DNA of 64,000 nucleotides, taken from Pseudothermotoga thermarum DSM 5069 (lineage in GTDB: Bacteria; Thermotogota; Thermotogae; Thermotogales; DSM-5069). Both the position numbers and the translations under genes were made by a program. Shown here piece by piece: positions 1 through 64,000 of this stretch. The stretch covers positions 1,414,014-1,478,013 of the forward strand of contig NC_015707.1 in the NCBI RefSeq assembly GCF_000217815.1, given 5' to 3'. Under the pieces are notes generated by a model. That model did no database searches. It saw only the letters and a program-made list of their open reading frames with translations, and was not told the DNA's origin. Each line of letters starts with the position of its first letter. The first letter of the stretch is position 1.

Positions 1-492
1 CAGTTCCCTTCTCCATTGGTCCTTTAAATGACCCGGTACAACAATTAGTATTCGAGAAGCCAGTTTTCTGAGCTTCAGTTCTTTGATTATCAAACCTGCC
101 ATCACTGTTTTGCCCGCTCCAGGGTCATCCGCTATCAAAAATCTTATTCGAGGTTGCTTTAACGCGTATCCGTAAACAGCTTCTATCTGAAAGGGCAAAG
201 GATCGATTTTGGAGACGTTCATCGCCAAAAAGGGGTCAAACAAAGAAGCATACTTAAATCGGATAGCTTCAACGAAGAGAAAGACATCCTGAGCTGAAGA
301 AGAAAAATCTATCATCTGGTTTACAATCTGTAATTTCTCGATATCTCTCTTTCTCAACAACTGATCGATGTGCCGTTTCGTATACAAGGTGGAGCCAACG
401 ATTCTTACGTGATCTCCTATTATGTCCACTTTTTCTATCTTAACTGGTTCGTTCCAATAATCGCCTTTCACAACTTCTCCACCGTTTAGCAT
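1..492 (-). CDS. SNF2-family helicase, N-terminal part (runs off the window)
   Basis: The frame is open from an ATG at 492 down to base 1 (164 codons), so only the N-terminus is here. A Walker A motif, DDPGAGKT, lies near residues 126-133, and the frame ends in a helicase motif Ia-like stretch (ILIVVPGHLKDQW). DDPGxGKT followed by VVPxxLxxQW is typical of SNF2/RapA-type DEAD-like ATPases that remodel nucleic acid-protein complexes. The first ~110 residues match no domain I recognise, as is usual for bacterial SNF2 proteins linked to defence islands. A purine-rich GGGGGGAG lies just before the ATG. Whether methylase or nuclease partners follow cannot be seen. Confidence 0.85.
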   Translation of the reverse strand, partial: MLNGGEVVKGDYWNEPVKIEKVDIIGDHVRIVGSTLYTKRHIDQLLRKRDIEKLQIVNQMIDFSSSAQDVFLFVEAIRFKYASLFDPFLAMNVSKIDPLPFQIEAVYGYALKQPRIRFLIADDPGAGKTVMAGLIIKELKLRKLASRILIVVPGHLKDQWRREL

Positions 493-734
493 TACCACTC
501 CCCCCGCTATAGTCCCGGCGTCTTTTTAGCGATTCCAAGGAGTTATACACCAAGTGAAAGGTCTCGTTAAGATGGGGCACAATCGCAACTCCTTCACCCC
601 CACGTGTCATTTCAATTGTATTATAACCTGATTAACAAATAATACGAAAGGCACAAGCTTAGTCTTTATAGAATTCAAGCGTTGTCTTTTCGAGAATCGT
701 TCCATTTTTGCCTACGATACGAAAGAAAGCTCGA

Positions 735-763
735 TTGTTAAATTTTTCCACAACGTATACTAT
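735..763 (+). promoter_or_regulatory. sigma-A-type promoter for the 770-968 RNA candidate
   Basis: TTGTTA (735-740), a 17-base spacer and TACTAT (758-763). No coding sequence begins downstream before the terminator at 946, so the promoter would serve a non-coding transcript. The hexamers are imperfect matches. Confidence 0.4.
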
Positions 764-769
764 ATAGTG

Positions 770-968
770 GACTGCAGTCTGAGGGAGTTGAGCTGGGGCA
801 AGGTGCTCTGGTTGCTTATGGCGTGCTGTTTTTGTTGGGCAAGCTGTTATTTAATCCTTTTAGATCTTATCAATTGAATAATAGTTCCCTCGGATCGGTT
901 AAGAGATAATTGTTTTGAAGAGGAAAATCAATATATGAAAGAGCCAGCGGGCAAAAGCCCGCTTTTTT
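770..968 (+). ncRNA. candidate structured small RNA, about 190 nt
   Basis: A promoter-like site lies directly upstream and a textbook intrinsic terminator at the end. Bases 771-850 are about 52% G+C in an AT-rich intergenic region, which in thermophiles is a mark of structured RNA. CTGAGGGA (779-786) can pair with TCCCTCGG (886-893), closing a ~115-nt domain. I see no good start codon and ribosome site. It is not recognisable by eye as SRP RNA, tmRNA or RNase P RNA. A 6S-like RNA is possible but not shown. Confidence 0.35.
946..968 (+). terminator. intrinsic terminator
   Basis: A 7-bp GC-rich stem (946-952 with 957-963), an AAAA loop and a run of six T. It points along the + strand, where no gene precedes it. 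On the minus strand it also lies just beyond the ppa stop, but the T-run is weaker there. Confidence 0.75.
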
Positions 969-979
969 GCTATCCTAAT

Positions 980-1480
980 TCAATCACAATCTTGCTTCAA
1001 TTGATATCTCTTTCGAGCCTGTTTGATGATCTCTATAGCCATACTCTTTGGTTTCCAACCTTCTATAACAACCTTCTTTCCTTCAAGTTCTTTGTAGATT
1101 GAGAAAAAGTGCTCGATTTCTTTTAACAAGTGAGGAGGAACGTCCTCAAGATCTTTTATGTGGTTCCAAAGTGGATCATTCTTGGGTACACAAAGCACCT
1201 TTTCGTCTGGTCCCTTTTCATCGCGCATGAGGAATAAACCCACAGGAATTGATTCAATTAAACAACCAGGAAAAGTCGGTTCCCAAACCAGCACCAAAGC
1301 ATCAAGCGGATCGCCGTCCAAAGCCAGCGTGTCTGTTATATAACCATAGTCACATGGATAATGCACCGATGAAAACAACATCCTGTCGAATCGTATGAGG
1401 TTGCGCTTTTTGTCGTATTCATATTTGTTTCTACTGCCTTTGGGAATTTCAATCAATACGTCAACAACAAGTTCGTCCAA
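980..1480 (-). CDS. ppa: inorganic pyrophosphatase (family I)
   Basis: Hydrolyses pyrophosphate to phosphate in the cytoplasm, pulling biosynthetic reactions forward. The 166-residue length fits bacterial family I enzymes. The metal-binding signature DGDPLDA lies near residues 55-61, after the conserved YPxDYGYI segment, and the N-terminal IEIPxGSRNKYEYD block is typical. Translation starts at TTG (1480), eight bases after AAGGAGG. The gene is divergent from the HIT gene across about 73 bases. Nothing is odd apart from the TTG start. Confidence 0.95.
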   Translation of the reverse strand: MDELVVDVLIEIPKGSRNKYEYDKKRNLIRFDRMLFSSVHYPCDYGYITDTLALDGDPLDALVLVWEPTFPGCLIESIPVGLFLMRDEKGPDEKVLCVPKNDPLWNHIKDLEDVPPHLLKEIEHFFSIYKELEGKKVVIEGWKPKSMAIEIIKQARKRYQLKQDCD

Positions 1481-1553
1481 TGTTTATCCCTCCTTTTCAA
1501 GTAAGATGATAACCTATACAATAGAAAAACCAAACACGTTGGAGGTGTCGAAA

Positions 1554-1883
1554 ATGTGCGTTTTCTGCGAAATAATCCAAGGAAGACAATCAAGTGAAAA
1601 AGTTTATGAAGATGAAGATTTTATAGTGATCAAAGACATTAAGCCTGTTGCGCCGGTTCATCTTTTGCTGATCTATAAAAAACATGTTCCTACCATAAAC
1701 GATTTAACGAATGAGGATTTTCCAAAGTTGGTAAGGATGTTTGAGATAATTCAAAAGGTTACAAAAGATCAAGGTATTGAAAGCTATAGAATCGTTCAAA
1801 ACAACGGTAAAGACGCTGGACAAGAGATTTACCACATTCACTTTCACATAATAGGTGGTAGAAAGTTGAAGGGAATTGGGTGA
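1554..1883 (+). CDS. HIT-family nucleotide hydrolase
   Basis: A 109-residue histidine-triad protein. The catalytic motif HIHFHIIGG is near the C-terminus, and an N-terminal CVFCEII segment is typical of Hint-type proteins that often bind zinc. Family members hydrolyse AMP-linked phosphoramidates or dinucleotides; the physiological substrate is unknown. The frame is open from 1395, but the ATG at 1554 is chosen because GGAGGTG lies eight bases upstream and the family N-terminus begins there. Its stop converges on the MNT gene stop with one base between. Confidence 0.93.
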   Translation: MCVFCEIIQGRQSSEKVYEDEDFIVIKDIKPVAPVHLLLIYKKHVPTINDLTNEDFPKLVRMFEIIQKVTKDQGIESYRIVQNNGKDAGQEIYHIHFHIIGGRKLKGIG

Positions 1884-1884
1884 G

Positions 1885-2229
1885 TTACAGGATTATCGTA
1901 GGACCACCCAACATGTGCTTGATGTTTTCCATTTCATTTTCTTCGATCACTATCAAATCAAGGGCGATAGGAATTCTGTCTGAGAAAAATGGATAAAAAA
2001 GTTTCAATCTTTCTATGGGGTTTTTTGGAAGATTCGTTGCAACAAGAATCAAATCTACGTCACTTAAGCCTGTGTGATCCCCTCTTGCAAGTGAACCAAA
2101 GAGAATGATTTTCTTTATTTGAGGAAAAGTTTTGTACGCTTCTTCTGAAACTTTTTTCAGTGTCTCAAGGATTTTCTCTCTGTCCAAAAAGATAGCCTTC
2201 ACTGAACTTGATGATAGTATCTGCCGCAT
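1885..2229 (-). CDS. MNT-type minimal nucleotidyltransferase
   Basis: A 114-residue protein with the polymerase-beta-fold signature GSLARGDHTGLSDVDLI (GS then DxD), the metal/NTP site of minimal nucleotidyltransferases. ATG 2229 is chosen over an upstream in-frame ATG because GGAGG precedes it. The start lies inside the preceding HEPN gene (65-base overlap), so the two are translationally coupled. HEPN/MNT pairs are toxin-antitoxin-like, with MNT modifying its HEPN partner in studied systems. A toxin-antitoxin role here is inference. Confidence 0.85.
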   Translation of the reverse strand: MRQILSSSSVKAIFLDREKILETLKKVSEEAYKTFPQIKKIILFGSLARGDHTGLSDVDLILVATNLPKNPIERLKLFYPFFSDRIPIALDLIVIEENEMENIKHMLGGPTIIL

Positions 2230-2569
2230 CGATAGCCTCCTTTGCTTGTTTTTCGGAAAAATATTCAGCTGGTATTCCTCCAGGCAAACCGTTTGGATAG
2301 CGTGTTGGTATGTAGTACAAATCAAGCAATTTAGCTTTCTCAAGCAGATCTTCTGATATGGAAATTTGCCGCGATAAGAGTTTTAAAATCTCACCAAGCG
2401 AATGTCCCCACAAGTTTATGCCTAATTTTAAGGCCAAAGCTTTGAGAACTTTCTCCGCAGCTTGTTGAGCGGTGAAGCAAGCCCATTCATAAAATTTGTG
2501 TTCAAGATCGAGTTTTGCTTTATCAAAATCCCTTTTTCCCTGCTCATACCAGTCTCTCCACCTGTTCAT
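2165..2569 (-). CDS. HEPN-domain protein
   Basis: A 134-residue helical protein with the HEPN pattern: a basic N-terminal helix, FTAQQAAEKVLKAL in the middle and HSLGEILKLL after it. It is partnered with the overlapping MNT gene. I do not see the R-x4-6-H ribonuclease motif of HepT-type toxins, so it belongs rather to the non-nuclease HEPN branch. ATG 2569 has GGAGTGATG just upstream. Confidence 0.82.
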   Translation of the reverse strand: MNRWRDWYEQGKRDFDKAKLDLEHKFYEWACFTAQQAAEKVLKALALKLGINLWGHSLGEILKLLSRQISISEDLLEKAKLLDLYYIPTRYPNGLPGGIPAEYFSEKQAKEAIDAADTIIKFSEGYLFGQRENP

Positions 2570-2589
2570 CTCATCACTCCGTCATTTTC

Positions 2590-2595
2590 ATTATA
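2590..2595 (-). promoter_or_regulatory. -10 element for the HEPN/MNT pair
   Basis: TATAAT on the minus strand, 21 bases before the HEPN start. No good -35 hexamer is visible at normal spacing. Confidence 0.4.
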
Positions 2596-2864
2596 ACTCT
2601 ATTCTCAAAATGTGCACTGAAAATGTGACATTTTTTTTGTATCTGGCTTCTTTGAATATTCCTCTATTGGTTAGGTTAACAATTGTCTTCAGAAAGTGCA
2701 GAGAGTTCGGATAATTTTGTGTTTGGTGGTAAGATTATTGCACAATAAGGATGTTCAAGTATGTCGAAAAAATTTCTGGAGAACAAGGGATACTTTGAAC
2801 AAGTCAAGAAAGTATAATTTGTAGTAGGTACTGGGTGATATTAGTTGTTGTGACTTTCATATTC
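2596..2864 (+). other. non-coding stretch, nothing assigned
   Basis: Between the HEPN promoter and the hairpin at 2865. Only short frames are present, including an 18-codon frame near 2760-2817 without support. No RNA, repeat or insertion end is recognisable. Confidence 0.4.
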
Positions 2865-2910
2865 ACGGGAACCTCCTTTCGGTGAGAAGGTTGGTTCCCG
2901 TTTATTTTAT
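2865..2910 (+). terminator. hairpin with T-rich tail
   Basis: ACGGGAACC (2865-2873) pairs with GGTTCCCGT (2893-2901), with a weaker inner stem, followed by TTTATTTTAT. It reads as a + strand terminator, but no + gene precedes it. On the minus strand it lies just beyond the end of the malG remnant. Confidence 0.5.
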
Positions 2911-2923
2911 CGTATTTCCCATC

Positions 2924-3356
2924 TTAAGTTGACACCTTCATAAGGTTGCTTGTTATCCTTTTGATTTTCTGCAGAAACTGAACGAAGGGTATCAAGATAT
3001 TTTGATACGTGATGAACATATTAAGCAACTGCATTTGGAAAATGATGTAAATATCTTTGAACTTCCACTTTGTCAAGGCTGATCGTTCATCGAATGAAAA
3101 AAACGAAGATCGAAACAACTAAATGGACGTTATTCATGAGAGTTTATGATAAATCTCCCAAACTTCTATTTTGATCGCCTTTCCAAGCTTGAATGAAACT
3201 TTGCAGGCTAAAACTTCTTGGGGGATTCCACATGTTTCTCAGACTAACCTCTTTGAAGTCTTTTAGACTTGTTACAAGCAAGACATAAACTGGCAGAAGA
3301 TAATAAAGCGCAAATAAAACAAGCACAAAATAAAGTGCAACTCTTCTCCAGCTCAT
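2924..3356 (-). pseudogene. second sugar-ABC permease (MalG type), decayed and truncated
   Basis: 3356-3144 encodes a clear MalG-type N-terminus (first membrane helix, LPVYVLLVTSLKD) that loses family similarity after about residue 60 and stops. After a ~35-codon gap the same strand, in another frame (about 3075-2950), encodes further family segments: ALTKWKFKDIYIIF and MFITYQNILIPFVQFLQKI, which match the region before the third helix. Everything C-terminal, including the EAA loop that contacts the ATPase, is missing. The start overlaps the MalF stop (ATGA), so this was the last permease of the operon. It cannot make a working transporter half. Confidence 0.82.
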
Positions 3357-4246
3357 CTTTGAACCTCCGTTCTCATACTGTAGACAAGGTATGGGATTAT
3401 CAACGCTGCTACGGATAAGAGCAGGATCATGGCTATAGCTGCTCCTTGAGAAAAGTAATTACCTCTGAACGTTGTGTCGTACATGAACAAAGCTGGAACA
3501 TCACATGAGAATCCTATCCCGCTACCAGTCATGGCGAAAACCAGATCAAAGATTTTCAGAGAAATGTGTCCAAGCACTATAACTGCTCCAAGGGTGATCG
3601 GCTTGAGTAGTGGAAGAACAATATACCTGTAAATATGGACAGTAGTTGCACCATCGAGTTGTGCCGCCTCGTAGAGTTCCGTTGGTATACCTCTGATACC
3701 TGCCAGGTACATCGCCATCACATATCCTGACATCCGCCATGTTGCAGCTATCACCACGGCTTTTATCCCTATTCTTGGATCGGTGTACCAACCGCTCTTC
3801 AACAAGCCAAGTCCTATTTTCTCCAAAAGCAGATTCAAGCCGACGCTCTCAACACCAGGACCTGGGTTGAGTATCCATCTCCATACAACGCCAGTCACAA
3901 CGAAAGATATCGCCATTGGAAACAAATAAATAGTTCTAAATACACCTTCAAATCTCACTTTTCTATCCAACAAAATTGCAAGCAACAATCCAATAATTAT
4001 GCTGGAAGCCAAAAACAAGATCGTAAAGACTACAGTATTCTTCATGGAAGTTATGAATCGAAAATGCTCAAATAGCCTCACATAGTTTCTCAAACCGACA
4101 AATGTGAAGTCCGGGAAGATATCTCTCCAGTTCACAAGCGAAACCCAGCCAGTCCAACCAATGAAACCGTAAACAAATATCGACACCAAGACTATCGATG
4201 GTAGGATGAACAGAAAACCTGTGATCTTATCTTTTCGAATTCTCAT
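3353..4246 (-). CDS. sugar ABC transporter permease, MalF type
   Basis: An inner-membrane subunit of a carbohydrate importer, about 297 residues with six predicted helices. The EAA loop ELYEAAQLDGAT, which docks on the ATPase, is intact. ATG 4246 is preferred because TGGAGG lies nine bases before it; the frame is open upstream to a GTG at 4267 without a ribosome site. It lies downstream of the frameshifted binding-protein gene and upstream of the decayed MalG partner, so it is intact but probably non-functional. No ATPase gene is present; related systems use a shared MsmK-type ATPase. Confidence 0.88.
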   Translation of the reverse strand: MRIRKDKITGFLFILPSIVLVSIFVYGFIGWTGWVSLVNWRDIFPDFTFVGLRNYVRLFEHFRFITSMKNTVVFTILFLASSIIIGLLLAILLDRKVRFEGVFRTIYLFPMAISFVVTGVVWRWILNPGPGVESVGLNLLLEKIGLGLLKSGWYTDPRIGIKAVVIAATWRMSGYVMAMYLAGIRGIPTELYEAAQLDGATTVHIYRYIVLPLLKPITLGAVIVLGHISLKIFDLVFAMTGSGIGFSCDVPALFMYDTTFRGNYFSQGAAIAMILLLSVAALIIPYLVYSMRTEVQR

Positions 4247-4267
4247 ACCATACCTCCACAAGCTCAC

Positions 4268-4296
4268 AAAAAGGAGGGCAACACAACTGCCCTCCT
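4268..4296 (-). terminator. intercistronic hairpin between binding protein and permease
   Basis: On the minus strand AGGAGGGCA (4296-4288) pairs with TGCCCTCCT (4280-4272) around a 7-base loop, followed by five T. Such hairpins after binding-protein genes usually give partial termination or 3' protection, making more binding protein than permease. Confidence 0.75.
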
Positions 4297-4308
4297 ATAA
4301 ATCTGGAA

Positions 4309-5533
4309 TTATTGCGGCACGCCCTGAGCTTTCGCAATGTTCACGAGTGCTCTTTGGGTTGTCTTGACATCAGCTCTTGCAACAAACAGGGATATGACAT
4401 CCTTGAACTCTGTGACCCAGCTTTCGGAAGCAGCAACGCCATGCATAACGCTTGGTACAATCTCATGTTTCAACCAATCATCCATAGCTGATTTTTGGTA
4501 CTCAGGAAACAGATCTTTGTTGACATCAGTTCTTGCAGGGATTGATCCTTTCTTAATATTAAAGGCTTCTTGACCTTCCTTGGAACCGAGGACTTTGAGA
4601 AATGCTATAACGTTCTCTTTGTTTTTCGCACCCTTAGGTAATCCAAAGCTATCCGACAACACATCGAAAATCCCTGCGTTATTTGGAGCAAGTACCCAAC
4701 CAAAATCGTTGAATCCTTTTGCCATGAAATAACCAACTGCCCAGTCTCCCATTATGTTCATCGCTGCTTTTCCTTCAACTATAAGTGCGCATGCTTCATC
4801 CCAGCTTCTTGCAGAGTGGTCTGGATTGATGTACTTCAGCATTTTTGCAAAGATTTCAAGAGCCTGGGTGACTCTTGGATCTGACCACTTTGTCGCGCCA
4901 TTCCACAAACTTTGTAACCTTCTGCACCAAGTGTCCCAATAAGCACTGTTTCGAAAGCATGAGCTGCTTCCCATCCATCTTTTGTCCCCAGGGCAAGGGG
5001 AATAATACCACGAGCCTTCAATTTTTCAGCAACATCGAAGAATTCGTCAAAAGTCGTCGGTGGTTTCAAACCGTATTTCTCGAAGATTGCCTTGTTGTAC
5101 CAAAGAACGTTCGCCCTGTGGATGTTCACGGGAACCGACCAGTACCTTCATCGTAGCTGACAATATCGAGGATTCCCTTTGGCATGACTCTTGTCCAACC
5201 TTCGCTGATGAACAACTGTGTCAACGGTTCCATGAAACCTGTCTTGACCCATGTGTCAATCAGTTCGTGACCAGCGTGAACCTGGAATGTGTCAGGAGGA
5301 TCGCCGCCGAGCATTCTTGTTTTCAAAACAGCCTTTGCCTGTGCGCCAGCACCACCGGCAACTGTTGCGTTGATGATTTCCACGCCTGGGTAAAGCTTTG
5401 AGTAGATGTTGAACAGTTCTTGAAGCCCCTCTGCTTCTCCGCCAGCCGTCCACCAGCTGAAAATCTCAAGCTTTGAGGCGACTGATAATGTGACTGTGAG
5501 TGCCAGTAATATCACAAGAAACTTCCTCAACAT
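4309..5533 (-). pseudogene. glucose/mannose-type ABC sugar-binding protein, two frameshifts
   Basis: Three frames together make one binding protein. 5533-5126 has a signal peptide, then KLEIFSWWTAGGEAEGL and MLGGDPPDTFQVHAGHEL. 5129-4836 has VNIHRANVLWYNKA. 4974-4309 has LWNGATKWSDPR, MGDWAVGYF and DSFGLPKGAKNKENVI to the normal C-terminus. The order and motifs match the glucose-binding protein family known from Thermus. Frame breaks lie near 5127 (inside GRFPVNIHR) and near 4913 (between GAEGYK and LWNG); each needs a one-base change. It starts 44 bases downstream of the ROK gene with GGAGAGGTG before the ATG. Real decay or sequencing error cannot be told apart here, but the truncated permease downstream favours decay. 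Confidence 0.88.
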
Positions 5534-5577
5534 ACAACAACACCTCTCCTTTTATAGAATGTGGTAAGCTATCCCTT

Positions 5578-6732
5578 TCAAATACTCACAAAAAGGCTCT
5601 CAATTGCCGCCACGTTGCAGCCTACAAGTGATGGTGATGTACCCTTAAAAACGGTGTCTCTGTAGTTAATCCCCTTCATGAAGTCGTATTTGTCCAAGAT
5701 CTCGATTTTCCTTATCACAAGATTTCCAAAGATTTCCCATATGTTGTTCACTATTCCCCCGAAGATTATCACTTCGGGATTGATCGTGTAACCTATGTTC
5801 AGCAGGGTGGTTGCTATATTGTCCGTGAACTCTTCGAACAATTCAGTTGCTATTTTGTCCCCCACCCTCCATTTTTGGACTGCGTTTTCGAACTTCTGAG
5901 TTAAGTTTCCTCTCAGATTTCGTTCAGTACGTTCTTCATATTTTCTTACCAATTTCGAAATGGAAAGCATTTCCTCGACTTCGATGTACTTCGAATCCAA
6001 TACCTTCAGTATCGTATGTCCGATCTCGCCTGCTGCGCCATTCCTGCCCTTGACTATCTTGCCATCTATCAAAAGTGATCCTCCGATTCCTTCCCCAAAA
6101 TACAAGAAAAAAGCATTCTTCGCACTTCTAACATCTTGAGAGAAAAACCACTCTGCAAGCAACGACAAATTCGCATCGTTGTCTGCTGTCACTTTCAAAC
6201 CGTATTTCGAGAAAGTCTCAACCAAGTTGATGTTCTGCCATTGTAGGTTCGGTGCTCGAGAAAGTATGCTTCCTTCTTCATCTACAACCCCAGGTATTGA
6301 TATGGATAAAACAGTTCTGTTTTTGTCAACATCATCCTGATTACAGAGTTTTGAGATCACCTTGTCGGTTTTCGCCAGGAACTTTTCCAGTCCATTGGTT
6401 TCGAAACTGTCAACGATCTTCCATGTTTTGTCAAGAAAACCAAGAGCAATAATCGACTGATTAACTTGAATGTCAAGAATAATCGAACATGCAAACGATT
6501 TTGAGGGACCGAATACAGTTGCACCTTTCGTGGCTGTTCGTTCAAGATAATCTTTTCGGGAGATCAGTCCCTCCTCCTCAAGTTCTTGAATGATTCTCCA
6601 TACTGCGCTGTTAGCGAGTCTCGTTTTTCGCACAAGTTCAACTCTACTCATCGGACCTGATTCGATCAAATGCCGAAAGATGATTCTTTTGTTGATCTCT
6701 TTCATTGACTTGGGATCGATTTTGCTGCGCAC
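5578..6732 (-). CDS. ROK-family transcriptional regulator of the sugar operon
   Basis: A 384-residue repressor: winged helix-turn-helix near residues 15-65 (MSRVELVRKTRLANSAVW), then a ROK sugar-kinase fold with ADNDAN, YFGEGIGGSLLIDG and GEIGH. GTG 6732 is preferred because a promoter lies at 6790-6817 and GGGGGG precedes the GTG; the frame is open to an ATG at 6789, but that ATG adjoins the -10. The ROK zinc motif (CxCGxxGCxE after GEIGH) is absent, replaced by VLDSKYIEVEE, which is unusual. Head of the operon, it presumably senses the transported sugar. Its own reading frame is intact although its target transporter is broken. Confidence 0.88.
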   Translation of the reverse strand: MRSKIDPKSMKEINKRIIFRHLIESGPMSRVELVRKTRLANSAVWRIIQELEEEGLISRKDYLERTATKGATVFGPSKSFACSIILDIQVNQSIIALGFLDKTWKIVDSFETNGLEKFLAKTDKVISKLCNQDDVDKNRTVLSISIPGVVDEEGSILSRAPNLQWQNINLVETFSKYGLKVTADNDANLSLLAEWFFSQDVRSAKNAFFLYFGEGIGGSLLIDGKIVKGRNGAAGEIGHTILKVLDSKYIEVEEMLSISKLVRKYEERTERNLRGNLTQKFENAVQKWRVGDKIATELFEEFTDNIATTLLNIGYTINPEVIIFGGIVNNIWEIFGNLVIRKIEILDKYDFMKGINYRDTVFKGTSPSLVGCNVAAIESLFVSI

Positions 6733-6789
6733 AGGTGCCCCCCTATGATGTAATCTTTCTGAGAAAGATTTCCATTCGTAAAGTAGCAT

Positions 6790-6817
6790 TGTATAACATA
6801 AAAATCAACTATCAAAA
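6790..6817 (-). promoter_or_regulatory. promoter of the ROK/ABC operon
   Basis: On the minus strand TTTTGA, a 16-base spacer, TATACA. Transcription would begin near 6783, about 50 bases before the chosen GTG. Confidence 0.4.
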
Positions 6818-7222
6818 ACAGAATATTTTCGTTGTTTCTGATCATTATGATTCGCTGTCAGCTCTTTTTCTCGAGAGATCTCATGTTTTCTTCGATTTTC
6901 TTGTTTTCTCATTATTGTTAACTTCTTCCAGACTGCTCAAATCGTTTCGTCGAAGCATTCACATACAGCCTCCAATATCCGAGTTGCGAGCTGTGTCATA
7001 TTGCTTTCCTGAGAAACCAAATAGCGGAAAAGTATAAAACTAAAAGTGAGGATGCAGCAACATGAAAAAGGCGGGTCTTTGGTTGTCGACGCAGCGCTTC
7101 GAGTATGAGAGTTCCAGAAAGTATTATGAATGGTGTTTATTGACGGAAAACATATGAAAAATTGCCTAAGATTTGACTATGCAGTACAGACATTTTTAAA
7201 CTATGGCTCATTCATAATTATG
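6818..7222 (+). other. non-coding stretch between ROK and pilin operons
   Basis: No supported gene. A 31-codon frame begins at ATG 7062 after a weak GAGG, but it resembles nothing I know. No hairpin with a T-tail, tRNA or repeat was seen. Confidence 0.35.
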
Positions 7223-7250
7223 TTTCTTTTTTCTTAAGCTGTTATATAAT
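7223..7250 (+). promoter_or_regulatory. promoter of the minor-pilin operon
   Basis: A perfect TATAAT at 7245-7250 with a weak TTTCTT (7223-7228) 16 bases upstream, about 22 bases before the first pilin start. Confidence 0.4.
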
Positions 7251-7272
7251 AAGTACAAAGGGAGGCATCTGT

Positions 7273-7626
7273 GTGAAGGAGGGTATGAGTCTTTTTGAAG
7301 TTTTGGTTGGAATGTTGTTGATAGCCATCGTCGCCCTGATTGTGATGACTGGTGTTGGTTCTGTCCTAACATCCATGTCAGCAACTGATTCAATTGATCG
7401 AGCGTCTATGTTGCAAATTTACACAGCAAGAAGGCTTTATCTTTTGAAAAGGGGCTCTCAGATCACGGAACTTGCGAACGAGATAAATAGCTCACTTTCT
7501 TCTCAATACCCTAAGATAAAGCAGATCGAGATCGAATCAAGCAATTCCTTCTATAGAAAATTCAAGGTTATAATTGAAACAAAACCAGGAAAAGAGATTT
7601 CTTTTCATGTCTATCAGGGTTTTTAG
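7273..7626 (+). CDS. type IV pilin-like protein (minor pilin/pseudopilin)
   Basis: 117 residues with a class III prepilin signal: leader MKEG, cleavage before MSLFE (Glu at +5), then an ~18-residue hydrophobic helix. The very short leader fixes the start at GTG 7273 (GGAGG 9 bases upstream); the ATG at 7285, also preceded by GGAGG, would remove the cleavage site. First of three pilin-like genes in a row. It would be processed by a prepilin peptidase and form part of a type IV pilus or type II-secretion-like pseudopilus tip. The C-terminal half is not recognisable. Confidence 0.82.
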   Translation: MKEGMSLFEVLVGMLLIAIVALIVMTGVGSVLTSMSATDSIDRASMLQIYTARRLYLLKRGSQITELANEINSSLSSQYPKIKQIEIESSNSFYRKFKVIIETKPGKEISFHVYQGF

Positions 7627-7640
7627 CCTGAGGGGGTGGC

Positions 7641-8147
7641 ATGGTGAGCCTATCATTTACGGGTTTGCTGGCAACGTTGGTGATAGTCGGTATACTTATT
7701 GCCACCATTGGCATCGTTTATTCGTTTGCGTTTGGAAATTTGATCAAAACTCAAGTGATTTCTGAAATGTACTTGTATGCATCTCAGATAGCTGAGCAAA
7801 TAGATTCCTTGATCAGTCAATCTATTTGGAAAGATGTGCAGGTTGGACAAGATCTTCCGTTCGTAACCCTGAAAAAACCAGTTCCAGGAGCAGCTGGTAA
7901 GATTGAATACGAACAATGGGAGATAAGATACGATCAACAGAATAATTACATCAAACTTATTACAGCACAAGGAGAAAGGAATGTCATACCACTGCAAAAA
8001 CAGGTAAAGAGTGTCAAATTCAACGTTGGTGCGATCGGTGGCACTGCGCAACAAAGAGAAGCAATAGAAGTTGTCATTCAAATGGAATCAGGAAGCATTA
8101 AAAAAACCTTCAGATTTCTTACCACAGTTAGCTTGAGCACCACCTGA
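7641..8147 (+). CDS. pilin-like protein, second of the cluster
   Basis: 168 residues: an N-terminal hydrophobic helix (LSFTGLLATLVIVGILIA) and a soluble C-terminal domain rich in beta-type sequence. The helix resembles a pilin N-terminus but has no basic leader with Gly cleavage site and no Glu at +5. It could be a PilW/GspJ-like minor pilin or simply a bitopic partner. It starts at ATG 7641 after GAGGGGGTGG, 14 bases after the previous stop, and is followed directly by the third gene. Confidence 0.6.
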   Translation: MVSLSFTGLLATLVIVGILIATIGIVYSFAFGNLIKTQVISEMYLYASQIAEQIDSLISQSIWKDVQVGQDLPFVTLKKPVPGAAGKIEYEQWEIRYDQQNNYIKLITAQGERNVIPLQKQVKSVKFNVGAIGGTAQQREAIEVVIQMESGSIKKTFRFLTTVSLSTT

Positions 8148-8162
8148 ATGGGGGAATTTTCC

Positions 8163-9833
8163 ATGAAAAAAGGGTTCATGCTTCCAACAACCCTGTTGAT
8201 ACTTCTTTTTTCTGTAATTGTGCTTTCGGTGATTTATAACACGGTGAGCAACCACATGACGAATGTTCAAAGGGTTTCAAGCTACAAAGAGCTAGAGTTA
8301 CACGTTTCCAACGCACTTCAAATAGGCATAGGTTATGTGCGAACTGCATCAAGTGGCTTACTTGGTATTAATTTGACCACGACTTCGTATACACCGATTT
8401 GGTGGGATGAATTCCGTACTAAACTCGACCAAAATTGGAGAGACTACGTTGACCAATGGATATACAATGACAAGTCATTTTGCGTTTTCGACAAATCAAG
8501 GGGCATCCATAGCAATCAGATTTTAAGAGATGAGTTTGAAAGTTACTCTGCTGAATACAACTTGTCCGATGTTGCTGTATACGTTTTTCCTTTCAGGAAC
8601 ACAAAAATGAGAATGTTTGTGGTGGCTCGAGTTGTCAAGGACAATAAATCAGTGTATTCCTATGCTGTAGTGATGCCCGAGCTACTGAACAAGTATGTGT
8701 ACTTCAGTCATGACGAGGGAGAAAACATATGGTTTACCAGCCGAACCAGAATTTATGGTCCTTTCAGATCCAACAGTATGATAAGAATTAACAACGCGGG
8801 TGGTAAGCCATATTTTCAAGATACAGTTGAGGTACCAGGTTTCATAAGACACACGGGTAACCCGCGAGAAATCACGGCAAATACTCCAAACTATGATCAA
8901 ATTATCAGGAGCCTTGCAGATTTTGGTGGTAATCCAGCTTACAGGTTGATTTCCGATGCCGAAAGAAATGAGTTAGACTTTACAGCAATCAAGGACGAAT
9001 ACAAACAACTTCTAAACAATCATTTTGTCCTTGAAATTAATCAGTTTAAGAACAACTCTACAAATCCAATGGGGCTTAAGATTACAAGTTCTTCAAATCT
9101 TTATCTTAGTGTTGATGCTAATACGAGCAAAATAAAAATAGTCATTGGCAACACTAAGTATGAAATATCTTGGACACAGCTTCCAGATGCCATAGTGGAG
9201 ATTTTTGCAAAACAAGGATCAAACTGGAGACGGACAGAAGGACCATACAGTGTAAAATTCAACGGAATAATCTATTCAACCGAGAACATAAACCTTGGAG
9301 ATACTTCGACTGAAAATATGTCTTACTCTGGTAATCTTACGCTGTTCAGCGAAAAAGACATCAACATATATCGAAGAATAATAACACCAACAATACAACA
9401 ATGGTTGATTCAAAACCTTGGTCCAAATGCTTTGAGCACCGCGGTTCCAGATAACAAAATTCAGGAACTGCTAAGCTATGTCGAGCAGAATGAGACATCT
9501 TCACTTAACATCGTTGCTGGGAATAACGTGGTTATCAAGAGAAAACTAAATAATATGAAAATCGTTGCAAGTATATATGCTTTCGACGGACAGTTTACCG
9601 TTGAAAATTATAACCAAGGAAGTCCAAAAGGTCAGTTGTTTGTACTTGGTAGCATTATGCAGAAAACCAGAGGACCAGTTGGCACTTTCAACCCAAACAC
9701 TGGACAAACTCGGACGGGCTACTATCACGGATATGTACACGATCCAAGGATTTTGTCCGGTAATTACACTCCGGCTGGTACACCCTCAAGAAGTTCAAGA
9801 ATAAGTGTGAGCGTTTTTGGCATTGTAAGATAG
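8163..9833 (+). CDS. large PilX/GspK-like minor pilin
   Basis: 556 residues: leader MKKG, cleavage before FMLPTTLLILLFS, then a long exported domain. The +5 residue is Thr instead of Glu, as in PilX/GspK-like tip subunits. ATG 8163 is preferred over 8148 because GGGGG lies upstream and the leader then has the usual length. The exported domain includes sequences suggestive of beta-helix repeats (for example IYSTENINLGDTST), reminiscent of adhesive tip proteins; that is inference. Third gene of the pilin operon. Confidence 0.65.
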   Translation: MKKGFMLPTTLLILLFSVIVLSVIYNTVSNHMTNVQRVSSYKELELHVSNALQIGIGYVRTASSGLLGINLTTTSYTPIWWDEFRTKLDQNWRDYVDQWIYNDKSFCVFDKSRGIHSNQILRDEFESYSAEYNLSDVAVYVFPFRNTKMRMFVVARVVKDNKSVYSYAVVMPELLNKYVYFSHDEGENIWFTSRTRIYGPFRSNSMIRINNAGGKPYFQDTVEVPGFIRHTGNPREITANTPNYDQIIRSLADFGGNPAYRLISDAERNELDFTAIKDEYKQLLNNHFVLEINQFKNNSTNPMGLKITSSSNLYLSVDANTSKIKIVIGNTKYEISWTQLPDAIVEIFAKQGSNWRRTEGPYSVKFNGIIYSTENINLGDTSTENMSYSGNLTLFSEKDINIYRRIITPTIQQWLIQNLGPNALSTAVPDNKIQELLSYVEQNETSSLNIVAGNNVVIKRKLNNMKIVASIYAFDGQFTVENYNQGSPKGQLFVLGSIMQKTRGPVGTFNPNTGQTRTGYYHGYVHDPRILSGNYTPAGTPSRSSRISVSVFGIVR

Positions 9834-9852
9834 TTCTCAATCAAAGTATAAT
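9823..9852 (+). promoter_or_regulatory. possible promoter before the patatin gene
   Basis: TTGTAA (9823-9828), an 18-base spacer, TATAAT (9847-9852), 18 bases before the next ATG. It overlaps the end of the pilin gene. Confidence 0.4.
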
Positions 9853-9869
9853 ATCCCCGAGGTGACCCT

Positions 9870-11150
9870 ATGAACGAAGTCTTTACAACGATGCTAAGCG
9901 TTGCTTTGGTTTTGTCAGGTGGAGGGGGGCGGGGGGCATATCAAATAGGTGTTTGGCAGGCTTTGAACGATCTTGGAATAGAAATTGCCGCAGTCTATGG
10001 AACGTCGGTCGGAGCCATCAACGGTGCTTTGATTGCCTTGGGAGATATAGAGTTTGCCAAAAGCGCTTGGCTTCAAGCCACATTTGAAGATGTGATGAAT
10101 ATACCCGAATCTGTCAGAAAAATTCTTGAAAGAAGGTTTTTCGATTTAACCATCCCTGAAGCAATCGATGCTGCAAGAAGAATTATCTCCGAAGGTGGTA
10201 TCGATGTATCTCCCCTTAGGCAGAAAATAAAAGAACTTTTGCCGGAAGAAAAAATCAGAAACTCGAAAGTTCACTACGGTTTGGTTGCTTATTCTATAAG
10301 CGAGCTTAAACCATACATGCTTTACATTGAAGACATTCCCGAAGGAATGCTTGCCGATTACATTCTTTCCAGCGCAAACTTTCCGCTTTTCAAACGTGAG
10401 GAGATTGGTGGAAAACTTTTCATCGACGGGGGTGTTTACAGCAATATACCTGTGAGAATGGCAAGAGAAAAAGGATATGAAAGGATAGTTGTCGTGGATA
10501 TTGGGACGCATGCTGTGTCGGATATTTTAGAGTATCTTCGCTCGTTCATCGATGCCAATATAACTTACATTCGACCAAGGGAACATTATGGAACTCTTCT
10601 AACCTTTGATCCAGAGGTTTCAAGAAAATACCTTTTGGCAGGATATCTTGACACACTTGCTGCATTTGGTAAACTTTACGGTGATAATTATTACATTTAC
10701 GAACCAGAGGATGTCATTGGAAAACTTTTCATGTCCATGGATCCAGTGCAAAAAGATATCGCCGCTTTCTTGCTTTCGGTTAAATTGGACCCTGCCTTGT
10801 CACCGCAGGAGCAGTATTACAAGCAAATTCTTCCAAGACTTAGGTTGGAAACTTTGGCGCTTTTGGAATATGATCCAAAAGCAATTTGCACCAGAGTACT
10901 TGAGATGCTTGCATTGTTTTTCAAAGTGGAAAGGTTGAAAATCTACACTTCAAAAACGCTCCTTGAGGAGATAATCAAAGCTTCCAGCAACAATTCGCAA
11001 AACTTTTTCGAATCGATTTATTACAAAATTCGGCTGGAAAGAATCTTTAGATTTGTATCCTTCGTCTACAAAAACGGGAAAAAGGAAAATTTAGTCGATC
11101 CGTCTGGCTACGATGAGATAGTTAAACGGTTTGAAAATGTGCTCAAATAA
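9870..11150 (+). CDS. patatin-like phospholipase/acyl hydrolase
   Basis: A 426-residue serine hydrolase of the RssA/patatin type. The oxyanion loop SGGGGRGAYQIG is at residues 16-27, the nucleophile motif GTSVG at 44-48 (Ser46) and the catalytic Asp in DGGVYSNIP near 186, so the Ser-Asp dyad is complete. No signal peptide is seen, so it is probably cytoplasmic or peripheral. The C-terminal 200 residues are unassigned. ATG 9870 follows GAGGTGACC. It may hydrolyse membrane phospholipids; the actual substrate is unknown. Confidence 0.9.
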   Translation: MNEVFTTMLSVALVLSGGGGRGAYQIGVWQALNDLGIEIAAVYGTSVGAINGALIALGDIEFAKSAWLQATFEDVMNIPESVRKILERRFFDLTIPEAIDAARRIISEGGIDVSPLRQKIKELLPEEKIRNSKVHYGLVAYSISELKPYMLYIEDIPEGMLADYILSSANFPLFKREEIGGKLFIDGGVYSNIPVRMAREKGYERIVVVDIGTHAVSDILEYLRSFIDANITYIRPREHYGTLLTFDPEVSRKYLLAGYLDTLAAFGKLYGDNYYIYEPEDVIGKLFMSMDPVQKDIAAFLLSVKLDPALSPQEQYYKQILPRLRLETLALLEYDPKAICTRVLEMLALFFKVERLKIYTSKTLLEEIIKASSNNSQNFFESIYYKIRLERIFRFVSFVYKNGKKENLVDPSGYDEIVKRFENVLK

Positions 11151-11199
11151 CTTGGTGATATAATCTTCTGCCAAACGCAGGGTTAAGGGAAGGGTTGAG

Positions 11200-14034
11200 A
11201 TGAACCTTAAAATCTTTTGGCAAGCTTTCATGGTCTTTTTAGTGGCACTGTTTGCAGCTTTATCACTCCTTACGTGGCTCAAATACACAGAAATCAACCA
11301 CAAATTCGAGCTTTCAAAAAACTTCTTTGAAAAAGCTGCAGAGTTTTTCGTAAATTCCATCAGCGTTGGGTATTTTCAATGGACAGAAATGTACGAAGCT
11401 TTGATTGAGCAAAACGAAGAAGAAATTCATCGGCAATTTACATATTTAAAAGCAGACTTTCCCTTCATTGAAGAAATATTCCTACAACCAGCCGATGTTC
11501 AGGAGCACTATGTGTTTGAAATTTTCTCTCAAGACAACTTTTTGATGGTTCATTTTGTCGTTTTTGATTCCAACCTTGAAAGGTACGTCAGCGACAAAAT
11601 TGCAGTTGCAAAAATCGATCCAAATGGAATCTGCGAGTTGTTCAACATAGAAAATATATCCTTTGACCCAGCCGGAAAGGAATTCGTGTTTGGTTTAAAA
11701 GCAAAGTATGCAGGTAAGCTTTTTGAGCTTTCAACATTGGTAATTTCCTTGCTTGTTGGATTGCTTGCCGGTATTTTTAAGTTCAGCCTGGATTTGAGAC
11801 AAATTTATGTACTTCATAGAGAGTTGAATAAAAGGTATGAAAGAAAACTTCAAGCTTTGCAGTCCATATTAACTTTTATGGAAGATTTTCTTAGAAAAGA
11901 AAAGCTGCTTGAAGAAAATGAATATCAACTCATCTTGGAAGAAGCTGTCAAAATCGTTCCAGGCGCTGAGGCTGGTTCGATAGTCTTAGAAGAAAATGGT
12001 TTTTACGTTTTCAAAGCAGCCGTTGGTTTTCCACTTGAAGAACTTCGTAAGGTAAAGCTAGCTCCCCAGCAGCTCAACAGGCAGGAGATAAGCGATGAAG
12101 CTACCATCATAAAAAATCCAGCAGCGATAGATAAAAAACTGCTCACAAGCGATCAGTACGAGGTTTTTCTTGCCGCTGGGGTAATTGAAAAGATAAAATC
12201 TACCCTCTCTTTACCGTTAATCGTTCAAGGTAAGATTGTTGGATTTTTTAACCTCGATAATTTCCACGATGAAAATGTTTTCAATGAAGAATCAATCGAA
12301 ATTGGTAAACTTTTTGCGGGAAGAATCTGCCTTTTGCTAGAAAGGAAGCTTTTTGAAGAAAGAATAAAACAAGAGCAGGATACGGTCAAAAAACTTTTGG
12401 ATCATTCTTTAAAACGTGAATTTGCACTTCAATGCATTGTTGACCTTATTCAAAAAGTTCTTCAGGGTGGTTCCTTAAATGAAGAACAGATTTACAATCA
12501 AATTCTTGAAACAGCGGTAAAAGCAATACCAGGTGCACAAGCCGGTTCGTTTTTCTTAAAAGAGGAAAACTTCTTTGTTTTCAAAGCCACTGCTGGCTAC
12601 GATTTGGAAAAGCTTAAAGAAATCAAAATTGAAATCAAAAAGGAAAAAGATTATTACAGCAAGCAAGTGCAAATTATCAAGCATCTTCCAAGCAAAAATG
12701 GGAAAACAGTTCCATTGGAACAACTGGAATTACTTAGAAAATACGGTCGATTGGATGAGATCAAAAGCACCTTGAGAATACCTGTAATAGTCAGAGATGA
12801 AATAATTGGGGTTATACACCTTGACAACTTTGAAGGTGAAGATGCATTTGACAATGGAGCAATTAAACTTGGACAGCTTTTTTCCAGCATAGTGGCTGTT
12901 TTGTTGAACAGACTAGAACTTGAAAAGCTTTTGATTAAAGAAAAGGAATTGACAAATAATCTGTTCAAACAAGCTTTAAGAAGATCTGCAGCGCTTAGAA
13001 AATTGATAGATTTTGTGCAGGAAATTTTGCAGTCAGAACTACCATTGTTGGAAGAAATTCTTCTGCAAGTGCTTAAAAGCGCTATCGAAGTCGTTCCAGG
13101 TGCGCAAGCGGGTTCTTTGCTTTTAATAGAAGACCACTATCTTGTTTTTAAAACAGCCGTTGGATACGATTTGGAACAACTTAAAAAAGTAAGGTTCGAT
13201 CTTAGAAAAATCCCAGGACCATTTGATAAAAGGGCTTATGTTGCTAGAGATCTTGCAGCCAGAGATTCTAAAATTTTATCTCCCGAGGAATTGGAAATAT
13301 TAAGAAAATTTGGACGACTCGATCAAATAAAATGCGTGCTTAGACTTCCCATATTAGTTGGCGATGAACCCAAGGGGTTGATGCACTTGGATAACTTCGA
13401 AAACGAAGATGCTTTCGACGAAGAATCACTTCAAATAGGTCAATTGTTTTCCAATATCGTTGGTGTTTTGCTATACCGTTTGCAATTCGAAAAACAGCTT
13501 AGAGAAGAAAGAGAAAAGTTTGAACATCTTTCTTACCATGATTCTTTGACGCAGCTTCCAAACAGAAGGTATCTTTTCGAATTTGGTTCAAAAATGCTGG
13601 CTCTAGCAGACAGGGAATCAGAGAAAGTTTCTTTGCTTTACATGGACCTAAAAAAGTTCAAAAACGTTAACGACACCTTTGGTCACGCGGAAGGCGATGA
13701 GGTATTGAAAATAGTAGCACAAAGGTTGAAAGAACTTTTGAGAAAAAGCGATTTGATTGCAAGAGTTGGAGGAGATGAATTTGTTACCATGGCTTACGGT
13801 ACGGATATTAATGGAGCTGTTGAGCTGGCAAAAAGAATTGAGCAAGCAATTGAAAAACCAATAGAAACGCGCTTAACAGTTCATGTCATCTCAGCAAACA
13901 TCGGTATAGCGGTATTTCCCGAAGATGGAGAAACACTGGAGGGGCTTTTGACAAAAGCAGACAGAGCAATGTACTATGCTAAAATCAATAATTTAGCTCA
14001 TGCCACAACAGACGACTTAGAAGAATTACTTTGA
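11200..14034 (+). CDS. membrane sensor with three GAF domains and a GGDEF diguanylate cyclase
   Basis: 944 residues: TM helix at about 8-27, an extracytoplasmic sensor of ~150 residues, TM helix at about 181-200, then three tandem GAF domains with near-identical cores (VPGAEAGSIVL near 246, IPGAQAGSFFL near 440, VPGAQAGSLLL near 630; repeat unit ~190 residues), then GGDEF from ~777. The active-site GGDEF is at 857-861, with the inhibitory RxxD (RKSD) five residues before it. So it should make cyclic di-GMP under product feedback. The repeated GAFs suggest recent internal duplication. Confidence 0.93.
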   Translation: MNLKIFWQAFMVFLVALFAALSLLTWLKYTEINHKFELSKNFFEKAAEFFVNSISVGYFQWTEMYEALIEQNEEEIHRQFTYLKADFPFIEEIFLQPADVQEHYVFEIFSQDNFLMVHFVVFDSNLERYVSDKIAVAKIDPNGICELFNIENISFDPAGKEFVFGLKAKYAGKLFELSTLVISLLVGLLAGIFKFSLDLRQIYVLHRELNKRYERKLQALQSILTFMEDFLRKEKLLEENEYQLILEEAVKIVPGAEAGSIVLEENGFYVFKAAVGFPLEELRKVKLAPQQLNRQEISDEATIIKNPAAIDKKLLTSDQYEVFLAAGVIEKIKSTLSLPLIVQGKIVGFFNLDNFHDENVFNEESIEIGKLFAGRICLLLERKLFEERIKQEQDTVKKLLDHSLKREFALQCIVDLIQKVLQGGSLNEEQIYNQILETAVKAIPGAQAGSFFLKEENFFVFKATAGYDLEKLKEIKIEIKKEKDYYSKQVQIIKHLPSKNGKTVPLEQLELLRKYGRLDEIKSTLRIPVIVRDEIIGVIHLDNFEGEDAFDNGAIKLGQLFSSIVAVLLNRLELEKLLIKEKELTNNLFKQALRRSAALRKLIDFVQEILQSELPLLEEILLQVLKSAIEVVPGAQAGSLLLIEDHYLVFKTAVGYDLEQLKKVRFDLRKIPGPFDKRAYVARDLAARDSKILSPEELEILRKFGRLDQIKCVLRLPILVGDEPKGLMHLDNFENEDAFDEESLQIGQLFSNIVGVLLYRLQFEKQLREEREKFEHLSYHDSLTQLPNRRYLFEFGSKMLALADRESEKVSLLYMDLKKFKNVNDTFGHAEGDEVLKIVAQRLKELLRKSDLIARVGGDEFVTMAYGTDINGAVELAKRIEQAIEKPIETRLTVHVISANIGIAVFPEDGETLEGLLTKADRAMYYAKINNLAHATTDDLEELL

Positions 14035-14040
14035 AAAAAT

Positions 14041-15192
14041 CTATATCTTTATAACTTCAGTTTCAGCCAATGCATGCTCAACCAGTTTTTCTAAGTTCAA
14101 GTTTTCCTCAAATTGTTTTACCTTGTGAAGTTTTGGTTTTGTCTCCGGTTTTTTTGGAACAAAGATTGTACAGCAATCGGCGTATGGTTCTATGGATATT
14201 TCATAAGTTCCTATTTTCTTTGAAAGATCTATTATTTCCACTTTGTCAAAGCCTATCAATGGGCGAAGTATCGGCATACTGGCAGCTTCATCTACGGCAA
14301 CTATCGATTCCATGGTCTGACTTGCCACTTGTCCAAGGCTTTCACCAGTTACAAGGACCTTTGCACCAACTTTTTTCGCGATTTGTTCTGCCACCCTGAC
14401 CATCATTCTTCTCATCATTATCGTCAAATAATCGTTTGGACATTTTTCGGCAAGTTCTTTTATCACTTCGGTAAAGTTGACAACGTGAAGAACTATTTGT
14501 CCACCGTATTCGGCAAGAACTTTACAAAGTTTTATGACTTTTTCCTTTGCCCTATCGCTTGTGAAAGGGAAAGAGTGAAAGTAAACCGCTTCTAAAGTTG
14601 CACCTCTTTTCATCATTAAATACCCTGCCACTGGGCTGTCGATTCCCCCAGAAAGCAAAAGCAAAGCCTTTCCGCTGGTTCCAACCGGAAGTCCACCCGG
14701 TCCTGGTATTTTCTCACAATAAACGTAAGCTTTTTCTCTGATTTCGATGTGAACCACTACTTGGGGATTGTGAACATCAACTTTTAAACCTTGAAAATTC
14801 TTCAGTACATGTTCACCGAGAATTCTGTTTAATTCTATCGAACTGAGCGGAAAGGCTTTGTTAGCTCTTCGACTTTCTATTTTGAAAGTTTTGCCGTTTA
14901 AATCTGCTCCCATAAGTGCTTGTATTACCGTTTCTTTGATCTTTTCCAAGTCAAGATCGCTTTCAAAAGCAACCGCTGTTGTGTTTATTCCAAAAACCTT
15001 TCTCAGCCTTTTTAAAACTTCTTCTTTAGGTGCTTTGACCTTCAGATAAATTCTTCCATGCGTTTTGCTGATGTTTACATCTTCAAAATCCTTCAAAGCT
15101 TCTTTTATTCTTTTGACAAGCGTGTCTTCGAAAAACCATCTATTTTCGCCTTTCAATCCGATCTCAGAATAACTTATCAAATACAAGTTCAC
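14041..15192 (-). CDS. thiI: tRNA 4-thiouridine synthase ThiI
   Basis: 384 residues: NFLD/THUMP RNA-binding region in the first ~170, then a PP-loop ATPase with LLSGGIDSPVAGYL. It adenylates U8 of tRNA for sulfur transfer and may serve thiazole synthesis. It ends without the rhodanese domain of the enterobacterial enzyme, the usual short form, so sulfur must come directly from a cysteine desulfurase, here the adjacent gene. GTG 15192 is chosen because GGGAGGTAAAAAG precedes it and the family N-terminus starts there. Four bases separate it from the iscS stop. Confidence 0.95.
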   Translation of the reverse strand: MNLYLISYSEIGLKGENRWFFEDTLVKRIKEALKDFEDVNISKTHGRIYLKVKAPKEEVLKRLRKVFGINTTAVAFESDLDLEKIKETVIQALMGADLNGKTFKIESRRANKAFPLSSIELNRILGEHVLKNFQGLKVDVHNPQVVVHIEIREKAYVYCEKIPGPGGLPVGTSGKALLLLSGGIDSPVAGYLMMKRGATLEAVYFHSFPFTSDRAKEKVIKLCKVLAEYGGQIVLHVVNFTEVIKELAEKCPNDYLTIMMRRMMVRVAEQIAKKVGAKVLVTGESLGQVASQTMESIVAVDEAASMPILRPLIGFDKVEIIDLSKKIGTYEISIEPYADCCTIFVPKKPETKPKLHKVKQFEENLNLEKLVEHALAETEVIKI

Positions 15193-15196
15193 CTTT

Positions 15197-16348
15197 TTAC
15201 CTCCCTGCATACTTTCTAAGTTGAGCAACTTCTTTTTTCAAAACTTCAACCGTGTAATCTATGTCTTCGAAAGTCAAAAACGGAGATAAGCTAAAGCGTA
15301 TTGCACCGTCTATCTCCTCGTCTTTCTTTTTCATTGCCAAAAGCACATGGCTTTTTTGGCCTTTTTTTGACAGACAAGCAGATCCAGAGGAAACGTATAT
15401 CCCATGAACTTCAAGGGTATGCAAAAGCACCTCTGATTTTACACCTAAAAACGATATGTTCAAGATGTGCGGAGCCCCGTCCTTTGGACCGTTCAAAACT
15501 GTACCATCTATTTCTGTCAAAATCCTGTTACGAAGATGATTTTTCAAATTCCTCATACGCAAGGTCCATTCTTCAAAGTTTTTAAAAACAACTTCTACAG
15601 CCGCTGAAAATCCAGCTATCCCAGGAACATTTTCGGTCCCAGGTCTTATACCTTTTTCTTGCCCCCCACCGTTGAAAAGCGGAACGATCTTGGTTTTTTC
15701 CCTGATGAACAAAGCTCCTATTCCCTTTGGACCGTATATTTTGTGTGCGCTGATGCTCAAAAGATCTATCCCTTTCAAAGAAGGCAAAAGTGGAATTTTC
15801 CCAAAAGCCTGTACCGCGTCGACGTGAAGAGTGATGTTTTCATGTCGTGAAACGATTTTGACAATCTCTTCCATAGGTTGTATCGAACCAACTTCGTTGT
15901 TGACGTACATTATGCTTACAAGAATTGTCTCTGGAGTTATCGATTTTTCAAGCTGTTCTAGGTCTACATGTCCTTCCTTGTCCACGGGTATGTAGGTTAC
16001 CTTGAAACCTTCGTTTTCCAACTGTTTGAAAACCTCAAGAACGGATGGATGTTCTATTTGGCTTGTTATCAAATGGTTACCTTGTTTTCGTTTAGCGTAG
16101 GCAACACCCTTTATCGCCAAGTTGTTCGATTCAGTTCCTCCCGATGTGAAATAAATTTCACTTGGTTTTACTTGAAGAGCCTTTGCTATTTTTTCCCTTG
16201 CGTCCAACACTATTTTCTCCGCTTCAATACCTTTTCGATGAAGCGAAGATGGATTGCCATAACATACTTTTAAGGCGTTAACCATAGCCTCAATTACTTC
16301 GTCAAGAGCTTTTGTTGTGCTGCTGTTGTCAAGATACACTTCTTTCAC
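15197..16348 (-). CDS. iscS: cysteine desulfurase (IscS/NifS)
   Basis: A 383-residue PLP enzyme that removes sulfur from cysteine and passes it to acceptors. The PLP-lysine motif is SAHKIYGPKGIG, and the persulfide Cys lies in SSGSACLSKK. It is translationally next to thiI, so one job is tRNA thiolation; it may also feed Fe-S assembly. GTG 16348 follows GAGGTGGTTTT. The start lies only about 30 bases from the left end of the TnpB element, so the element may have separated it from an upstream promoter. Confidence 0.95.
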   Translation of the reverse strand: MKEVYLDNSSTTKALDEVIEAMVNALKVCYGNPSSLHRKGIEAEKIVLDAREKIAKALQVKPSEIYFTSGGTESNNLAIKGVAYAKRKQGNHLITSQIEHPSVLEVFKQLENEGFKVTYIPVDKEGHVDLEQLEKSITPETILVSIMYVNNEVGSIQPMEEIVKIVSRHENITLHVDAVQAFGKIPLLPSLKGIDLLSISAHKIYGPKGIGALFIREKTKIVPLFNGGGQEKGIRPGTENVPGIAGFSAAVEVVFKNFEEWTLRMRNLKNHLRNRILTEIDGTVLNGPKDGAPHILNISFLGVKSEVLLHTLEVHGIYVSSGSACLSKKGQKSHVLLAMKKKDEEIDGAIRFSLSPFLTFEDIDYTVEVLKKEVAQLRKYAGR

Positions 16349-16390
16349 AAAACCACCTCAAAGATATTTTTACAGAAATTAAGCCAGAAA

Positions 16391-16413
16391 GCAAATCCCT
16401 TTCAAGGGATTGC
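16391..16413 (+). repeat. left-end palindrome of the TnpB element
   Basis: AATCCCTT (16394-16401) pairs with AAGGGATT (16404-16411). In IS605-group elements such subterminal hairpins are the transposase recognition sites. Confidence 0.6.
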
Positions 16414-16497
16414 GATGAATGGCTATAATGTATAAGAGCAACACAGCGTTTATAATCATATCACAAGCAGCCTTCTCAAGAAAGGAGCAAGCCAAAC

Positions 16498-17705
16498 TTG
16501 GATAAGGCTGAAAAAATAAAACAAACATTCGCTGAAACAAAATTGAAAAGACAATCTCAAAGGCTTGTTGTGTACCAGCTGAAGCTGCAGAACTTATCAA
16601 AGCACAAAGCTGAGCTTTTAAAACGGGCTTTTCTTGAAGCAAAGTGGCTGTACAACTGGTTGATTGCTGACATAAAAAGGCTGGATCTGCCGGTCCACAA
16701 GGTAAACGTTGTCGAGATAAAAGTCGGCGATAACTTTGAACACAGGGAACTGCAAGTACTAGGCAGCCAAATAAAGCAGGAAATAGCTCAGGTTATCGAA
16801 AATAATTTACGTGCGATAGCTGCGCTTAAAGCTAACGGCTATAAATTTGGCGCGTTGAAATTTAAAGAGTACGTAAACTACATACCGCTGAAGCAGTACG
16901 GAGTAACATACAAACTCGATTTTCAGCGCAACCGTGTTCACATCCAAAGACTTGGCAAGTTTAGAGTGCTTGTCTTAAAGCCGTCTGGTTACTACTTACA
17001 CGTCACGTGTTACCTGCCAAAGGAATCTGACGGTCCTGTTTTTGATAAACCCATCGGTATCGATTTTGGTGTTAAAAATAAAGTAACACTGTCAAATGGC
17101 ATGTGCATAGACTTTGAGATACACGAGACACTGCGGTTGAGAAGACTGCAAAGACGGCTGGCAAGAAAGAAACGCGGTTCAAACAACTACAAAAAGACGC
17201 TGCAGTTGCTACGCAGAGAGTACGAGAAAATTGCCAACAAACGCAGAGACGCGATCAACAAACTTATTGGCTTTTTAAAGATGTACAAAGTCGTCGTTTA
17301 CCAGGAAGATGCAGTAGCTGGCTGGATGTCTAAATTTGGCAAGCAATTACAGGGGGCAGGGGTAGGCGGATTGAAAGCAAAGTTGAGCCACAGCCTTGCG
17401 ACGTCTATCCCTGTGCCTAGATTTGAAAAGTCTACAAAGATCTGTGCAAACTGCGCAAACAACACGATCTGAAGCTGTCTGACAGGGTCATTAGATGCGA
17501 TTGCGGCTGGGTAATGGACCGCGACGTTAATGCTGCGGTTGTGATTTTAAAGAAAGGGCTTGGCTTGGGCCCTGATCAAGCTCTAGGGCTGGACCGGTCC
17601 GAAGTAACGCCTGCGGAGTGGGAAGCCTCTGCCAGGGTGTTAGGGAGCAATCCCTACATCTTGGTAAGCACGCCCACGATGAAGCAGGAAGCCCATTCCT
17701 TTTAA
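16498..17705 (+). pseudogene. tnpB: TnpB RNA-guided nuclease, one frameshift
   Basis: 16498-17472 encodes TnpB up to the first half of its zinc finger (KICANCAN) and then hits TGA. The next frame continues exactly where expected (DLKLSDRVIRCDCGWVMDRD) to 17705. One missing base near 17458-17463 explains the break. All RuvC residues survive: D189 in GIDFGVKN, E270 in VVYQED and the final D in DRDVNAA, which lies beyond the break. The start is TTG 16498 with GGAG upstream. As read, the product lacks the last catalytic Asp and the second zinc half, so it should be inactive. Confidence 0.88.
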
Positions 17706-17723
17706 GGAATGGGAGGAGGTCAC
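17540..17723 (+). ncRNA. possible omega/right-end RNA of the TnpB element
   Basis: The last ~180 bases of the element are GC-rich and full of short inverted repeats, overlap the tnpB 3' end and end in the right-end hairpin and GGAGGAGGTCAC. That is the position of the guide RNA scaffold in TnpB systems. The guide would then begin in flanking DNA near 17724 (CACATGTTTTTTCAC). Boundaries are inferred. Confidence 0.3.
17692..17713 (+). repeat. right-end palindrome of the TnpB element
   Basis: CCCATTCCTT (17692-17701) pairs with AAGGAATGGG (17704-17713), a 10-bp stem adjacent to the element's right end. Confidence 0.65.
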
Positions 17724-17734
17724 CACATGTTTTT

Positions 17735-18274
17735 TCACAGTCCTTCTTCTTTAATTCGCGCAAAGCCCATTATTGCGACAACTTGCGCAACTATTGAAAG
17801 TACAGCTCCAACGAGCAAAATAAAAAGAAAAGCCGCCCACTTGTAAAGTTTTGCAACCGTTGAAAAAGTCTTTATGTTTGAACTTTCAGCTAGAATTCGA
17901 TAAGCCCTCGAGAAAAATCCAAAGATTGCTATTGATAGAACCGCCATCAAAATTAAGCTTGGAACAAACCATGAAACCCATCCTTCGATGTTTTTCAACT
18001 CTTGCTGCGTTAGTCCTTCGTAGATTTTTACCAAAAAAGGAAGAGATTTACCTGCCACCACCTGTCCAAGTATGGCAAGAACGATTTGCAAGGCAACTGG
18101 CATGAAGAAAGCGGGTGCGATTTCAGCGTGTTTGAAAATTCTTGCCAAATTCAAAATTCCTGTTAAAAACAAAATGGAGCCAAAGATGGATGCAAAAACA
18201 CCAAGTCCAAGATCACCAGAAAGAGTAAGTATCAATCCAACGATTATGATCCTTTTTGTAAGTTTTAAATTCAA
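17735..18274 (-). CDS. four-helix integral membrane protein (DUF996-like)
   Basis: 179 residues with about four hydrophobic helices and short polar loops. The general pattern (small, Gly/Ala-rich helices, a central amphipathic loop QQELKNIEGWVSW) resembles DUF996 membrane proteins of unknown function, but this assignment is weak. It begins 12 bases after the RND pump gene ends and is the last gene before the inserted TnpB element, so it is probably co-transcribed with the pump. No catalytic motif is seen. Confidence 0.6.
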   Translation of the reverse strand: MNLKLTKRIIIVGLILTLSGDLGLGVFASIFGSILFLTGILNLARIFKHAEIAPAFFMPVALQIVLAILGQVVAGKSLPFLVKIYEGLTQQELKNIEGWVSWFVPSLILMAVLSIAIFGFFSRAYRILAESSNIKTFSTVAKLYKWAAFLFILLVGAVLSIVAQVVAIMGFARIKEEGL

Positions 18275-18286
18275 CTTCTTACCACC

Positions 18287-21200
18287 TCAAACTTTTTCCT
18301 TAACACCTATTTTGAACAGCTCAGCAAGACCTGGAACGACGAACAAAGAAAAGGCGGTTGTAAAAATCAGTCCAATTATTATCGTCCAAGCTATAGGAGA
18401 TTCAAGCTCAGAACCCTCTGATCTGCTGAATGCAACAGGCAACAAAGCTATTATGGTTGTAAGGGTCGTCATAAGGATGGGTCTTAACCTGAGCGAAGCT
18501 GCTTCAACTATGGTCTGCCTGTATTGGTTGTTCAAAGTTGCGTAGTTTTTTATGAAACTTATCATCACAATGGAATTGTTCACAACGATTCCAACAAGCG
18601 TCAAAGCTCCGACGAGTACAGGAAGATTTAAACTGTAACCAAAAAGAATCAGCACAAAACCAATTGCAACTGCAACAATAGGAACCGTGCTGAAAATCAC
18701 AAACGGCACGACAAAGGATTCAAACAAAGCGCTCAAAAGCATGAAAACCAAAATTGCGGCCGTTATTACGATGATCCTAAACTGTTCAAACAGAACGTCC
18801 ATCGAGGCTTTCTGACCCGCTAAGGAGTAGGTTATACCATCAAGGTTGACTGATTGCAAAACTTGCTGCGTGATTTTCACCAAATCCGACGTTGACAAAT
18901 GTGATTGAACTATGTCGACATAAACAACTCTTTCACCGTTTTTATGCTCTATGCTGTTGAAAACTTTTTTCTTTGTCACGTCGGAAACTGCGCTCAGTGG
19001 AACATCTCTTCCAGCTGAACCTTTGAGCATCACCGATTCAAGTTGGTTTATTCTTTCAAGATTTGCGTAATTCAAATAAACAGGTAGAACGCCGTGCTCA
19101 GTTTGCAATGTTCCAATGGATTTTCCAAGTGTGTAATATTGAAGCTCCATGAAAACCTGCCCAGGTACAAGTCCAGAAAAGATCGTTCTGTCTCTTGCAA
19201 GCTCAACGTAAACAGTTTCAATCTTGGCTTCCCCACGTATTGAAACTTGACCAACGTTTTTACTTGAAAGTTTGTCACAAATTTCTTGCGCTTTTTCCAT
19301 CAAAGCGTTCAAATCTTTGCCAATTAACTCTATCGTCAATGGATAACCGAAAATCTCGGCAAGGTAATTACCGCTTCCAAATTCAAGCCTTAGTCCCACA
19401 AATTCTGCTTGCTTTAAGTCCTCAACAAGTTGCGATGCCTTCTTTACATATTCACTTCTTTTGCCTTTCAACCACACATTTATGTAGGCTTTGTTTTCAG
19501 AGGCACCACCTATGATCTGTGAAAATTGGCTTGTTATCCCTATATCTGCATAAACCGCTTGAACGTTGTATTTGTCTTTATTTTTCAGTATGAAATCCTC
19601 GACCTGCTTGACTAGCTTAGACATCTTTTCGTAAGAAACCTGCTCGTCTGCCAAAGCCGTTATGGTAACAACGTTGTTGGCAAATTCTGGGATAAAGCTT
19701 CTCTTAGCGTTAAGCACATACCAACCTGATATGACAACCAAAAAGATTGTAACTGCGATCAAAATCCACTTCTTATCCAAAGCTTTTGAAAGTGCTTGCT
19801 TGTAAAAGCCAAGAACCTTTTCGTAAGAGCTTGTTTTATACGCCTTTATCCAACGTGAACCAGCTGGCACCAAAACACCAGCCACAGCGAGCGATGAACC
19901 TAAAGCAAGACTGAGCGTGGCGGCAAAGTATTTGAACATGCTTGCAGCAAAACTCTGCGTGAAAACAAGCGGCAAAAAGACTATAACCGTTGTCGCGGTC
20001 GAAGCGAATATTGCCATAAAAACTTCCGAAGTTCCCCTTCCAGCAGCTTCAACGTAATCTTTACCAATGGATTTGTACCTGTAGATGTTCTCAAAAACAA
20101 CGATAGCGTTGTCAACCAGCATTCCAACGGCCATCGTTAAACCACCAAGTGTGAGCATGTCGAAGTTCAAATTGAAAAAGTACATGAGCACGATTGCCAC
20201 GACCAAAGAGAGTGGGATGCTCAGCGCAACAATTGCAGTGCTTACAAAATCAAGCACGAAAATTAAAACAACCAAAGAAGCGCTTATTAGTCCAAGTACC
20301 AAATCTCTTAGCAAACTCCTTATAGCTCTTTCCGTGTAAAGCGATTGGTCTATCAAGCTTGTGTATGGAACCTTTAGTTCATTCAAGAGTTTTTTGACTT
20401 GTCTGACTGTTTGAACGGTGTTTGCACCTGATCTTTTTCTGACAACGATTACCTTTGCTTCTTCGCCGTTCACCCTGACTGTTCCACGTACGTTTCTTTC
20501 CACAACTTCAACATCTGCCACTTGGTGAAGCCTTACAGGCACTAAAAGTCTTGGCATTTGCCCTGTTGTTGCCATTTGATAAGTCAAACCCCTAAAGCCG
20601 ACTATTGCCATTTTCAATTCGTCGATGTCTTTAAATCTTCCATCGACGGTTACAGTGTAAACGTTGCCGTTTTCGTCCTTTAAGGTTCCCATGGGGTAAA
20701 CAAAATTTCCAGACAAAAACATTTCCATCAAGGAAGGATCTATTTGAAATTGCCTGACTTTTTGTGGATCTACCGTTATTCTCACAACCTTTTCGCCAGT
20801 GCCAAGAACTTCTACACCGGCAACGTCGGGTAGCCTTTTAAGCTGTTGTATGAATCTTTCTGGATCTTCCAGCGTTGAAAAGGCAAAAACAGGCAACAAA
20901 GATGGATCAAACTCCACAACAGTTGGTCTTACTCCCTCAGGAAGCTGAGCTTGAGCGATGTTCAAATACCTTTCTAAGCGCGATGAAACTGCTAAAACGT
21001 CCACACCCCATTCGTATTCAACCAAAATCAAAGAAAGTCCAGGTTGAGAAACACTTGTAAAGTTTTTCACTCCCGGGACGGTGGCTATAACTTTCTCCAA
21101 AGGTTTGGTAACCAGCTCTTCTATTTCTTCAGTACCTGCTCCCATGTAAGTTGCAAAAACGGCTGCGTACGGATATTCAACCTGTGGAATCAGCTCCAAA

Positions 21201-21298
21201 TGCAACCTTTGAAAAGCAAGATAAGACAAGGCAACTATAGCCAATAAAAGCATTAGTACTGCAACAGGACGCTTTGCAGCAGCCTTTGCTATATTCAA
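18287..21298 (-). CDS. RND efflux transporter (AcrB/HAE1-like)
   Basis: 1003 residues with the RND layout: N-terminal helix, large exported loop, helices 2-6, helix 7, second exported loop, helices 8-12. The helix-4 proton-relay region reads GMLVDNAIVVFENIYR. The length is typical of HAE1-type pumps that export hydrophobic compounds or lipids. No membrane-fusion protein or TolC-like gene lies in this operon. TTG 21298 follows GGGGGTGTG, three bases after the racemase stop. Substrate unknown. Confidence 0.93.
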   Translation of the reverse strand: MNIAKAAAKRPVAVLMLLLAIVALSYLAFQRLHLELIPQVEYPYAAVFATYMGAGTEEIEELVTKPLEKVIATVPGVKNFTSVSQPGLSLILVEYEWGVDVLAVSSRLERYLNIAQAQLPEGVRPTVVEFDPSLLPVFAFSTLEDPERFIQQLKRLPDVAGVEVLGTGEKVVRITVDPQKVRQFQIDPSLMEMFLSGNFVYPMGTLKDENGNVYTVTVDGRFKDIDELKMAIVGFRGLTYQMATTGQMPRLLVPVRLHQVADVEVVERNVRGTVRVNGEEAKVIVVRKRSGANTVQTVRQVKKLLNELKVPYTSLIDQSLYTERAIRSLLRDLVLGLISASLVVLIFVLDFVSTAIVALSIPLSLVVAIVLMYFFNLNFDMLTLGGLTMAVGMLVDNAIVVFENIYRYKSIGKDYVEAAGRGTSEVFMAIFASTATTVIVFLPLVFTQSFAASMFKYFAATLSLALGSSLAVAGVLVPAGSRWIKAYKTSSYEKVLGFYKQALSKALDKKWILIAVTIFLVVISGWYVLNAKRSFIPEFANNVVTITALADEQVSYEKMSKLVKQVEDFILKNKDKYNVQAVYADIGITSQFSQIIGGASENKAYINVWLKGKRSEYVKKASQLVEDLKQAEFVGLRLEFGSGNYLAEIFGYPLTIELIGKDLNALMEKAQEICDKLSSKNVGQVSIRGEAKIETVYVELARDRTIFSGLVPGQVFMELQYYTLGKSIGTLQTEHGVLPVYLNYANLERINQLESVMLKGSAGRDVPLSAVSDVTKKKVFNSIEHKNGERVVYVDIVQSHLSTSDLVKITQQVLQSVNLDGITYSLAGQKASMDVLFEQFRIIVITAAILVFMLLSALFESFVVPFVIFSTVPIVAVAIGFVLILFGYSLNLPVLVGALTLVGIVVNNSIVMISFIKNYATLNNQYRQTIVEAASLRLRPILMTTLTTIIALLPVAFSRSEGSELESPIAWTIIIGLIFTTAFSLFVVPGLAELFKIGVKEKV

Positions 21299-21301
21299 CT
21301 T

Positions 21302-22015
21302 TCACACCCCCGTTTCATCCTCCTTAACAGCCTTTCCACAAAGCTCGATAACTATCTTTGCCCACTCAAGGTTTACATCTATTAGCTTTAATCTTTCGCT
21401 GCGCGCGACGACTGGAAGTTCTGTGCACCCTAAAAGCACGTAGCCTTCAAGTTTTGGTTCAACTGCTTCTTCCCATACTTTTTTGGCTTTTTCAACGTTG
21501 CCCGCTTTAACGGAATAAATTATCGTCATCAAATTATCTTGAACTTCTTCAGTTGGAATCAAGATTTCTACGTTGAACTTTTCGGCTGCCACTTGATAAA
21601 CCCCACTTTTTATCAACCCTTTCGTGCCGGTCAGCCAAAATCTTTTTATACCTTTTTTGCAAAGTCTTTCGACCGTAAGTTCAGGGAGATTTAAAACTGG
21701 TATAACTGCTTGCTTTCTGACTTTTTCCAAAAATGCATATGCTGTGTTGCATATGAAAACGGCAAAGTCTGCCCCAGCTTTCGCCAGCCTATTCACCGAA
21801 TCAACAAGGTATGGTGTGGGATCTTCTCCACCGTACAACAAAGCCGTTGTTCTGTCTGGAACGGCTGTGTTGAAGTCTACAACCATTTTCAAATGGTCTT
21901 GATCCTTATCCGCTTTCGTCAGCGAAACCACTTTTTGAAGAAAATCCACCGTTGAAAGCGATCCCATTCCCCCAACTATGCCTGGAACTTTCACTTGTAA
22001 ACCGCTGGCGTGCAT
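21302..22015 (-). CDS. aspartate/glutamate racemase family protein
   Basis: 237 residues with the two catalytic cysteines of PLP-independent Asp/Glu racemases: the first in ICNTAY near residue 94, the second in LLGCTELPV near 197. The first motif normally reads CNTxH; here the His is Tyr, so the exact reaction is uncertain. It starts at ATG 22015 within the end of the preceding gene (25-base overlap, GGAGTGAG upstream). It may supply D-Glu or D-Asp for the wall. The amino-acid racemase/RND-pump combination has no obvious joint role. Confidence 0.82.
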   Translation of the reverse strand: MHASGLQVKVPGIVGGMGSLSTVDFLQKVVSLTKADKDQDHLKMVVDFNTAVPDRTTALLYGGEDPTPYLVDSVNRLAKAGADFAVFICNTAYAFLEKVRKQAVIPVLNLPELTVERLCKKGIKRFWLTGTKGLIKSGVYQVAAEKFNVEILIPTEEVQDNLMTIIYSVKAGNVEKAKKVWEEAVEPKLEGYVLLGCTELPVVARSERLKLIDVNLEWAKIVIELCGKAVKEDETGV

Positions 22016-23226
22016 AAGCTTATTCTCACTCCTTCAACTTCAAAGATTGCTTCAACGTAGTACGCGATATGTCTTCCTTCAGGTGGCATTAAATCTGCTG
22101 TGTAAAATCCATCGATAAGTTCAAGTGGTATTCTCATCCATATGGATTTTCTGAAATCGGTCACGTTTGAAACCGCTCTCCAAACATAGATTTCCTTTAT
22201 AAGATCAGAATGCTTCACGGTTATCTTTGAATTTGATATTGAAAACTCGAAGACTGGCAGCTTGTTCTCAACAACCAACTTGAAAAAGTTGGATGCGTTC
22301 TCCACAACCATTGGAATGTTTCTAATTCCATGCGGGTTGTTTGGAACGTAAAGTAGATAATTTTTTCCTGGAAGATCGAAAAAGTAAAGCATGCTCGAAT
22401 ATATCGTCCAATATTCGTCGTTTGTCGCGTTGATTATGTACTTTGGCATTGTAAGTTTATCCCTGTAAGAGAACGGGTCTAGCATTCGAATGAGTCTTTG
22501 ACCAACCTCTTCAGTTATCCATTCCATTACACCGCGTTCAACGTAAGGTCTCAAGCTGTCGCTGAACTTTTCGTACATAGTCAACTGTTGCCTGTACTGC
22601 GCAGGAAAGTTGAGCATGTCAAAAACAATTGGAGCTATGGCAAAAACTCTTTCATCGACCACGGCGGTAAGCCAAGTTGTCCAACCTCTTTTCGAAGCAC
22701 CGGTGACGAAAAATTTCTCAACCCCAAGAAGTTCTTGAGCCAAATTCATGGCAGCGACTGCGCTTGTCGTCATTGGGAAAAGAAGTGGAAGGGTAAGATC
22801 CCCGGTTTTTCTGTATTCCACCAACGTGTGAGCTATCAGGTCGTCTTCTCTAAGACCGTATATGGGCTGGTTTGGTACATCTCCAAAAACGATCATTGGA
22901 GCAGAGAATTTGTCGGCTATCCAAACGTAATCTTCCAAATCTTTTGCTTTCGTTGGATCAAAATCTCCTGTTATGACCAGTACACCAAACTTTGGATAAA
23001 CCACTTCATTGGGTATCACAATGAGCACGTCGTGAACCCAATCGATGTTCTGCCAAGTTTGACTTTTCAAAACAACGTGAATCAGCTTTGTTCCAGCTTC
23101 GGTTATTTTTTCCAACACAATTTGATACGAAACATTGATCTTTGACTTGACGTAATCAAAAAGTTCTTGAGCTATAAGCAAGGTCGTCAGGAGCACCATG
23201 GTGAAAAATATTATTGTTTTTCTCAC
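21991..23226 (-). CDS. secreted PqaA-like alpha/beta hydrolase (PhoPQ-activated family)
   Basis: About 411 residues: a signal peptide, then an alpha/beta-hydrolase fold with nucleophile elbow GASKRGWTTWL near residue 180 and ATNDEYW later, both diagnostic for the PhoPQ-activated pathogenicity-related family. It acts outside the cytoplasm; the substrate is unknown. GTG 23226 is preferred (AGGGGTGA just upstream) over an in-frame GTG at 23235. It overlaps the racemase start and follows the 23267 gene by 40 bases. Confidence 0.85.
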   Translation of the reverse strand: MRKTIIFFTMVLLTTLLIAQELFDYVKSKINVSYQIVLEKITEAGTKLIHVVLKSQTWQNIDWVHDVLIVIPNEVVYPKFGVLVITGDFDPTKAKDLEDYVWIADKFSAPMIVFGDVPNQPIYGLREDDLIAHTLVEYRKTGDLTLPLLFPMTTSAVAAMNLAQELLGVEKFFVTGASKRGWTTWLTAVVDERVFAIAPIVFDMLNFPAQYRQQLTMYEKFSDSLRPYVERGVMEWITEEVGQRLIRMLDPFSYRDKLTMPKYIINATNDEYWTIYSSMLYFFDLPGKNYLLYVPNNPHGIRNIPMVVENASNFFKLVVENKLPVFEFSISNSKITVKHSDLIKEIYVWRAVSNVTDFRKSIWMRIPLELIDGFYTADLMPPEGRHIAYYVEAIFEVEGVRISLCTPAVYK

Positions 23227-23266
23227 ACTATTCACCCCTAAGTTGAATTATACATCCACGGCAAGG

Positions 23267-24181
23267 CTACCAAATTGGTTTGAAGGAAAACGCAATGTAA
23301 ACTGCGGCAGGTAGGAAGAAATCAAAATCCTGCTCTTTCGCTATGTAAGTAATTGTGTAAGCAACCGTTTCAACAATTGTGTAAGCTTGGATGCAACGGT
23401 ATTTTTCGTTTGTCCTTTCAAATTCAAAAATTCTCCATGCATAATCGATTCCTTCAACGTAGTTTACCCCGGTTGAAAAAAGTTTGTAGCCTGCCAACTT
23501 CATCAAAGTATTTCTTTCAACCAAATTCGAATACTCTTCCAAGGAGATTTTTCTTGGAAGGTTTTCCTTAACAATTTGTACATAACCTCTTTTACCCTCT
23601 ACATGTGTGGCAAAAGCTCCAATTTCTCCTCTTGCAGGCGTCACAGCCACGAACGGTCCCATCAACTTCACGGTGTAGTTGTGATCTGTGTTCAAATAAA
23701 CCTGGGGTTTTTCACTTATTCTCAAACTGGTCATAGTAAGCAAAGCCGGCACCAAATGCTGCCAGAATTCTTCAAAGCTGGAATAATAAGTTAAAATGTA
23801 TCCTTTTCCTGATCTAAGAAAAATCATTTGAATTCCTTCGCTTTTTTGACTGGAAATGGAAAATCTTCTGTAGAAAAACTCTTGAGAACCAAGCCAAAAG
23901 TTCATAACCGCGAGTTCTTCTGCTCCGATAAGCTGCGCACCCAAAAGCTTTGCAAAGCTGTTTAAATCGTTAAATCCAGACGCTGAAATTGAAACAACTT
24001 GAAGCGTTGAAGACTTACCCGGTACTTGGAACAGACCAATTTCATTCGGTCTTGAAGGACGCATTTCAAAAAATGGGCTGTAGACGGTGAGCACCAAATC
24101 CAGCGCTGGAGAAAAATAAATCGTTTGCGCAAGCAAAAAAGCGCTTGTAATTAAAAAAAGAGCAACGATAACCATTTTCAA
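23267..24181 (-). CDS. secreted protein of unknown function
   Basis: 304 residues beginning with a signal peptide (MVIVALFLITSAFLLAQ). No family or catalytic motif is recognised; the sequence is rich in beta-type strands with many aromatic residues, as in periplasmic ligand-handling proteins. TTG 24181 is chosen for its GGGAGTGA six bases upstream; ATG 24175 is the alternative. First gene of the long minus-strand series that runs to the TnpB element. Confidence 0.6.
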   Translation of the reverse strand: MKMVIVALFLITSAFLLAQTIYFSPALDLVLTVYSPFFEMRPSRPNEIGLFQVPGKSSTLQVVSISASGFNDLNSFAKLLGAQLIGAEELAVMNFWLGSQEFFYRRFSISSQKSEGIQMIFLRSGKGYILTYYSSFEEFWQHLVPALLTMTSLRISEKPQVYLNTDHNYTVKLMGPFVAVTPARGEIGAFATHVEGKRGYVQIVKENLPRKISLEEYSNLVERNTLMKLAGYKLFSTGVNYVEGIDYAWRIFEFERTNEKYRCIQAYTIVETVAYTITYIAKEQDFDFFLPAAVYIAFSFKPIW

Positions 24182-24304
24182 ACTTAATCACTCCCTGTTA
24201 AATGTTAACAACGTTTGATCCTAGGTTACATTATTCACTCATTTCTTTTTTGCCGCACGCTTTGACGATTCACACCATTATAATAACCCAAGGTGATGGT
24301 AAGT

Positions 24305-25306
24305 ATGCTTAGGAAAATAACGATGATAATCCTTTTTGTTTTTGCAACAATTTACCATGCGTCGGTGGTGATCTTTCTATACCACCGCTTCGATGATGCA
24401 AGGTATCCAACGACCAACACGTGGACCTATGAACTAGAAAGACACATACAGCTTGTAAAAGAACTTGGCTTTGAGATATGGACGTTGAAGGATTTGGAAG
24501 ATTATGCGTACGGTCGAAAATCGTTTGATGGCAAAGCGGTAATTTTCACCGTGGACGATGGCTATCGTTCGGTCTACCAGCACGCATATCCTGTTTTCAA
24601 AAAGTACAACGTTCCGTTTGCCGTTTTCCTTCAAGTTGGCGCAGTTGGTTATCCCGATTATCTCACTTGGGATATGATCAGAGAAATGTTGAAAGATGGT
24701 GTGGAGTTTGCAAACCATTCTTTTTCCCACGAAGATTTTCCAAAGTTTTTAAAGAAAATGCCTCTTTCGGATGTAGTTGAACGCTTTAGAAATGATACAA
24801 GAAAGGCAAACCAGATATTCTATGAGAAAACTGGTTATCAAATGCGGTACTACGCATATCCGTATGGGCATTACCTTCAAGAGTTCTTTGACGTTTTAAA
24901 AGAAGAAGGTTTTGTCTTAGCCTTTACCCAAAATCCAGGACCTTATACACCTGAATATGGTTTTTACGAAATACCTCGCGAACCATTGCTCGAAGACTGG
25001 GCAACGGAAAAGCACGTTAGATACATTCTTTCCAGAAAACCATTGGTTGCAATCTTTCAGAATTTTACCGTCGAAAACGGCAAGCTTCAGTTAAACGTCA
25101 AGATCTTAAATCCCAAGGAGGTGAAGACGGCAGCCCTGTACGTGTCGGAAAAAGGAACTTTGCAAACTAACTTGAAAGATTCAATTTTACAAATCGGTCC
25201 AATTGAACTTACAAAAATGTACAACAGATTACTGATAAGTGTGCGTGATAAGGATAATCAAGAGTACGTTAGATACTGGTTGATCTACAACGTACAGGGT
25301 GAATAA
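24305..25306 (+). CDS. secreted polysaccharide deacetylase (NodB family)
   Basis: About 333 residues with an N-terminal membrane/signal helix. The NodB motifs are present: FLYHRFDD, metal-binding FTVDDGYRS and NHSFSH, and later YAYPYG. This predicts a divalent-metal N- or O-deacetylase acting on cell-surface glycans such as peptidoglycan. ATG 24305 is preferred, with AAGGTGATG upstream; the frame is open to a GTG at 24293. TATAAT at 24279-24284 lies just before. Next to a glucosaminidase gene, which suggests joint wall remodelling. Confidence 0.87.
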   Translation: MLRKITMIILFVFATIYHASVVIFLYHRFDDARYPTTNTWTYELERHIQLVKELGFEIWTLKDLEDYAYGRKSFDGKAVIFTVDDGYRSVYQHAYPVFKKYNVPFAVFLQVGAVGYPDYLTWDMIREMLKDGVEFANHSFSHEDFPKFLKKMPLSDVVERFRNDTRKANQIFYEKTGYQMRYYAYPYGHYLQEFFDVLKEEGFVLAFTQNPGPYTPEYGFYEIPREPLLEDWATEKHVRYILSRKPLVAIFQNFTVENGKLQLNVKILNPKEVKTAALYVSEKGTLQTNLKDSILQIGPIELTKMYNRLLISVRDKDNQEYVRYWLIYNVQGE

Positions 25307-25329
25307 TTCCAAACAAGGAGGTGTCGTAG

Positions 25330-26181
25330 TTGTTGAAAAAAATAGCTTTTATACTTGCGATAATTGTGGTGTTTGCAAACGTTCCAAAGTTTAAATTTGA
25401 ATTTGTTCAATTTTTTGAACAGGAAGAACAAACTGAGTACGTCGAGTTGTTGGAACTTGAGTTTGAAAGTTACGTTGAGGTTGAGGAATTTTTCAACAAA
25501 ATCGGTTACGATCTTGCCGCTGGAGTTGTACCCATGGTGATTTTGAAAAGGCTGCCCAACGACTTGGGACAGATCAACGATGTCAAAAAGAAAAAAGACC
25601 TATTCGTCAAGATACTTTTGCCGATAATAATTAAGGTGAACAAAGAGATCTACGAAGAAAGGGAAAAAATAGTTGAGCTTCCCGAAAACAGCCCCGAGCT
25701 GTCAAGGTATTTGACAAAATACAAAGCGAAAAACAAGCAAGAACTTTTAGAAAAAGTCATGCCCATTCCCGTGGAAATAGCCCTTGCGCAGGCAGCGATT
25801 GAATCAGCTTGGGGAACTTCAAGATTTGCAATAGAAGCCAACAACATCTTCGGAGAATTAACCTTCAAGCCCGGCAACGGTGTGGTGCCGAAGGAGAGAC
25901 CGGAAGATGAAATTTACGAGGTTCGAAGGTTCCCAGACCTTTTGAGTGCCGTGAGAAGCTATGCATACAACCTCAATGTTTCTCCATTCTACAGAGAATT
26001 CAGAGCCATTCGATCAGGGAAAATCAACAAACCACTTGCAGATGGGTTGATCTTCTATTCACAAAGGCGGGAAGAGTACGTTAGGGAAATTAAATTGATA
26101 ATCTCTGCAAACAGGTTTGCAATGTTAAATGAACATAAAGCTGCACCAATTTTGCTTGCCTATATTGGCGGGTTGAGATAG
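25330..26181 (+). CDS. Bax-like glucosaminidase (GH73-type)
   Basis: 283 residues: N-terminal hydrophobic segment, a ~120-residue acidic linker, then a lysozyme-like domain with ALAQAAIESAWGTSRFA, NNIFGE and a YAYNLN/FYREFRAIR segment as in the Bax/FlgJ beta-N-acetylglucosaminidase family. The catalytic Glu is in AIESAWG. It should cut the glycan backbone of peptidoglycan. TTG 25330 follows AAGGAGGTG; 23 bases after the deacetylase stop, so one operon. Confidence 0.87.
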   Translation: MLKKIAFILAIIVVFANVPKFKFEFVQFFEQEEQTEYVELLELEFESYVEVEEFFNKIGYDLAAGVVPMVILKRLPNDLGQINDVKKKKDLFVKILLPIIIKVNKEIYEEREKIVELPENSPELSRYLTKYKAKNKQELLEKVMPIPVEIALAQAAIESAWGTSRFAIEANNIFGELTFKPGNGVVPKERPEDEIYEVRRFPDLLSAVRSYAYNLNVSPFYREFRAIRSGKINKPLADGLIFYSQRREEYVREIKLIISANRFAMLNEHKAAPILLAYIGGLR

Positions 26182-26213
26182 GCGAGAGATTGCTTTTGAG
26201 TTAGCTAAATTTG

Positions 26214-26241
26214 TTGACTTAGCAACGCATGGGTGTATAAT
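26214..26241 (+). promoter_or_regulatory. strong sigma-A promoter without a gene
   Basis: TTGACT (26214-26219), 16-base spacer, TATAAT (26236-26241). The next gene, the pilin at 26540, has its own promoter, leaving a 240-base transcript start region with no supported frame. Confidence 0.55.
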
Positions 26242-26247
26242 TTGTTC

Positions 26248-26489
26248 CAGAACGAATGCAAAGATGATACAACAGCCTTTACAAATCATGGATCATGCAC
26301 ACTTTGTTTTGTCTAAATTATCTTAATAGCAGATTGTAAAAACTGTAGATGAAAAGTTTTGGCAACTTGGTTAACGCTCATTGAGAAGATGGTGGAACCG
26401 AACGCAGATTTGCAAGGTACTTGTGAGAGTTGTGAACAAAGCTTTGTGTGCCGTATCAGCTGAAGAATAATTCTAATTTATAATAAGCA
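26248..26489 (+). other. untranslated stretch downstream of an orphan promoter
   Basis: No convincing coding sequence. A 24-codon frame from ATG 26389 is Cys-rich (CESCEQSFVC) but has no ribosome site. It may be a long pilin 5' leader or a small RNA; no terminator hairpin was seen. Confidence 0.3.
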
Positions 26490-26517
26490 TTTGATTTTCT
26501 TAAAAAAGGTGTATAAT
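26490..26517 (+). promoter_or_regulatory. promoter of the major pilin gene
   Basis: TTTGAT/TTGATT at 26490-26496 and TATAAT at 26512-26517, spacer 15-16 bases, 23 bases before the pilin ATG. Confidence 0.55.
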
Positions 26518-26539
26518 CTAATCCAAAGGAGGTGTAATT

Positions 26540-26965
26540 ATGAGGAAAGGTTTTACGTTAATTGAACTTTTGATCGTCCTGGCAATCATCGCCGCACTGT
26601 TGACCATCGTAACACCGATAGCGTTGAATGCGGTAAGACAAGCGAACGCTACAAAGATAGCTTCGACCATGAGAAACATAGCTTCAGCTGCGCAATCGTA
26701 CGTTATGACCGAAAGAACAACGGTTATATCGGGAGGCAACTGGTTGCAAGGCTTGGTGAGTCAAGGATATTTGAACACTAACCCCGGCGGTGATTATACG
26801 GTGTCAGTTACCGAGGGATCAGGCACGGAGGCTGGTAGGATAACGATAACTGTTAGGTATACAGGATCAGCAGTTCGTATCGACGATCTGCGAAGAGTTG
26901 TTCCGGAAATGAGCGGATCCACCGGTAACGCCGAATATATTTTAACGACTGCCCGCTGGTGGTGA
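26540..26965 (+). CDS. type IV pilin (major-pilin type)
   Basis: 141 residues with a perfect prepilin signal: leader MRKG, then FTLIELLIVLAIIAALL (Glu at +5), the helical spine ATKIASTMRNIASAAQ, and a C-terminal globular domain ending in RWW. AAGGAGGTG precedes the ATG. Prepilin peptidase cleaves and methylates such proteins, which then build pili or competence fibres. No disulfide cysteines are present, as expected in thermophile pilins. A terminator follows, so it is monocistronic. A disrupted paralogue lies at 30209. Confidence 0.93.
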   Translation: MRKGFTLIELLIVLAIIAALLTIVTPIALNAVRQANATKIASTMRNIASAAQSYVMTERTTVISGGNWLQGLVSQGYLNTNPGGDYTVSVTEGSGTEAGRITITVRYTGSAVRIDDLRRVVPEMSGSTGNAEYILTTARWW

Positions 26966-26980
26966 CATCATAATCATTAC

Positions 26981-27010
26981 AATGCGGCCCTTGTGGCCGC
27001 ATTTTGTTTG
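26981..27010 (+). terminator. intrinsic terminator of the pilin gene
   Basis: AATGCGGCC (26981-26989) pairs with GGCCGCATT (26995-27003), followed by a T-rich tail. Confidence 0.85.
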
Positions 27011-27011
27011 T

Positions 27012-29861
27012 CTATAACATTTGCTCCTTCATTCTTTCGAACCTCTTTAGTCTTTCCCACAACAGGATCTCGAACGGTATTTCGCTGGAAAGCTGCTGTA
27101 GTATTTTATCTGTTGTTTGAACATCAATTTTGTTTGTCAGAATTATGAGTAGTTCTTTTCCAAGTAGTTTCGAAAAAACTCCACCATTCATTTCTGCTTT
27201 CAGCTCATCTTCAACAACTTCCAGCAGTCTTACAAGAGTTTGTCTAAAACCGTTGACAACTTCATCAACTTGAAAATGAATTAGGTCTTCAACAATTCTT
27301 TGAAATCTGTTTGAGTATTGCTGAATTGCTTTTGATAAATCTATCTTCTCAATCTGTTCTTTTACAAAAGCTGCTGCTGGCTCGTATGTTTGTTTTACGA
27401 TTTGTTTTAGTTGCATTGCCTTGTCAACTTGCCCTGTTCTTTCAAGCTCAATTATTATTTGAAGAAGATACTCAATCACCCCATCTGGAACAGCCCATAC
27501 ACCTTTTTCGTACATATACTTGCATGCCCATACTTCTTTTTCTGCAAGATATAACAACATTTCGATTGCTCTTTTATCTGTCCTGCCAACTTCAAAAATC
27601 GCCTTTGCCATACTTCTATACACGTCCTGGCCTTCCAAAGCCTTTGTCAAATCTATGTTTTTTCTATCTGGATACACGTTCCACGATCCAGGAGCTTTGT
27701 CGATGTTCATTTTTGCATACGTCAACAGCATGCTGAAATACTTTTCTCTTAACGATCGAAGCTGTTCTATATTTTTTGAAAAACGTTCTTCTTTGTTAAG
27801 AGTCTCACTTATTCTATCAATGATTTTGCAAGCAGCGGCGCTGAATTTTGCAATTCCATCGTATATTCCTATGTCATTCAGTGAGTGCGAGGATGTTTTC
27901 AACAGCCCAATGGCGTCAATAATTACTTGAAATTCTGCTACTTGTTGGGCTATTTGCGGTTTTTCTTTGACAACTTGTTCCATGAATTCCAGTTCTTTTT
28001 CATTATGAATTGGTGCAATCAATTTTTGTACGGCATCGTACTTGCCTCTCAGCGAAGTGAATTTTCCTGTTAACAGATCAAAAGTCATTTCGGAGGACCT
28101 TCCAGGTGCAAGGAACGCGAGGTGAAAGAAGGCTTCACCATATGTTCTACTCATCTGCGCGCTCACAATCAGATTGCTCAAAGCTTTTTGATACATTTCA
28201 ACTTCAGAAACAACCGTCTTTGCCAAACTTTTATTGATTTTCTCAAGATCCTGCGTGAGCTTGACTAGAACGTCCTCATCGTCGCATTCAGCAAGCTTTT
28301 GTTCGTAAAAATTCCTGTACTCCAACAGATTGTTTCTATGTTCCTTTATTGCTCTTAAGTTCACGTAAGCTTCCAAACCCGCTTTGTAACTTACTTGCGC
28401 TATAAAGTTAGTCCAACTGAAATACGAGACAGCAATGGTTAAAAGGTAAATCGCAGTTAGACAGAGTACCTTTTGAAATCCTTTCACCTTGATTTCGAAA
28501 GTCATTACTTTCCGATGGTTGAAATATTTTCCAGTCGCAACACCGAACACAAACGCTGCAAAAAGTGTATTTGAAGGAAAATGAGAAGGAAAGCTGAAAA
28601 AACTTTGAGCAAGATAAACTATGAAAGAACATCCCAACGATAGAAATAAGAAAATCTCATCTTTCGAGTTAGCTTTACTCAAGTATTTGAAAGCATACAC
28701 GACAGTGCTGATGATAAACAGCACTATTATCCCAAGTCCAATTAAACCAGTTTCACCAAGAATTTGTAGATAATCGTTGTGAGTGGATTTGAAGTTTCCC
28801 CACACATAGAGTGATTCTGGATGTTTTTCTATCACATTCTGCATCCAATCAATTGCCCTGATTCGAAAGGTGGCTATGCCCTCACCAATTAGTTTGTTGT
28901 GTTTCCATTGTTCAATCGAAGCTCTCCATGCTACAAGTCTTTCCTCCATGTTTGAGGCGACAGTCTCGAATTGAAGCCTTTGAGTTATCACCATTTTGCG
29001 ATTTAACTTACTTGGAATGTTGAAAACGATTAGTATCGCAATCGATGAAAGTATTAGAACCATCTTCAGTGTGCGATGAAGTCTCTTGAAAGTAGCATCT
29101 TGATCGACTGACTTATTTGGGCTGTAGGTTCTATACAAAACAAAGAAAATCAGCAAAGCAACACCAAAACCTAAATACTCTGATCTTGTCAAACATAAAG
29201 TAAATGCGATCAAATTGACCAAAAAAGTGATTGCAACAAACCACTTAACAAACTTCGCAAGCTTGATCCTATTACTTTCCCAACCGTAGTCATCTGAGAA
29301 AATCAGATAAATGCTGGATATCATAACCATGGTTAAAAAGTTAGCAGTAAAAATTGGATTTCCAATGGTGCTTGAAAGAGCCATTCTGTCAAATTTTCTA
29401 CCTGATTCTCCAACGAACAAATCAAAACCTGTGTAGAAATTGATCAGACCGTTTATCGAAACAATCAACGATGAAATTTGAAAACTAAGCAAAACGCTGA
29501 CGATGGACTTTTTAGATGTGAAACGATTCGAAAAATAAAGTGCGATGAATCCAAACAAAATCACATACAAAGCTACGTACACAGAAAATGGGAAATATAT
29601 CCTATTGCTAAGAAATACTTTTATCGTAGAAAAAAGACAAATCATCCCAAAGACAAACCACAACAAATTGGGGTATGACAACTGCACAGAAAACTCTTTC
29701 TTGCGAATTGATTCGATCAACAGTTTGAGCATGATCAACAAAACAAAAGCGGCAAGTAAAGCATGCTTAGGTGTGGTATATTGGTAGGTAATTGATCTGT
29801 GCGCAAAAAGCGGAACAGATATTGCTGCGATATTGACAAGAATTGTTTCGAATTTTGTCAT
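27012..29861 (-). CDS. O-antigen ligase/pilin oligosaccharyltransferase-like membrane protein
   Basis: About 949 residues: ten or more membrane helices in the first ~450 residues including the Wzy_C core (GEGIATFRI, THNDYLQILGETG), then a ~400-residue soluble, helix-rich C-terminal region. The Wzy_C fold transfers lipid-linked glycans to acceptors such as lipid A, polymer ends or, in PglL/TfpO enzymes, pilins. Its place between two pilin genes favours a pilin O-glycosylation role (inference). ATG 29861 has GGGGGACCG upstream. The frame stays open another 107 codons to 30182, so a longer form is possible. Confidence 0.75.
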   Translation of the reverse strand: MTKFETILVNIAAISVPLFAHRSITYQYTTPKHALLAAFVLLIMLKLLIESIRKKEFSVQLSYPNLLWFVFGMICLFSTIKVFLSNRIYFPFSVYVALYVILFGFIALYFSNRFTSKKSIVSVLLSFQISSLIVSINGLINFYTGFDLFVGESGRKFDRMALSSTIGNPIFTANFLTMVMISSIYLIFSDDYGWESNRIKLAKFVKWFVAITFLVNLIAFTLCLTRSEYLGFGVALLIFFVLYRTYSPNKSVDQDATFKRLHRTLKMVLILSSIAILIVFNIPSKLNRKMVITQRLQFETVASNMEERLVAWRASIEQWKHNKLIGEGIATFRIRAIDWMQNVIEKHPESLYVWGNFKSTHNDYLQILGETGLIGLGIIVLFIISTVVYAFKYLSKANSKDEIFLFLSLGCSFIVYLAQSFFSFPSHFPSNTLFAAFVFGVATGKYFNHRKVMTFEIKVKGFQKVLCLTAIYLLTIAVSYFSWTNFIAQVSYKAGLEAYVNLRAIKEHRNNLLEYRNFYEQKLAECDDEDVLVKLTQDLEKINKSLAKTVVSEVEMYQKALSNLIVSAQMSRTYGEAFFHLAFLAPGRSSEMTFDLLTGKFTSLRGKYDAVQKLIAPIHNEKELEFMEQVVKEKPQIAQQVAEFQVIIDAIGLLKTSSHSLNDIGIYDGIAKFSAAACKIIDRISETLNKEERFSKNIEQLRSLREKYFSMLLTYAKMNIDKAPGSWNVYPDRKNIDLTKALEGQDVYRSMAKAIFEVGRTDKRAIEMLLYLAEKEVWACKYMYEKGVWAVPDGVIEYLLQIIIELERTGQVDKAMQLKQIVKQTYEPAAAFVKEQIEKIDLSKAIQQYSNRFQRIVEDLIHFQVDEVVNGFRQTLVRLLEVVEDELKAEMNGGVFSKLLGKELLIILTNKIDVQTTDKILQQLSSEIPFEILLWERLKRFERMKEQML

Positions 29862-30208
29862 CTTCGGTCCCCCGTTGTTTTTGTCCCCTTGTTTTTTGGT
29901 TTTCAATCTTCTTATCATGATTCTACCATCTTCATCTGTTGCACTTATCTTCAACAAGTTCTTTTTGGTTGTTACGAGTTTTGTGAGCAGACGAACGTGT
30001 TGGTTTGATCTGATCCTCAACCAAATAACAACAAATCGTTCAATGTGGGATATACTAAAACCAACAAATTCCATGATACTGCTCTCTGTGCTATGAACTT
30101 CTGCGACAGCTGATTTCAAATGTTCCTTTGATACTACGTGAACCATCGTGTCCTGATGTGAGAGAAAGAGCAGTCTCAGCACGGTTCATTTGAAAGGGGA
30201 ACTTAGCC
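29862..30208. other. region between ligase and disrupted pilin, nothing assigned
   Basis: The minus strand is open in the ligase frame throughout, but without a supported start. The plus strand has only short frames. No hairpin with a T-tail is seen. It could be an N-terminal extension of the ligase or a decayed gene. Confidence 0.35.
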
Positions 30209-30655
30209 ATGCTTAAAGGAATGACTCTGATTGAGCTGTTGATAGTGCTTGTCATCATTGCAGCACTGCTTGTGATTGCGATATCCATGCCATTCAACGC
30301 CATCAGACAAGCAACTGCAACTAAGATTGCGGCAGAGATGAGAAACATAGCCGTAGCAGCGCAAGATCTTATTGTCGCAATATAACTGAGAAATGAAGAA
30401 ATAGAACAGATCAGCGCGTTGACTATTCAAGAACTTTTGGAAAAAGGCTATCTGAGTTCAAGCAGTCCAGAAAGGCTCAACGAAGATTACGATATGCTTG
30501 TTCAGATTTCAAGCGAAATAACTATCAACGTATGGTACAAAGGCAAGTACTGAACAAATGGATACATTCGACTGGCAGATCTTCAAAAGATAATACCTGT
30601 CACCGAAGATTCAACCGGCGCAAGATTCGAGATGAAAGTCTTTCCGTGGTGGTGA
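30209..30655 (+). pseudogene. type IV pilin paralogue with two in-frame stops
   Basis: A continuous 149-codon pilin frame without indels: leader MLKG, MTLIELLIVLVIIAALL, spine ATKIAAEMRNIAVAAQ, C-terminus ending FPWW like the intact pilin at 26540. It is interrupted by TAA at 30383-30385 (codon 59) and TGA at 30551-30553 (codon 115). GGGGA lies eight bases before the ATG. The paralogues align along their whole length, including the LADLQKIIPV/IDDLRRVVPE segment. Two different stop types argue against recoding and for a recent pseudogene. Confidence 0.88.
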
Positions 30656-30691
30656 GGCTCGGTTAGAATTGAGACTTGTTGGAAAAACGGC

Positions 30692-31390
30692 TTACTCGAT
30701 ACTAAGGTCTGCAAGAATCTTTTTCTGAAGATTCAAGAAAAACTCTTTGATTTCATTCCACTGTTTTGTAGTCATGCTTTTAAAACCGTTCTTTGTGACC
30801 AACACAGGCATTGGATCTTCTTCAACATCATCAAAATAACCAAGATTTTTCACCAAATGAATTAAATTGTAACTTACCTTGGAGTACTTTAGCTGGACAA
30901 TTTTTAGCAGTTCGCTTACTTCGGGATACTTAAGAAAATAAAAATAAAGATCAACAAAATCTCTCTTTGCCCCACGCTGACCTATAGCAATGAATTTCAT
31001 AGCGGCGATATCACGTAAATCCGCAACCAAGCAACCTTCAAACTGCAGGAAAGGAAACACCACTTTATAGGGGTAAAAGAATAAGCTTATCTTCACATTG
31101 TTGCTCAGCAAGTACACCGTGGTTTCTGAAATGTATTGGATTTGTACAGGCAAAACATCTGCAATTTTGTTAACAATAAAACTATCGAAAGTCTGTTCGG
31201 TAAAAAAACCTAAATCATCAGATTTTCTATGTCCAAGTTGTAATGCAAGTCCGGTTCCACCGGCAAGGTAAAAACCAGCTGATTTGAAAGCCTCAGTTTT
31301 TCCCAATAATCTCAGGATTTCTAATGTTTTATTGGAAATGACGTTTTCAAACAGGCTACTTCCTCCTTCGGTATGTCGTAGAAATTGCAC
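30692..31390 (-). CDS. AbiEii/AbiGii-type nucleotidyltransferase (toxin-like)
   Basis: About 232 residues. The AbiEii fold motifs are LAGGTGLALQLGHRKSDDLGFF and MKFIAIGQRGAKRDFVDLYF. In the family the first motif normally ends SxDhDhF; here the second Asp is Gly (SDDLGF), which may weaken metal binding. It pairs with the upstream DUF6922-like gene, overlapping it by 70 bases if the GTG at 31390 is used. A non-standard CTG at 31354 has a better AAGGAGG at 7 bases, so the start is unsettled. Toxin-antitoxin or phage-defence role is inferred from the family. Confidence 0.82.
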   Translation of the reverse strand: MQFLRHTEGGSSLFENVISNKTLEILRLLGKTEAFKSAGFYLAGGTGLALQLGHRKSDDLGFFTEQTFDSFIVNKIADVLPVQIQYISETTVYLLSNNVKISLFFYPYKVVFPFLQFEGCLVADLRDIAAMKFIAIGQRGAKRDFVDLYFYFLKYPEVSELLKIVQLKYSKVSYNLIHLVKNLGYFDDVEEDPMPVLVTKNGFKSMTTKQWNEIKEFFLNLQKKILADLSIE

Positions 31391-31605
31391 ATCATCAAAG
31401 CTGTTTTTCGTGAGATATTTCTACTCTTTTTCACAGCCTCGATTATTTCCTCGCTTTTGTAGGTTTTGAACATCCATCTATAGGCTTTTTCATCGCCAAG
31501 TTCAAGTATGCGTTCGATTATGTACCTTTTGTGCTTCTGGTGATTTAGCGATTCAAAATCTGTATCCCAAAAAAGATATCTCAATTCCTCCGGTATAGAA
31601 ACCAT
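31321..31605 (-). CDS. DUF6922-like small partner protein (antitoxin-like)
   Basis: 94 residues starting IPEELRYLFWDTDFESL, then KHKRYIIERILELGD and SRNISRKTALMMCNFY, the pattern of DUF6922 proteins that sit directly upstream of AbiEii-type nucleotidyltransferases. The middle looks like a small helix-turn-helix. It is likely the regulatory or antitoxin member of the pair. It follows the 31612 gene by six bases. Confidence 0.78.
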   Translation of the reverse strand: MVSIPEELRYLFWDTDFESLNHQKHKRYIIERILELGDEKAYRWMFKTYKSEEIIEAVKKSRNISRKTALMMCNFYDIPKEEVACLKTSFPIKH

Positions 31606-31611
31606 TCTGGC

Positions 31612-31968
31612 TCACCAGCCTATCTTGCTTTTCTTTTCTTTAGCATATTCTCCATAGCAAACGATTACATCACTGAAGATACGACGAGCGCAAAATTCAA
31701 GGTGAAAATGTTTCCACAGAGGTAAAATACAATCAAAGCTAACATGCCGTTGTTCTATTAAAAGATTGACGCTGTTGCCCTTTTTCTTTTCATGATGGTA
31801 GCGCTCGTTGACTATCCAAAATTTATTATACACCTTATCAAGTGCTAATAATTTGAAATCGGCGTTTAACCAATATTTTTGGAGCTCTTTTTTGCGTGGT
31901 ATACTTAGTTTAAGTCCGAATTTAAGTCCGAGCTTCCATGAAAAATAATCTTCCCTCTCAGGAGTCAA
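31612..31968 (-). CDS. hypothetical protein upstream of the toxin-antitoxin-like pair
   Basis: 118 residues, basic and aromatic (SWKLGLKFGLKLSIPRKKEL, then a His/Cys-containing C-terminus). No family recognised and no good ribosome site: the frame opens with TTG 31968. It may be a real accessory gene of the AbiEii module or a remnant of a longer gene that lost its N-terminus. Confidence 0.4.
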   Translation of the reverse strand: MTPEREDYFSWKLGLKFGLKLSIPRKKELQKYWLNADFKLLALDKVYNKFWIVNERYHHEKKKGNSVNLLIEQRHVSFDCILPLWKHFHLEFCARRIFSDVIVCYGEYAKEKKSKIGW

Positions 31969-32019
31969 CGAATAAAGTCTTCGTGTTCTACAATGTACTG
32001 TTGATTGGGGGATGAAAGA

Positions 32020-32565
32020 ATGAGAACCTTGGAGGAAATAAAAGACGAGCTGTTGAAATTAAAACCGATTTTTCAAGAAAAGTACAAAGTTTCTAAAATA
32101 GGAATTTTCGGCTCGTACGTGAGAGGAGAACAAAGCAAAAGAAGCGATGTTGACCTTTTTGTTGAGTTTGCAGAGGTTCCAGATTTGTTCAAATATATTG
32201 AACTTGAAAGATTTCTTTCAAGAAGATTTAAGGTAAAAGTAGATCTTGTTATGAAGTCTGCTCTCAAACTTCAGTACCTCAAGCTATTCCGCAAATTGCC
32301 ACGCTGGCTGACCAGCGTAGATGGAACTAATTCAAAGCAATGTATTTCACTTCATCTGGACAATCTCGTTTCTCTCGTTGAGTATAGCTATTTTTGGGGA
32401 TTTATATTCATCGTCGTCGAAAAGACCAAATGCCATGATGATTATTCTATCTCCCTTTTCAACCAGCCTTGCAGCCGCTCCGTTCAGCGCGATGATACCG
32501 CTACCCGCTTTTCCCTTTATGACATAAGTTTCAAATCTGTTTGCGTTTTCAATGTCCACAACTAA
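32020..32565 (+). CDS. MNT-type nucleotidyltransferase with an aberrant C-terminus
   Basis: The first ~84 residues are a normal minimal nucleotidyltransferase: [21 protein letters not shown] and [11 protein letters not shown]. Proteins of this type usually end within ~15 residues of that point. Here the frame runs ~97 further codons with no family likeness and through 219 bases antisense to panD. That points to loss of the native 3' end by deletion or frameshift near 32270. ATG 32020 with GGGGGATG upstream is the best start. No HEPN partner remains beside it. Confidence 0.65.
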
Positions 32566-32697
32566 AACTTGTTCAAATTCTTTCAAATCAACTGCTTTCA
32601 TTAAATTTTCATCTATTTCTATACTTCCTTCATATTCAAGATTTTTATCCGTCACCCTTGCCATGTGAAGCTTTGATTTGAGCATCAATCTTTTCAC
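32347..32697 (-). CDS. panD: aspartate 1-decarboxylase precursor (PanD)
   Basis: Makes beta-alanine from aspartate for pantothenate and CoA. 116 residues with [21 protein letters not shown]: the proenzyme self-cleaves between Gly and Ser of YEGS to create its pyruvoyl cofactor. The later NGAAARL and GDRIIIMAF blocks are also conserved. GTG 32697 has AGGAGG upstream; ATG 32685 is the alternative. No other pan gene is nearby. A -10 lies at 32719. Confidence 0.95.
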
Positions 32698-32718
32698 ACG
32701 ATCATCCTCCTAATTGGT

Positions 32719-32724
32719 ATTATA
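32719..32724 (-). promoter_or_regulatory. -10 element of panD
   Basis: TATAAT on the minus strand, 22 bases upstream of the GTG start. No clear -35 hexamer. Confidence 0.4.
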
Positions 32725-32767
32725 GTGATATTCTGATGCAAGAGAATGAATAGTTGATGAAAATTCT

Positions 32768-33355
32768 TCAAATGTATTTGACCATTTTGAGAAATTCGAA
32801 ATTCTGACCAGAAACTTTAATTTTTGCGGTTTTTTCCGTTAGGAAACCAAAACTTTTGTACAAGCCAATTGCTTTGACGTTATCGCTTTCAACGTGTAGG
32901 ACTACTTTTTTCTTTTTCAAGCGCTCAGCCTCTTCAACCACGTGCTCAAGAAGTCTGTGACCAATTCCCATGCCTCTGTAACTAGGATCAACTGCCAAAT
33001 GACTCAGGTACACTTCGTCTTTCTTATGCTTTCCCAATCCCCGATCGATTTTGATTAGACCAAAAATTTTTGTGAACAAGATATTTTTCACTATCAAAAA
33101 GCCTGTGTTCCAACGAGCTTTTATATAGTATTCATACGGATAGAAAACAACTGCTCCGACAATTTTTCCATCTGCAACTGCGAATCTTGTGCATTCATAG
33201 CTAAAAAGGTTATTTTTCCTAACGAACAAACTTTCAAGCATTTTTTGAACGTTTTTTCCAAACGCCGCTTTGAGAAATCTTTCACCGGTCATCATAACAT
33301 ATTTTGCAAACTCACTTGAGCAGTTCAATGGTGCCTGTGTTATTTCAAGTTCCAT
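32768..33355 (-). CDS. GNAT-family N-acetyltransferase
   Basis: 195 residues with the acetyl-CoA-binding GNAT core: LSHLAVDPSYRGMGIGHRLL, then HVESDNVKAIGLYKSFGF. The N-terminal ~90 residues carry a family-specific insert with several aromatic residues. The acceptor, whether a protein N-terminus, an amine or a sugar, cannot be predicted. Monocistronic between panD and the divergent TRAP operon. Confidence 0.88.
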   Translation of the reverse strand: MELEITQAPLNCSSEFAKYVMMTGERFLKAAFGKNVQKMLESLFVRKNNLFSYECTRFAVADGKIVGAVVFYPYEYYIKARWNTGFLIVKNILFTKIFGLIKIDRGLGKHKKDEVYLSHLAVDPSYRGMGIGHRLLEHVVEEAERLKKKKVVLHVESDNVKAIGLYKSFGFLTEKTAKIKVSGQNFEFLKMVKYI

Positions 33356-33374
33356 AGTATGACCCCAGAAAGTA

Positions 33375-33403
33375 TTGTATCATCGCTTTTAATGATTTAT
33401 AAT
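33375..33403 (+). promoter_or_regulatory. promoter of the TRAP transporter operon
   Basis: TTGTAT (33375-33380), 17-base spacer, perfect TATAAT (33398-33403), about 39 bases before the GTG start. Confidence 0.55.
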
Positions 33404-33441
33404 TGCTTTGTGTTAACTCATTTTGCCGGGAGGTGGAAGCT

Positions 33442-34410
33442 GTGAAATTTAAAGTACTCTTAGTGATACTTTTAGCTCTTTCGGTTCTTACTCTTGCTCA
33501 AGCCAAGTGACCGAGTCAACTAAGGTTCGTCTCCGGTCCATCCGGTGGCACATGGTTTGCGCTTGGTGGAGCCATTTCGAACATTTGGACACAAGATGTT
33601 CTTCAAACCATCAGTGGAACAGGTGGTGGAACAAGCAACATCATCGTGATTTCGAAAGGTCAAGCGGATGTGGGATTGACCACATTGTCGATATTCAACG
33701 CTGCCGTCAAAGGTATTGGTCCGTTCGCTCCCAACCCTGTTAAAGGAACCGTTATGTTTGCAAACTTGTACAGACAGTACGCATACTTCATAATGAGAAA
33801 GGATTTTGCAACGAAATATGGAGTAAAGAGCCTGAAGGATATCGTGGAGAAGAAACTTCCAATAAGGTTTGCAACATTGACACCTGGTACAGCCAGTGAG
33901 TACGTTATAAGGACAATTTTTGAGGAAGGCTATGGTGTCAGCTGGTCGACCATCAAATCTTGGGGTGGAAGGGTTGAGTTCGCATCTTACAGTGATGGTG
34001 CCAACTTGCTTGCTGACAACAACATCGACTGCTTCGCTTTCCAAATAAGTCGTGTTGCTTCTGTAATAATGGACATTGAAAGCAGGGTTGATGTTGTGAT
34101 TCTACCCGTTGACGATGAAGCCATCGAAAAAGTATCCAAAGTGCTTGGAACAACGAAGTTCTTCATAGAACCGGGTATTTATAAATCCGTAACAGAGCCT
34201 GTGGCAACTGTTGGAGATTATACCTGTCTTGTTATAAGAGAAACATTGCCGGAAGATCTTGTTTACAAGCTTGCTGAATCACTTTGGAAGAGAAAAGATG
34301 AGCTATCAAAAGCATTTGTTGATATGGCAGAACTCAATCCTAAAGAAGCTATTTTAGGGGACGCACCAGCACATCCTGGAGCAGTTAAATTCTGGTCTTC
34401 GGTAAAGTAA
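33442..34410 (+). pseudogene. TAXI-type TRAP substrate-binding protein with an in-frame TGA
   Basis: A 323-codon frame from GTG 33442 (GGGAGGTGG upstream): signal peptide ending LTLAQA, then TGA at codon 23 (33508-33510), then an otherwise complete TAXI-family receptor: RFVSGPSGGTWFALGGA, GGTSNIIVISKGQADVG and the rest to 34410 without another stop. One base change would restore it. As read, translation ends right after the signal peptide unless it restarts inside. The intact permease gene follows, so the transporter was recently functional. Substrates of the family are dicarboxylates or glutamate-like acids. Confidence 0.88.
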
Positions 34411-34427
34411 AAAATACCATCCTTCAA

Positions 34428-34465
34428 TCTCTCCTGGTGACCAAAAGGTTGCCAGGAGAGATTTC
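34428..34465 (+). terminator. intercistronic hairpin between TRAP receptor and permease
   Basis: TCTCTCCTGGTGACC (34428-34442) can pair with GGTTGCCAGGAGAGA (34447-34461) around an AAAA loop: 15 bp with two G-U pairs, then TTTCATAAT. It resembles the hairpin after the ABC binding-protein gene at 4268 and would set receptor above permease expression. Confidence 0.7.
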
Positions 34466-34483
34466 ATAATTGGAGGGAAAACC

Positions 34484-36361
34484 ATGAGATCGTTGAAAGG
34501 CTGGGCTTACTATGTGGGATATTTCGCATTGGTAGCTCTTGGGATTTTTCATCTTTACACCGCTATATTTGGTACTTTTGAAGCTTATTTGCAAAGGAGT
34601 ATTCATCTTTTATTTGCTCTCCCTCTAGTGTTTGTGTACTTTCCCTTTTCGAAGAAAAGCCCAAAAGATAGAGTTCCTTGGTACGACTGGATATTGGTTT
34701 TTGTGTCCGCTCTTCCTTGCTTGTACGCCGTCTTAAATTACGAGAGAATAATCTACAGGATAGTTCAAGTTGAAATTGTGAGACCAGAAGAATTGATATT
34801 TGGCATAATTCTTGTTGTCACACTTCTTGAGGCAACTAGACGGGTTGTAGGACTTGCCCTAACAATACTTGCCTCGGCAATGATTTTGTACATGTACCTT
34901 GGCCATTTGCTTCCTGGCCAATGGAAGGGTATGTACGTTTCTTTTGATAGAATCATCGAACATCTTTACCTAACTGGTGAAGGAATTTTCTCCACGCCTT
35001 TAGGTGTTTCTGCGACAATTGTTATGATTTTTCTCATTTTCGGCGGTTTTCTTGAAAAAAGTGGGACAGGGAATTATTTCATGGATCTGGCCAAAGCTGT
35101 TGCAGGAAAGACCGCTGGAGGACCTGCCAAGATAGCTGTCATTAGCTCTGGATTGTTTGGTAGCATATCTGGATCGGCTGTTGCAAATGTTTACGCCACC
35201 GGAACGTTCACTATACCAATGATGAAACAACTAGGGTTTCAACCAACTTTTGCTGGTGCCGTTGAAGCTGTTGCAAGCTCAGGTGGGCAAATAATGCCTC
35301 CCGTTATGGGTGCAGCGGCCTTCATAATGGCATCTTTTTTGGGTATTCCATACAGTAAAATAATCGTTGCTGCTTTTATACCAGCTTTGCTTTATTATTT
35401 CGGAGCGTACATAATGGTTCACCTACGTGCAAAAAAGCTAAATTTGAAAGGATTATCCGAAGAATTGATACCTAGCATAAAAAGTGTTTTAAAAAATATA
35501 TACATCATTCTTCCAATTGTGGTGCTTGTCGTAATGATATTACGCGGTTATACTCCAATGCGGGCAGCTATTGCAAGTATCGCAACTTGTTGGCTTGTTT
35601 CTTTACTCAACAAAGGAAGGAGAATGGGACCAAAACAAATCCTCGATGCTATCTACCTTGGCTCAAAGAATGTCTTCGTCGTTGCCATAGCCTGTGCCAC
35701 AGCTGGGATTGTGGTTGGTGCGGTGAGCCTGACAGGAGTCGGGTTTAAAATCGTCAGCCTCATTTTCTCGTTAGCTGGTAACAATCCATTTATGGCTCTT
35801 GTTATGGTGGCAATACTTTCGCTGATACTTGGCATGGGACTTCCAACAACTGCAGCGTACATCGTTGCCTCGGCTTTGGCAGTTCCTGCACTGATAAAAT
35901 TCGGCTTTTCCCCGCTTTCCTCTCACATGTTCGTTTTTTACTTTGCGGTTTTCTCGGCGATAACACCACCTGTTGCTTTGGCAGCATACGCGGCAAGTTC
36001 GATAAGTGGAGCTTCACCAAATGAAACCGGTTTTCAGGCTTTAAAACTTGGGATTATCGCTATTTTATTGCCCTTTGCTTTCTGCTACGATAAAGCGTTT
36101 TTGATGCAATCAACCCCATTCATGAACTTGTTTGCGCTTATTTCTGGCATTTGTGCTGCTTTGATGCTCGGCACGGGTATCGAAGGCTACCTTGAAGGGC
36201 ACATCAATCTTGCCACTCGCTTTGCGCTGATCTTGTTGGGACTTCTTTCACTTTGTGCGTGGATACCGATTCGTTTGATCGGATTAACAGTTGGTATTGC
36301 TCTACTTTTGCTTCTTTATCATAGGTTGAGAAAAGAAAAAAATGCTGAAAAAGCTATTTGA
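34484..36361 (+). CDS. TRAP transporter permease, fused DctQ-DctM (4TM/12TM)
   Basis: 625 residues with about 16 helices. The first ~170 correspond to the small DctQ-like subunit, the rest to DctM (SGSAVANVYATGTFTIPMMK, SSGGQIMPPVMGAAAFIMA, LGMGLPTTAAYIVASALA). Fusion of the two is standard for TAXI-type TRAP systems. It uses a sodium or proton gradient to import the acid captured by the receptor. ATG 34484 follows TTGGAGGG. The frame is intact although the receptor gene carries a stop. Confidence 0.93.
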   Translation: MRSLKGWAYYVGYFALVALGIFHLYTAIFGTFEAYLQRSIHLLFALPLVFVYFPFSKKSPKDRVPWYDWILVFVSALPCLYAVLNYERIIYRIVQVEIVRPEELIFGIILVVTLLEATRRVVGLALTILASAMILYMYLGHLLPGQWKGMYVSFDRIIEHLYLTGEGIFSTPLGVSATIVMIFLIFGGFLEKSGTGNYFMDLAKAVAGKTAGGPAKIAVISSGLFGSISGSAVANVYATGTFTIPMMKQLGFQPTFAGAVEAVASSGGQIMPPVMGAAAFIMASFLGIPYSKIIVAAFIPALLYYFGAYIMVHLRAKKLNLKGLSEELIPSIKSVLKNIYIILPIVVLVVMILRGYTPMRAAIASIATCWLVSLLNKGRRMGPKQILDAIYLGSKNVFVVAIACATAGIVVGAVSLTGVGFKIVSLIFSLAGNNPFMALVMVAILSLILGMGLPTTAAYIVASALAVPALIKFGFSPLSSHMFVFYFAVFSAITPPVALAAYAASSISGASPNETGFQALKLGIIAILLPFAFCYDKAFLMQSTPFMNLFALISGICAALMLGTGIEGYLEGHINLATRFALILLGLLSLCAWIPIRLIGLTVGIALLLLLYHRLRKEKNAEKAI

Positions 36362-36385
36362 CTTTTTCCCTATTTGGAGTATAAT
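36358..36385 (+). promoter_or_regulatory. promoter of the cold-shock gene
   Basis: TTGACT (36358-36363), 16-base spacer, TATAAT (36380-36385). The -35 overlaps the stop codon of the TRAP permease. A ~39-base leader precedes the start. Confidence 0.7.
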
Positions 36386-36430
36386 GGGATAGCCCGATGA
36401 GGGTAGTTCTTTTTAAGGAGGAGTTGTAAG

Positions 36431-36631
36431 ATGAAAGGTACAGTTAAGTGGTTTGACCCCAAAAAGGGGTACGGTTTCATAACCAAGAAGGAGGGTGGAG
36501 ATGTTTTCGTCCATTGGTCGGCAATCGAAATGGACGGCTTCAAAACCCTCAAGGAAGGTCAGGAAGTAGAGTTTGAGATCCAAAACGGTCCAAAAGGACC
36601 ACAGGCAGCACATGTTAAAGTTATAAAGTAA
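36431..36631 (+). CDS. csp: cold-shock domain protein
   Basis: 66 residues, a single cold-shock domain: [17 protein letters not shown] (RNP1) and [13 protein letters not shown] (RNP2, with Trp in place of the usual Phe/His-rich end). It binds single-stranded RNA/DNA and acts as an RNA chaperone, even in thermophiles. Strong AAGGAGGAG ahead of the ATG, own promoter and own terminator: a highly expressed monocistronic gene. Confidence 0.95.
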
Positions 36632-36656
36632 GCTTGTTTTGCAAACCTGACCATAA

Positions 36657-36686
36657 TAAAACCCCGGCTGATGCCGGGGTTTTTTA
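36657..36686 (+). terminator. bidirectional terminator between csp and the barrel gene
   Basis: ACCCCGGC (36661-36668) pairs with GCCGGGGT (36673-36680) around TGAT, flanked by A-run and T-run, so it can stop transcription from both sides. Confidence 0.9.
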
Positions 36687-36700
36687 TTTTCGATGTCTTT

Positions 36701-37225
36701 TTAGAACCTAACGTTGAGCAAGGCTCCAACTGGAATTGTTGTAGCGCTTCTTTTGTCTTTGTAGGTTCTCATCTCAATTCCTGCACCAACACCAAATTTG
36801 AAGTCAACTAGGTCGAAGGTATAGTACAAACCTATACCGACAACGTAACCAAGGGCATCAAATTTTGTGAAGTTTGGAACAGACAAACCACCGTAACCTT
36901 TGAAGGTCAAGCCCGAAAAGTCATCGATTGGCAGGAAGTATTTTGCAACTACTAGAAGGTCCAAAGTCATTTTTGTTTGAGAAGCTTCAGGCAAAAAATC
37001 TTCAACGCCTTTTAGAAAGTAAGCTAAACCGACCCCACCACCGATTTCTACTCCTTCGGCAACTTCAAACATGGCTGCTCCACCAAAAGTTAGGTAAGTT
37101 AAAGATGCCGCATCTGTTGGTGATGCACTCAAAGTGAAGTGATACGCACCAAAGACGTCCAAGTTGACAGCCGCAAATGCTGCGACAGATACCAAGACAA
37201 CTGCAAATACCAAAAGTTTTTTCAT
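36701..37225 (-). CDS. outer-membrane (toga) beta-barrel protein
   Basis: 174 residues: signal peptide (LLVFAVVLVSVAAFA), then alternating hydrophobic strands with Gly turns (GVEIGGGVGLAYFL, ALGYVVGIGLYYTF, FKFGVGAGIEMRTY) and a C-terminal LLNVRF ending in Phe, the outer-membrane sorting signature. An OmpW/OmpA-like eight-stranded porin fold is likely; specific function unknown. GGAGGGC precedes the ATG. It follows the GH4 gene with ~40 bases between. Confidence 0.72.
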   Translation of the reverse strand: MKKLLVFAVVLVSVAAFAAVNLDVFGAYHFTLSASPTDAASLTYLTFGGAAMFEVAEGVEIGGGVGLAYFLKGVEDFLPEASQTKMTLDLLVVAKYFLPIDDFSGLTFKGYGGLSVPNFTKFDALGYVVGIGLYYTFDLVDFKFGVGAGIEMRTYKDKRSATTIPVGALLNVRF

Positions 37226-37267
37226 ACTTCAGCCCTCCTTTTGAAAATATCTCTTGATGAAAGTATA

Positions 37268-38713
<1,446 letters not shown>

Positions 38714-38834
38714 CTAATTTACCTCCTTTGAAAAGCGTTTGCGTAACATTTCACAATTTGAATTATATCACGGTGAAGTTGTGGCGAAAACAAAAAGAAG
38801 ATTGTTAATTTTGATGGCAATTTCATTTTGTAAC

Positions 38835-38863
38835 TTGACAATAATAACTTTTGCCATTATTCT
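38835..38863 (+). promoter_or_regulatory. promoter of the cytochrome b5-like operon
   Basis: Perfect TTGACA (38835-38840), 17-base spacer, TATTCT (38858-38863); about 30 bases of leader before the ribosome site. Confidence 0.65.
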
Positions 38864-38900
38864 TTAACTTAGAAAATCCCTACAAAGGAGGTATGAATTT

Positions 38901-39878
38901 ATGAAACGTCTTTCTATCATCGGCATTCTAACGGCTGTTGCTTTTCTTGTTTTTGCCGCGCCAACTTTGGACAAATTCGATGTGACAAAGTTCAACGGAG
39001 AGTACATGATAATAAGCCTTAAAACTTTGCTTGAAACGCCCAACTACGTTTCAGTTGAAGGAGTTGTTTACGCGTTTGAGCATCCAAAGAAATTTTTGAC
39101 AAGACAGGAAGTTGATCCTTCAAAACTCACAGATGACAACTTTGTTGGAATTCTTGGAATAACCATTGACGAGCTTAAAAAGTACAATGGCAAAGACGGT
39201 CCAGCAATGGTTGCAGTAAACGGGATAGTTTACGATGTATCTTGGTCAAGGCTTTGGAAGGACGGAACGCATGCCAATCGTCACAACGCTGGAGAAGAAC
39301 TGACGCACGATATAGTCAAGCTCTCACCCCACGGTGTCAAAAAGCTTGAAGGTTTCAAACCTTTTGGAATACTAGTTTTTACACCACAGCAACTTCAAAA
39401 ATACAACGGTAAAGGCGGAGCAAAATCTTACGCGGCAGTTCTTGGCGTTGTATACGATATGAGTCAATCTCAAACGGTAAAAGATGGTGTTCATTACGCA
39501 TATCCAATGGGTAATGAATTGACTTATGAAATTTCCCAAAGGCCAGGACACGTTGAGCTTTTGAAAAGATCACACATTTATCCAATAGGTTTGTTGGTCT
39601 TTGACGAAGAAAACTTGTCCATATACGATGGAACAAAAGTTAAAGCGATAGTAAGAGCAGGGGAACTTTTCAAATCTTTCATAATGGTTGGAAACAAAGT
39701 CTACGATGTCACCCAAGTTGCCGATTGGAGAAACAGGCTAAATTTGGATTCAGCTGCACCCGCAGGAAAAGATTACACAACGCAGTTTGAATGTGAGCTT
39801 GGACCGTCGTGTGGGCATGATCATCCGGACGTCGAGGTTCTTAAAGACATTCCAGTTGTAGGGTATAGAATATGGTAG
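38901..39878 (+). CDS. exported protein with tandem cytochrome b5-like heme-binding domains
   Basis: 325 residues: a signal peptide, a ~60-residue first segment, then b5-like repeats: LKKYNGKDGPAMVAVNGIVYDV (residues ~93-115) with HANRHNAGEEL and SPHGVKKL; LQKYNGKGGAKSYAAVLGVVYD with GVHYAYPMGNEL and RPGHVELL; and a third, divergent one with IMVGNKVYDV and CGHDHPDVEVL. The His pairs of repeat 1 match b5 axial ligands; repeats 2 and 3 differ. AAAGGAGG precedes the ATG. The stop overlaps the next gene, a membrane cytochrome-like protein. Confidence 0.82.
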   Translation: MKRLSIIGILTAVAFLVFAAPTLDKFDVTKFNGEYMIISLKTLLETPNYVSVEGVVYAFEHPKKFLTRQEVDPSKLTDDNFVGILGITIDELKKYNGKDGPAMVAVNGIVYDVSWSRLWKDGTHANRHNAGEELTHDIVKLSPHGVKKLEGFKPFGILVFTPQQLQKYNGKGGAKSYAAVLGVVYDMSQSQTVKDGVHYAYPMGNELTYEISQRPGHVELLKRSHIYPIGLLVFDEENLSIYDGTKVKAIVRAGELFKSFIMVGNKVYDVTQVADWRNRLNLDSAAPAGKDYTTQFECELGPSCGHDHPDVEVLKDIPVVGYRIW

Positions 39879-40238
39879 CTTACAAAGTCTTTGCTTGGAT
39901 AAGTGTGGTGCTTCTTTTTTACAATTTTTCGTTGTTTCCCGTGAAGCGCTTGTTGAAGAAAAATAAAAAGGCCGCAAAGTTCTTAAGATACGGATCGATT
40001 ATTCCATAGGTACACTGGTATTGCTCTGCTTATAACTGGTATAACACACGGCTATCTTGCGTTAAGAGGACTTTACTGGCACACCGGGTTATTGCTGTGG
40101 CTCGGTGTGCTTGTTCTTTTCGTTTATTATCTGCTTAGGAAATTTCTGAAACAACGTTGGTTATTTTTGCATCGACTCACTGATTTCATTGTGATCGGCC
40201 TTTTCTTTTTTCACTTTTTCTTTCCTTGGATTTTCTAA
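39872..40238 (+). pseudogene. b561/ferric-reductase-like membrane protein, one frameshift
   Basis: From ATG 39872 (overlapping the b5-like stop) one frame gives an N-terminal helix and KRLLKKNKKAAKFLRYG, then stops at TAG. Removing one base near 39993 continues into LFHRYTGIALLITGITHGYL, GLYWHTGLLLWLG, FLHRLTDFIVIGLFFFHFFF, ending at 40238. The His residues spaced on four helices are the heme-b pattern of b561/ferric-reductase transmembrane proteins. The pair suggests electrons moving across the membrane to the exported b5-like protein. Small family size (~120 residues) fits. Confidence 0.72.
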
Positions 40239-40270
40239 AATTGTGGCAAAATAGTTTCAGGGGATAGCCA

Positions 40271-40753
40271 ATGTGGTTTAAAGACGAAAAGATGATGCGA
40301 AACCTGAAAATAAATTGTTGGTTCTTGTGGACAGCTACAGTCGTGATAACGATGATTTTGTTTTTTGGAACACAAAGTGAAACAAATTTATTGGATAGGT
40401 TCCTTCCGTTTGTTGTTTTGGTGCCCATTGTAACAATCTCAACGGTTGTGACTTTTCAATATAAAAATTATTCTCAAGGCATTTTTCTGAGTGATTATGA
40501 AATAATTCTGCCAGGAATTAAACAACATCGTATAGAAGCCCCAAAACTAAAGAAAATTGTGGTTGTGGACCAGCGGACAAAATCTGGCAGACAATTTTTG
40601 CTCAAATTTTATGTGCAGGAAAGATCGTTTCCCTACTCAGTGACTTTTTCTTCAGATTCTGTTAGACGTGAGATTTTGACGATGATGAAAGATTTTCTCA
40701 AAGAATTAACCATTGAGGACAAAACTATCAAGAAAAAAGGTCAGCCAACATAG
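40271..40753 (+). CDS. two-helix membrane protein of unknown function
   Basis: 160 residues: two adjacent helices (INCWFLWTATVVITMILFF and FVVLVPIVTISTVVTF) followed by a ~90-residue cytoplasmic domain with beta-type sequence that resembles PH-like bacterial domains only in layout. No motif recognised. ATG 40271 follows AGGGGATAGCC. Its 3' end overlaps the convergent radical SAM gene by 13 bases. Confidence 0.55.
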   Translation: MWFKDEKMMRNLKINCWFLWTATVVITMILFFGTQSETNLLDRFLPFVVLVPIVTISTVVTFQYKNYSQGIFLSDYEIILPGIKQHRIEAPKLKKIVVVDQRTKSGRQFLLKFYVQERSFPYSVTFSSDSVRREILTMMKDFLKELTIEDKTIKKKGQPT

Positions 40754-41670
40754 CTGTAAGCTTCAGGAAGTTTTCCCTTTTCCAGAAGATGTCTTTGAAC
40801 ATACTGTCCACAGTTACTTCCAATCTTGTTCTCTTCAAGCTCTCCAACGCTTAAGATGATCTCATAGCCGGCTTTTGAAAGATTTTCCACAAAGTCTTTG
40901 TGTGTTATCGGCATGCCAGTGAGAACATCCACGTCTGAGACTATAGAATTTTTGATCGCATTGTAGGTAGGATTCACCGGTGTTATCTTGATGAGAAATT
41001 TTTTAGGATCAAAAAACCTTTTTATAACCTCAGGATCTAGTTTGTAATCTTTAGCAACAGCGAAGTTCAAGGTAATTTTCCTGTCTTTAGAGCACACGAA
41101 TCTTTCCCCATACTTTGCTATTTTCTCCAAAGACCACTTTGCAACCGGCATGATTTTATCGCGTTGAGTTTCATCAGTTGAGTGAATTGAAAACTGCAGT
41201 TGAAATCTTCCAAGATAATGCTTGTTTTTCACTTCGATGAGCTTTTCAAAGAATTTGTCTGTTCCTAGGGGAGCTATCGTTGAAATCGATGGAATCAAAT
41301 TTTCATAGTGGGATATTTTTTCCAAAACCTCTAAGACATTTTCGTTGAACGCAGGTTCACCAACTCTTGCGAACTGTATCTTGAACTTTTTGGTATCCAC
41401 CTTTCCAGATGGAAAGTAATATCCAATCAAAAACTCTATTTGTTCTAGAATGTCTTGGGTTGTAAGCTTTCCGTGATAGTACCCTCCAGCATCGCACATA
41501 GGACATCCCACCGGACAACCTACGAGTGTTGAGACTATCAAAACCCATTTTTCACTTCGACTCAACGGTGGTTGAAGTGATTGGACAAATTCAACCAATT
41601 TTCCAGAGGATGTTTCTCCAACAAAAACCGTTGCAAGATCGTCTTTACCGTATTTTGCAAGTATCTTCAA
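40741..41670 (-). CDS. RlmN/Cfr-like radical SAM protein lacking the N-terminal accessory domain
   Basis: 309 residues. The radical SAM cluster motif is CPVGCPMCD (CxxxCxxC). Further RlmN features: GEPAFNENVL, FSIHSTDETQRDKIMP and a C-terminal NCGQYV matching the AACGQL Cys that forms the protein-RNA adduct in RlmN. The ~90-residue helical N-domain of true RlmN is replaced by a shorter stretch. It may methylate an RNA adenosine or another substrate. The start overlaps the flavoprotein stop by four bases (ATGA), so the operon is translationally coupled. Confidence 0.82.
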   Translation of the reverse strand: MKILAKYGKDDLATVFVGETSSGKLVEFVQSLQPPLSRSEKWVLIVSTLVGCPVGCPMCDAGGYYHGKLTTQDILEQIEFLIGYYFPSGKVDTKKFKIQFARVGEPAFNENVLEVLEKISHYENLIPSISTIAPLGTDKFFEKLIEVKNKHYLGRFQLQFSIHSTDETQRDKIMPVAKWSLEKIAKYGERFVCSKDRKITLNFAVAKDYKLDPEVIKRFFDPKKFLIKITPVNPTYNAIKNSIVSDVDVLTGMPITHKDFVENLSKAGYEIILSVGELEENKIGSNCGQYVQRHLLEKGKLPEAYSYVG

Positions 41671-42458
41671 CTTTCACGCACCTCCATAACTATTCGCATA
41701 GCCGTTTCTATAGCGCTTCCAATGGCTATGCTCATCTGTCTAAAACCACCGCGAGCATCCCCAACGATGTACTGATTGTTGGAGCTTTCCTTGATGAAAG
41801 AAAGATTAGGCTTTCTTCCTATGGATATCAACAATGCATCGAAATCGTAGATTTCCCTTTCTGTTTCTACTTTCAAACCAGGTGATACTCGCAAAATTGG
41901 TTCTTCCTCATGATAAATTATGCCAGCATTCTTTGCACATTCGACCAACTTTGGCACAGCTTTAACGGTTTTCCCACGGTTGAATATGTGGACGAATTTT
42001 ACTCCGTTTTCTTTTGCTTTCAAGGCTGAATCGAAAGCCACATCGCCGGCACCGTAAATTGCAAGACATTTGATTCCTTTTGGTAGAAACCTATACTCAT
42101 AGACGACGTTTTGATCTACTTCGAATTCCAAAATTTTTACCGGTACAGTACCGCTGGCAATTATGAGTTTATCAAATTCATAAACGTTTGTGTTTGTTTT
42201 GACGGTTGTGCCATGAACTTCAAATACTTCCTGAAGCACCACTTTAACAGGGCTTTCCATAAGCCTAGCTTTGAGAATTTGAGCAATTTCCTCGCCTGAA
42301 AGCGGATGGAATACCGGAAAATTTTCAACCTTCCAAGCGTTGATTATCAAGCCACCAATGGTGTCCTTTTCAAACAGCGTGACATCGAAGTTGTACCTTG
42401 AGAGAAAAAGTGCAGCCGAAATTCCCGCAGGTCCTGCTCCTACGACTCCAACGTGCAT
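41667..42458 (-). CDS. thioredoxin-reductase-like flavoprotein without CxxC
   Basis: 263 residues: FAD-binding VGVVGAGPAGISAALFLSRY at the N-terminus, NAD(P)-binding IYGAGDVAFDSALKAKENG in the middle and GDARGGFRQMSIAIGSA near the C-terminus. The layout is thioredoxin-reductase-like but shorter than usual (~310) and without the redox CxxC pair, so it cannot reduce thioredoxin in the standard way; a ferredoxin/NAD(P)H electron-transfer role is likelier. It overlaps both neighbours and could feed electrons to the radical SAM partner (inference). Confidence 0.82.
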   Translation of the reverse strand: MHVGVVGAGPAGISAALFLSRYNFDVTLFEKDTIGGLIINAWKVENFPVFHPLSGEEIAQILKARLMESPVKVVLQEVFEVHGTTVKTNTNVYEFDKLIIASGTVPVKILEFEVDQNVVYEYRFLPKGIKCLAIYGAGDVAFDSALKAKENGVKFVHIFNRGKTVKAVPKLVECAKNAGIIYHEEEPILRVSPGLKVETEREIYDFDALLISIGRKPNLSFIKESSNNQYIVGDARGGFRQMSIAIGSAIETAMRIVMEVRES

Positions 42459-43009
42459 ATTACATCGTCGGCCTTACAAATGACCGCAAAACCATGGGCA
42501 AGGTTTTTGAGCGATGCAAAGTGGTACCAATCGTTTTTATCCCATGTGGCATCCTCAACCACAACAACTTCAAAGCCTTTCACAAAAGCACTGCGAGCCG
42601 TTGTTTCAACGCAAAGATGCGTCATAACACCGGTTAAAACCACTTGTTCAACTTTGTTACTCAACAAGATTTCCTCAAGATCTGTTCCATAGAAAGCGTC
42701 GTAAGTGTTTTTGAACAAGATTTTCGTTGGTTCAACGTTCAGTGAAAACCTTGCAAATTCTTGGCCAATTTCGTTTCCCCACCATTCTTTCATCATTCTG
42801 CTTGCTCCAACGTGAATTGTTGCTATCACCAAATAGCCAAGTTGGAAAAATTTTCTTGAAAGAGTTTCCATTTTTGGTATCACATTCTCAACACCAGATA
42901 GATAAGCTGGCGAAGATTTATCGCAGAAATAGTTTTGCATATCGATTATCAAAAGAGCAGGTTTGGACAAATTCAATTTGTGTTTTTTAGTTTCCTCAAA
43001 GAAAAACAT
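42440..43009 (-). CDS. isochorismatase-like cysteine hydrolase
   Basis: 189 residues of the isochorismatase/nicotinamidase fold: ALLIIDMQNYFC (catalytic Asp) and VVLTGVMTHLCVETTARSA (nucleophile Cys after a cis-peptide). Members cleave amides such as nicotinamide, ureidoacrylate or N-carbamoyl compounds; which one cannot be told. First gene of the three-gene operon, overlapping the flavoprotein gene by 19 bases. Confidence 0.88.
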   Translation of the reverse strand: MFFFEETKKHKLNLSKPALLIIDMQNYFCDKSSPAYLSGVENVIPKMETLSRKFFQLGYLVIATIHVGASRMMKEWWGNEIGQEFARFSLNVEPTKILFKNTYDAFYGTDLEEILLSNKVEQVVLTGVMTHLCVETTARSAFVKGFEVVVVEDATWDKNDWYHFASLKNLAHGFAVICKADDVICTLES

Positions 43010-43166
43010 TCAGATCACCGAGGCAATTTTACAATTCATTTTGATTAAAAGTCAACACCACAATGGTCAAGCCTTACGTTTCTTAAAAGAAATCTAACGG
43101 TAACATAAATTTACAAAATAAGGCGCTAAAATTAAAAGCGTAAATCAAAGCCGTGGGTGAAGTAAA

Positions 43167-43994
43167 ATGAGGGGTGGAGTCTTAAGGGGCTTAATTTTGA
43201 TATTCGGAACAATTTTAATTTTGCTGAGCTTCTTTCAACCTGTAGTTGGTTGGATATTATTTCTAAACTTGCTAGACCTTTCTCTGAGATTTCTGATATA
43301 TTCCCTTCTTCCTTTTTCAAAATTTTCACTGCTTCGTTTTGGTGTACTTCTGCTTGCATACTCGAAGGTTTTTTCACTTTTTTCACATCCGCATTTTCAC
43401 CTTGTTGAATCCATTCTAGGCATAGCTGGTGTAGGAGTTTGTGTAGTCAATTTGATTTTGTTTCTCAGCGATGATCTTAACAAACGGCTTTTGGATGTAG
43501 CAACAAAAGATTCGCTTACAGGGCTTATGAATCGCTACAGCTTTTTGACACAGGCGCAAAAGCTTTTGAAGCAACTTGAGGCAAAAAATCAACCTGTAGC
43601 TGTTGTATTTATTGATCTCAACAGATTCAAAATGGTCAATGACGAACACGGTCACAAAGTTGGTGACAAAGTTTTAGAGGTAATAGGAAAAAGGCTTAAA
43701 AATGCCGTCAAAACGTCGGACTTGGTCGGGAGGCTTGGGGGAGACGAGTTCGGCATATTTGTACAAAACGCCGATAGAGATCAAGCAAAACAAATTGTCG
43801 ATAGAGTCTTGCAACTCATTCTTCAACCCATTGTTATCGATGGTCAAGTTTTCAACATAAGTGCATGCGCTGGTGTTGCAATTTTCCCGGAAGATGGAAA
43901 AACTTTGGAGGAACTCATAGAAAAAGCAGATCGTGAAATGTATCGTGTAAAATCACTTTTGACCTCCGAAATTTGTACTTCCCAAAGTGAATGA
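43167..43994 (+). CDS. membrane-anchored GGDEF diguanylate cyclase
   Basis: 275 residues: about four hydrophobic helices in the first ~105, then a GGDEF domain (TKDSLTGLMNRYSF, VFIDLNRFKMVNDEHGH, RLGGDEFGIF). The active-site motif is intact, and the I-site-like position reads KTSD, not RxxD, so feedback inhibition may be lost. It would make cyclic di-GMP. ATG 43167 follows GGTGAAG. 27 bases ahead of the fructokinase gene, so it may be co-transcribed with sugar genes. Confidence 0.92.
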   Translation: MRGGVLRGLILIFGTILILLSFFQPVVGWILFLNLLDLSLRFLIYSLLPFSKFSLLRFGVLLLAYSKVFSLFSHPHFHLVESILGIAGVGVCVVNLILFLSDDLNKRLLDVATKDSLTGLMNRYSFLTQAQKLLKQLEAKNQPVAVVFIDLNRFKMVNDEHGHKVGDKVLEVIGKRLKNAVKTSDLVGRLGGDEFGIFVQNADRDQAKQIVDRVLQLILQPIVIDGQVFNISACAGVAIFPEDGKTLEELIEKADREMYRVKSLLTSEICTSQSE

Positions 43995-44021
43995 CTTTTA
44001 ACATTGCCGAGGTGACCCAGC

Positions 44022-44993
44022 TTGATTTACGACGTTGTAGCACTCGGAGAGCTTTTAATCGATTTCACCCCCGCGGGATTTTCAGCCGAAGGTTATCCTG
44101 TCTATCAAATGAATCCTGGCGGTGCACCAGCAAACGTTGCCGTAGCTGTTTCAAAACTTGGTGGAAAAAGCGCTTTTATAGGGAAGGTTGGAGAAGATTA
44201 TTTTGGTTACTTTTTGAAAAAAGTTCTTGAGAAAAATGGTGTGGAAACCAAAGGCTTGAAGTTCACAGATCTATCCCCAACAACACTTACCTTTGTTCAT
44301 CTTGATGAAAAAGGAGAGAGAAGTTTTACCTTTGTGAGAAATCCAGGCGCTGATGCTCTTCTTGAAAGCGATGATGTTGATTTGAGCTTGATAGAAAACG
44401 CCAAAATCTTTCACTTTGGTTCGTTGTCTTTATCTTATCCAACCTGCAAAAAAGCCACCACGAAAGCCGTGGAGTTTGCTACAAAACTTTCAAAGCTCAT
44501 CTCTTATGATCCAAATCACAGACCAATGATTTGGAAAGATCCCAAAGTGGCAAAGCAGGTTATGGTGGAAGCTTTGAAATATGCTCACATAGTTAAGTTG
44601 TCTCAAGAAGAATTGTATTTGTTAACAAGCGAAGAAGATTTGGAAAAGGCTTTAAAAACGGTGATGAAAATGGGTACAAAGTTGGTTTTTATAACTATGG
44701 GTAGCAAAGGTTGCTATTTTGCCTTTTCAAAAGGGCAAGGTCATGTTCCTGCTTTCAACGTTAAGGTTGTCGATACAACAGGTGCTGGAGATGCTTTTTT
44801 AGGTGCTGTGCTCTATAAACTTTCAAGGGTAGAACTTTTGCCTTGGGAGTTATCGTATAAAGACATGGAACAAATTGTTAGGTTTGCCAATGCTGTAGCT
44901 GGTTTGTGCGTAACAAAACGTGGAGCAATACCGGCTTTGCCAACTTTAGAAGAAGTGGAAAGGTTTCTAGGAGGTGGACAAAGTTGTTTCTAA
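44022..44993 (+). CDS. PfkB-family sugar kinase, fructokinase-like
   Basis: 323 residues of the ribokinase/PfkB family: N-terminal GGAPANVAVAVSKLGGKSAFIGKVGEDYFG and catalytic DTTGAGDAFLGA near residue 250. Overall closest to bacterial fructokinases (ALGELLIDFTP). It phosphorylates a ketose or related sugar at the expense of ATP. TTG 44022 follows GAGGTGACC. The next gene, an aldolase, starts inside its last codons, so the two probably act in one route. Confidence 0.88.
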   Translation: MIYDVVALGELLIDFTPAGFSAEGYPVYQMNPGGAPANVAVAVSKLGGKSAFIGKVGEDYFGYFLKKVLEKNGVETKGLKFTDLSPTTLTFVHLDEKGERSFTFVRNPGADALLESDDVDLSLIENAKIFHFGSLSLSYPTCKKATTKAVEFATKLSKLISYDPNHRPMIWKDPKVAKQVMVEALKYAHIVKLSQEELYLLTSEEDLEKALKTVMKMGTKLVFITMGSKGCYFAFSKGQGHVPAFNVKVVDTTGAGDAFLGAVLYKLSRVELLPWELSYKDMEQIVRFANAVAGLCVTKRGAIPALPTLEEVERFLGGGQSCF

Positions 44994-45574
44994 AAGAAAG
45001 ACTTGCAATAATAGAATGGGGTAAAAAGCTCTATCAATTGGGTCATGTTAGGGATGGTATGGGAAACATAAGTTTGAGAACCAAGGATGGTTTTGTCGTT
45101 ATAAGCCCAAGTGGGATTCCTTACGAAGAAAGATCAGCCGAACAAATACCGGTGATAGATTTTGAGGGAAATATGGTTTTTGGCAGTATAAAACCATCCA
45201 TCGAATACAAACTTCACCTTGAAATATACAAAAATTTCAAGGAAGTCAAAGCCATAATTCACACCCACTCGGTTTATTCAAGTGTTCTATCTGTTTTGAG
45301 AAAACCTTTGCCGGCTTTAACGGAAAGTGTTTTTTTAATAGCGCCGGAGATACCTGTATCGCAATACGCACCGGCTGGAACTGAGGAACTAGCAAAAAAC
45401 GTTGTTGAAGCTATGAAAAAAAGCAAAGCTGTGATAATGGCAAACCATGGTTTGATATGTGCTGGCGGTTCACTTGAAGAAGCTTTTAGAATTTGCGAAA
45501 ATGTTGAAAGAAATGCGCAGATATACGTTTTGGCTTTGAACAGCGGCTTACCGATTCATACGATAGAGAAATAG
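44984..45574 (+). CDS. class II aldolase (FucA/AraD type)
   Basis: 196 residues of the zinc-dependent fuculose-/rhamnulose-1-phosphate aldolase or ribulose-5-phosphate epimerase family: GNISLR, SPSGIPYE, catalytic Glu in PSIEYKLHL, zinc ligands in HTHSVYSS and ANHGLICAG. TTG 44984 is preferred because AGGAGGTGG precedes it; the frame is open back to 44906. It overlaps the kinase gene by ten bases. Kinase plus aldolase suggests cleavage of a ketose 1-phosphate into dihydroxyacetone phosphate and an aldehyde. Confidence 0.87.
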   Translation: MFLKERLAIIEWGKKLYQLGHVRDGMGNISLRTKDGFVVISPSGIPYEERSAEQIPVIDFEGNMVFGSIKPSIEYKLHLEIYKNFKEVKAIIHTHSVYSSVLSVLRKPLPALTESVFLIAPEIPVSQYAPAGTEELAKNVVEAMKKSKAVIMANHGLICAGGSLEEAFRICENVERNAQIYVLALNSGLPIHTIEK

Positions 45575-45577
45575 CAG

Positions 45578-46414
45578 CTATGGGATGATTTCAAATTCGT
45601 CCAGTATTTCGCCGTATCTGGAAATTACCTTAGCCTTGAGCGTTTCTGCTAGTTCAAGAAAGACAAAGTGGTACCTTCTAAGTGCAACAATCGTTCCTTC
45701 TATTTTCCTGACGTTGTAAAGTGGAGAACCCCCTCCACCGGTTACAATGTAGGTTATACCGTCTTTAACTATCCTTTGGTAGTTGTGATCATGTCCGCTG
45801 AAGACCGCGAGAACATTCATTTCCTTGAAGGTTTCATGCAGAACTTGAAGTCTTTTGACTGTCGCAGTTTCTCCATGTGGTCCTCCACTGAAAAGTGGAT
45901 AATGCGTGAAAATCAAAACCTTTTTCCCTTGATAATCTAACGACTTTAAGAACTTTTTCAATCTATCTACACCAACATCTGGATCGAGAAACACAAACAA
46001 CCAATCTCCAACCTGCGCCCAGTAGTTGTAAAGACCATATCTACCAAAGTATTCTCTGTAATAAACATCCGGTTTTTCGTGGTTACCTTTAACCGGTTGA
46101 AAGAAACTATACTCAAGCAATGGAGAAACAATTTCGAAAAACGTTTGCCAGTCTTGAAGGTTGTCCCCAGAGTTGACCATATCTCCAAGGTGAACAACAA
46201 TGTGAGGTTTTAGTTGATCTATCAAGCTTACGATTTGCCTGTGAATTGAGTCTCCATATCTTGAATCACCGTACACCGCTACTTTTATTGGAAAGCCCAA
46301 AACGTGTAAATCGGTTTTGTTTCCCACGTAACCATCTTTGTAAAGGGTCGCAAACTGAACCGAGACAACAAAAACGGAGGGCAGCAAAAGTAAAATTGCC
46401 AGAATTTTTTTCAC
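45578..46414 (-). CDS. exported calcineurin-like metallophosphoesterase
   Basis: 278 residues: a signal peptide, then the five metal motifs YGDSRYGDS, LGDMVNSGD, KGNHEKP, FTHYPLFSGG and FSGHDHNY. A binuclear metal site is complete. It probably acts outside the cytoplasm on phosphate esters or nucleotides (purple-acid-phosphatase-like layout). It follows proC with 11 bases between, so they share a transcript, though the roles are unrelated. Confidence 0.9.
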   Translation of the reverse strand: MKKILAILLLLPSVFVVSVQFATLYKDGYVGNKTDLHVLGFPIKVAVYGDSRYGDSIHRQIVSLIDQLKPHIVVHLGDMVNSGDNLQDWQTFFEIVSPLLEYSFFQPVKGNHEKPDVYYREYFGRYGLYNYWAQVGDWLFVFLDPDVGVDRLKKFLKSLDYQGKKVLIFTHYPLFSGGPHGETATVKRLQVLHETFKEMNVLAVFSGHDHNYQRIVKDGITYIVTGGGGSPLYNVRKIEGTIVALRRYHFVFLELAETLKAKVISRYGEILDEFEIIP

Positions 46415-46425
46415 GATTCAACACC

Positions 46426-47214
46426 TCATTCCTTTTGTAGTTCAAGCGCTCGCATGTATGTGTCTTGGATTGTTTTCATCAAAGCTCCTCTGACTCTCTC
46501 TCTTTCCATTCTATAAATACCTTCTATCGTTGTTCCCGCAGGCGAAGTGACGACATGTCTGAACTCTCCAGGATGATTTCCAAGCTGAAGCAGAAGTTCA
46601 GCCGAACCTTTCATCGTTTCCAAAACCATTCTTCTTGAAAGATCATAAGATAGCCCCATCCTTATACCGGCGTCTATCAGAGCGTCTACTATGACGAATA
46701 TAAACGCAGGACCACTTCCGCTGAGTGCAGTCACCGCAGGTATCAATTCTTCTTTGACTTCGAATATCTTTCCAAGACATGAAAGTAACTTTTCAACCGT
46801 CTGCCAATCTTGCTGATTCAAACTTTCTGACTTTGCAAGACCTATAACTCCCTGTCCAATCATGGATGGAATGTTCGGCATTATTCTGACAACTTTCACG
46901 CTTTTTGTCCTTTCCACGATTCTTTTAATCGTCACACCTGTCATGGTGCTGATTATCAATCTGTCCGGTGCTTCCCCAAGTTCTTCGAACATTTTATCGC
47001 TGTCTTGAGGTTTTACGCAAAGAAAAATCACTTCACATTTTTCTGCAATTTCTTTTACCGATGAGATTTGAAAACCTTGTTCTGCAAAAGGTTTAAGCCT
47101 TTCAAAGGTTCGACTTGCAAGAAAGAGTTCCGATTTGTCCAACGTACCTGTTTCCACCAACCTTTTAGCTATTATTCCACCTATGTTCCCAACACCAACA
47201 ATACCGCATTTCAT
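46426..47214 (-). CDS. proC: pyrroline-5-carboxylate reductase
   Basis: 262 residues. N-terminal NAD(P) fold GIVGVGNIGGIIAKRL and the family signature in SGSGPAFIFVIVDALIDAG, followed by TSPAGTTIEGI. It catalyses the last step of proline synthesis. Start ATG 47214. First gene of a two-gene unit with the phosphoesterase; divergent from the chromate-transporter operon. Confidence 0.95.
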   Translation of the reverse strand: MKCGIVGVGNIGGIIAKRLVETGTLDKSELFLASRTFERLKPFAEQGFQISSVKEIAEKCEVIFLCVKPQDSDKMFEELGEAPDRLIISTMTGVTIKRIVERTKSVKVVRIMPNIPSMIGQGVIGLAKSESLNQQDWQTVEKLLSCLGKIFEVKEELIPAVTALSGSGPAFIFVIVDALIDAGIRMGLSYDLSRRMVLETMKGSAELLLQLGNHPGEFRHVVTSPAGTTIEGIYRMERERVRGALMKTIQDTYMRALELQKE

Positions 47215-47369
47215 CTAATAATCCCCCTTTATAACTGGTTATTGCAAATTATAGCCCAAAAATTTCGATTTTTTCCTGTTTCTTTGTTACACCTTTTGTT
47301 GCTTATTTTTACACGCGTTTTCACCTATAAATTAGGCGTAACAACATGCAAACGATACAATTAAAAAGC

Positions 47370-47398
47370 TTGAAGCGGAATTTTGAATATTGTACTAT
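47370..47398 (+). promoter_or_regulatory. promoter of the chromate-transporter leader
   Basis: TTGAAG (47370-47375), 17-base spacer, TACTAT (47393-47398); the same -10 as the small-RNA candidate at 758. Confidence 0.45.
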
Positions 47399-47404
47399 TT
47401 CAAT

Positions 47405-47489
47405 CGAGGATGAGTAACTTTGGCAACCAGCAACCTCTTCACGATAGATAACACCTCCTCGCGGTTGGGGCGCCGTGCCCCATTTTTTT
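47405..47489 (+). promoter_or_regulatory. leader RNA with terminator before the chromate transporter (attenuator candidate)
   Basis: A ~60-base leader ends in a terminator at 47466, 68 bases before the transporter start. CAACC segments (near 47420-47430) could pair with GGTTG (47463-47467) and so compete with the terminator stem. It does not resemble a riboswitch class I can name, so a trans-acting or unknown ligand is possible; a short separate RNA is the alternative. Confidence 0.4.
47466..47489 (+). terminator. leader terminator
   Basis: TGGGGC (47466-47471) pairs with GCCCCA (47477-47482), followed by seven T. Confidence 0.8.
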
Positions 47490-47556
47490 ATTGTTTTTTT
47501 CACGTTCATGTGTTAACTTATGCTTGTGGAAGAAGAAAGTTGCTGGAGGGATCAAT

Positions 47557-48102
47557 TTGCAGGTCAAATGCGATTTGAAGTTGCTTGGTAAAATCTTTTT
47601 AACTTTTTTTCGAATTTCTTCGCTCACCTTGGGTGGAGGTTATGCCATGGTTGCTGTTATGCAGTGGGAGGCGAAAAAGCTTAAGTGGGCTTCGGAAGAA
47701 GAGTTTTACAAAGACTTATCCCTTGCTCAAGCCATTCCAGGTCCTATAGCTTTCAACACAGCTGTTTTGCTTGGCAAAAGAGTGGCTGGTCCGCTTGGCT
47801 CGCTGACCGCTGGAATAGCAGTTGTGCTTCCACCGTTTTTTGCAATAGTTGCTGTTGCAAGCATTTTAAGGCCGCATTTGAATTCAATATACGTTCAAGC
47901 TTTTTTAAAAGGTTGTTATGCGGCCGTTATTGGCTTGGTTTTCAACGTTTTGTATGATCTTTTGAGAAGACAAAGGTGGTCTGCTTACAACATATTGATT
48001 GTAAGTGTGGGAACGATTTTATTGTTGTACAAATCTGCTTTCTTGATACCTGTCTTTCTTGGAACAATAGCGCTGCTTTACCTTAGGGGTGTTGGAAAAT
48101 GA
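47557..48102 (+). CDS. chromate transporter family subunit (half-size ChrA), first
   Basis: 181 residues with about six helices and the ChrA hallmark LGGGYAMVAVMQ plus AQAIPGPIAFNTAV. Short-chain CHR proteins work as pairs and export chromate or move other oxyanions. TTG 47557 is chosen: GGAGGG lies six bases upstream, while the frame is open to 47491. It overlaps the second subunit gene by four bases. The leader upstream suggests regulated expression. Confidence 0.87.
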   Translation: MQVKCDLKLLGKIFLTFFRISSLTLGGGYAMVAVMQWEAKKLKWASEEEFYKDLSLAQAIPGPIAFNTAVLLGKRVAGPLGSLTAGIAVVLPPFFAIVAVASILRPHLNSIYVQAFLKGCYAAVIGLVFNVLYDLLRRQRWSAYNILIVSVGTILLLYKSAFLIPVFLGTIALLYLRGVGK

Positions 48103-48623
48103 TTTTGAAAATGATCTTGGTGTTTTTGAAAATAGGATTTTTCTCTTTCGGTGGTGGCTGGGCGGTAGTCGGTCTGCTTCAAAGGGAAATGATGGAAAAC
48201 GGGATTCTGTCGTTGTCCGAGTTTACCCAAGCAGTTGCAATCGCTCAGGTGACTCCAGGACCAGTTGCCATTAACCTCGCCACATATACAGGTTACAGAC
48301 ATGCAGGATTACTTGGGGCTTTCTTGAACACTTTTTTCTTCTTGCTTCCCCCAATACTGATCGTGTTATGCATAGTTTTACTTTCAACAAAGGTTTCCAT
48401 CGATAAAACAAGATGGTCAGCGGCTTTGATGGGTTTTACGACGGTGATGGTACTAGTTACGTTGATCAGCCTTTCTCTTCCAAGATTTCTTGATGTTTGG
48501 ACTATGATCCTTGCAACTGGTGTGTTCATTGGTTTGCGTAAATTTAAGATCAATCCACTGTGGTTGATATTCACAAGCGGTTTTGCAGGAATTTTGATCT
48601 TTGGTTTTTTAACGAATTTCTAA
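48099..48623 (+). CDS. chromate transporter family subunit (half-size ChrA), second
   Basis: 174 residues, partner of the preceding gene: FFSFGGGWAVVGLLQ and AQVTPGPVAINLATYTG, the second conserved PGP motif. ATGA overlap with the first subunit gives coupled translation. Whether the pair moves chromate or another anion is unknown. Confidence 0.87.
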   Translation: MILKMILVFLKIGFFSFGGGWAVVGLLQREMMENGILSLSEFTQAVAIAQVTPGPVAINLATYTGYRHAGLLGAFLNTFFFLLPPILIVLCIVLLSTKVSIDKTRWSAALMGFTTVMVLVTLISLSLPRFLDVWTMILATGVFIGLRKFKINPLWLIFTSGFAGILIFGFLTNF

Positions 48624-48674
48624 TCCAACGAGCGTTGAATTTTTTGTACTGACTCAACCCAAGGGGGGATAGTT

Positions 48675-49184
48675 ATGAGAAAACTTTTCTTCATTGTTTT
48701 GGTTTGTGCAATCTCAACACTTTTTGCTTACAGATTTGAAACGAACCTTTTTACCTTCAAATCGCTTACCTACAAAATTACCACACCAGAAGAAACCTTC
48801 TATGCTGGAGTTGAGATTAAGGGATCAAAGGATAACTACGAGGTAATGTATTGGACAAAGTTCACAGCCAAAGGGGAACAAATTTCTTTGGCTGAGATCA
48901 TGATTCCGCATTGGTGGACGTTCATGGCTACAAGTTTCGCCTACGCTGGGATTTTGGAAATGGCAAACTTGGAAAGCCCAGTTCCCTTAAGCTACGGAAA
49001 CATGAAAGTCGTCGCCGAGGGCGAAGAAAAGGTTGGACAGTACAAAGGAAAAAAGTACACTTTTTATGTGAACGATATCCCGCAGATTTCTTGGGTCATA
49101 AAGAAAGACATTCCGCTTGCTCTCAAAACTGTTTTGGTGAACGATAAAATAGTAATAGAACTTGAGGATTTCCAATTTCGTTGA
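48675..49184 (+). CDS. exported protein of unknown function
   Basis: 169 residues: signal peptide (LFFIVLVCAISTLFA), then a beta-rich domain with paired aromatic residues (MIPHWWTFMATSFAY). No family recognised. ATG 48675 follows AAGGGGGGAT. It is convergent with the encapsulin gene. Confidence 0.6.
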   Translation: MRKLFFIVLVCAISTLFAYRFETNLFTFKSLTYKITTPEETFYAGVEIKGSKDNYEVMYWTKFTAKGEQISLAEIMIPHWWTFMATSFAYAGILEMANLESPVPLSYGNMKVVAEGEEKVGQYKGKKYTFYVNDIPQISWVIKKDIPLALKTVLVNDKIVIELEDFQFR

Positions 49185-49204
49185 TTGAATTTTAAACAAT
49201 GCAA

Positions 49205-49239
49205 CAAAAAAATGATGAGAGGCTTTTAGCCTCTCATCA
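49205..49239 (-). terminator. terminator overlapping the encapsulin stop
   Basis: TGATGAGAGGC (minus strand, 49239-49229) pairs with GCCTCTCATCA (49223-49213), followed by eight T. The encapsulin stop TAA (49228-49226) lies in the loop. Confidence 0.9.
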
Positions 49240-50014
49240 CACAGAAAGCTGAAGGAACATTGACAAGAAGAGCGATGCTTTCGGATATAGAAAATTCAAG
49301 CTGTTCGTCCTTAGGACCTATGAAACCGATAGACATATCTTGACCGATTATCAGTGAAGCATACGCTGAAGAATCACTGAAAACGATTGCTTCGTTTTTT
49401 AACGCAGGTGCTTTTACAACACTTTTGATGAACGTCTTTATGTGCTCATATTCTGTTTGATTTCCACTTTCATACCTTCTAAAGAGCAAGTTGTACCTGC
49501 TGGAAGGTAGCGCAACGATATATGGTCCATGAAAGCCCGCTTCATCCAAAAGACTTATTGCCTTGATCAAATCTTCGGCTGCTTGCCCGACTTTTTCCCA
49601 ACTTTTCATAGAACAGCTGAGCGTTCCTGGCATGTTGAGAAATCCATAGTTGTTGTTGATTCCTTCGAAAACTATTTTGTCCTCAAGCTCGCAGCATTCT
49701 CTGACAGTTTGGATGAACTTTCCAAGATCAAGAGCCACCTTTTCTTTTTCAAAACTTGCAATATCACGCATCGGAAATGAAAAAGTTTTATGAATGTAAA
49801 ACAGAGGAAGGCTTTTTGGAACGAAGACTCCTTCCATCACCTTTTCATCCGCCAAAGATATCTGTTTCACACCAAATCCCAAAGGCCCTTTAACTGGCAA
49901 AATTTTTCTTGCCGTTAAACAAGATTTGGCAACTTCAACCATGGTTTTGTTGAGCAAATCCCATACTTCTTGACTTACGGGGGCATCCTCCTGCATAAGA
50001 TACTTGTTTGCCAT
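49226..50014 (-). CDS. enc: encapsulin shell protein (family 1, linocin-like)
   Basis: 262 residues with the HK97-type encapsulin pattern: VKGPLGFGVKQ, MEGVFVPKSLPLFYI, RECCELEDKIVFEG, GPYIVALPSSRYN, IIGQDMSIGF and FSISESIALLV. It self-assembles into a proteinaceous nanocompartment. ATG 50014 is chosen (AAGGTG upstream; frame open to a GTG at 50023). One base separates it from the stop of the ferritin-like cargo gene, so stoichiometry is set by translational coupling. Two adjacent cysteines (ECC) in the shell are unusual. Confidence 0.92.
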   Translation of the reverse strand: MANKYLMQEDAPVSQEVWDLLNKTMVEVAKSCLTARKILPVKGPLGFGVKQISLADEKVMEGVFVPKSLPLFYIHKTFSFPMRDIASFEKEKVALDLGKFIQTVRECCELEDKIVFEGINNNYGFLNMPGTLSCSMKSWEKVGQAAEDLIKAISLLDEAGFHGPYIVALPSSRYNLLFRRYESGNQTEYEHIKTFIKSVVKAPALKNEAIVFSDSSAYASLIIGQDMSIGFIGPKDEQLEFSISESIALLVNVPSAFCVMRG

Positions 50015-50015
50015 A

Positions 50016-50357
50016 TCACTCACCTTCCCTCAGAGAACCAATCGTTGGCTCTTCATCAGACTCGTCCTTTGCCAGTTCTTCTACTTCCTTTGCACCTTGT
50101 TCAAGGTATTTTGCCTCGTCTTTTGTGAGTATTTCCAAAAGTTTCAAAAATTCTCCTGCATGTACCCTTTCCTCATTTGCGATGTCAATCAGCACTTTCT
50201 TTGCCAAAGGATGATCGGTTGCCTCAGCATGCGCCATATAAAGATGAACAGCTTCTTCTTCGGCTGCAAGGTTGAGTCGGATTGCCCTTATCAATTCCTG
50301 GAGAGTCATCTTTCTTTCTGGTACCTTCCCGCTGAATGGATTTAAAAATTCTGGCAT
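50016..50357 (-). CDS. ferritin-like encapsulin cargo protein
   Basis: 113 residues: a four-helix-bundle ferroxidase-type domain with ligands in AAEEEAVHLYMAHAE and IANEERVHAGEFLKLL, then an acidic tail ending TIGSLREGE. TIGSL is the typical encapsulin cargo-loading motif, so the protein should be packed inside the shell and oxidise/store iron. ATG 50357 is chosen because GGAGGTGA precedes it. A TATAAT lies upstream near 50375 inside the glmS-cargo gap. Confidence 0.9.
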   Translation of the reverse strand: MPEFLNPFSGKVPERKMTLQELIRAIRLNLAAEEEAVHLYMAHAEATDHPLAKKVLIDIANEERVHAGEFLKLLEILTKDEAKYLEQGAKEVEELAKDESDEEPTIGSLREGE

Positions 50358-50395
50358 ATTTTTCACCTCCGGCTGAAATTATACTATACCAAAAT

Positions 50396-52192
50396 TTAAT
50401 CTACAGTAATGGTTTTTGAAAGATTTCTTGGAAGATCTGGGTTGTTTCCGTATTTTAACGCAAGATGGTAAGCAAAAAGCTGCAACGGGACGGTTGCCAA
50501 GAAAACCGAAATATACCAGGGACAATCTGGATACTCAACGAATTTTTGAACGTTCGCTGCAATTTCTTCGGATTTGTTGCTGACAGCTATCGCCAATCCA
50601 CCCCTACACGTTGTTTCGTTTATGTGGGAAATTATGATCGAAGCTTGACTGCTGTGCGTGATGAAGAAAACAGGATATCCATCCTTAACTCTTGACAATG
50701 GACCGTGCTTGAACTCGGATGAATGCAAACCTTCCACGTGGTTGTAAACTACTTCCTTTATCTTCAAAGCTCCTTCCAAAGCTATAGGATGCATGATTCC
50801 ATATCCCAGCATGTAAGAATCTGCAAAGTCTATTCCGCTGTCTATGAGCTCTAGAATCTGTGGCTCTGTAACCTCAATCGATTTTTTAACAAGCTCAGGG
50901 ATTGTCTTGACAGCTTTAAGATAGGTATCGTCAAAGCTCATTTTTGAAGCCAGATAATAGAATACCGCAAGTTGATTCACAAAGGTTTTTGTTGCCGGAA
51001 CTGATATTTCAAGCTCACAACAAAGTGGGATGTTCAATTGACTTCTCATCATCACCGTTGAACCCATGACGTTGACAATTGAAAGAACGGTTGCTTTGTT
51101 TTCAACATGGTTTAGAACGTTGATGATATCCTTCGTTTCTCCGCTTTGTGAAACGAGGACAACCACATCTTCTTTACTCAAAGAATCGCCGTAATTTTCC
51201 AAAAATCTTCCGGCTTCGCAGGCAAACACTGCTTTCTTTGCTATTTTGTTGAAAAAGTAGCTTCCTGCAAGCGCTGCGTGATAAGAACTTCCTGAACCAA
51301 CCAAGAAAACGTTCCTAGCATTGTTGAGCATGTTCACGTATTTTGATATATCCATGTAGTATCTCAAAAATTCAAACAAAGCCGAAAGTCTTTCTGGTTG
51401 TTCCTTTATTTCTTTGATCATGTAGTGCTCGTAACCAAGTTTTGACGCTGCCTCCGAAGAAATGTCCATAACCTGCGGTTCACGATGTATAACTTCACCG
51501 TTTTCAAGGCTTCTAATCGTGTAATTGTCATAGGTAAACTCCACGTATTCACCATCTTTAAGTGGCACAATTCTTCTTGTCAATGGAATCAGCGAAGGTA
51601 GATCAGATGAAGCGCAAACAAATCCATCACCAACGCCTAGATACAACGAAGATCCTCTTTTGATACAGTACATTTTTTCATCGTCAACCCTTGCAATAAC
51701 GCACGCAAAATCACCTTTGAGGATTTTGCTTGCTTCTTGAATGGCTTTGTTCATATCTTTCAACTGATCGTAGAACATTTCAATCGCGTGTACGACTATT
51801 TCTCCGTCGTTTTCACTTCTAACGATATGCCCTTTACTCAAGAAAAGATTTCTAAGTTGAACTGTGTTCACTATGTTCCCGTTGTGCGCACCAATCATGT
51901 CTTTGTCACAATCGTAGTGAGGCTGAGCATTTTTTTGGGATGGTTTTCCAAAAGTAGCCCATCTAAGTTGTACTATTCCTTTAAAACCTTTCATCTGCGT
52001 AAAGTTCAACCTAATAGCAACTTCATCGACGACTCCGACATCCTTTCTAATTTCCGAGCTTTTATCTTTTCTTATGGTTGCAATTCCTACAGAATCATAT
52101 CCTCTGTAAACCAACCTCTTAGCAGCCTCAGTCAAAATTTGTCCTAAGTCTTCTCTATCTTGAGAGTAAACTATTCCAAAAATGCCACACAC
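50396..52192 (-). CDS. glmS: glutamine-fructose-6-phosphate aminotransferase
   Basis: 598 residues: N-terminal glutaminase with Cys2 nucleophile (MCGIFGIVYS), then two SIS sugar-isomerase domains (SGSSYHAALAGSYFF, SQSGETKDIINVL, HGPLSRV). Makes glucosamine-6-phosphate, first step towards UDP-GlcNAc for wall synthesis. The protein ends in the usual LPRNLSKTITVD. About 40 bases ahead of the encapsulin cargo gene on the same strand, with no terminator visible, so read-through is possible. Confidence 0.95.
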   Translation of the reverse strand: MCGIFGIVYSQDREDLGQILTEAAKRLVYRGYDSVGIATIRKDKSSEIRKDVGVVDEVAIRLNFTQMKGFKGIVQLRWATFGKPSQKNAQPHYDCDKDMIGAHNGNIVNTVQLRNLFLSKGHIVRSENDGEIVVHAIEMFYDQLKDMNKAIQEASKILKGDFACVIARVDDEKMYCIKRGSSLYLGVGDGFVCASSDLPSLIPLTRRIVPLKDGEYVEFTYDNYTIRSLENGEVIHREPQVMDISSEAASKLGYEHYMIKEIKEQPERLSALFEFLRYYMDISKYVNMLNNARNVFLVGSGSSYHAALAGSYFFNKIAKKAVFACEAGRFLENYGDSLSKEDVVVLVSQSGETKDIINVLNHVENKATVLSIVNVMGSTVMMRSQLNIPLCCELEISVPATKTFVNQLAVFYYLASKMSFDDTYLKAVKTIPELVKKSIEVTEPQILELIDSGIDFADSYMLGYGIMHPIALEGALKIKEVVYNHVEGLHSSEFKHGPLSRVKDGYPVFFITHSSQASIIISHINETTCRGGLAIAVSNKSEEIAANVQKFVEYPDCPWYISVFLATVPLQLFAYHLALKYGNNPDLPRNLSKTITVD

Positions 52193-52258
52193 TAGTTATC
52201 CCTCCAAAATAAATTGTTTTGCATTTATAGTATACTTTTTCGTTGGTGAGAAAGAGAA

Positions 52259-53506
52259 ATGAGTAAAAGAAGTGTTGCCTTTGGGAAATTATTGAGAAAA
52301 TATATCTATAATCCTTCAAAAGCTCGTAGAATTTTGAAAACAGGGCTTTCCGCGGAGTTTCTCAGAAGAAAAACTGTTGCAGTTTTGAAAAACGATTTTT
52401 CAAGCTGGATGGATTACTGTGCTTTGCAAGTCGTTCAAAAAGCTATTTTTGGTAAAAATGTTGTTTGGGTGAATTTGCTTTTTCCGGTTGAGATTCTGCT
52501 AGCCTTTGATTTGCATCCTGTTTCAGCTGAGGGACTAGCTGGCGCTTTTGCTTCAATGCTGCTGGAGGATGTTGCTATATCTAAAGCTGAGTCGATGGGG
52601 ATCGCACGTAACATGTGCACCTTTCACAGAACCAGCCTTGGAATAAATCTTCTTGGAATTTTTCCAAAGCCGTTGTTCGTTGCAACAACGAATGTATTGT
52701 GTGATGGGAATATCCCAACTTTCTATACTCATTCAAGGCTGTTCAACATCAAGTTTTTTCTTTTGGATATACCAAGGAAAGAGCTTCCCTCAAACAAAGA
52801 TTATGTAACAAAACAACTTGAGGACTTCATTGTTGAAATTGAAAAGCTTTTGAACAAGAAGTTTGACATGAAAAAACTTAAGATAATCCTTGAAATTGAG
52901 AAAGAAACCCACGATATTTTGCGGGAAGTTTATCAAAAATTTTGTGAAGAACCAATTAAGATGAAGTTGTATCAGCATGTGAACATTATGTACTCGCTTC
53001 ACGTCAATCCAAGTTTGGTAACTTTGAAAGCCGCAAGATCTTTATTGAAAGGTTATCCCACCTATAAAAATGTGGAGAAAAGATTGCTTTGGTTGTATCT
53101 TACACCTTATTATGACAACGAGCTTTATGAAATTTTCGGTGAAAAATCCAAATTCGCAGTTGTAACCAGTGAACTTGAATGGGATTGGCTTGATTGGAAA
53201 ATCGACACTTCAAGACCTTTGGAAACTCTTGCCGATAAGCTTTTAAAAAATTACCAAACAGGTTCGCTTGAAAGAAGGCTTCAATTGATAAAGAAACTTG
53301 CTTTAGATTTTAAGGTTGATGGCGTGATACAGTTCAACCATTGGGGTTGTAAGCAATCTTCCGGCTCTGTTTCTTTGATAAAGGAAGAACTTGGAAAAAT
53401 TGGCATTCCGTTCCTTTCTTTGGACGGCGATTGCGTTGATCACAACAATCAATCTGCCGCTCAATACAAAACAAAGGTAAATGCTTTTTTGGAGATGATA
53501 TCATGA
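52259..53506 (+). CDS. 2-hydroxyacyl-CoA dehydratase-like (HgdB/double-cubane type) protein
   Basis: 415 residues of the HgdB-like fold that carries Fe-S clusters: PVEILLAFDLHPVSAEG, NMCTFHRTSLG, NVLCDGN in the N-half and NHWGCKQSSGSVSLIKEELGKIG, LDGDCVDHNN in the C-half. Family members are subunits of radical dehydratases or ATP-dependent double-cubane cluster reductases. Cysteines near 44, 118, 144, 372 and 388 are candidate ligands. It overlaps the next gene (ATGA), which fuses a partner domain with the activating ATPase. No CoA-substrate genes are nearby. Confidence 0.85.
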   Translation: MSKRSVAFGKLLRKYIYNPSKARRILKTGLSAEFLRRKTVAVLKNDFSSWMDYCALQVVQKAIFGKNVVWVNLLFPVEILLAFDLHPVSAEGLAGAFASMLLEDVAISKAESMGIARNMCTFHRTSLGINLLGIFPKPLFVATTNVLCDGNIPTFYTHSRLFNIKFFLLDIPRKELPSNKDYVTKQLEDFIVEIEKLLNKKFDMKKLKIILEIEKETHDILREVYQKFCEEPIKMKLYQHVNIMYSLHVNPSLVTLKAARSLLKGYPTYKNVEKRLLWLYLTPYYDNELYEIFGEKSKFAVVTSELEWDWLDWKIDTSRPLETLADKLLKNYQTGSLERRLQLIKKLALDFKVDGVIQFNHWGCKQSSGSVSLIKEELGKIGIPFLSLDGDCVDHNNQSAAQYKTKVNAFLEMIS

Positions 53507-55200
53507 TAATCTACAACTGTCCACGAGTTCCTTTCGAGTTTTTCATGTGTTTGGATATACCATATCGTAGGGTTGAGATCAAAGGCTGCGAATTTGAAAA
53601 TTTTCATCCAAACGTTTGCTCTTTTTGCAGAAGAACCATCGCCGATCTGCCAAAAGACGCCGTGCTCTTTTGGATTGATTCTTGCGACTCGATGAGACGT
53701 TCCGTTGACTTTTTGACGAAAACCCACAGCGTTTTTACGTTGCATCTGCCAACTGTGGTTAATCAGCACAGCAAAGAAAAGCTTAAAAAAGACCTTGAAG
53801 TTGTCTTGCTGAAGCTGGAAAAGTTCTTTGGCAAAAAGGTGAGTAGAGAAAAACTGCTTGAGGTTCAAAAAAAGCTGTACGAGGATATTGAAAAACTCGA
53901 GCAAGCAGTTTATCAATTTCGTTTTGAAGAAGCCAAAGTTTTGTACGAAAGAATAACTGGTTCAAAGTACGTTGGACCTATGAAAAACCATGGAAAGCCT
54001 TTGATAGTACTTGGATCACCTGTGGATGAAAATTTCATTCGCATCGTTGAAGAAAACAAGGTTCTCCCAATCAACGCCACGTGCAGTGGACCACTTGTTT
54101 TGTTTTCACAACTTGAATACACAAAAGATCCGTTTGAAAACATAGCCTTGAGACTACTTGGCCAAAGACTTTTCTGTGCAAGATCTCTCCAAGAAAGGCA
54201 AACAGAGTGGATATTTGAAAAATTCAAAACCAACCTTGCCGTAATTCATACGGTAAAGTTCTGCGATTTTTACTGGTTTGACGAAATGCAACTAAAAAGT
54301 TTAAACGTAAAGTTTGTAACGGTTGAGAACGATTTTTCAATGAATCATCAGCAAATCAAAACTCGTTTGGAGGCGCTGATCGAAATGGAAAAAGGTATTG
54401 AGAGAAGGGAATCTAAAACAAAATATTACGTCGGTATTGACAGTGGTTCTACAACAACGAAAATAGCGGTTTTGGATGAGAATAAAAACTTGCTTTACAA
54501 AGAAGTCGTAAAAACTGGTGCATACCCAGTCAAGGTTGCGACGATGCTTTTTGAAAAGGTTTTAAGCAAGTTGAAAATTTCAAGAGAAGAAGCTTTCGTT
54601 GTTGCAACTGGGTATGGCAGATCGCTTTTAGACTTTGCAGATTTACAAGTTACCGAAATAACATGTCACGCCAAGGGGGTTCGGGAGATTTTTCCAAACG
54701 TGAAAACGATAATCGACATAGGAGGACAAGACAGCAAGGTCATAAAACTTGAAGATGGGCAAGTTAAAGATTTCGTCATGAACGACAAATGCGCAGCTGG
54801 CACAGGTAGATTTCTCGAGGTAATGGCGCACACGTTGGAAGTACCGATAGAAAAAATTGGAGAAGTAGCGCTTTTTGCCAAAGAAAATTTGAGTATCAGC
54901 AGTGTTTGTACTGTTTTTGCAGAAAGCGAAGTGATATCTCTAAGGTCCTCTGGACATAAGGTTGAGGACATACTCAAAGCCGTTCACATGGCGATAGCAA
55001 AAAGATTGATTGCAATGTACGGCAGAGTAAATGGAGAAAGCCCGGTGGTTTTAACCGGAGGTGTGGCAAAAAATATCGCGATCAAAAAGTGCCTAGAAGA
55101 ACTTCTCAACACTTCCATTCAAGTTCCGCAGGATCCAACCGTAACTGGCGCGCTTGGTGCGGCTGTGATAGGTTTAGAAACCTGTTTGAAAAGGGTTTAA
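53503..55200 (+). CDS. fusion of a dehydratase-like subunit and a BcrAD/BadFG-type activating ATPase
   Basis: 565 residues. The first ~300 are a second HgdA/B-like, Cys-rich domain (VCSFCR, WIDSCDSM, NATCSGPLV, KFCDFYWFDEM). From ~307 follows a complete activase: YVGIDSGSTTTKIAVLD, IDIGGQDSKV, NDKCAAGTGRFLEVM, SSVCTVFAESEVISL, LTGGVAKNIA; the two Cys motifs bind the 4Fe-4S cluster between subunits. In characterised systems activase and dehydratase are separate proteins that meet transiently; here they are one chain. It could drive ATP-coupled low-potential electron transfer to its partner at 52259. Confidence 0.88.
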   Translation: MIIYNCPRVPFEFFMCLDIPYRRVEIKGCEFENFHPNVCSFCRRTIADLPKDAVLFWIDSCDSMRRSVDFLTKTHSVFTLHLPTVVNQHSKEKLKKDLEVVLLKLEKFFGKKVSREKLLEVQKKLYEDIEKLEQAVYQFRFEEAKVLYERITGSKYVGPMKNHGKPLIVLGSPVDENFIRIVEENKVLPINATCSGPLVLFSQLEYTKDPFENIALRLLGQRLFCARSLQERQTEWIFEKFKTNLAVIHTVKFCDFYWFDEMQLKSLNVKFVTVENDFSMNHQQIKTRLEALIEMEKGIERRESKTKYYVGIDSGSTTTKIAVLDENKNLLYKEVVKTGAYPVKVATMLFEKVLSKLKISREEAFVVATGYGRSLLDFADLQVTEITCHAKGVREIFPNVKTIIDIGGQDSKVIKLEDGQVKDFVMNDKCAAGTGRFLEVMAHTLEVPIEKIGEVALFAKENLSISSVCTVFAESEVISLRSSGHKVEDILKAVHMAIAKRLIAMYGRVNGESPVVLTGGVAKNIAIKKCLEELLNTSIQVPQDPTVTGALGAAVIGLETCLKRV

Positions 55201-55802
55201 AGTGTGATTTTCAAAATCTTCTCAACAATACTTTTAAGTTGATATGGGACTTCGAGATGGACGGCGAAAAATCCAAGTTTCAATCCCATTTCAACGTTTT
55301 CCTTCCTGTCGTCCACATAAAGACATTCTTGTGGAATCAAAGAATACCTTTCTATGAGTATTCTGTAGATTTTCTCGTCAGGTTTCACAACGTTCACATG
55401 ACTTGAAATCACCATGCCATCAAATGCTTTGAAAAAATCGTATTTGGAATAAACGTAATCAAAGTTGTTCTTGCTGAAGTTTGAAAGAATATAAATTTTG
55501 TAGCCAAGTTCCTTTAATCTCAACGCCACCGATACGTTCTCTTGAATTGGAACAAGTAATTCTGGTACAACTTTTTCAAGTATTTCCAAATAATGTCTGT
55601 ACTCAGGCAGTTGTGCTTTCTTTTTTTCCCAAAGTTCCTTTTCGGTGTACACTCCCTGATCCATGAGCCACCAATCTTTGTCTTCAAAAACCTTTTGATT
55701 CAAAAAATCGGCGACCTCTTTTCCGAAATTTTCCAGCATGTACTTGTACGGTTCCCAGGATAAAAGCACTCCTCCAAGATCAAAAACAACGTTTTTTACC
55801 AT
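55197..55802 (-). CDS. HAD-superfamily hydrolase
   Basis: 201 residues: motif I FDLGGVLLSWEPY (DxGGVL, with Gly in place of the second Asp, as in epoxide-hydrolase-like and YihX-type HAD proteins), motif II YILSNFSKNNF, motif III KPDEKIY and motif IV LYVDDRKENVE. Probably a small-molecule phosphatase; substrate unknown. Convergent with the activase gene, overlapping its stop by four bases. Confidence 0.88.
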   Translation of the reverse strand: MVKNVVFDLGGVLLSWEPYKYMLENFGKEVADFLNQKVFEDKDWWLMDQGVYTEKELWEKKKAQLPEYRHYLEILEKVVPELLVPIQENVSVALRLKELGYKIYILSNFSKNNFDYVYSKYDFFKAFDGMVISSHVNVVKPDEKIYRILIERYSLIPQECLYVDDRKENVEMGLKLGFFAVHLEVPYQLKSIVEKILKITL

Positions 55803-55915
55803 GAAACACTTTCTCCCTTTGCAAAATCTTTTTTCTCAAGCACGATTATACCTTCTTTTTCTGCACAAATCACATCAATTAACCACGATTTAACAAATGT
55901 TGGACATAAACGTTG

Positions 55916-55921
55916 TATAAT
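55916..55921 (+). promoter_or_regulatory. -10 element of the rpsF operon
   Basis: TATAAT about 60 bases before the rpsF start; no -35 of normal spacing stands out. Confidence 0.45.
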
Positions 55922-55927
55922 GTTGAA

Positions 55928-55982
55928 GGCTCCCGCTTTGCCGGAGGTAGGCAAGGCCGTAAGACCGAGGGAGGAGGATCGT
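55928..55982 (+). promoter_or_regulatory. GC-rich rpsF leader (candidate S6:S18 autoregulatory RNA)
   Basis: The leader is GC-rich and can fold into small stems (GGC/GCC pairs, CTCC/GGAG) with CCG triplets, ending in the ribosome site GGGAGGAGG. In many bacteria an S6:S18 complex represses this operon by binding a CCG-containing leader motif. The fit here is suggestive only. Confidence 0.35.
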
Positions 55983-56336
55983 ATGGAGAGAATTTACGAG
56001 TCCATGTTCATCATGGATCCTCGCTTGAGCAGCGAGGAAAGAGAAAGCTTGGTTGAAAAAGTCAAAAGCATCATCACCGAAAGGTGCAAAGGAACGATTC
56101 AATCCGTTGACCGCTGGGGAATCAGAAAATTAGCTTACCCAATAGCCCATCAAACCGAAGGAGATTACACGATCATCTACTTCAAAGCCCCACCTGCCAA
56201 CGTTGATAAGTTGGAAGAATTTTACCGGGTGACACCTCAGATCATACGTTGGCAGACTTTTAGAAGAGAAGATCTCGAAAAGAAAGAAGCAAAGAAACGG
56301 AAAGAGCAGCAGGCAACCGAAGAAAAATCAGAATGA
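55983..56336 (+). CDS. rpsF: 30S ribosomal protein S6
   Basis: 117 residues: ERIYESMFIMDPRLSSEER at the N-terminus, DRWGIRKLAYPI, and a charged C-terminal tail. S6 pairs with S18 on the 30S platform. ATG 55983 is chosen (GGAGGAGG upstream, family N-terminus); the open frame to 55920 is leader. First gene of rpsF-ssb-rpsR, a conserved order. Confidence 0.96.
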   Translation: MERIYESMFIMDPRLSSEERESLVEKVKSIITERCKGTIQSVDRWGIRKLAYPIAHQTEGDYTIIYFKAPPANVDKLEEFYRVTPQIIRWQTFRREDLEKKEAKKRKEQQATEEKSE

Positions 56337-56345
56337 GGTGTCTTA

Positions 56346-56813
56346 ATGCCCTATTTCAATAGGGTCATTTTGGTTGGTCGAATCACGCGGGACCCAGAAA
56401 CGCGTTACACTACCTCCGGGCGGATGGTAGCCACTTTCAATCTTGCGGTGAACAGACCTCCACGGCCAGATGCGGAGGAGGTCACCGATTTTATCAGAAT
56501 AGTGACTTTTGGCAAGCTTGCTGAATTTGCCAAGATGTATCTGAAAAAAGGACAGTTGATACTTGTAGAAGGAGAACTTAGACTTCAAAGATGGCAGGCA
56601 AGAGACGGTACAACCAGAACCACCGCCGAAATTTGGGCAAGGGACATAAGATTTTTGGAACGAAAATCTGTGTCCGAAACCGTTGAACCAGAGTTTGAAG
56701 AAGAGGAAGAAACTGAATTTGCTGAATCGGAAAGTCAAATTGAAAACTCCGACGAGGATATCTTTGATGATTTTTGGCGTGAAAGTGAAAATCCAGATGA
56801 ACCACCGTTCTAA
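56346..56813 (+). CDS. ssb: single-stranded DNA-binding protein
   Basis: 155 residues: one OB-fold (FNRVILVGRITRDPETRY, FNLAVNRP, FIRIVTFGKLAEF, VEGELRLQRW), an acidic linker and the C-terminal tip ENPDEPPF that recruits replication and repair partners. Nine bases after rpsF and before rpsR, the usual operon. Confidence 0.96.
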   Translation: MPYFNRVILVGRITRDPETRYTTSGRMVATFNLAVNRPPRPDAEEVTDFIRIVTFGKLAEFAKMYLKKGQLILVEGELRLQRWQARDGTTRTTAEIWARDIRFLERKSVSETVEPEFEEEEETEFAESESQIENSDEDIFDDFWRESENPDEPPF

Positions 56814-56828
56814 GGAGGTGCGATTTAA

Positions 56829-57059
56829 ATGGCAGAGCAAAGAAGAAGGAAAAAGAAACTTAGAAAATGTAAATTGTGCGAAATGAAGGTTGAGTACGTA
56901 GACTACAAGGATGTTAGGCTTTTGAGGGAATTTTTGAACGAAAAAGCCAAGATAATTCCAAAGAGGGTTAGTGGAAATTGCTCCAAGCACCAAAGAATGA
57001 TCAAGAAAGCGATTAAAAGGGCTAGGCAGATGGCTTTGTTGCCATACATCGAACTTTAA
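56829..57059 (+). CDS. rpsR: 30S ribosomal protein S18 (zinc-binding form)
   Basis: 76 residues: basic N-terminus, KLRKCKLC and [24 protein letters not shown]. The CxxC plus CxxH ligands mark the zinc-containing version common in thermophiles. AAGGAGGTG precedes the ATG; a strong terminator follows, so this ends the operon. Confidence 0.96.
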
Positions 57060-57067
57060 CTTTTGAA

Positions 57068-57102
57068 AATGTGCGAGGGAATGTACCCTCGCACATTTTT
57101 TT
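57068..57102 (+). terminator. terminator of the rpsF-ssb-rpsR operon
   Basis: AATGTGCGAGGG (57068-57079) pairs with CCCTCGCACATT (57086-57097), a 12-bp stem with six-base loop and T-run. Confidence 0.93.
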
Positions 57103-57137
57103 GTTTGCAGTACTCTGTGGTGCGAGGAGGTATTTGG

Positions 57138-58073
57138 ATGAAGAAAACAGCTGTAATTGCAATCGGTGGTAATGCAGTGAATCGACCTGGTGAAAGCCCG
57201 ACAGCTGAGAATATGCTAAGTGCTTTAAACGATGCCATGAAACACATCGTGGAATTGCTTGAAGATTACAGCGTGGTGATAACCCATGGAAATGGGCCAC
57301 AGGTTGGAAATCTTTTGATCCAACAAGAGATGGCAAAGTCGGTTATACCACCATTTCCAATCGATGTGAACGACGCTCAAACTCAAGGAAGCTTGGGATA
57401 CATGATAGCCCAAAGTCTTAGAAACCAACTTTTGAAAGTGGGAATGAAAAGAGAAATAGCAGCCATCGTAACACAGGTTGTTGTGGATAAGAACGATCCA
57501 GCATTTTTCAACCCCACAAAACCAGTTGGGCCGTTTTACACAAAAGAGGAAGCTGAAAAACTGGCAAAGGAAAAAGGCTGGGTCATGAAAGAGGATGCCG
57601 GAAGAGGATTTAGAAGAGTTGTACCTTCTCCAAAACCTTTGGAAATCGTTGAAAAAGATGTCATAAAGCTTTTATTGACTAGCGATGTTGTGGTGATAGC
57701 AGTTGGTGGTGGTGGAATACCAGTTGTAAAAGAAAACGGACAGCTAAAAGGAGTTGAAGCTGTCATAGACAAAGACAGGGCAAGCTCCTTGCTAGCAGTT
57801 GAAATCAATGCAGATATTTTCATCATACTAACAGGAGTTGAAAAGGTTTCTTTAAACTATAAAAAGCCAAATCAAGTGGATTTGGACCATTTGACCATAG
57901 AGGAAGCTGAAAAATACCTAAAGGAAGGTCACTTCCCAGAAGGCAGCATGGGACCAAAGATAGAAGCTGCCATAAACTTTGTAAAAAGCACTGGTAGAGA
58001 ATGCTTAATCACGGAAATATCAAAGTTGAAAGAGGCGCTGAATGGCTTGACAGGTACAAGAATAACAAAATAA
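57138..58073 (+). CDS. arcC: carbamate kinase
   Basis: 311 residues: IAIGGNAVNRPGESPT at the N-terminus, THGNGPQVGNLL, AVGGGGIPV and the C-terminal GSMGPKIEAA block. It makes ATP and carbamate from carbamoyl phosphate in arginine or purine fermentation. ATG 57138 follows CGAGGAGG; the open frame upstream covers the previous terminator. No arcA/arcB is in the window. Confidence 0.95.
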   Translation: MKKTAVIAIGGNAVNRPGESPTAENMLSALNDAMKHIVELLEDYSVVITHGNGPQVGNLLIQQEMAKSVIPPFPIDVNDAQTQGSLGYMIAQSLRNQLLKVGMKREIAAIVTQVVVDKNDPAFFNPTKPVGPFYTKEEAEKLAKEKGWVMKEDAGRGFRRVVPSPKPLEIVEKDVIKLLLTSDVVVIAVGGGGIPVVKENGQLKGVEAVIDKDRASSLLAVEINADIFIILTGVEKVSLNYKKPNQVDLDHLTIEEAEKYLKEGHFPEGSMGPKIEAAINFVKSTGRECLITEISKLKEALNGLTGTRITK

Positions 58074-58100
58074 AACCCGGCTTGATGCCGGGTTTTATTT
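58071..58100 (+). terminator. bidirectional terminator after arcC
   Basis: AAAACCCGGC (58072-58081) pairs with GCCGGGTTTT (58087-58096). The arcC TAA forms its first bases. A-run and T-run on the two sides let it serve the convergent lipoprotein gene too. Confidence 0.9.
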
Positions 58101-58124
58101 TTCCATCTTTTTCGGTTTCATATT

Positions 58125-59633
58125 TTATTGTGCAAAGCAAATATCTTCTATAATCTCATTGTTCAAAGCTTCTCCTACAAGGCTTAAGTTCATATCGAAA
58201 ATTTTCAAACCATTTGAAGTACCAACGTAAACATATCCTGACTTTGCGACAACAGCGTTTCCATTTGACAAATTAATCTCTAATTTGCTTGAAAAATCGC
58301 TGCTAAATCTATAAAGCTTTTGATCGGTTAAAGCAAGGACAAAACCTGAATCGTAGTAGACTCTTTTACCATTACCAGTTAAAGAAACTTGCTTTTCTTC
58401 TTTTATTTCACTTTCACTAGATACATCGAATTTCCACAAACTTTTGTCTGTGATGACGTACGCAAAATTGTCAACTACGTAAACATCGATGGGGTATTCT
58501 GAGTCAAATTCATATTTAGCAACTTCTGCGGGAGAAGCTGGACTACTTACATCTACGACTTTCAACATGTTCTCTTCACAAAGATAAACTTTGGAATCTT
58601 CAACAAAGAAGCCTTTCAGGTTATTTGTAAGAAATTCTGCAACTTTTCCTATGTTTGATGGATCTTTAACATCCAGTATCTTCAAAACTTCTTTATCTGC
58701 CACAAACGCATAAAGATCACCAGCTACAACTTTCACATTTTTGCTTAAAAGCTCTTTGACAATTATTCTGTGACCTTTGAATTCTGAGTTTTGATAAAGT
58801 CTTCTGCTATCATAAACAGCGATACCGTTATCCCCAACAACGTACACATTGTTGTTATAACTGTCGATGGCTTTTCCAGAGGTTAATTCGAACAATAAAC
58901 TAGTTGTCGGTGAGGTTATGTTCGTTGCATCAACTTCATAAATTCTGTATTGCGCTAGAACAAACAAATTGCTTCCAACAGGTATTGAAACTGAAAAACT
59001 CCAAACTTCTGATTCTGCTTGTAAACCATCGGATTTTGCCACAACTTTCCAATAATATGTCTTTTCCTCTAAGTTATCCACTCTGTAAGTTGATTCTTTC
59101 AAATCTTTTGCTTTCAAAGGAGGTGGATTAGTTTCACCAAAATAGAGGTCATAAACAACTTCATCTCCGTCTGGATCATAACATTCCCAATTTAAATCGA
59201 TTGATTTAACGTAAATAAAAGTATCATCTGCTGGTGAGGGATTATAAGGTTTCACAGGTGGTCGCTCAGTCGTAAAACTAAGCACACCAGAACTTGCTTT
59301 TGCACCAAAAGTATCGATTGCCACAACTTCCCAGTAGTAGGTAGTGGCTAGATCTAATGGAACTTTTGCAAAATTCTTATCGGTACCTTTGAAATTACCA
59401 AGGTTGTTTTTATCCTTACTTATTCTGTATTCATATCTAACTATGTTGTTGTCTGGATCTTCGAATTCCCAACTTAGAGTCACATCAGTTGGTACCTTTG
59501 TAGCACCATTTGGTGGATATGCGGATTTGAAACGGGGACTTTTGTTTTCAACCAGATTTGTAGGGGTACTGCAGGATACAAGAATAATCACAACTACAAA
59601 AATAACCACAAGCAAGAGTGGCATTTTTCTCAC
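58125..59633 (-). CDS. envelope lipoprotein with fibronectin-III-like domains and a LVIVD-type propeller
   Basis: About 502 residues: signal helix and lipobox ILVSCS (acylated Cys), two FN3-like domains (PPNGATKVPTDVTLSWEF near 40; PADDTFIYVKSIDLNWE near 135, both ending TYYWxVVA), then repeats such as LKILDVKDPSNIGKVAEF and LKVVDVSSPASPAEVAKYEF typical of LVIVD beta-propellers. Likely a surface-anchored binding or scaffold protein. GTG 59633 is preferred (GGGAGTGATC before it) over GTG 59642. Confidence 0.82.
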   Translation of the reverse strand: MRKMPLLLVVIFVVVIILVSCSTPTNLVENKSPRFKSAYPPNGATKVPTDVTLSWEFEDPDNNIVRYEYRISKDKNNLGNFKGTDKNFAKVPLDLATTYYWEVVAIDTFGAKASSGVLSFTTERPPVKPYNPSPADDTFIYVKSIDLNWECYDPDGDEVVYDLYFGETNPPPLKAKDLKESTYRVDNLEEKTYYWKVVAKSDGLQAESEVWSFSVSIPVGSNLFVLAQYRIYEVDATNITSPTTSLLFELTSGKAIDSYNNNVYVVGDNGIAVYDSRRLYQNSEFKGHRIIVKELLSKNVKVVAGDLYAFVADKEVLKILDVKDPSNIGKVAEFLTNNLKGFFVEDSKVYLCEENMLKVVDVSSPASPAEVAKYEFDSEYPIDVYVVDNFAYVITDKSLWKFDVSSESEIKEEKQVSLTGNGKRVYYDSGFVLALTDQKLYRFSSDFSSKLEINLSNGNAVVAKSGYVYVGTSNGLKIFDMNLSLVGEALNNEIIEDICFAQ

Positions 59634-59723
59634 AACGATCACTCCCTTTTAAGGGTATTTATTTTTCATTTTGATGATATCATATATGTGGAAAATAACT
59701 TTAACCTTTAGGAGGAATCAATA

Positions 59724-60296
59724 GTGGACGAAAGGGAAGAACTTTTGAAGAAAATCAGAATTTTAGAAGAGCAGATTGAATATTACAAAGCCCGCGAAGC
59801 TCAAATGGAACAGATGCTTGCTGAATACAACGCACTTGTGAAAAAACAGTTTGAGCTTTACGATGACTTTGTTAAGGATATAGGAACAAGCAGAATAATC
59901 GACAGTTTGACAAGAACTTACAACATGGAGCACATGAGCAAGCTCATTTCTTATTATCACCAGAAAGCCTTTGAAGAAAACAGAAGTTACGCTGTTATTT
60001 TGGTCCGACTTGTTGACAAAAACAACGATTTTGAAAAACATTTGATCCAGCTCGGTAAGTTTTTGAAAAGCATAGTTCGCGTTCCCATGGACAGCGTTGG
60101 AAGATTCTCTGACGATACCTTCATAGTTCTTCTCACCGAGATAACCAAAGAGAATGCCTTGAAGGTTGCTGAAAGGATCAAAAATGGCTGTGTTAGCGCT
60201 GTACCTTGTCATGTAAAGGTTGCTTGCAGAGTTTACCCTGATGATGAACAAAATCTTGAAAACATGATCGAAAGCCTTAGGCAGGAGATAGCTTGA
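59724..60296 (+). CDS. coiled-coil protein with degenerate GGDEF domain
   Basis: 190 residues: a coiled coil in the first ~55 (ILEEQIEYYKAREAQMEQML), then a GGDEF-like domain: DSLTRTYNMEHMSKL, VGRFSDDTFIVLLTE. The catalytic GGDEF is replaced by SDDTF, so no diguanylate cyclase activity is expected; it may bind nucleotide or act as a scaffold. GTG 59724 with AGGAGG upstream. Its TGA overlaps the murA ATG by one base. Confidence 0.78.
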   Translation: MDEREELLKKIRILEEQIEYYKAREAQMEQMLAEYNALVKKQFELYDDFVKDIGTSRIIDSLTRTYNMEHMSKLISYYHQKAFEENRSYAVILVRLVDKNNDFEKHLIQLGKFLKSIVRVPMDSVGRFSDDTFIVLLTEITKENALKVAERIKNGCVSAVPCHVKVACRVYPDDEQNLENMIESLRQEIA

Positions 60297-61552
60297 TGGG
60301 AAAGCTTGTAATTGAGGGGCCAATAAAATTATCGGGGCGTGTCAAAGTATCTGGAGCGAAAAACGCCGTTTTGCCTATAATGGCCGCCTCAATACTCTGC
60401 GATGAAAAAGTTGTTTTGGAAAACGTGCCAGATCTTTTGGACGTTAGAACCATGATTCAAATTCTTGAATCCGCTGGAAGCAAGGTCGAATTCAAAGGTT
60501 CCAGACTTGAGATATATCCTGTTGAAAAAGCCAACACATCCGTACCATATGAACTTGTCAGAAAGATGAGGGCTTCTTTCAACGTCCTAGGTCCCTTGGC
60601 GGTGAAGTTTAAAGAAGCCTTTGTTCCTCTGCCTGGAGGATGTTCTATTGGAGTTCGACCGGTTGATTATCATCTCTACGGGCTGGAAAAACTGGGTTTT
60701 TCGGTGAAGGTCGAACATGGTGTAGTTGAAGCTCGAATGAACGAAAAGCCATCACAAGTGATCGTGACTTTTCCTTTTCCAAGTGTTGGCGCCACGGAAC
60801 ACATAATGACCACCGCAGCTTTGATGGCCGGTACTTACACGGTAATCCAAAACGCCGCAATGGAACCCGAGATAGAAGATCTTGCAAACTTTTTGAACAA
60901 ATGCGGAGCTCGAATTTCAGGAGCTGGTACAAAAACCATAGAAGTCTTCGGAGTAGAGAGACTTAAAGGATGCGTTCATTCGGTTATTCCAGATAGAATC
61001 GAAGCTGGAACCTACATAATTGCCGTTGCCGCAACGCAGGGAAACGCCGTCGTCGAAGGTTTGGAACCGAAGCATTTATTTTCTTTGTTTGAGATTTTGA
61101 ACCTTTCTGGGGTGGAACTTAAAATCGATCAAACCTCTGTAGAAGTAAAAATGACAACCAGGCCAAAACCGGTCAAGGTTCATGTAGCACCTTATCCAGG
61201 TTTTCCAACGGATTTGCAGCCACAGATCATGACTTTCCTGACGGTTGCAGAAGGAACTTCCACCATAATAGAAACGGTTTTCAAATCCCGGTTCCTCCAT
61301 GTCGATGAACTACGTCGCATGGGTGCAAAAATCGAGGTGACCGATGGGACTGCCATTGTTCACGGTGTCGAATATTTAAGTGGAACTCAAGTTTCCGCAA
61401 CTGACCTTAGAGCTGCCGCTGCCTTGGTGATAGCAGGTTTAATGGCAAAAGGGACCACAATTATAAGCGATGTCGATCAAATCTTTCGTGGTTACGAAAA
61501 TTTGATAGAGAAATTCTCATCGCTTTCAGCAAAGTTGGAGTATTATGAATGA
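60296..61552 (+). CDS. murA: UDP-N-acetylglucosamine 1-carboxyvinyltransferase
   Basis: 418 residues of the EPSP-synthase fold: KVSGAKNAVLPIMAASIL, RKMRASFNVLGPL and the active-site loop LPGGCSIGVRPVDYH with the catalytic Cys that fosfomycin alkylates. It starts peptidoglycan precursor synthesis by adding enolpyruvate to UDP-GlcNAc. ATG 60296 with GGAG at 8 bases. Translationally coupled on both sides. Confidence 0.95.
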   Translation: MGKLVIEGPIKLSGRVKVSGAKNAVLPIMAASILCDEKVVLENVPDLLDVRTMIQILESAGSKVEFKGSRLEIYPVEKANTSVPYELVRKMRASFNVLGPLAVKFKEAFVPLPGGCSIGVRPVDYHLYGLEKLGFSVKVEHGVVEARMNEKPSQVIVTFPFPSVGATEHIMTTAALMAGTYTVIQNAAMEPEIEDLANFLNKCGARISGAGTKTIEVFGVERLKGCVHSVIPDRIEAGTYIIAVAATQGNAVVEGLEPKHLFSLFEILNLSGVELKIDQTSVEVKMTTRPKPVKVHVAPYPGFPTDLQPQIMTFLTVAEGTSTIIETVFKSRFLHVDELRRMGAKIEVTDGTAIVHGVEYLSGTQVSATDLRAAAALVIAGLMAKGTTIISDVDQIFRGYENLIEKFSSLSAKLEYYE

Positions 61553-62507
61553 AGTTGTGGCAGTTTTAAAGAAAAGGCTTGAAAAATGCGATATCTGTCC
61601 AGTTAAATGCAAAGTCAACCGGTATTTTTCCACCGGTCGCTGCAAAGCAGGTTATTTGCCGATACTGAACGCCGTGGTTCTTCATTTTGGCGAAGAACCT
61701 CCAATAAGTGGCGAAACTGGTGCTGGCACGATTTTCTTCAGCGGTTGTAACATGAGATGTATTTACTGTCAAAACATGTACTTCAGCCAACTTGCACATG
61801 GAGTTGAGATCAACTTTGAAGAGTTTGCCGAGATATTTTTGGATTTGCAAAAAAACGGAGCGAAAACTTTGAACCTTGTAACTCCCACGCCACACATTTT
61901 GGCAATTGTACAAGCACTTGAAATTGCAAAATCGAAAGGCTTCAACCTACCAGTGGTTTACAACACCAGCAGCTATGAGTCGGTCGAGACTTTGAAAATG
62001 TTGGAAGGTTATGTGGACATATACCTGGCAGACATAAAATACGCTGATGATGAAACTGGGATGAAATATTCAAAGGTACCAGATTATTTCACCGTAGCCA
62101 AGAAAGCAGTCGTTGAAATGCTACGGCAGGTTGGACCATTCAAAGAAGAAAAGATGAGGGGTTTGATAATAAGACATCTTGTTCTTCCGAACGATGTTTC
62201 GTCAACTGAAAAAGTTCTTGAATTTGTCTACTTTGGACTTTCTCCAAATGTACCAGTTTCTTTGATGGCCCAATACAATCCTCTTTTTGGCGCAAGAAAT
62301 GATGAACTTTTGAACCGCAGGATAACTAAAGAGGAGTACGAGAAGGCAATAGAAAGAGCACTGGCTTTGGGTTTAGATGGCTGGGTTCAAACGGAAGAGA
62401 AGAAAAAAGTTACCGTAAAGCCAGTGCCTTCAACTTATTTAATCATTGAGAAGTTGAAAGCAAAAAGAACAAAAGCACTCCAAAAAGGCCTATCCCAAGC
62501 ACTGTAA
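61545..62507 (+). CDS. PflX-like radical SAM protein (COG1313)
   Basis: 320 residues: an N-terminal Cys cluster (CDICPVKCKVNR, TGRCKAGY), then ETGAGTIFFSGCNMRCIYCQN (radical SAM CxxxCxxC), then YNTSSYESVETLKMLEG and YLADIKYAD as in pyruvate-formate-lyase-activating-like enzymes of unknown target. It overlaps the murA end by eight bases. Its last 65 bases are antisense to the PEGA gene. No glycyl-radical enzyme is seen nearby. Confidence 0.88.
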   Translation: MNEVVAVLKKRLEKCDICPVKCKVNRYFSTGRCKAGYLPILNAVVLHFGEEPPISGETGAGTIFFSGCNMRCIYCQNMYFSQLAHGVEINFEEFAEIFLDLQKNGAKTLNLVTPTPHILAIVQALEIAKSKGFNLPVVYNTSSYESVETLKMLEGYVDIYLADIKYADDETGMKYSKVPDYFTVAKKAVVEMLRQVGPFKEEKMRGLIIRHLVLPNDVSSTEKVLEFVYFGLSPNVPVSLMAQYNPLFGARNDELLNRRITKEEYEKAIERALALGLDGWVQTEEKKKVTVKPVPSTYLIIEKLKAKRTKALQKGLSQAL

Positions 62508-63324
62508 GCGTTATTTCCTTGGTGTAGGTGTAAACACTTCTATCGATGGTAACTGGCCTGCTGACGTAATAAGCCTCAGAATCGGTCAAAGCAGTTACTC
62601 TTATTTCGTAAGTACCATCGGGAAGTCCCACACCAGTCCAAATTATCGTGTTGGTTCCGCTTTTTCCTTTTCCTCTCCAGCTCCAAACTACATTTTTATT
62701 CTGGTCAATTGCCTCAACAACAAGCTGTGCTGGTTTACTCAGATAAATGTAAAAGGTTGTGGTATCTTTGTACCAATCTCCGTTTGGCGAGAAAGCCTCA
62801 GGTTCGATTTTCAAATCAACCATCAAAGCTTCTGGAATTAGGTTGATATTCACAGCCGTCTCTTTCGTGTAGTTAAAAGTCAACATACGCGTTTCGGGGA
62901 TGTACCCATCCGATTTGAAAGTAACATATTGCGTTCCTTCGGGCACATAGAGTAAATCTTTGACGGAATTTGCTCTTCCAATGAATTTCCCCTCAATATA
63001 AACTTCAACTGGATAAACATTTGAGAAAATTCTAAGAGCACCTGCTCTTTTCATCTGAGCGGCAATCACGATTCGCGTATTTGGAGATGTATAAACAACC
63101 GATTCGTAAGCTACAAACCAATCTTTCACAACTCTAACCCTGTATTGCCCATAGCTTGTCAAGGTTATCTCAAGCTTTCCGTCGATACCAACCATTCCGT
63201 AATAGATGTCGTTCAGATAAACCATGGAAAATGGCTCTGCCTGCACGACAACAAGAACTTGTCCTAAAGCTATTACGCCAACGCATAAAATTGCAAAAAT
63301 GGCTAAAAATTTAGCTTTAATCAT
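62443..63324 (-). CDS. membrane-anchored PEGA/FlgD-Ig-like envelope protein
   Basis: About 293 residues: signal segment, an Ig-like stretch, a PEGA domain (VYIEGKFIGRANSVKDLLYV), an SPNGDWYKDTT/FlgD-like Ig domain with TIIWTGVGLPDGTYEIRV, then a C-terminal membrane helix (ITLTVLGIGLFGVLLFFLL). Such proteins decorate the cell envelope. ATG 63324 is preferred (GGAGGTGATG upstream). 65 bases of its 3' end overlap the convergent radical SAM gene. Confidence 0.82.
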   Translation of the reverse strand: MIKAKFLAIFAILCVGVIALGQVLVVVQAEPFSMVYLNDIYYGMVGIDGKLEITLTSYGQYRVRVVKDWFVAYESVVYTSPNTRIVIAAQMKRAGALRIFSNVYPVEVYIEGKFIGRANSVKDLLYVPEGTQYVTFKSDGYIPETRMLTFNYTKETAVNINLIPEALMVDLKIEPEAFSPNGDWYKDTTTFYIYLSKPAQLVVEAIDQNKNVVWSWRGKGKSGTNTIIWTGVGLPDGTYEIRVTALTDSEAYYVSRPVTIDRSVYTYTKEITLTVLGIGLFGVLLFFLLSTSQ

Positions 63325-63388
63325 CAAGCATCACCTCCGACTCTAAAAATTCTACATACAAATTAAAAAAGCCTTAAAGCAAATAGAT

Positions 63389-64000
63389 TTACCAATTTGT
63401 GGTTGTATACCAATTGACTATGTTCTTTATAGACCAGCTTTTTCCATCCCTGATGTATTCAACGGCTATTATCAAAGGTTCTGTAGAGCGAATGTCGATC
63501 ACTCCAACAGTTTCAACGTCAAGCTCATCGTAAAGACTCACGTATGCGGTAGCTTTTGGACTTATTGTTCCAGAAAGCTCCTTTAAAATCTTACCCTGAA
63601 AATCGTATATCCAAACGTAGACATCGGCTTCCCTTGTAGAAATGTTTGAAATCATAACGTCTGTTTCAGCCATCCCAACTTTTTCATAATAAGCGCTGTA
63701 CCAATATTATTTTGCATCCATTGAACTTTGTGCAGGTTCCGTGATGATATCGCGTGAAAATAAAGCATCATCCTGAAGGTAGGAAACAGATATGGAAAGA
63801 AGCTGATCGCTCTGCACAAGTACCAATCCCCACGTGTTGATATCCGGATTTATGATTTTGGTGAGATCGATCAAAATCGTTTCGTAAAGGTTGAGCCGAT
63901 AGGTGTTTTTCCAAAGCTCATCTCCCGTTGAATTGTAAACGACAACTCTCAAATAGGCTTTTTCTTCGCTCATGTTTGAAATGAAAATCGCAGTACCTCT
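63389..64000 (-). pseudogene. repeat-containing secreted protein, interrupted by an in-frame stop, 5' end outside the window
   Basis: From the window edge the frame reads GTAIFISNMSEEKAYLRVVVY...SSMDAK, TAA at 63709-63707, then in the same frame YWYSAYYEKVGMAETDVMISNIS...TTTNW to 63389. Both halves carry the same ~90-residue repeat (ISNxSxxxAxxxVxVYxxxGxxL). A single changed base accounts for the stop; codons on both sides are in register. Possibly a large adhesin- or sheath-like protein; no upstream part is seen. Confidence 0.72.

Follow-up and report, generated by a model that had tools for sequence, protein, structure and literature searches.

Introduction

ATP-coupled electron transfer to potentials below that of ferredoxin is found in few systems, the well-known ones being the nitrogenase-like enzymes and the archerase-driven 2-hydroxyacyl-CoA dehydratases (HAD), benzoyl-CoA reductases (BCR) and double-cubane cluster proteins (DCCP). 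HAD requires its activase in catalytic amounts only. In class I BCR, represented by BzdNO with BzdPQ (8s02, PMC11971306) and by MbdONPQ (9g87, 9gai), a subunit with a three-cysteine [4Fe-4S] site is combined with a partner subunit and with a separate BadFG-type activase built from two different subunits. In BzdO, Cys95, Cys128 and Cys380 bind the catalytic [4Fe-4S]-OH2 cluster, Glu65 is the proposed acid/base beside the cluster-bound water, and the plan is completed by a six-cysteine double-cubane subunit and the activase (PMC11971306). DCCP with DCCP-R (6eno, 7yyl) and E. coli YjiM/YjiL each combine a six-cysteine protein with an activase, DCCP being an unfused homodimer with two double cubanes. 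In 2-hydroxyisocaproyl-CoA dehydratase (HadBC with HadI), a three-cysteine HadB is accompanied by HadC, in which two of the six double-cubane cysteines are missing by alignment, by a separate activase with two cysteines per monomer (as in HgdC) and by a CoA-transferase partner.

Here, we describe a gene pair, ORF1 and ORF2, in a 64,000-nucleotide stretch of the Pseudothermotoga thermarum DSM 5069 chromosome (hereafter the window). A sequence-only reading had proposed that two genes encode a dehydratase/double-cubane-like system in which the activase is joined to one of the subunits, and the domains, coordinates and ligand cysteines reported below bear this out. The pair probably constitutes a self-contained ATP-driven low-potential reductase that follows the cofactor plan of class I BCR (BzdNO plus activase) in two chains.

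Organization of the locus

The features of the locus are as follows (positions in the window).

52193..52258, no strand: 66-bp intergenic region between the divergent genes glmS (minus strand) and ORF1 (plus strand)
52259..53506, plus strand: ORF1, HGD-D protein of the HadB/BzdO active-site type, 415 aa, predicted catalytic [4Fe-4S] subunit
53503..53506, plus strand: ATGA start/stop overlap (4 bp) of ORF1 and ORF2
53503..55200, plus strand: ORF2, double-cubane-type HGD-D domain fused to a BadFG/BcrAD activase, 565 aa
53503..54393, plus strand: compact double-cubane-type domain, ORF2 residues 1-297
54394..54423, plus strand: linker of about 10 residues from the N-domain to the activase (AlphaFold2 model: helix 282-297, strand from 308)
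54424..55182, plus strand: activase (ASKHA ATPase), ORF2 residues 308-560

The ATGA overlap suggests that ORF1 and ORF2 are translationally coupled, and a GGAG Shine-Dalgarno-like sequence for the ORF2 start is located within ORF1. The start positions of both frames match those of their relatives. A promoter scan gave no more matches than shuffled sequences did, and no consensus match in the 66-bp region upstream of ORF1; on the 3' side a convergent HAD phosphatase gene touches the ORF2 stop codon. The genome has no HGD-D matches besides ORF1 and ORF2. Because the same architecture and gene order recur in 64 loci, a frameshift or a misassembly was ruled out as the source of the ORF2 fusion.

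Elsewhere in the window, a family 1 encapsulin gene follows, with an 8 bp overlap, the gene of a 116-aa EncB-family ferritin-like cargo protein (49226-50366), the two forming an iron-storage nanocompartment cassette. Two adjoining, overlapping half-size ORFs at 47491-48623 resemble the halves of a chromate transporter; the second, the one that was scanned, matches PF02417.

ORF1 resembles active-site subunits

ORF1 matches the Pfam HGD-D family (PF06050) at E = 6.2e-69 and 233.6 bits, above the gathering cut-off of 28.4. Its AlphaFold2 model (pLDDT 90.8) is closest in Foldseek searches to HadB (3o3m_A), then to MbdO and BzdO; HadB is the top match by sequence as well as by fold. Comparison with these proteins places a predicted active site at the following residues.

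52529..52531, plus strand: ORF1 Glu91, invariant, aligned with BzdO Glu65
52616..52618, plus strand: ORF1 Cys120, predicted cluster ligand, aligned with BzdO Cys95
52700..52702, plus strand: ORF1 Cys148, predicted cluster ligand, corresponding to BzdO Cys128 (alignments off by at most 1 residue)
53348..53350, plus strand: ORF1 Cys364, predicted cluster ligand, aligned with BzdO Cys380

Among 56 ORF1 sequences these cysteines show little or no variation, and they align with the HadB site as well as with BzdO. As ORF1 keeps the fold of subunits that bind CoA esters, a CoA thioester is a possible substrate. His123 (52625-52627) and His361 (53339-53341), which are invariant or nearly invariant, adjoin the cluster cysteines, and HadB and BzdO have no histidine at the aligned places; these residues are possible family-specific proton donors.

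Up to five extra cysteines surround the predicted active site in about 66-79% of ORF1 relatives, mostly from Lachnospiraceae (positions 77, 82, 92, 95 and 360 in the numbering of the window protein, for example in loci L021, L025, L060, L062 and L070), whereas the Thermotogales proteins lack them. The extra residues might bind an additional or larger cluster in Lachnospiraceae, and the cofactor may therefore differ among ORF1 branches.

ORF2 combines a double-cubane-type domain with a complete activase

As the sequence-only reading had claimed, ORF2 carries a second cysteine-rich HGD-D domain and a complete BadFG/BcrAD ATPase: residues 29-295 match PF06050 (E = 2.9e-28, 99.9 bits, cut-off 28.4), residues 310-557 match Pfam BcrAD_BadFG (2.1e-64) and residues 309-557 match the TIGR00241 activase model (1.4e-81, 273.7 bits, cut-off 125.4). 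In the AlphaFold2 model (pLDDT 89.6, pTM 0.79) the N-domain is nearest in fold to HadC, DCCP and BzdN, with a helical middle domain that is shorter than in DCCP and BzdN. Cys6, Cys39, Cys61, Cys194, Cys225 and Cys254 align with the full set of six cluster cysteines in DCCP and BzdN and are conserved across 60 ORF2 sequences; comparison of the cluster ligands with double-cubane proteins, the test named beforehand as the one that could overturn the assignment, found them present and invariant. In the BCR subunit MbdN the first of the six is apparently missing by alignment; the link between the number of clusters and the type of reaction is therefore loose, and cysteine number alone is not decisive.

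The nucleotide motifs of the activase domain (DSGSTTTK, DIGGQDSK and TGGVAKN) are intact and conserved. Cys430 and Cys469, invariant in the 60 ORF2 sequences, are the predicted ligands, two per monomer as in HadI and HgdC, of a [4Fe-4S] cluster between two activase monomers. The top solved relative of this domain is MbdQ (9gai_D, 1.7e-68), with HadI, HgdC and DCCP-R also matched, and its nearest folds are MbdQ, HadI and HgdC. The clusters predicted from the cysteine positions of both proteins correspond to those of BzdNO plus its activase.

Comparison with characterized and fused relatives

The pair falls within the HGD-D and activase superfamilies, yet below every DCCP, HAD and BCR equivalog cut-off tested. 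Against the DCCP equivalog NF040772 (cut-off 350 bits) ORF1 scores 68.6 and ORF2 54.9; the HadBC dehydratase equivalogs (cut-offs 750 and 700) give 78.6 and 29 bits; and the BCR equivalogs TIGR03191, TIGR02260 and TIGR03190 give 50.7, 42.6 and 17.3 bits against cut-offs of 448.6, 486.6 and 453.8, respectively.

The likenesses are of three kinds. With class I BCR the pair shares a three-cysteine subunit for a predicted [4Fe-4S] cluster, a six-cysteine partner, a BadFG-type activase and the active-site glutamate, but a single activase is fused to the double-cubane-type subunit, and benzoyl-CoA pathway genes were not found. With DCCP/DCCP-R and YjiM/YjiL, ORF2 shares a six-cysteine protein and an activase, and ORF2 can be aligned collinearly with the unfused E. 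coli yjiM-yjiL, which encode a double-cubane reductase and its activator; ORF2 can therefore be viewed as YjiM and YjiL joined in one chain, to which a partner has been added. Unlike DCCP, the locus encodes two different HGD-D chains, only one of them with six cysteines and the other a separate three-cysteine protein. With HadBC/HadI and HgdC it shares the two-cysteine activase and, in HadB, the fold and three-cysteine site closest to ORF1, whereas no CoA-transferase partner was found.

The same genome encodes an activase fusion of about 1400 aa with two BcrAD domains, DUF2229 and a weak HGD-D match (L113, 3056-7279; C1, about 361000-365300), and similar proteins are encoded by the majority of genomes in the window's family and also occur in several further Thermotogota families. 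Like ORF2, these proteins combine an activase and an HGD-D-like segment in a single chain; they differ in domain order, in their two activase domains, in DUF2229 and in the weakness of their HGD-D similarity. The earlier generalization that known systems have a separate activase accordingly holds for characterized enzymes but not for genomes, where the ORF2-type fusion extends across Thermotogota and Clostridia and the larger fusion is found as well.

Distribution and evolutionary history

The fusion is present in 64 loci (62 distinct ones once the window itself and one duplicate record are removed). An ORF1 homologue lies directly upstream in 58 of the 64, usually sharing 4 or 7 bp with ORF2; of the six loci without one, five end at a contig edge. 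Homologues that span the whole fused ORF2 come from nine genomes of the window's family (47-54% identity), a second Thermotogota family (40%) and many Lachnospiraceae along with some other Clostridia (32-36% across its full length). The pair is kept in both Thermotogota and Clostridia, gut bacteria included. Among 150 genomes sampled from one Lachnospiraceae family, the fused form occurs in 21; its scores (E < 1e-68) separate it clearly from ordinary DCCP-like proteins (E ~1e-31 or weaker).

A tree of HGD-D domains, in which HadB and BzdO were represented by partial sequences from alignments and long branches leave the deep joins unsure, splits with 100/100 support into DCCP, BzdN, HadC and the ORF2 N-domain on one side and HadB, BzdO and ORF1 on the other. 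The initial description of ORF1 as HgdB-like is thereby narrowed: it groups with the HadB/BzdO active-site subunits, and the ORF2 N-domain groups with DCCP, BzdN and HadC. Each forms a clade of its own, that of ORF1 lying beside HadB/BzdO. The two sub-trees mirror one another from opposite sides, consistent with one heteromeric enzyme that is inherited as a unit. In Thermotogae bacterium ADurb.Bin062 (L067) both ORF1 and the ORF2 N-domain group with Clostridia and not with other Thermotogota, which suggests that the two genes were transferred horizontally together. No description of an ORF1-ORF2-type fusion was found in the open literature searched, outside which the two central DCCP papers lay; within that scope, an architecture that is widespread in genomes appears undescribed.

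Genomic context and alternative reactions

Among the sampled loci no neighbours of the pair are conserved across phyla, and the adjoining genes are ordinary and unrelated. An ispE-like GHMP kinase gene runs convergently to ORF2 in nine relatives from the window's family; the Lachnospiraceae neighbours include MATE, DnaK, P-type ATPase, ABC permease, ROK and MarR genes; and the closest approach to CoA chemistry is seen in three Blautia loci, where an AMP-binding, acyl-CoA-ligase-like gene precedes the pair. No riboswitch or other Rfam element was found near the pair in 15 loci, the only matches being two tRNA genes elsewhere. With neither conserved neighbours nor a riboswitch, ORF1-ORF2 appears to be a stand-alone module. 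A selenium link has been reported for DCCP-type genes (PMC10418091, PMC5322559); it does not apply to the pair as such, the survey having recorded no SelD in Thermotogae (PMC10418091, PMC5322559).

The context bears on the possible reactions. In a 2-hydroxyacyl-CoA dehydratase a single injected electron would be recycled as (R)-2-hydroxyacyl-CoA loses water to give enoyl-CoA, and the fusion would be incidental. HadB as the top ORF1 match, the BadFG type of the activase and the Blautia ligase-like gene favour this reaction, which we nevertheless regard as unlikely. Class III CoA-transferase (PF02515) was found neither in the window genome nor in any of 11 genomes of its family, nor in five Lachnospiraceae-type Clostridia genomes that have the pair; the window genome also gave no crotonase (PF00378) match above the cut-off, so that genes for dienoyl-CoA degradation are missing on this measure, and no acyl-CoA dehydrogenase (PF00441) match, in searches that did return matches in positive-control genomes. 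These absences argue against both 2-hydroxyacyl-CoA dehydration and benzoyl-CoA reduction, and they agree, together with the lack of a hydroxyacyl-CoA neighbourhood in the sampled relatives, with the earlier observation that no CoA-ester enzymes lie nearby. Nearly all loci, moreover, have neighbours unrelated to acyl-CoA, the six-cysteine ORF2 partner differs from HadC, the scores lie far under the HAD equivalog cut-offs, and a 1:1 activase fusion is not expected of a dehydratase.

The pair might instead act as an electron gun, re-reducing a protein-bound cofactor such as a corrinoid in trans and not a free metabolite. The activators that reduce corrinoids belong to a different protein family. 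ATP-dependent corrinoid reduction via activating enzymes is nonetheless an established precedent (PMC6739815), and a module without pathway neighbours would fit such a role; we hold it to be improbable, given that ORF1 keeps the complete active-site subunit fold, Glu91 and the three-cysteine cluster site and that the pair has no linked partner gene.

A reductase of the benzoyl-CoA (Birch) type, with an aromatic or other acyl-CoA as its substrate, would share the cluster plan of BzdNO plus activase (PMC11971306), the MbdQ-like activase and the Glu91/Glu65 correspondence, but is very unlikely in view of the missing crotonase-family dienoyl-CoA hydratase and acyl-CoA dehydrogenase, scores well under the BzdO/BcrB equivalog cut-offs and the separate ORF1 clade.

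Proposed mechanism

For the ATP-driven reductase, the cofactor positions suggest a path from the activase through the ORF2 N-domain to ORF1. Ferredoxin or flavodoxin would first reduce the [4Fe-4S] cluster between two ORF2 activase domains, and ATP binding and hydrolysis would then bend the activase dimer and lower the potential of the electron. The electron would pass to an [8Fe-9S] double cubane in the attached N-domain, which would serve as an electron store, and from there electrons would reach the three-cysteine [4Fe-4S] site of ORF1, with its exchangeable water/substrate position and Glu91. Substrate would be reduced there with ATP use proportional to the electrons transferred. Since activases work as dimers, an (ORF1-ORF2)2, that is 2:2, complex is expected. 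A six-cysteine partner that could store electrons and a 1:1 fused activase are better suited to a net reductase, in which each electron costs ATP, than to a dehydratase, in which one activation serves many turnovers, and we infer net reduction and not dehydration. The substrate may, as the sequence-only reading suggested, be a small molecule reduced at very low potential, and we judge a small metabolite outside fermentative acyl-CoA metabolism most likely.

Implications

More tentatively, the pair may represent a third branch beside the dehydratases and BCRs: an ATP-driven reductase of two chains that carries its own electron pump and acts on a non-CoA metabolite at very low potential in thermophilic Thermotogota and gut Clostridia. 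A pathway-free member with its pump on the double-cubane subunit would provide a fixed 1:1 electron-delivery complex, and a fused two-chain complex would be easier to express and study than a four-subunit BCR. The thermostable Thermotogota proteins are good candidates for structures and for establishing the role of double-cubane clusters, and the presence of the pair in many gut Clostridia suggests an unrecognized anaerobic reduction.
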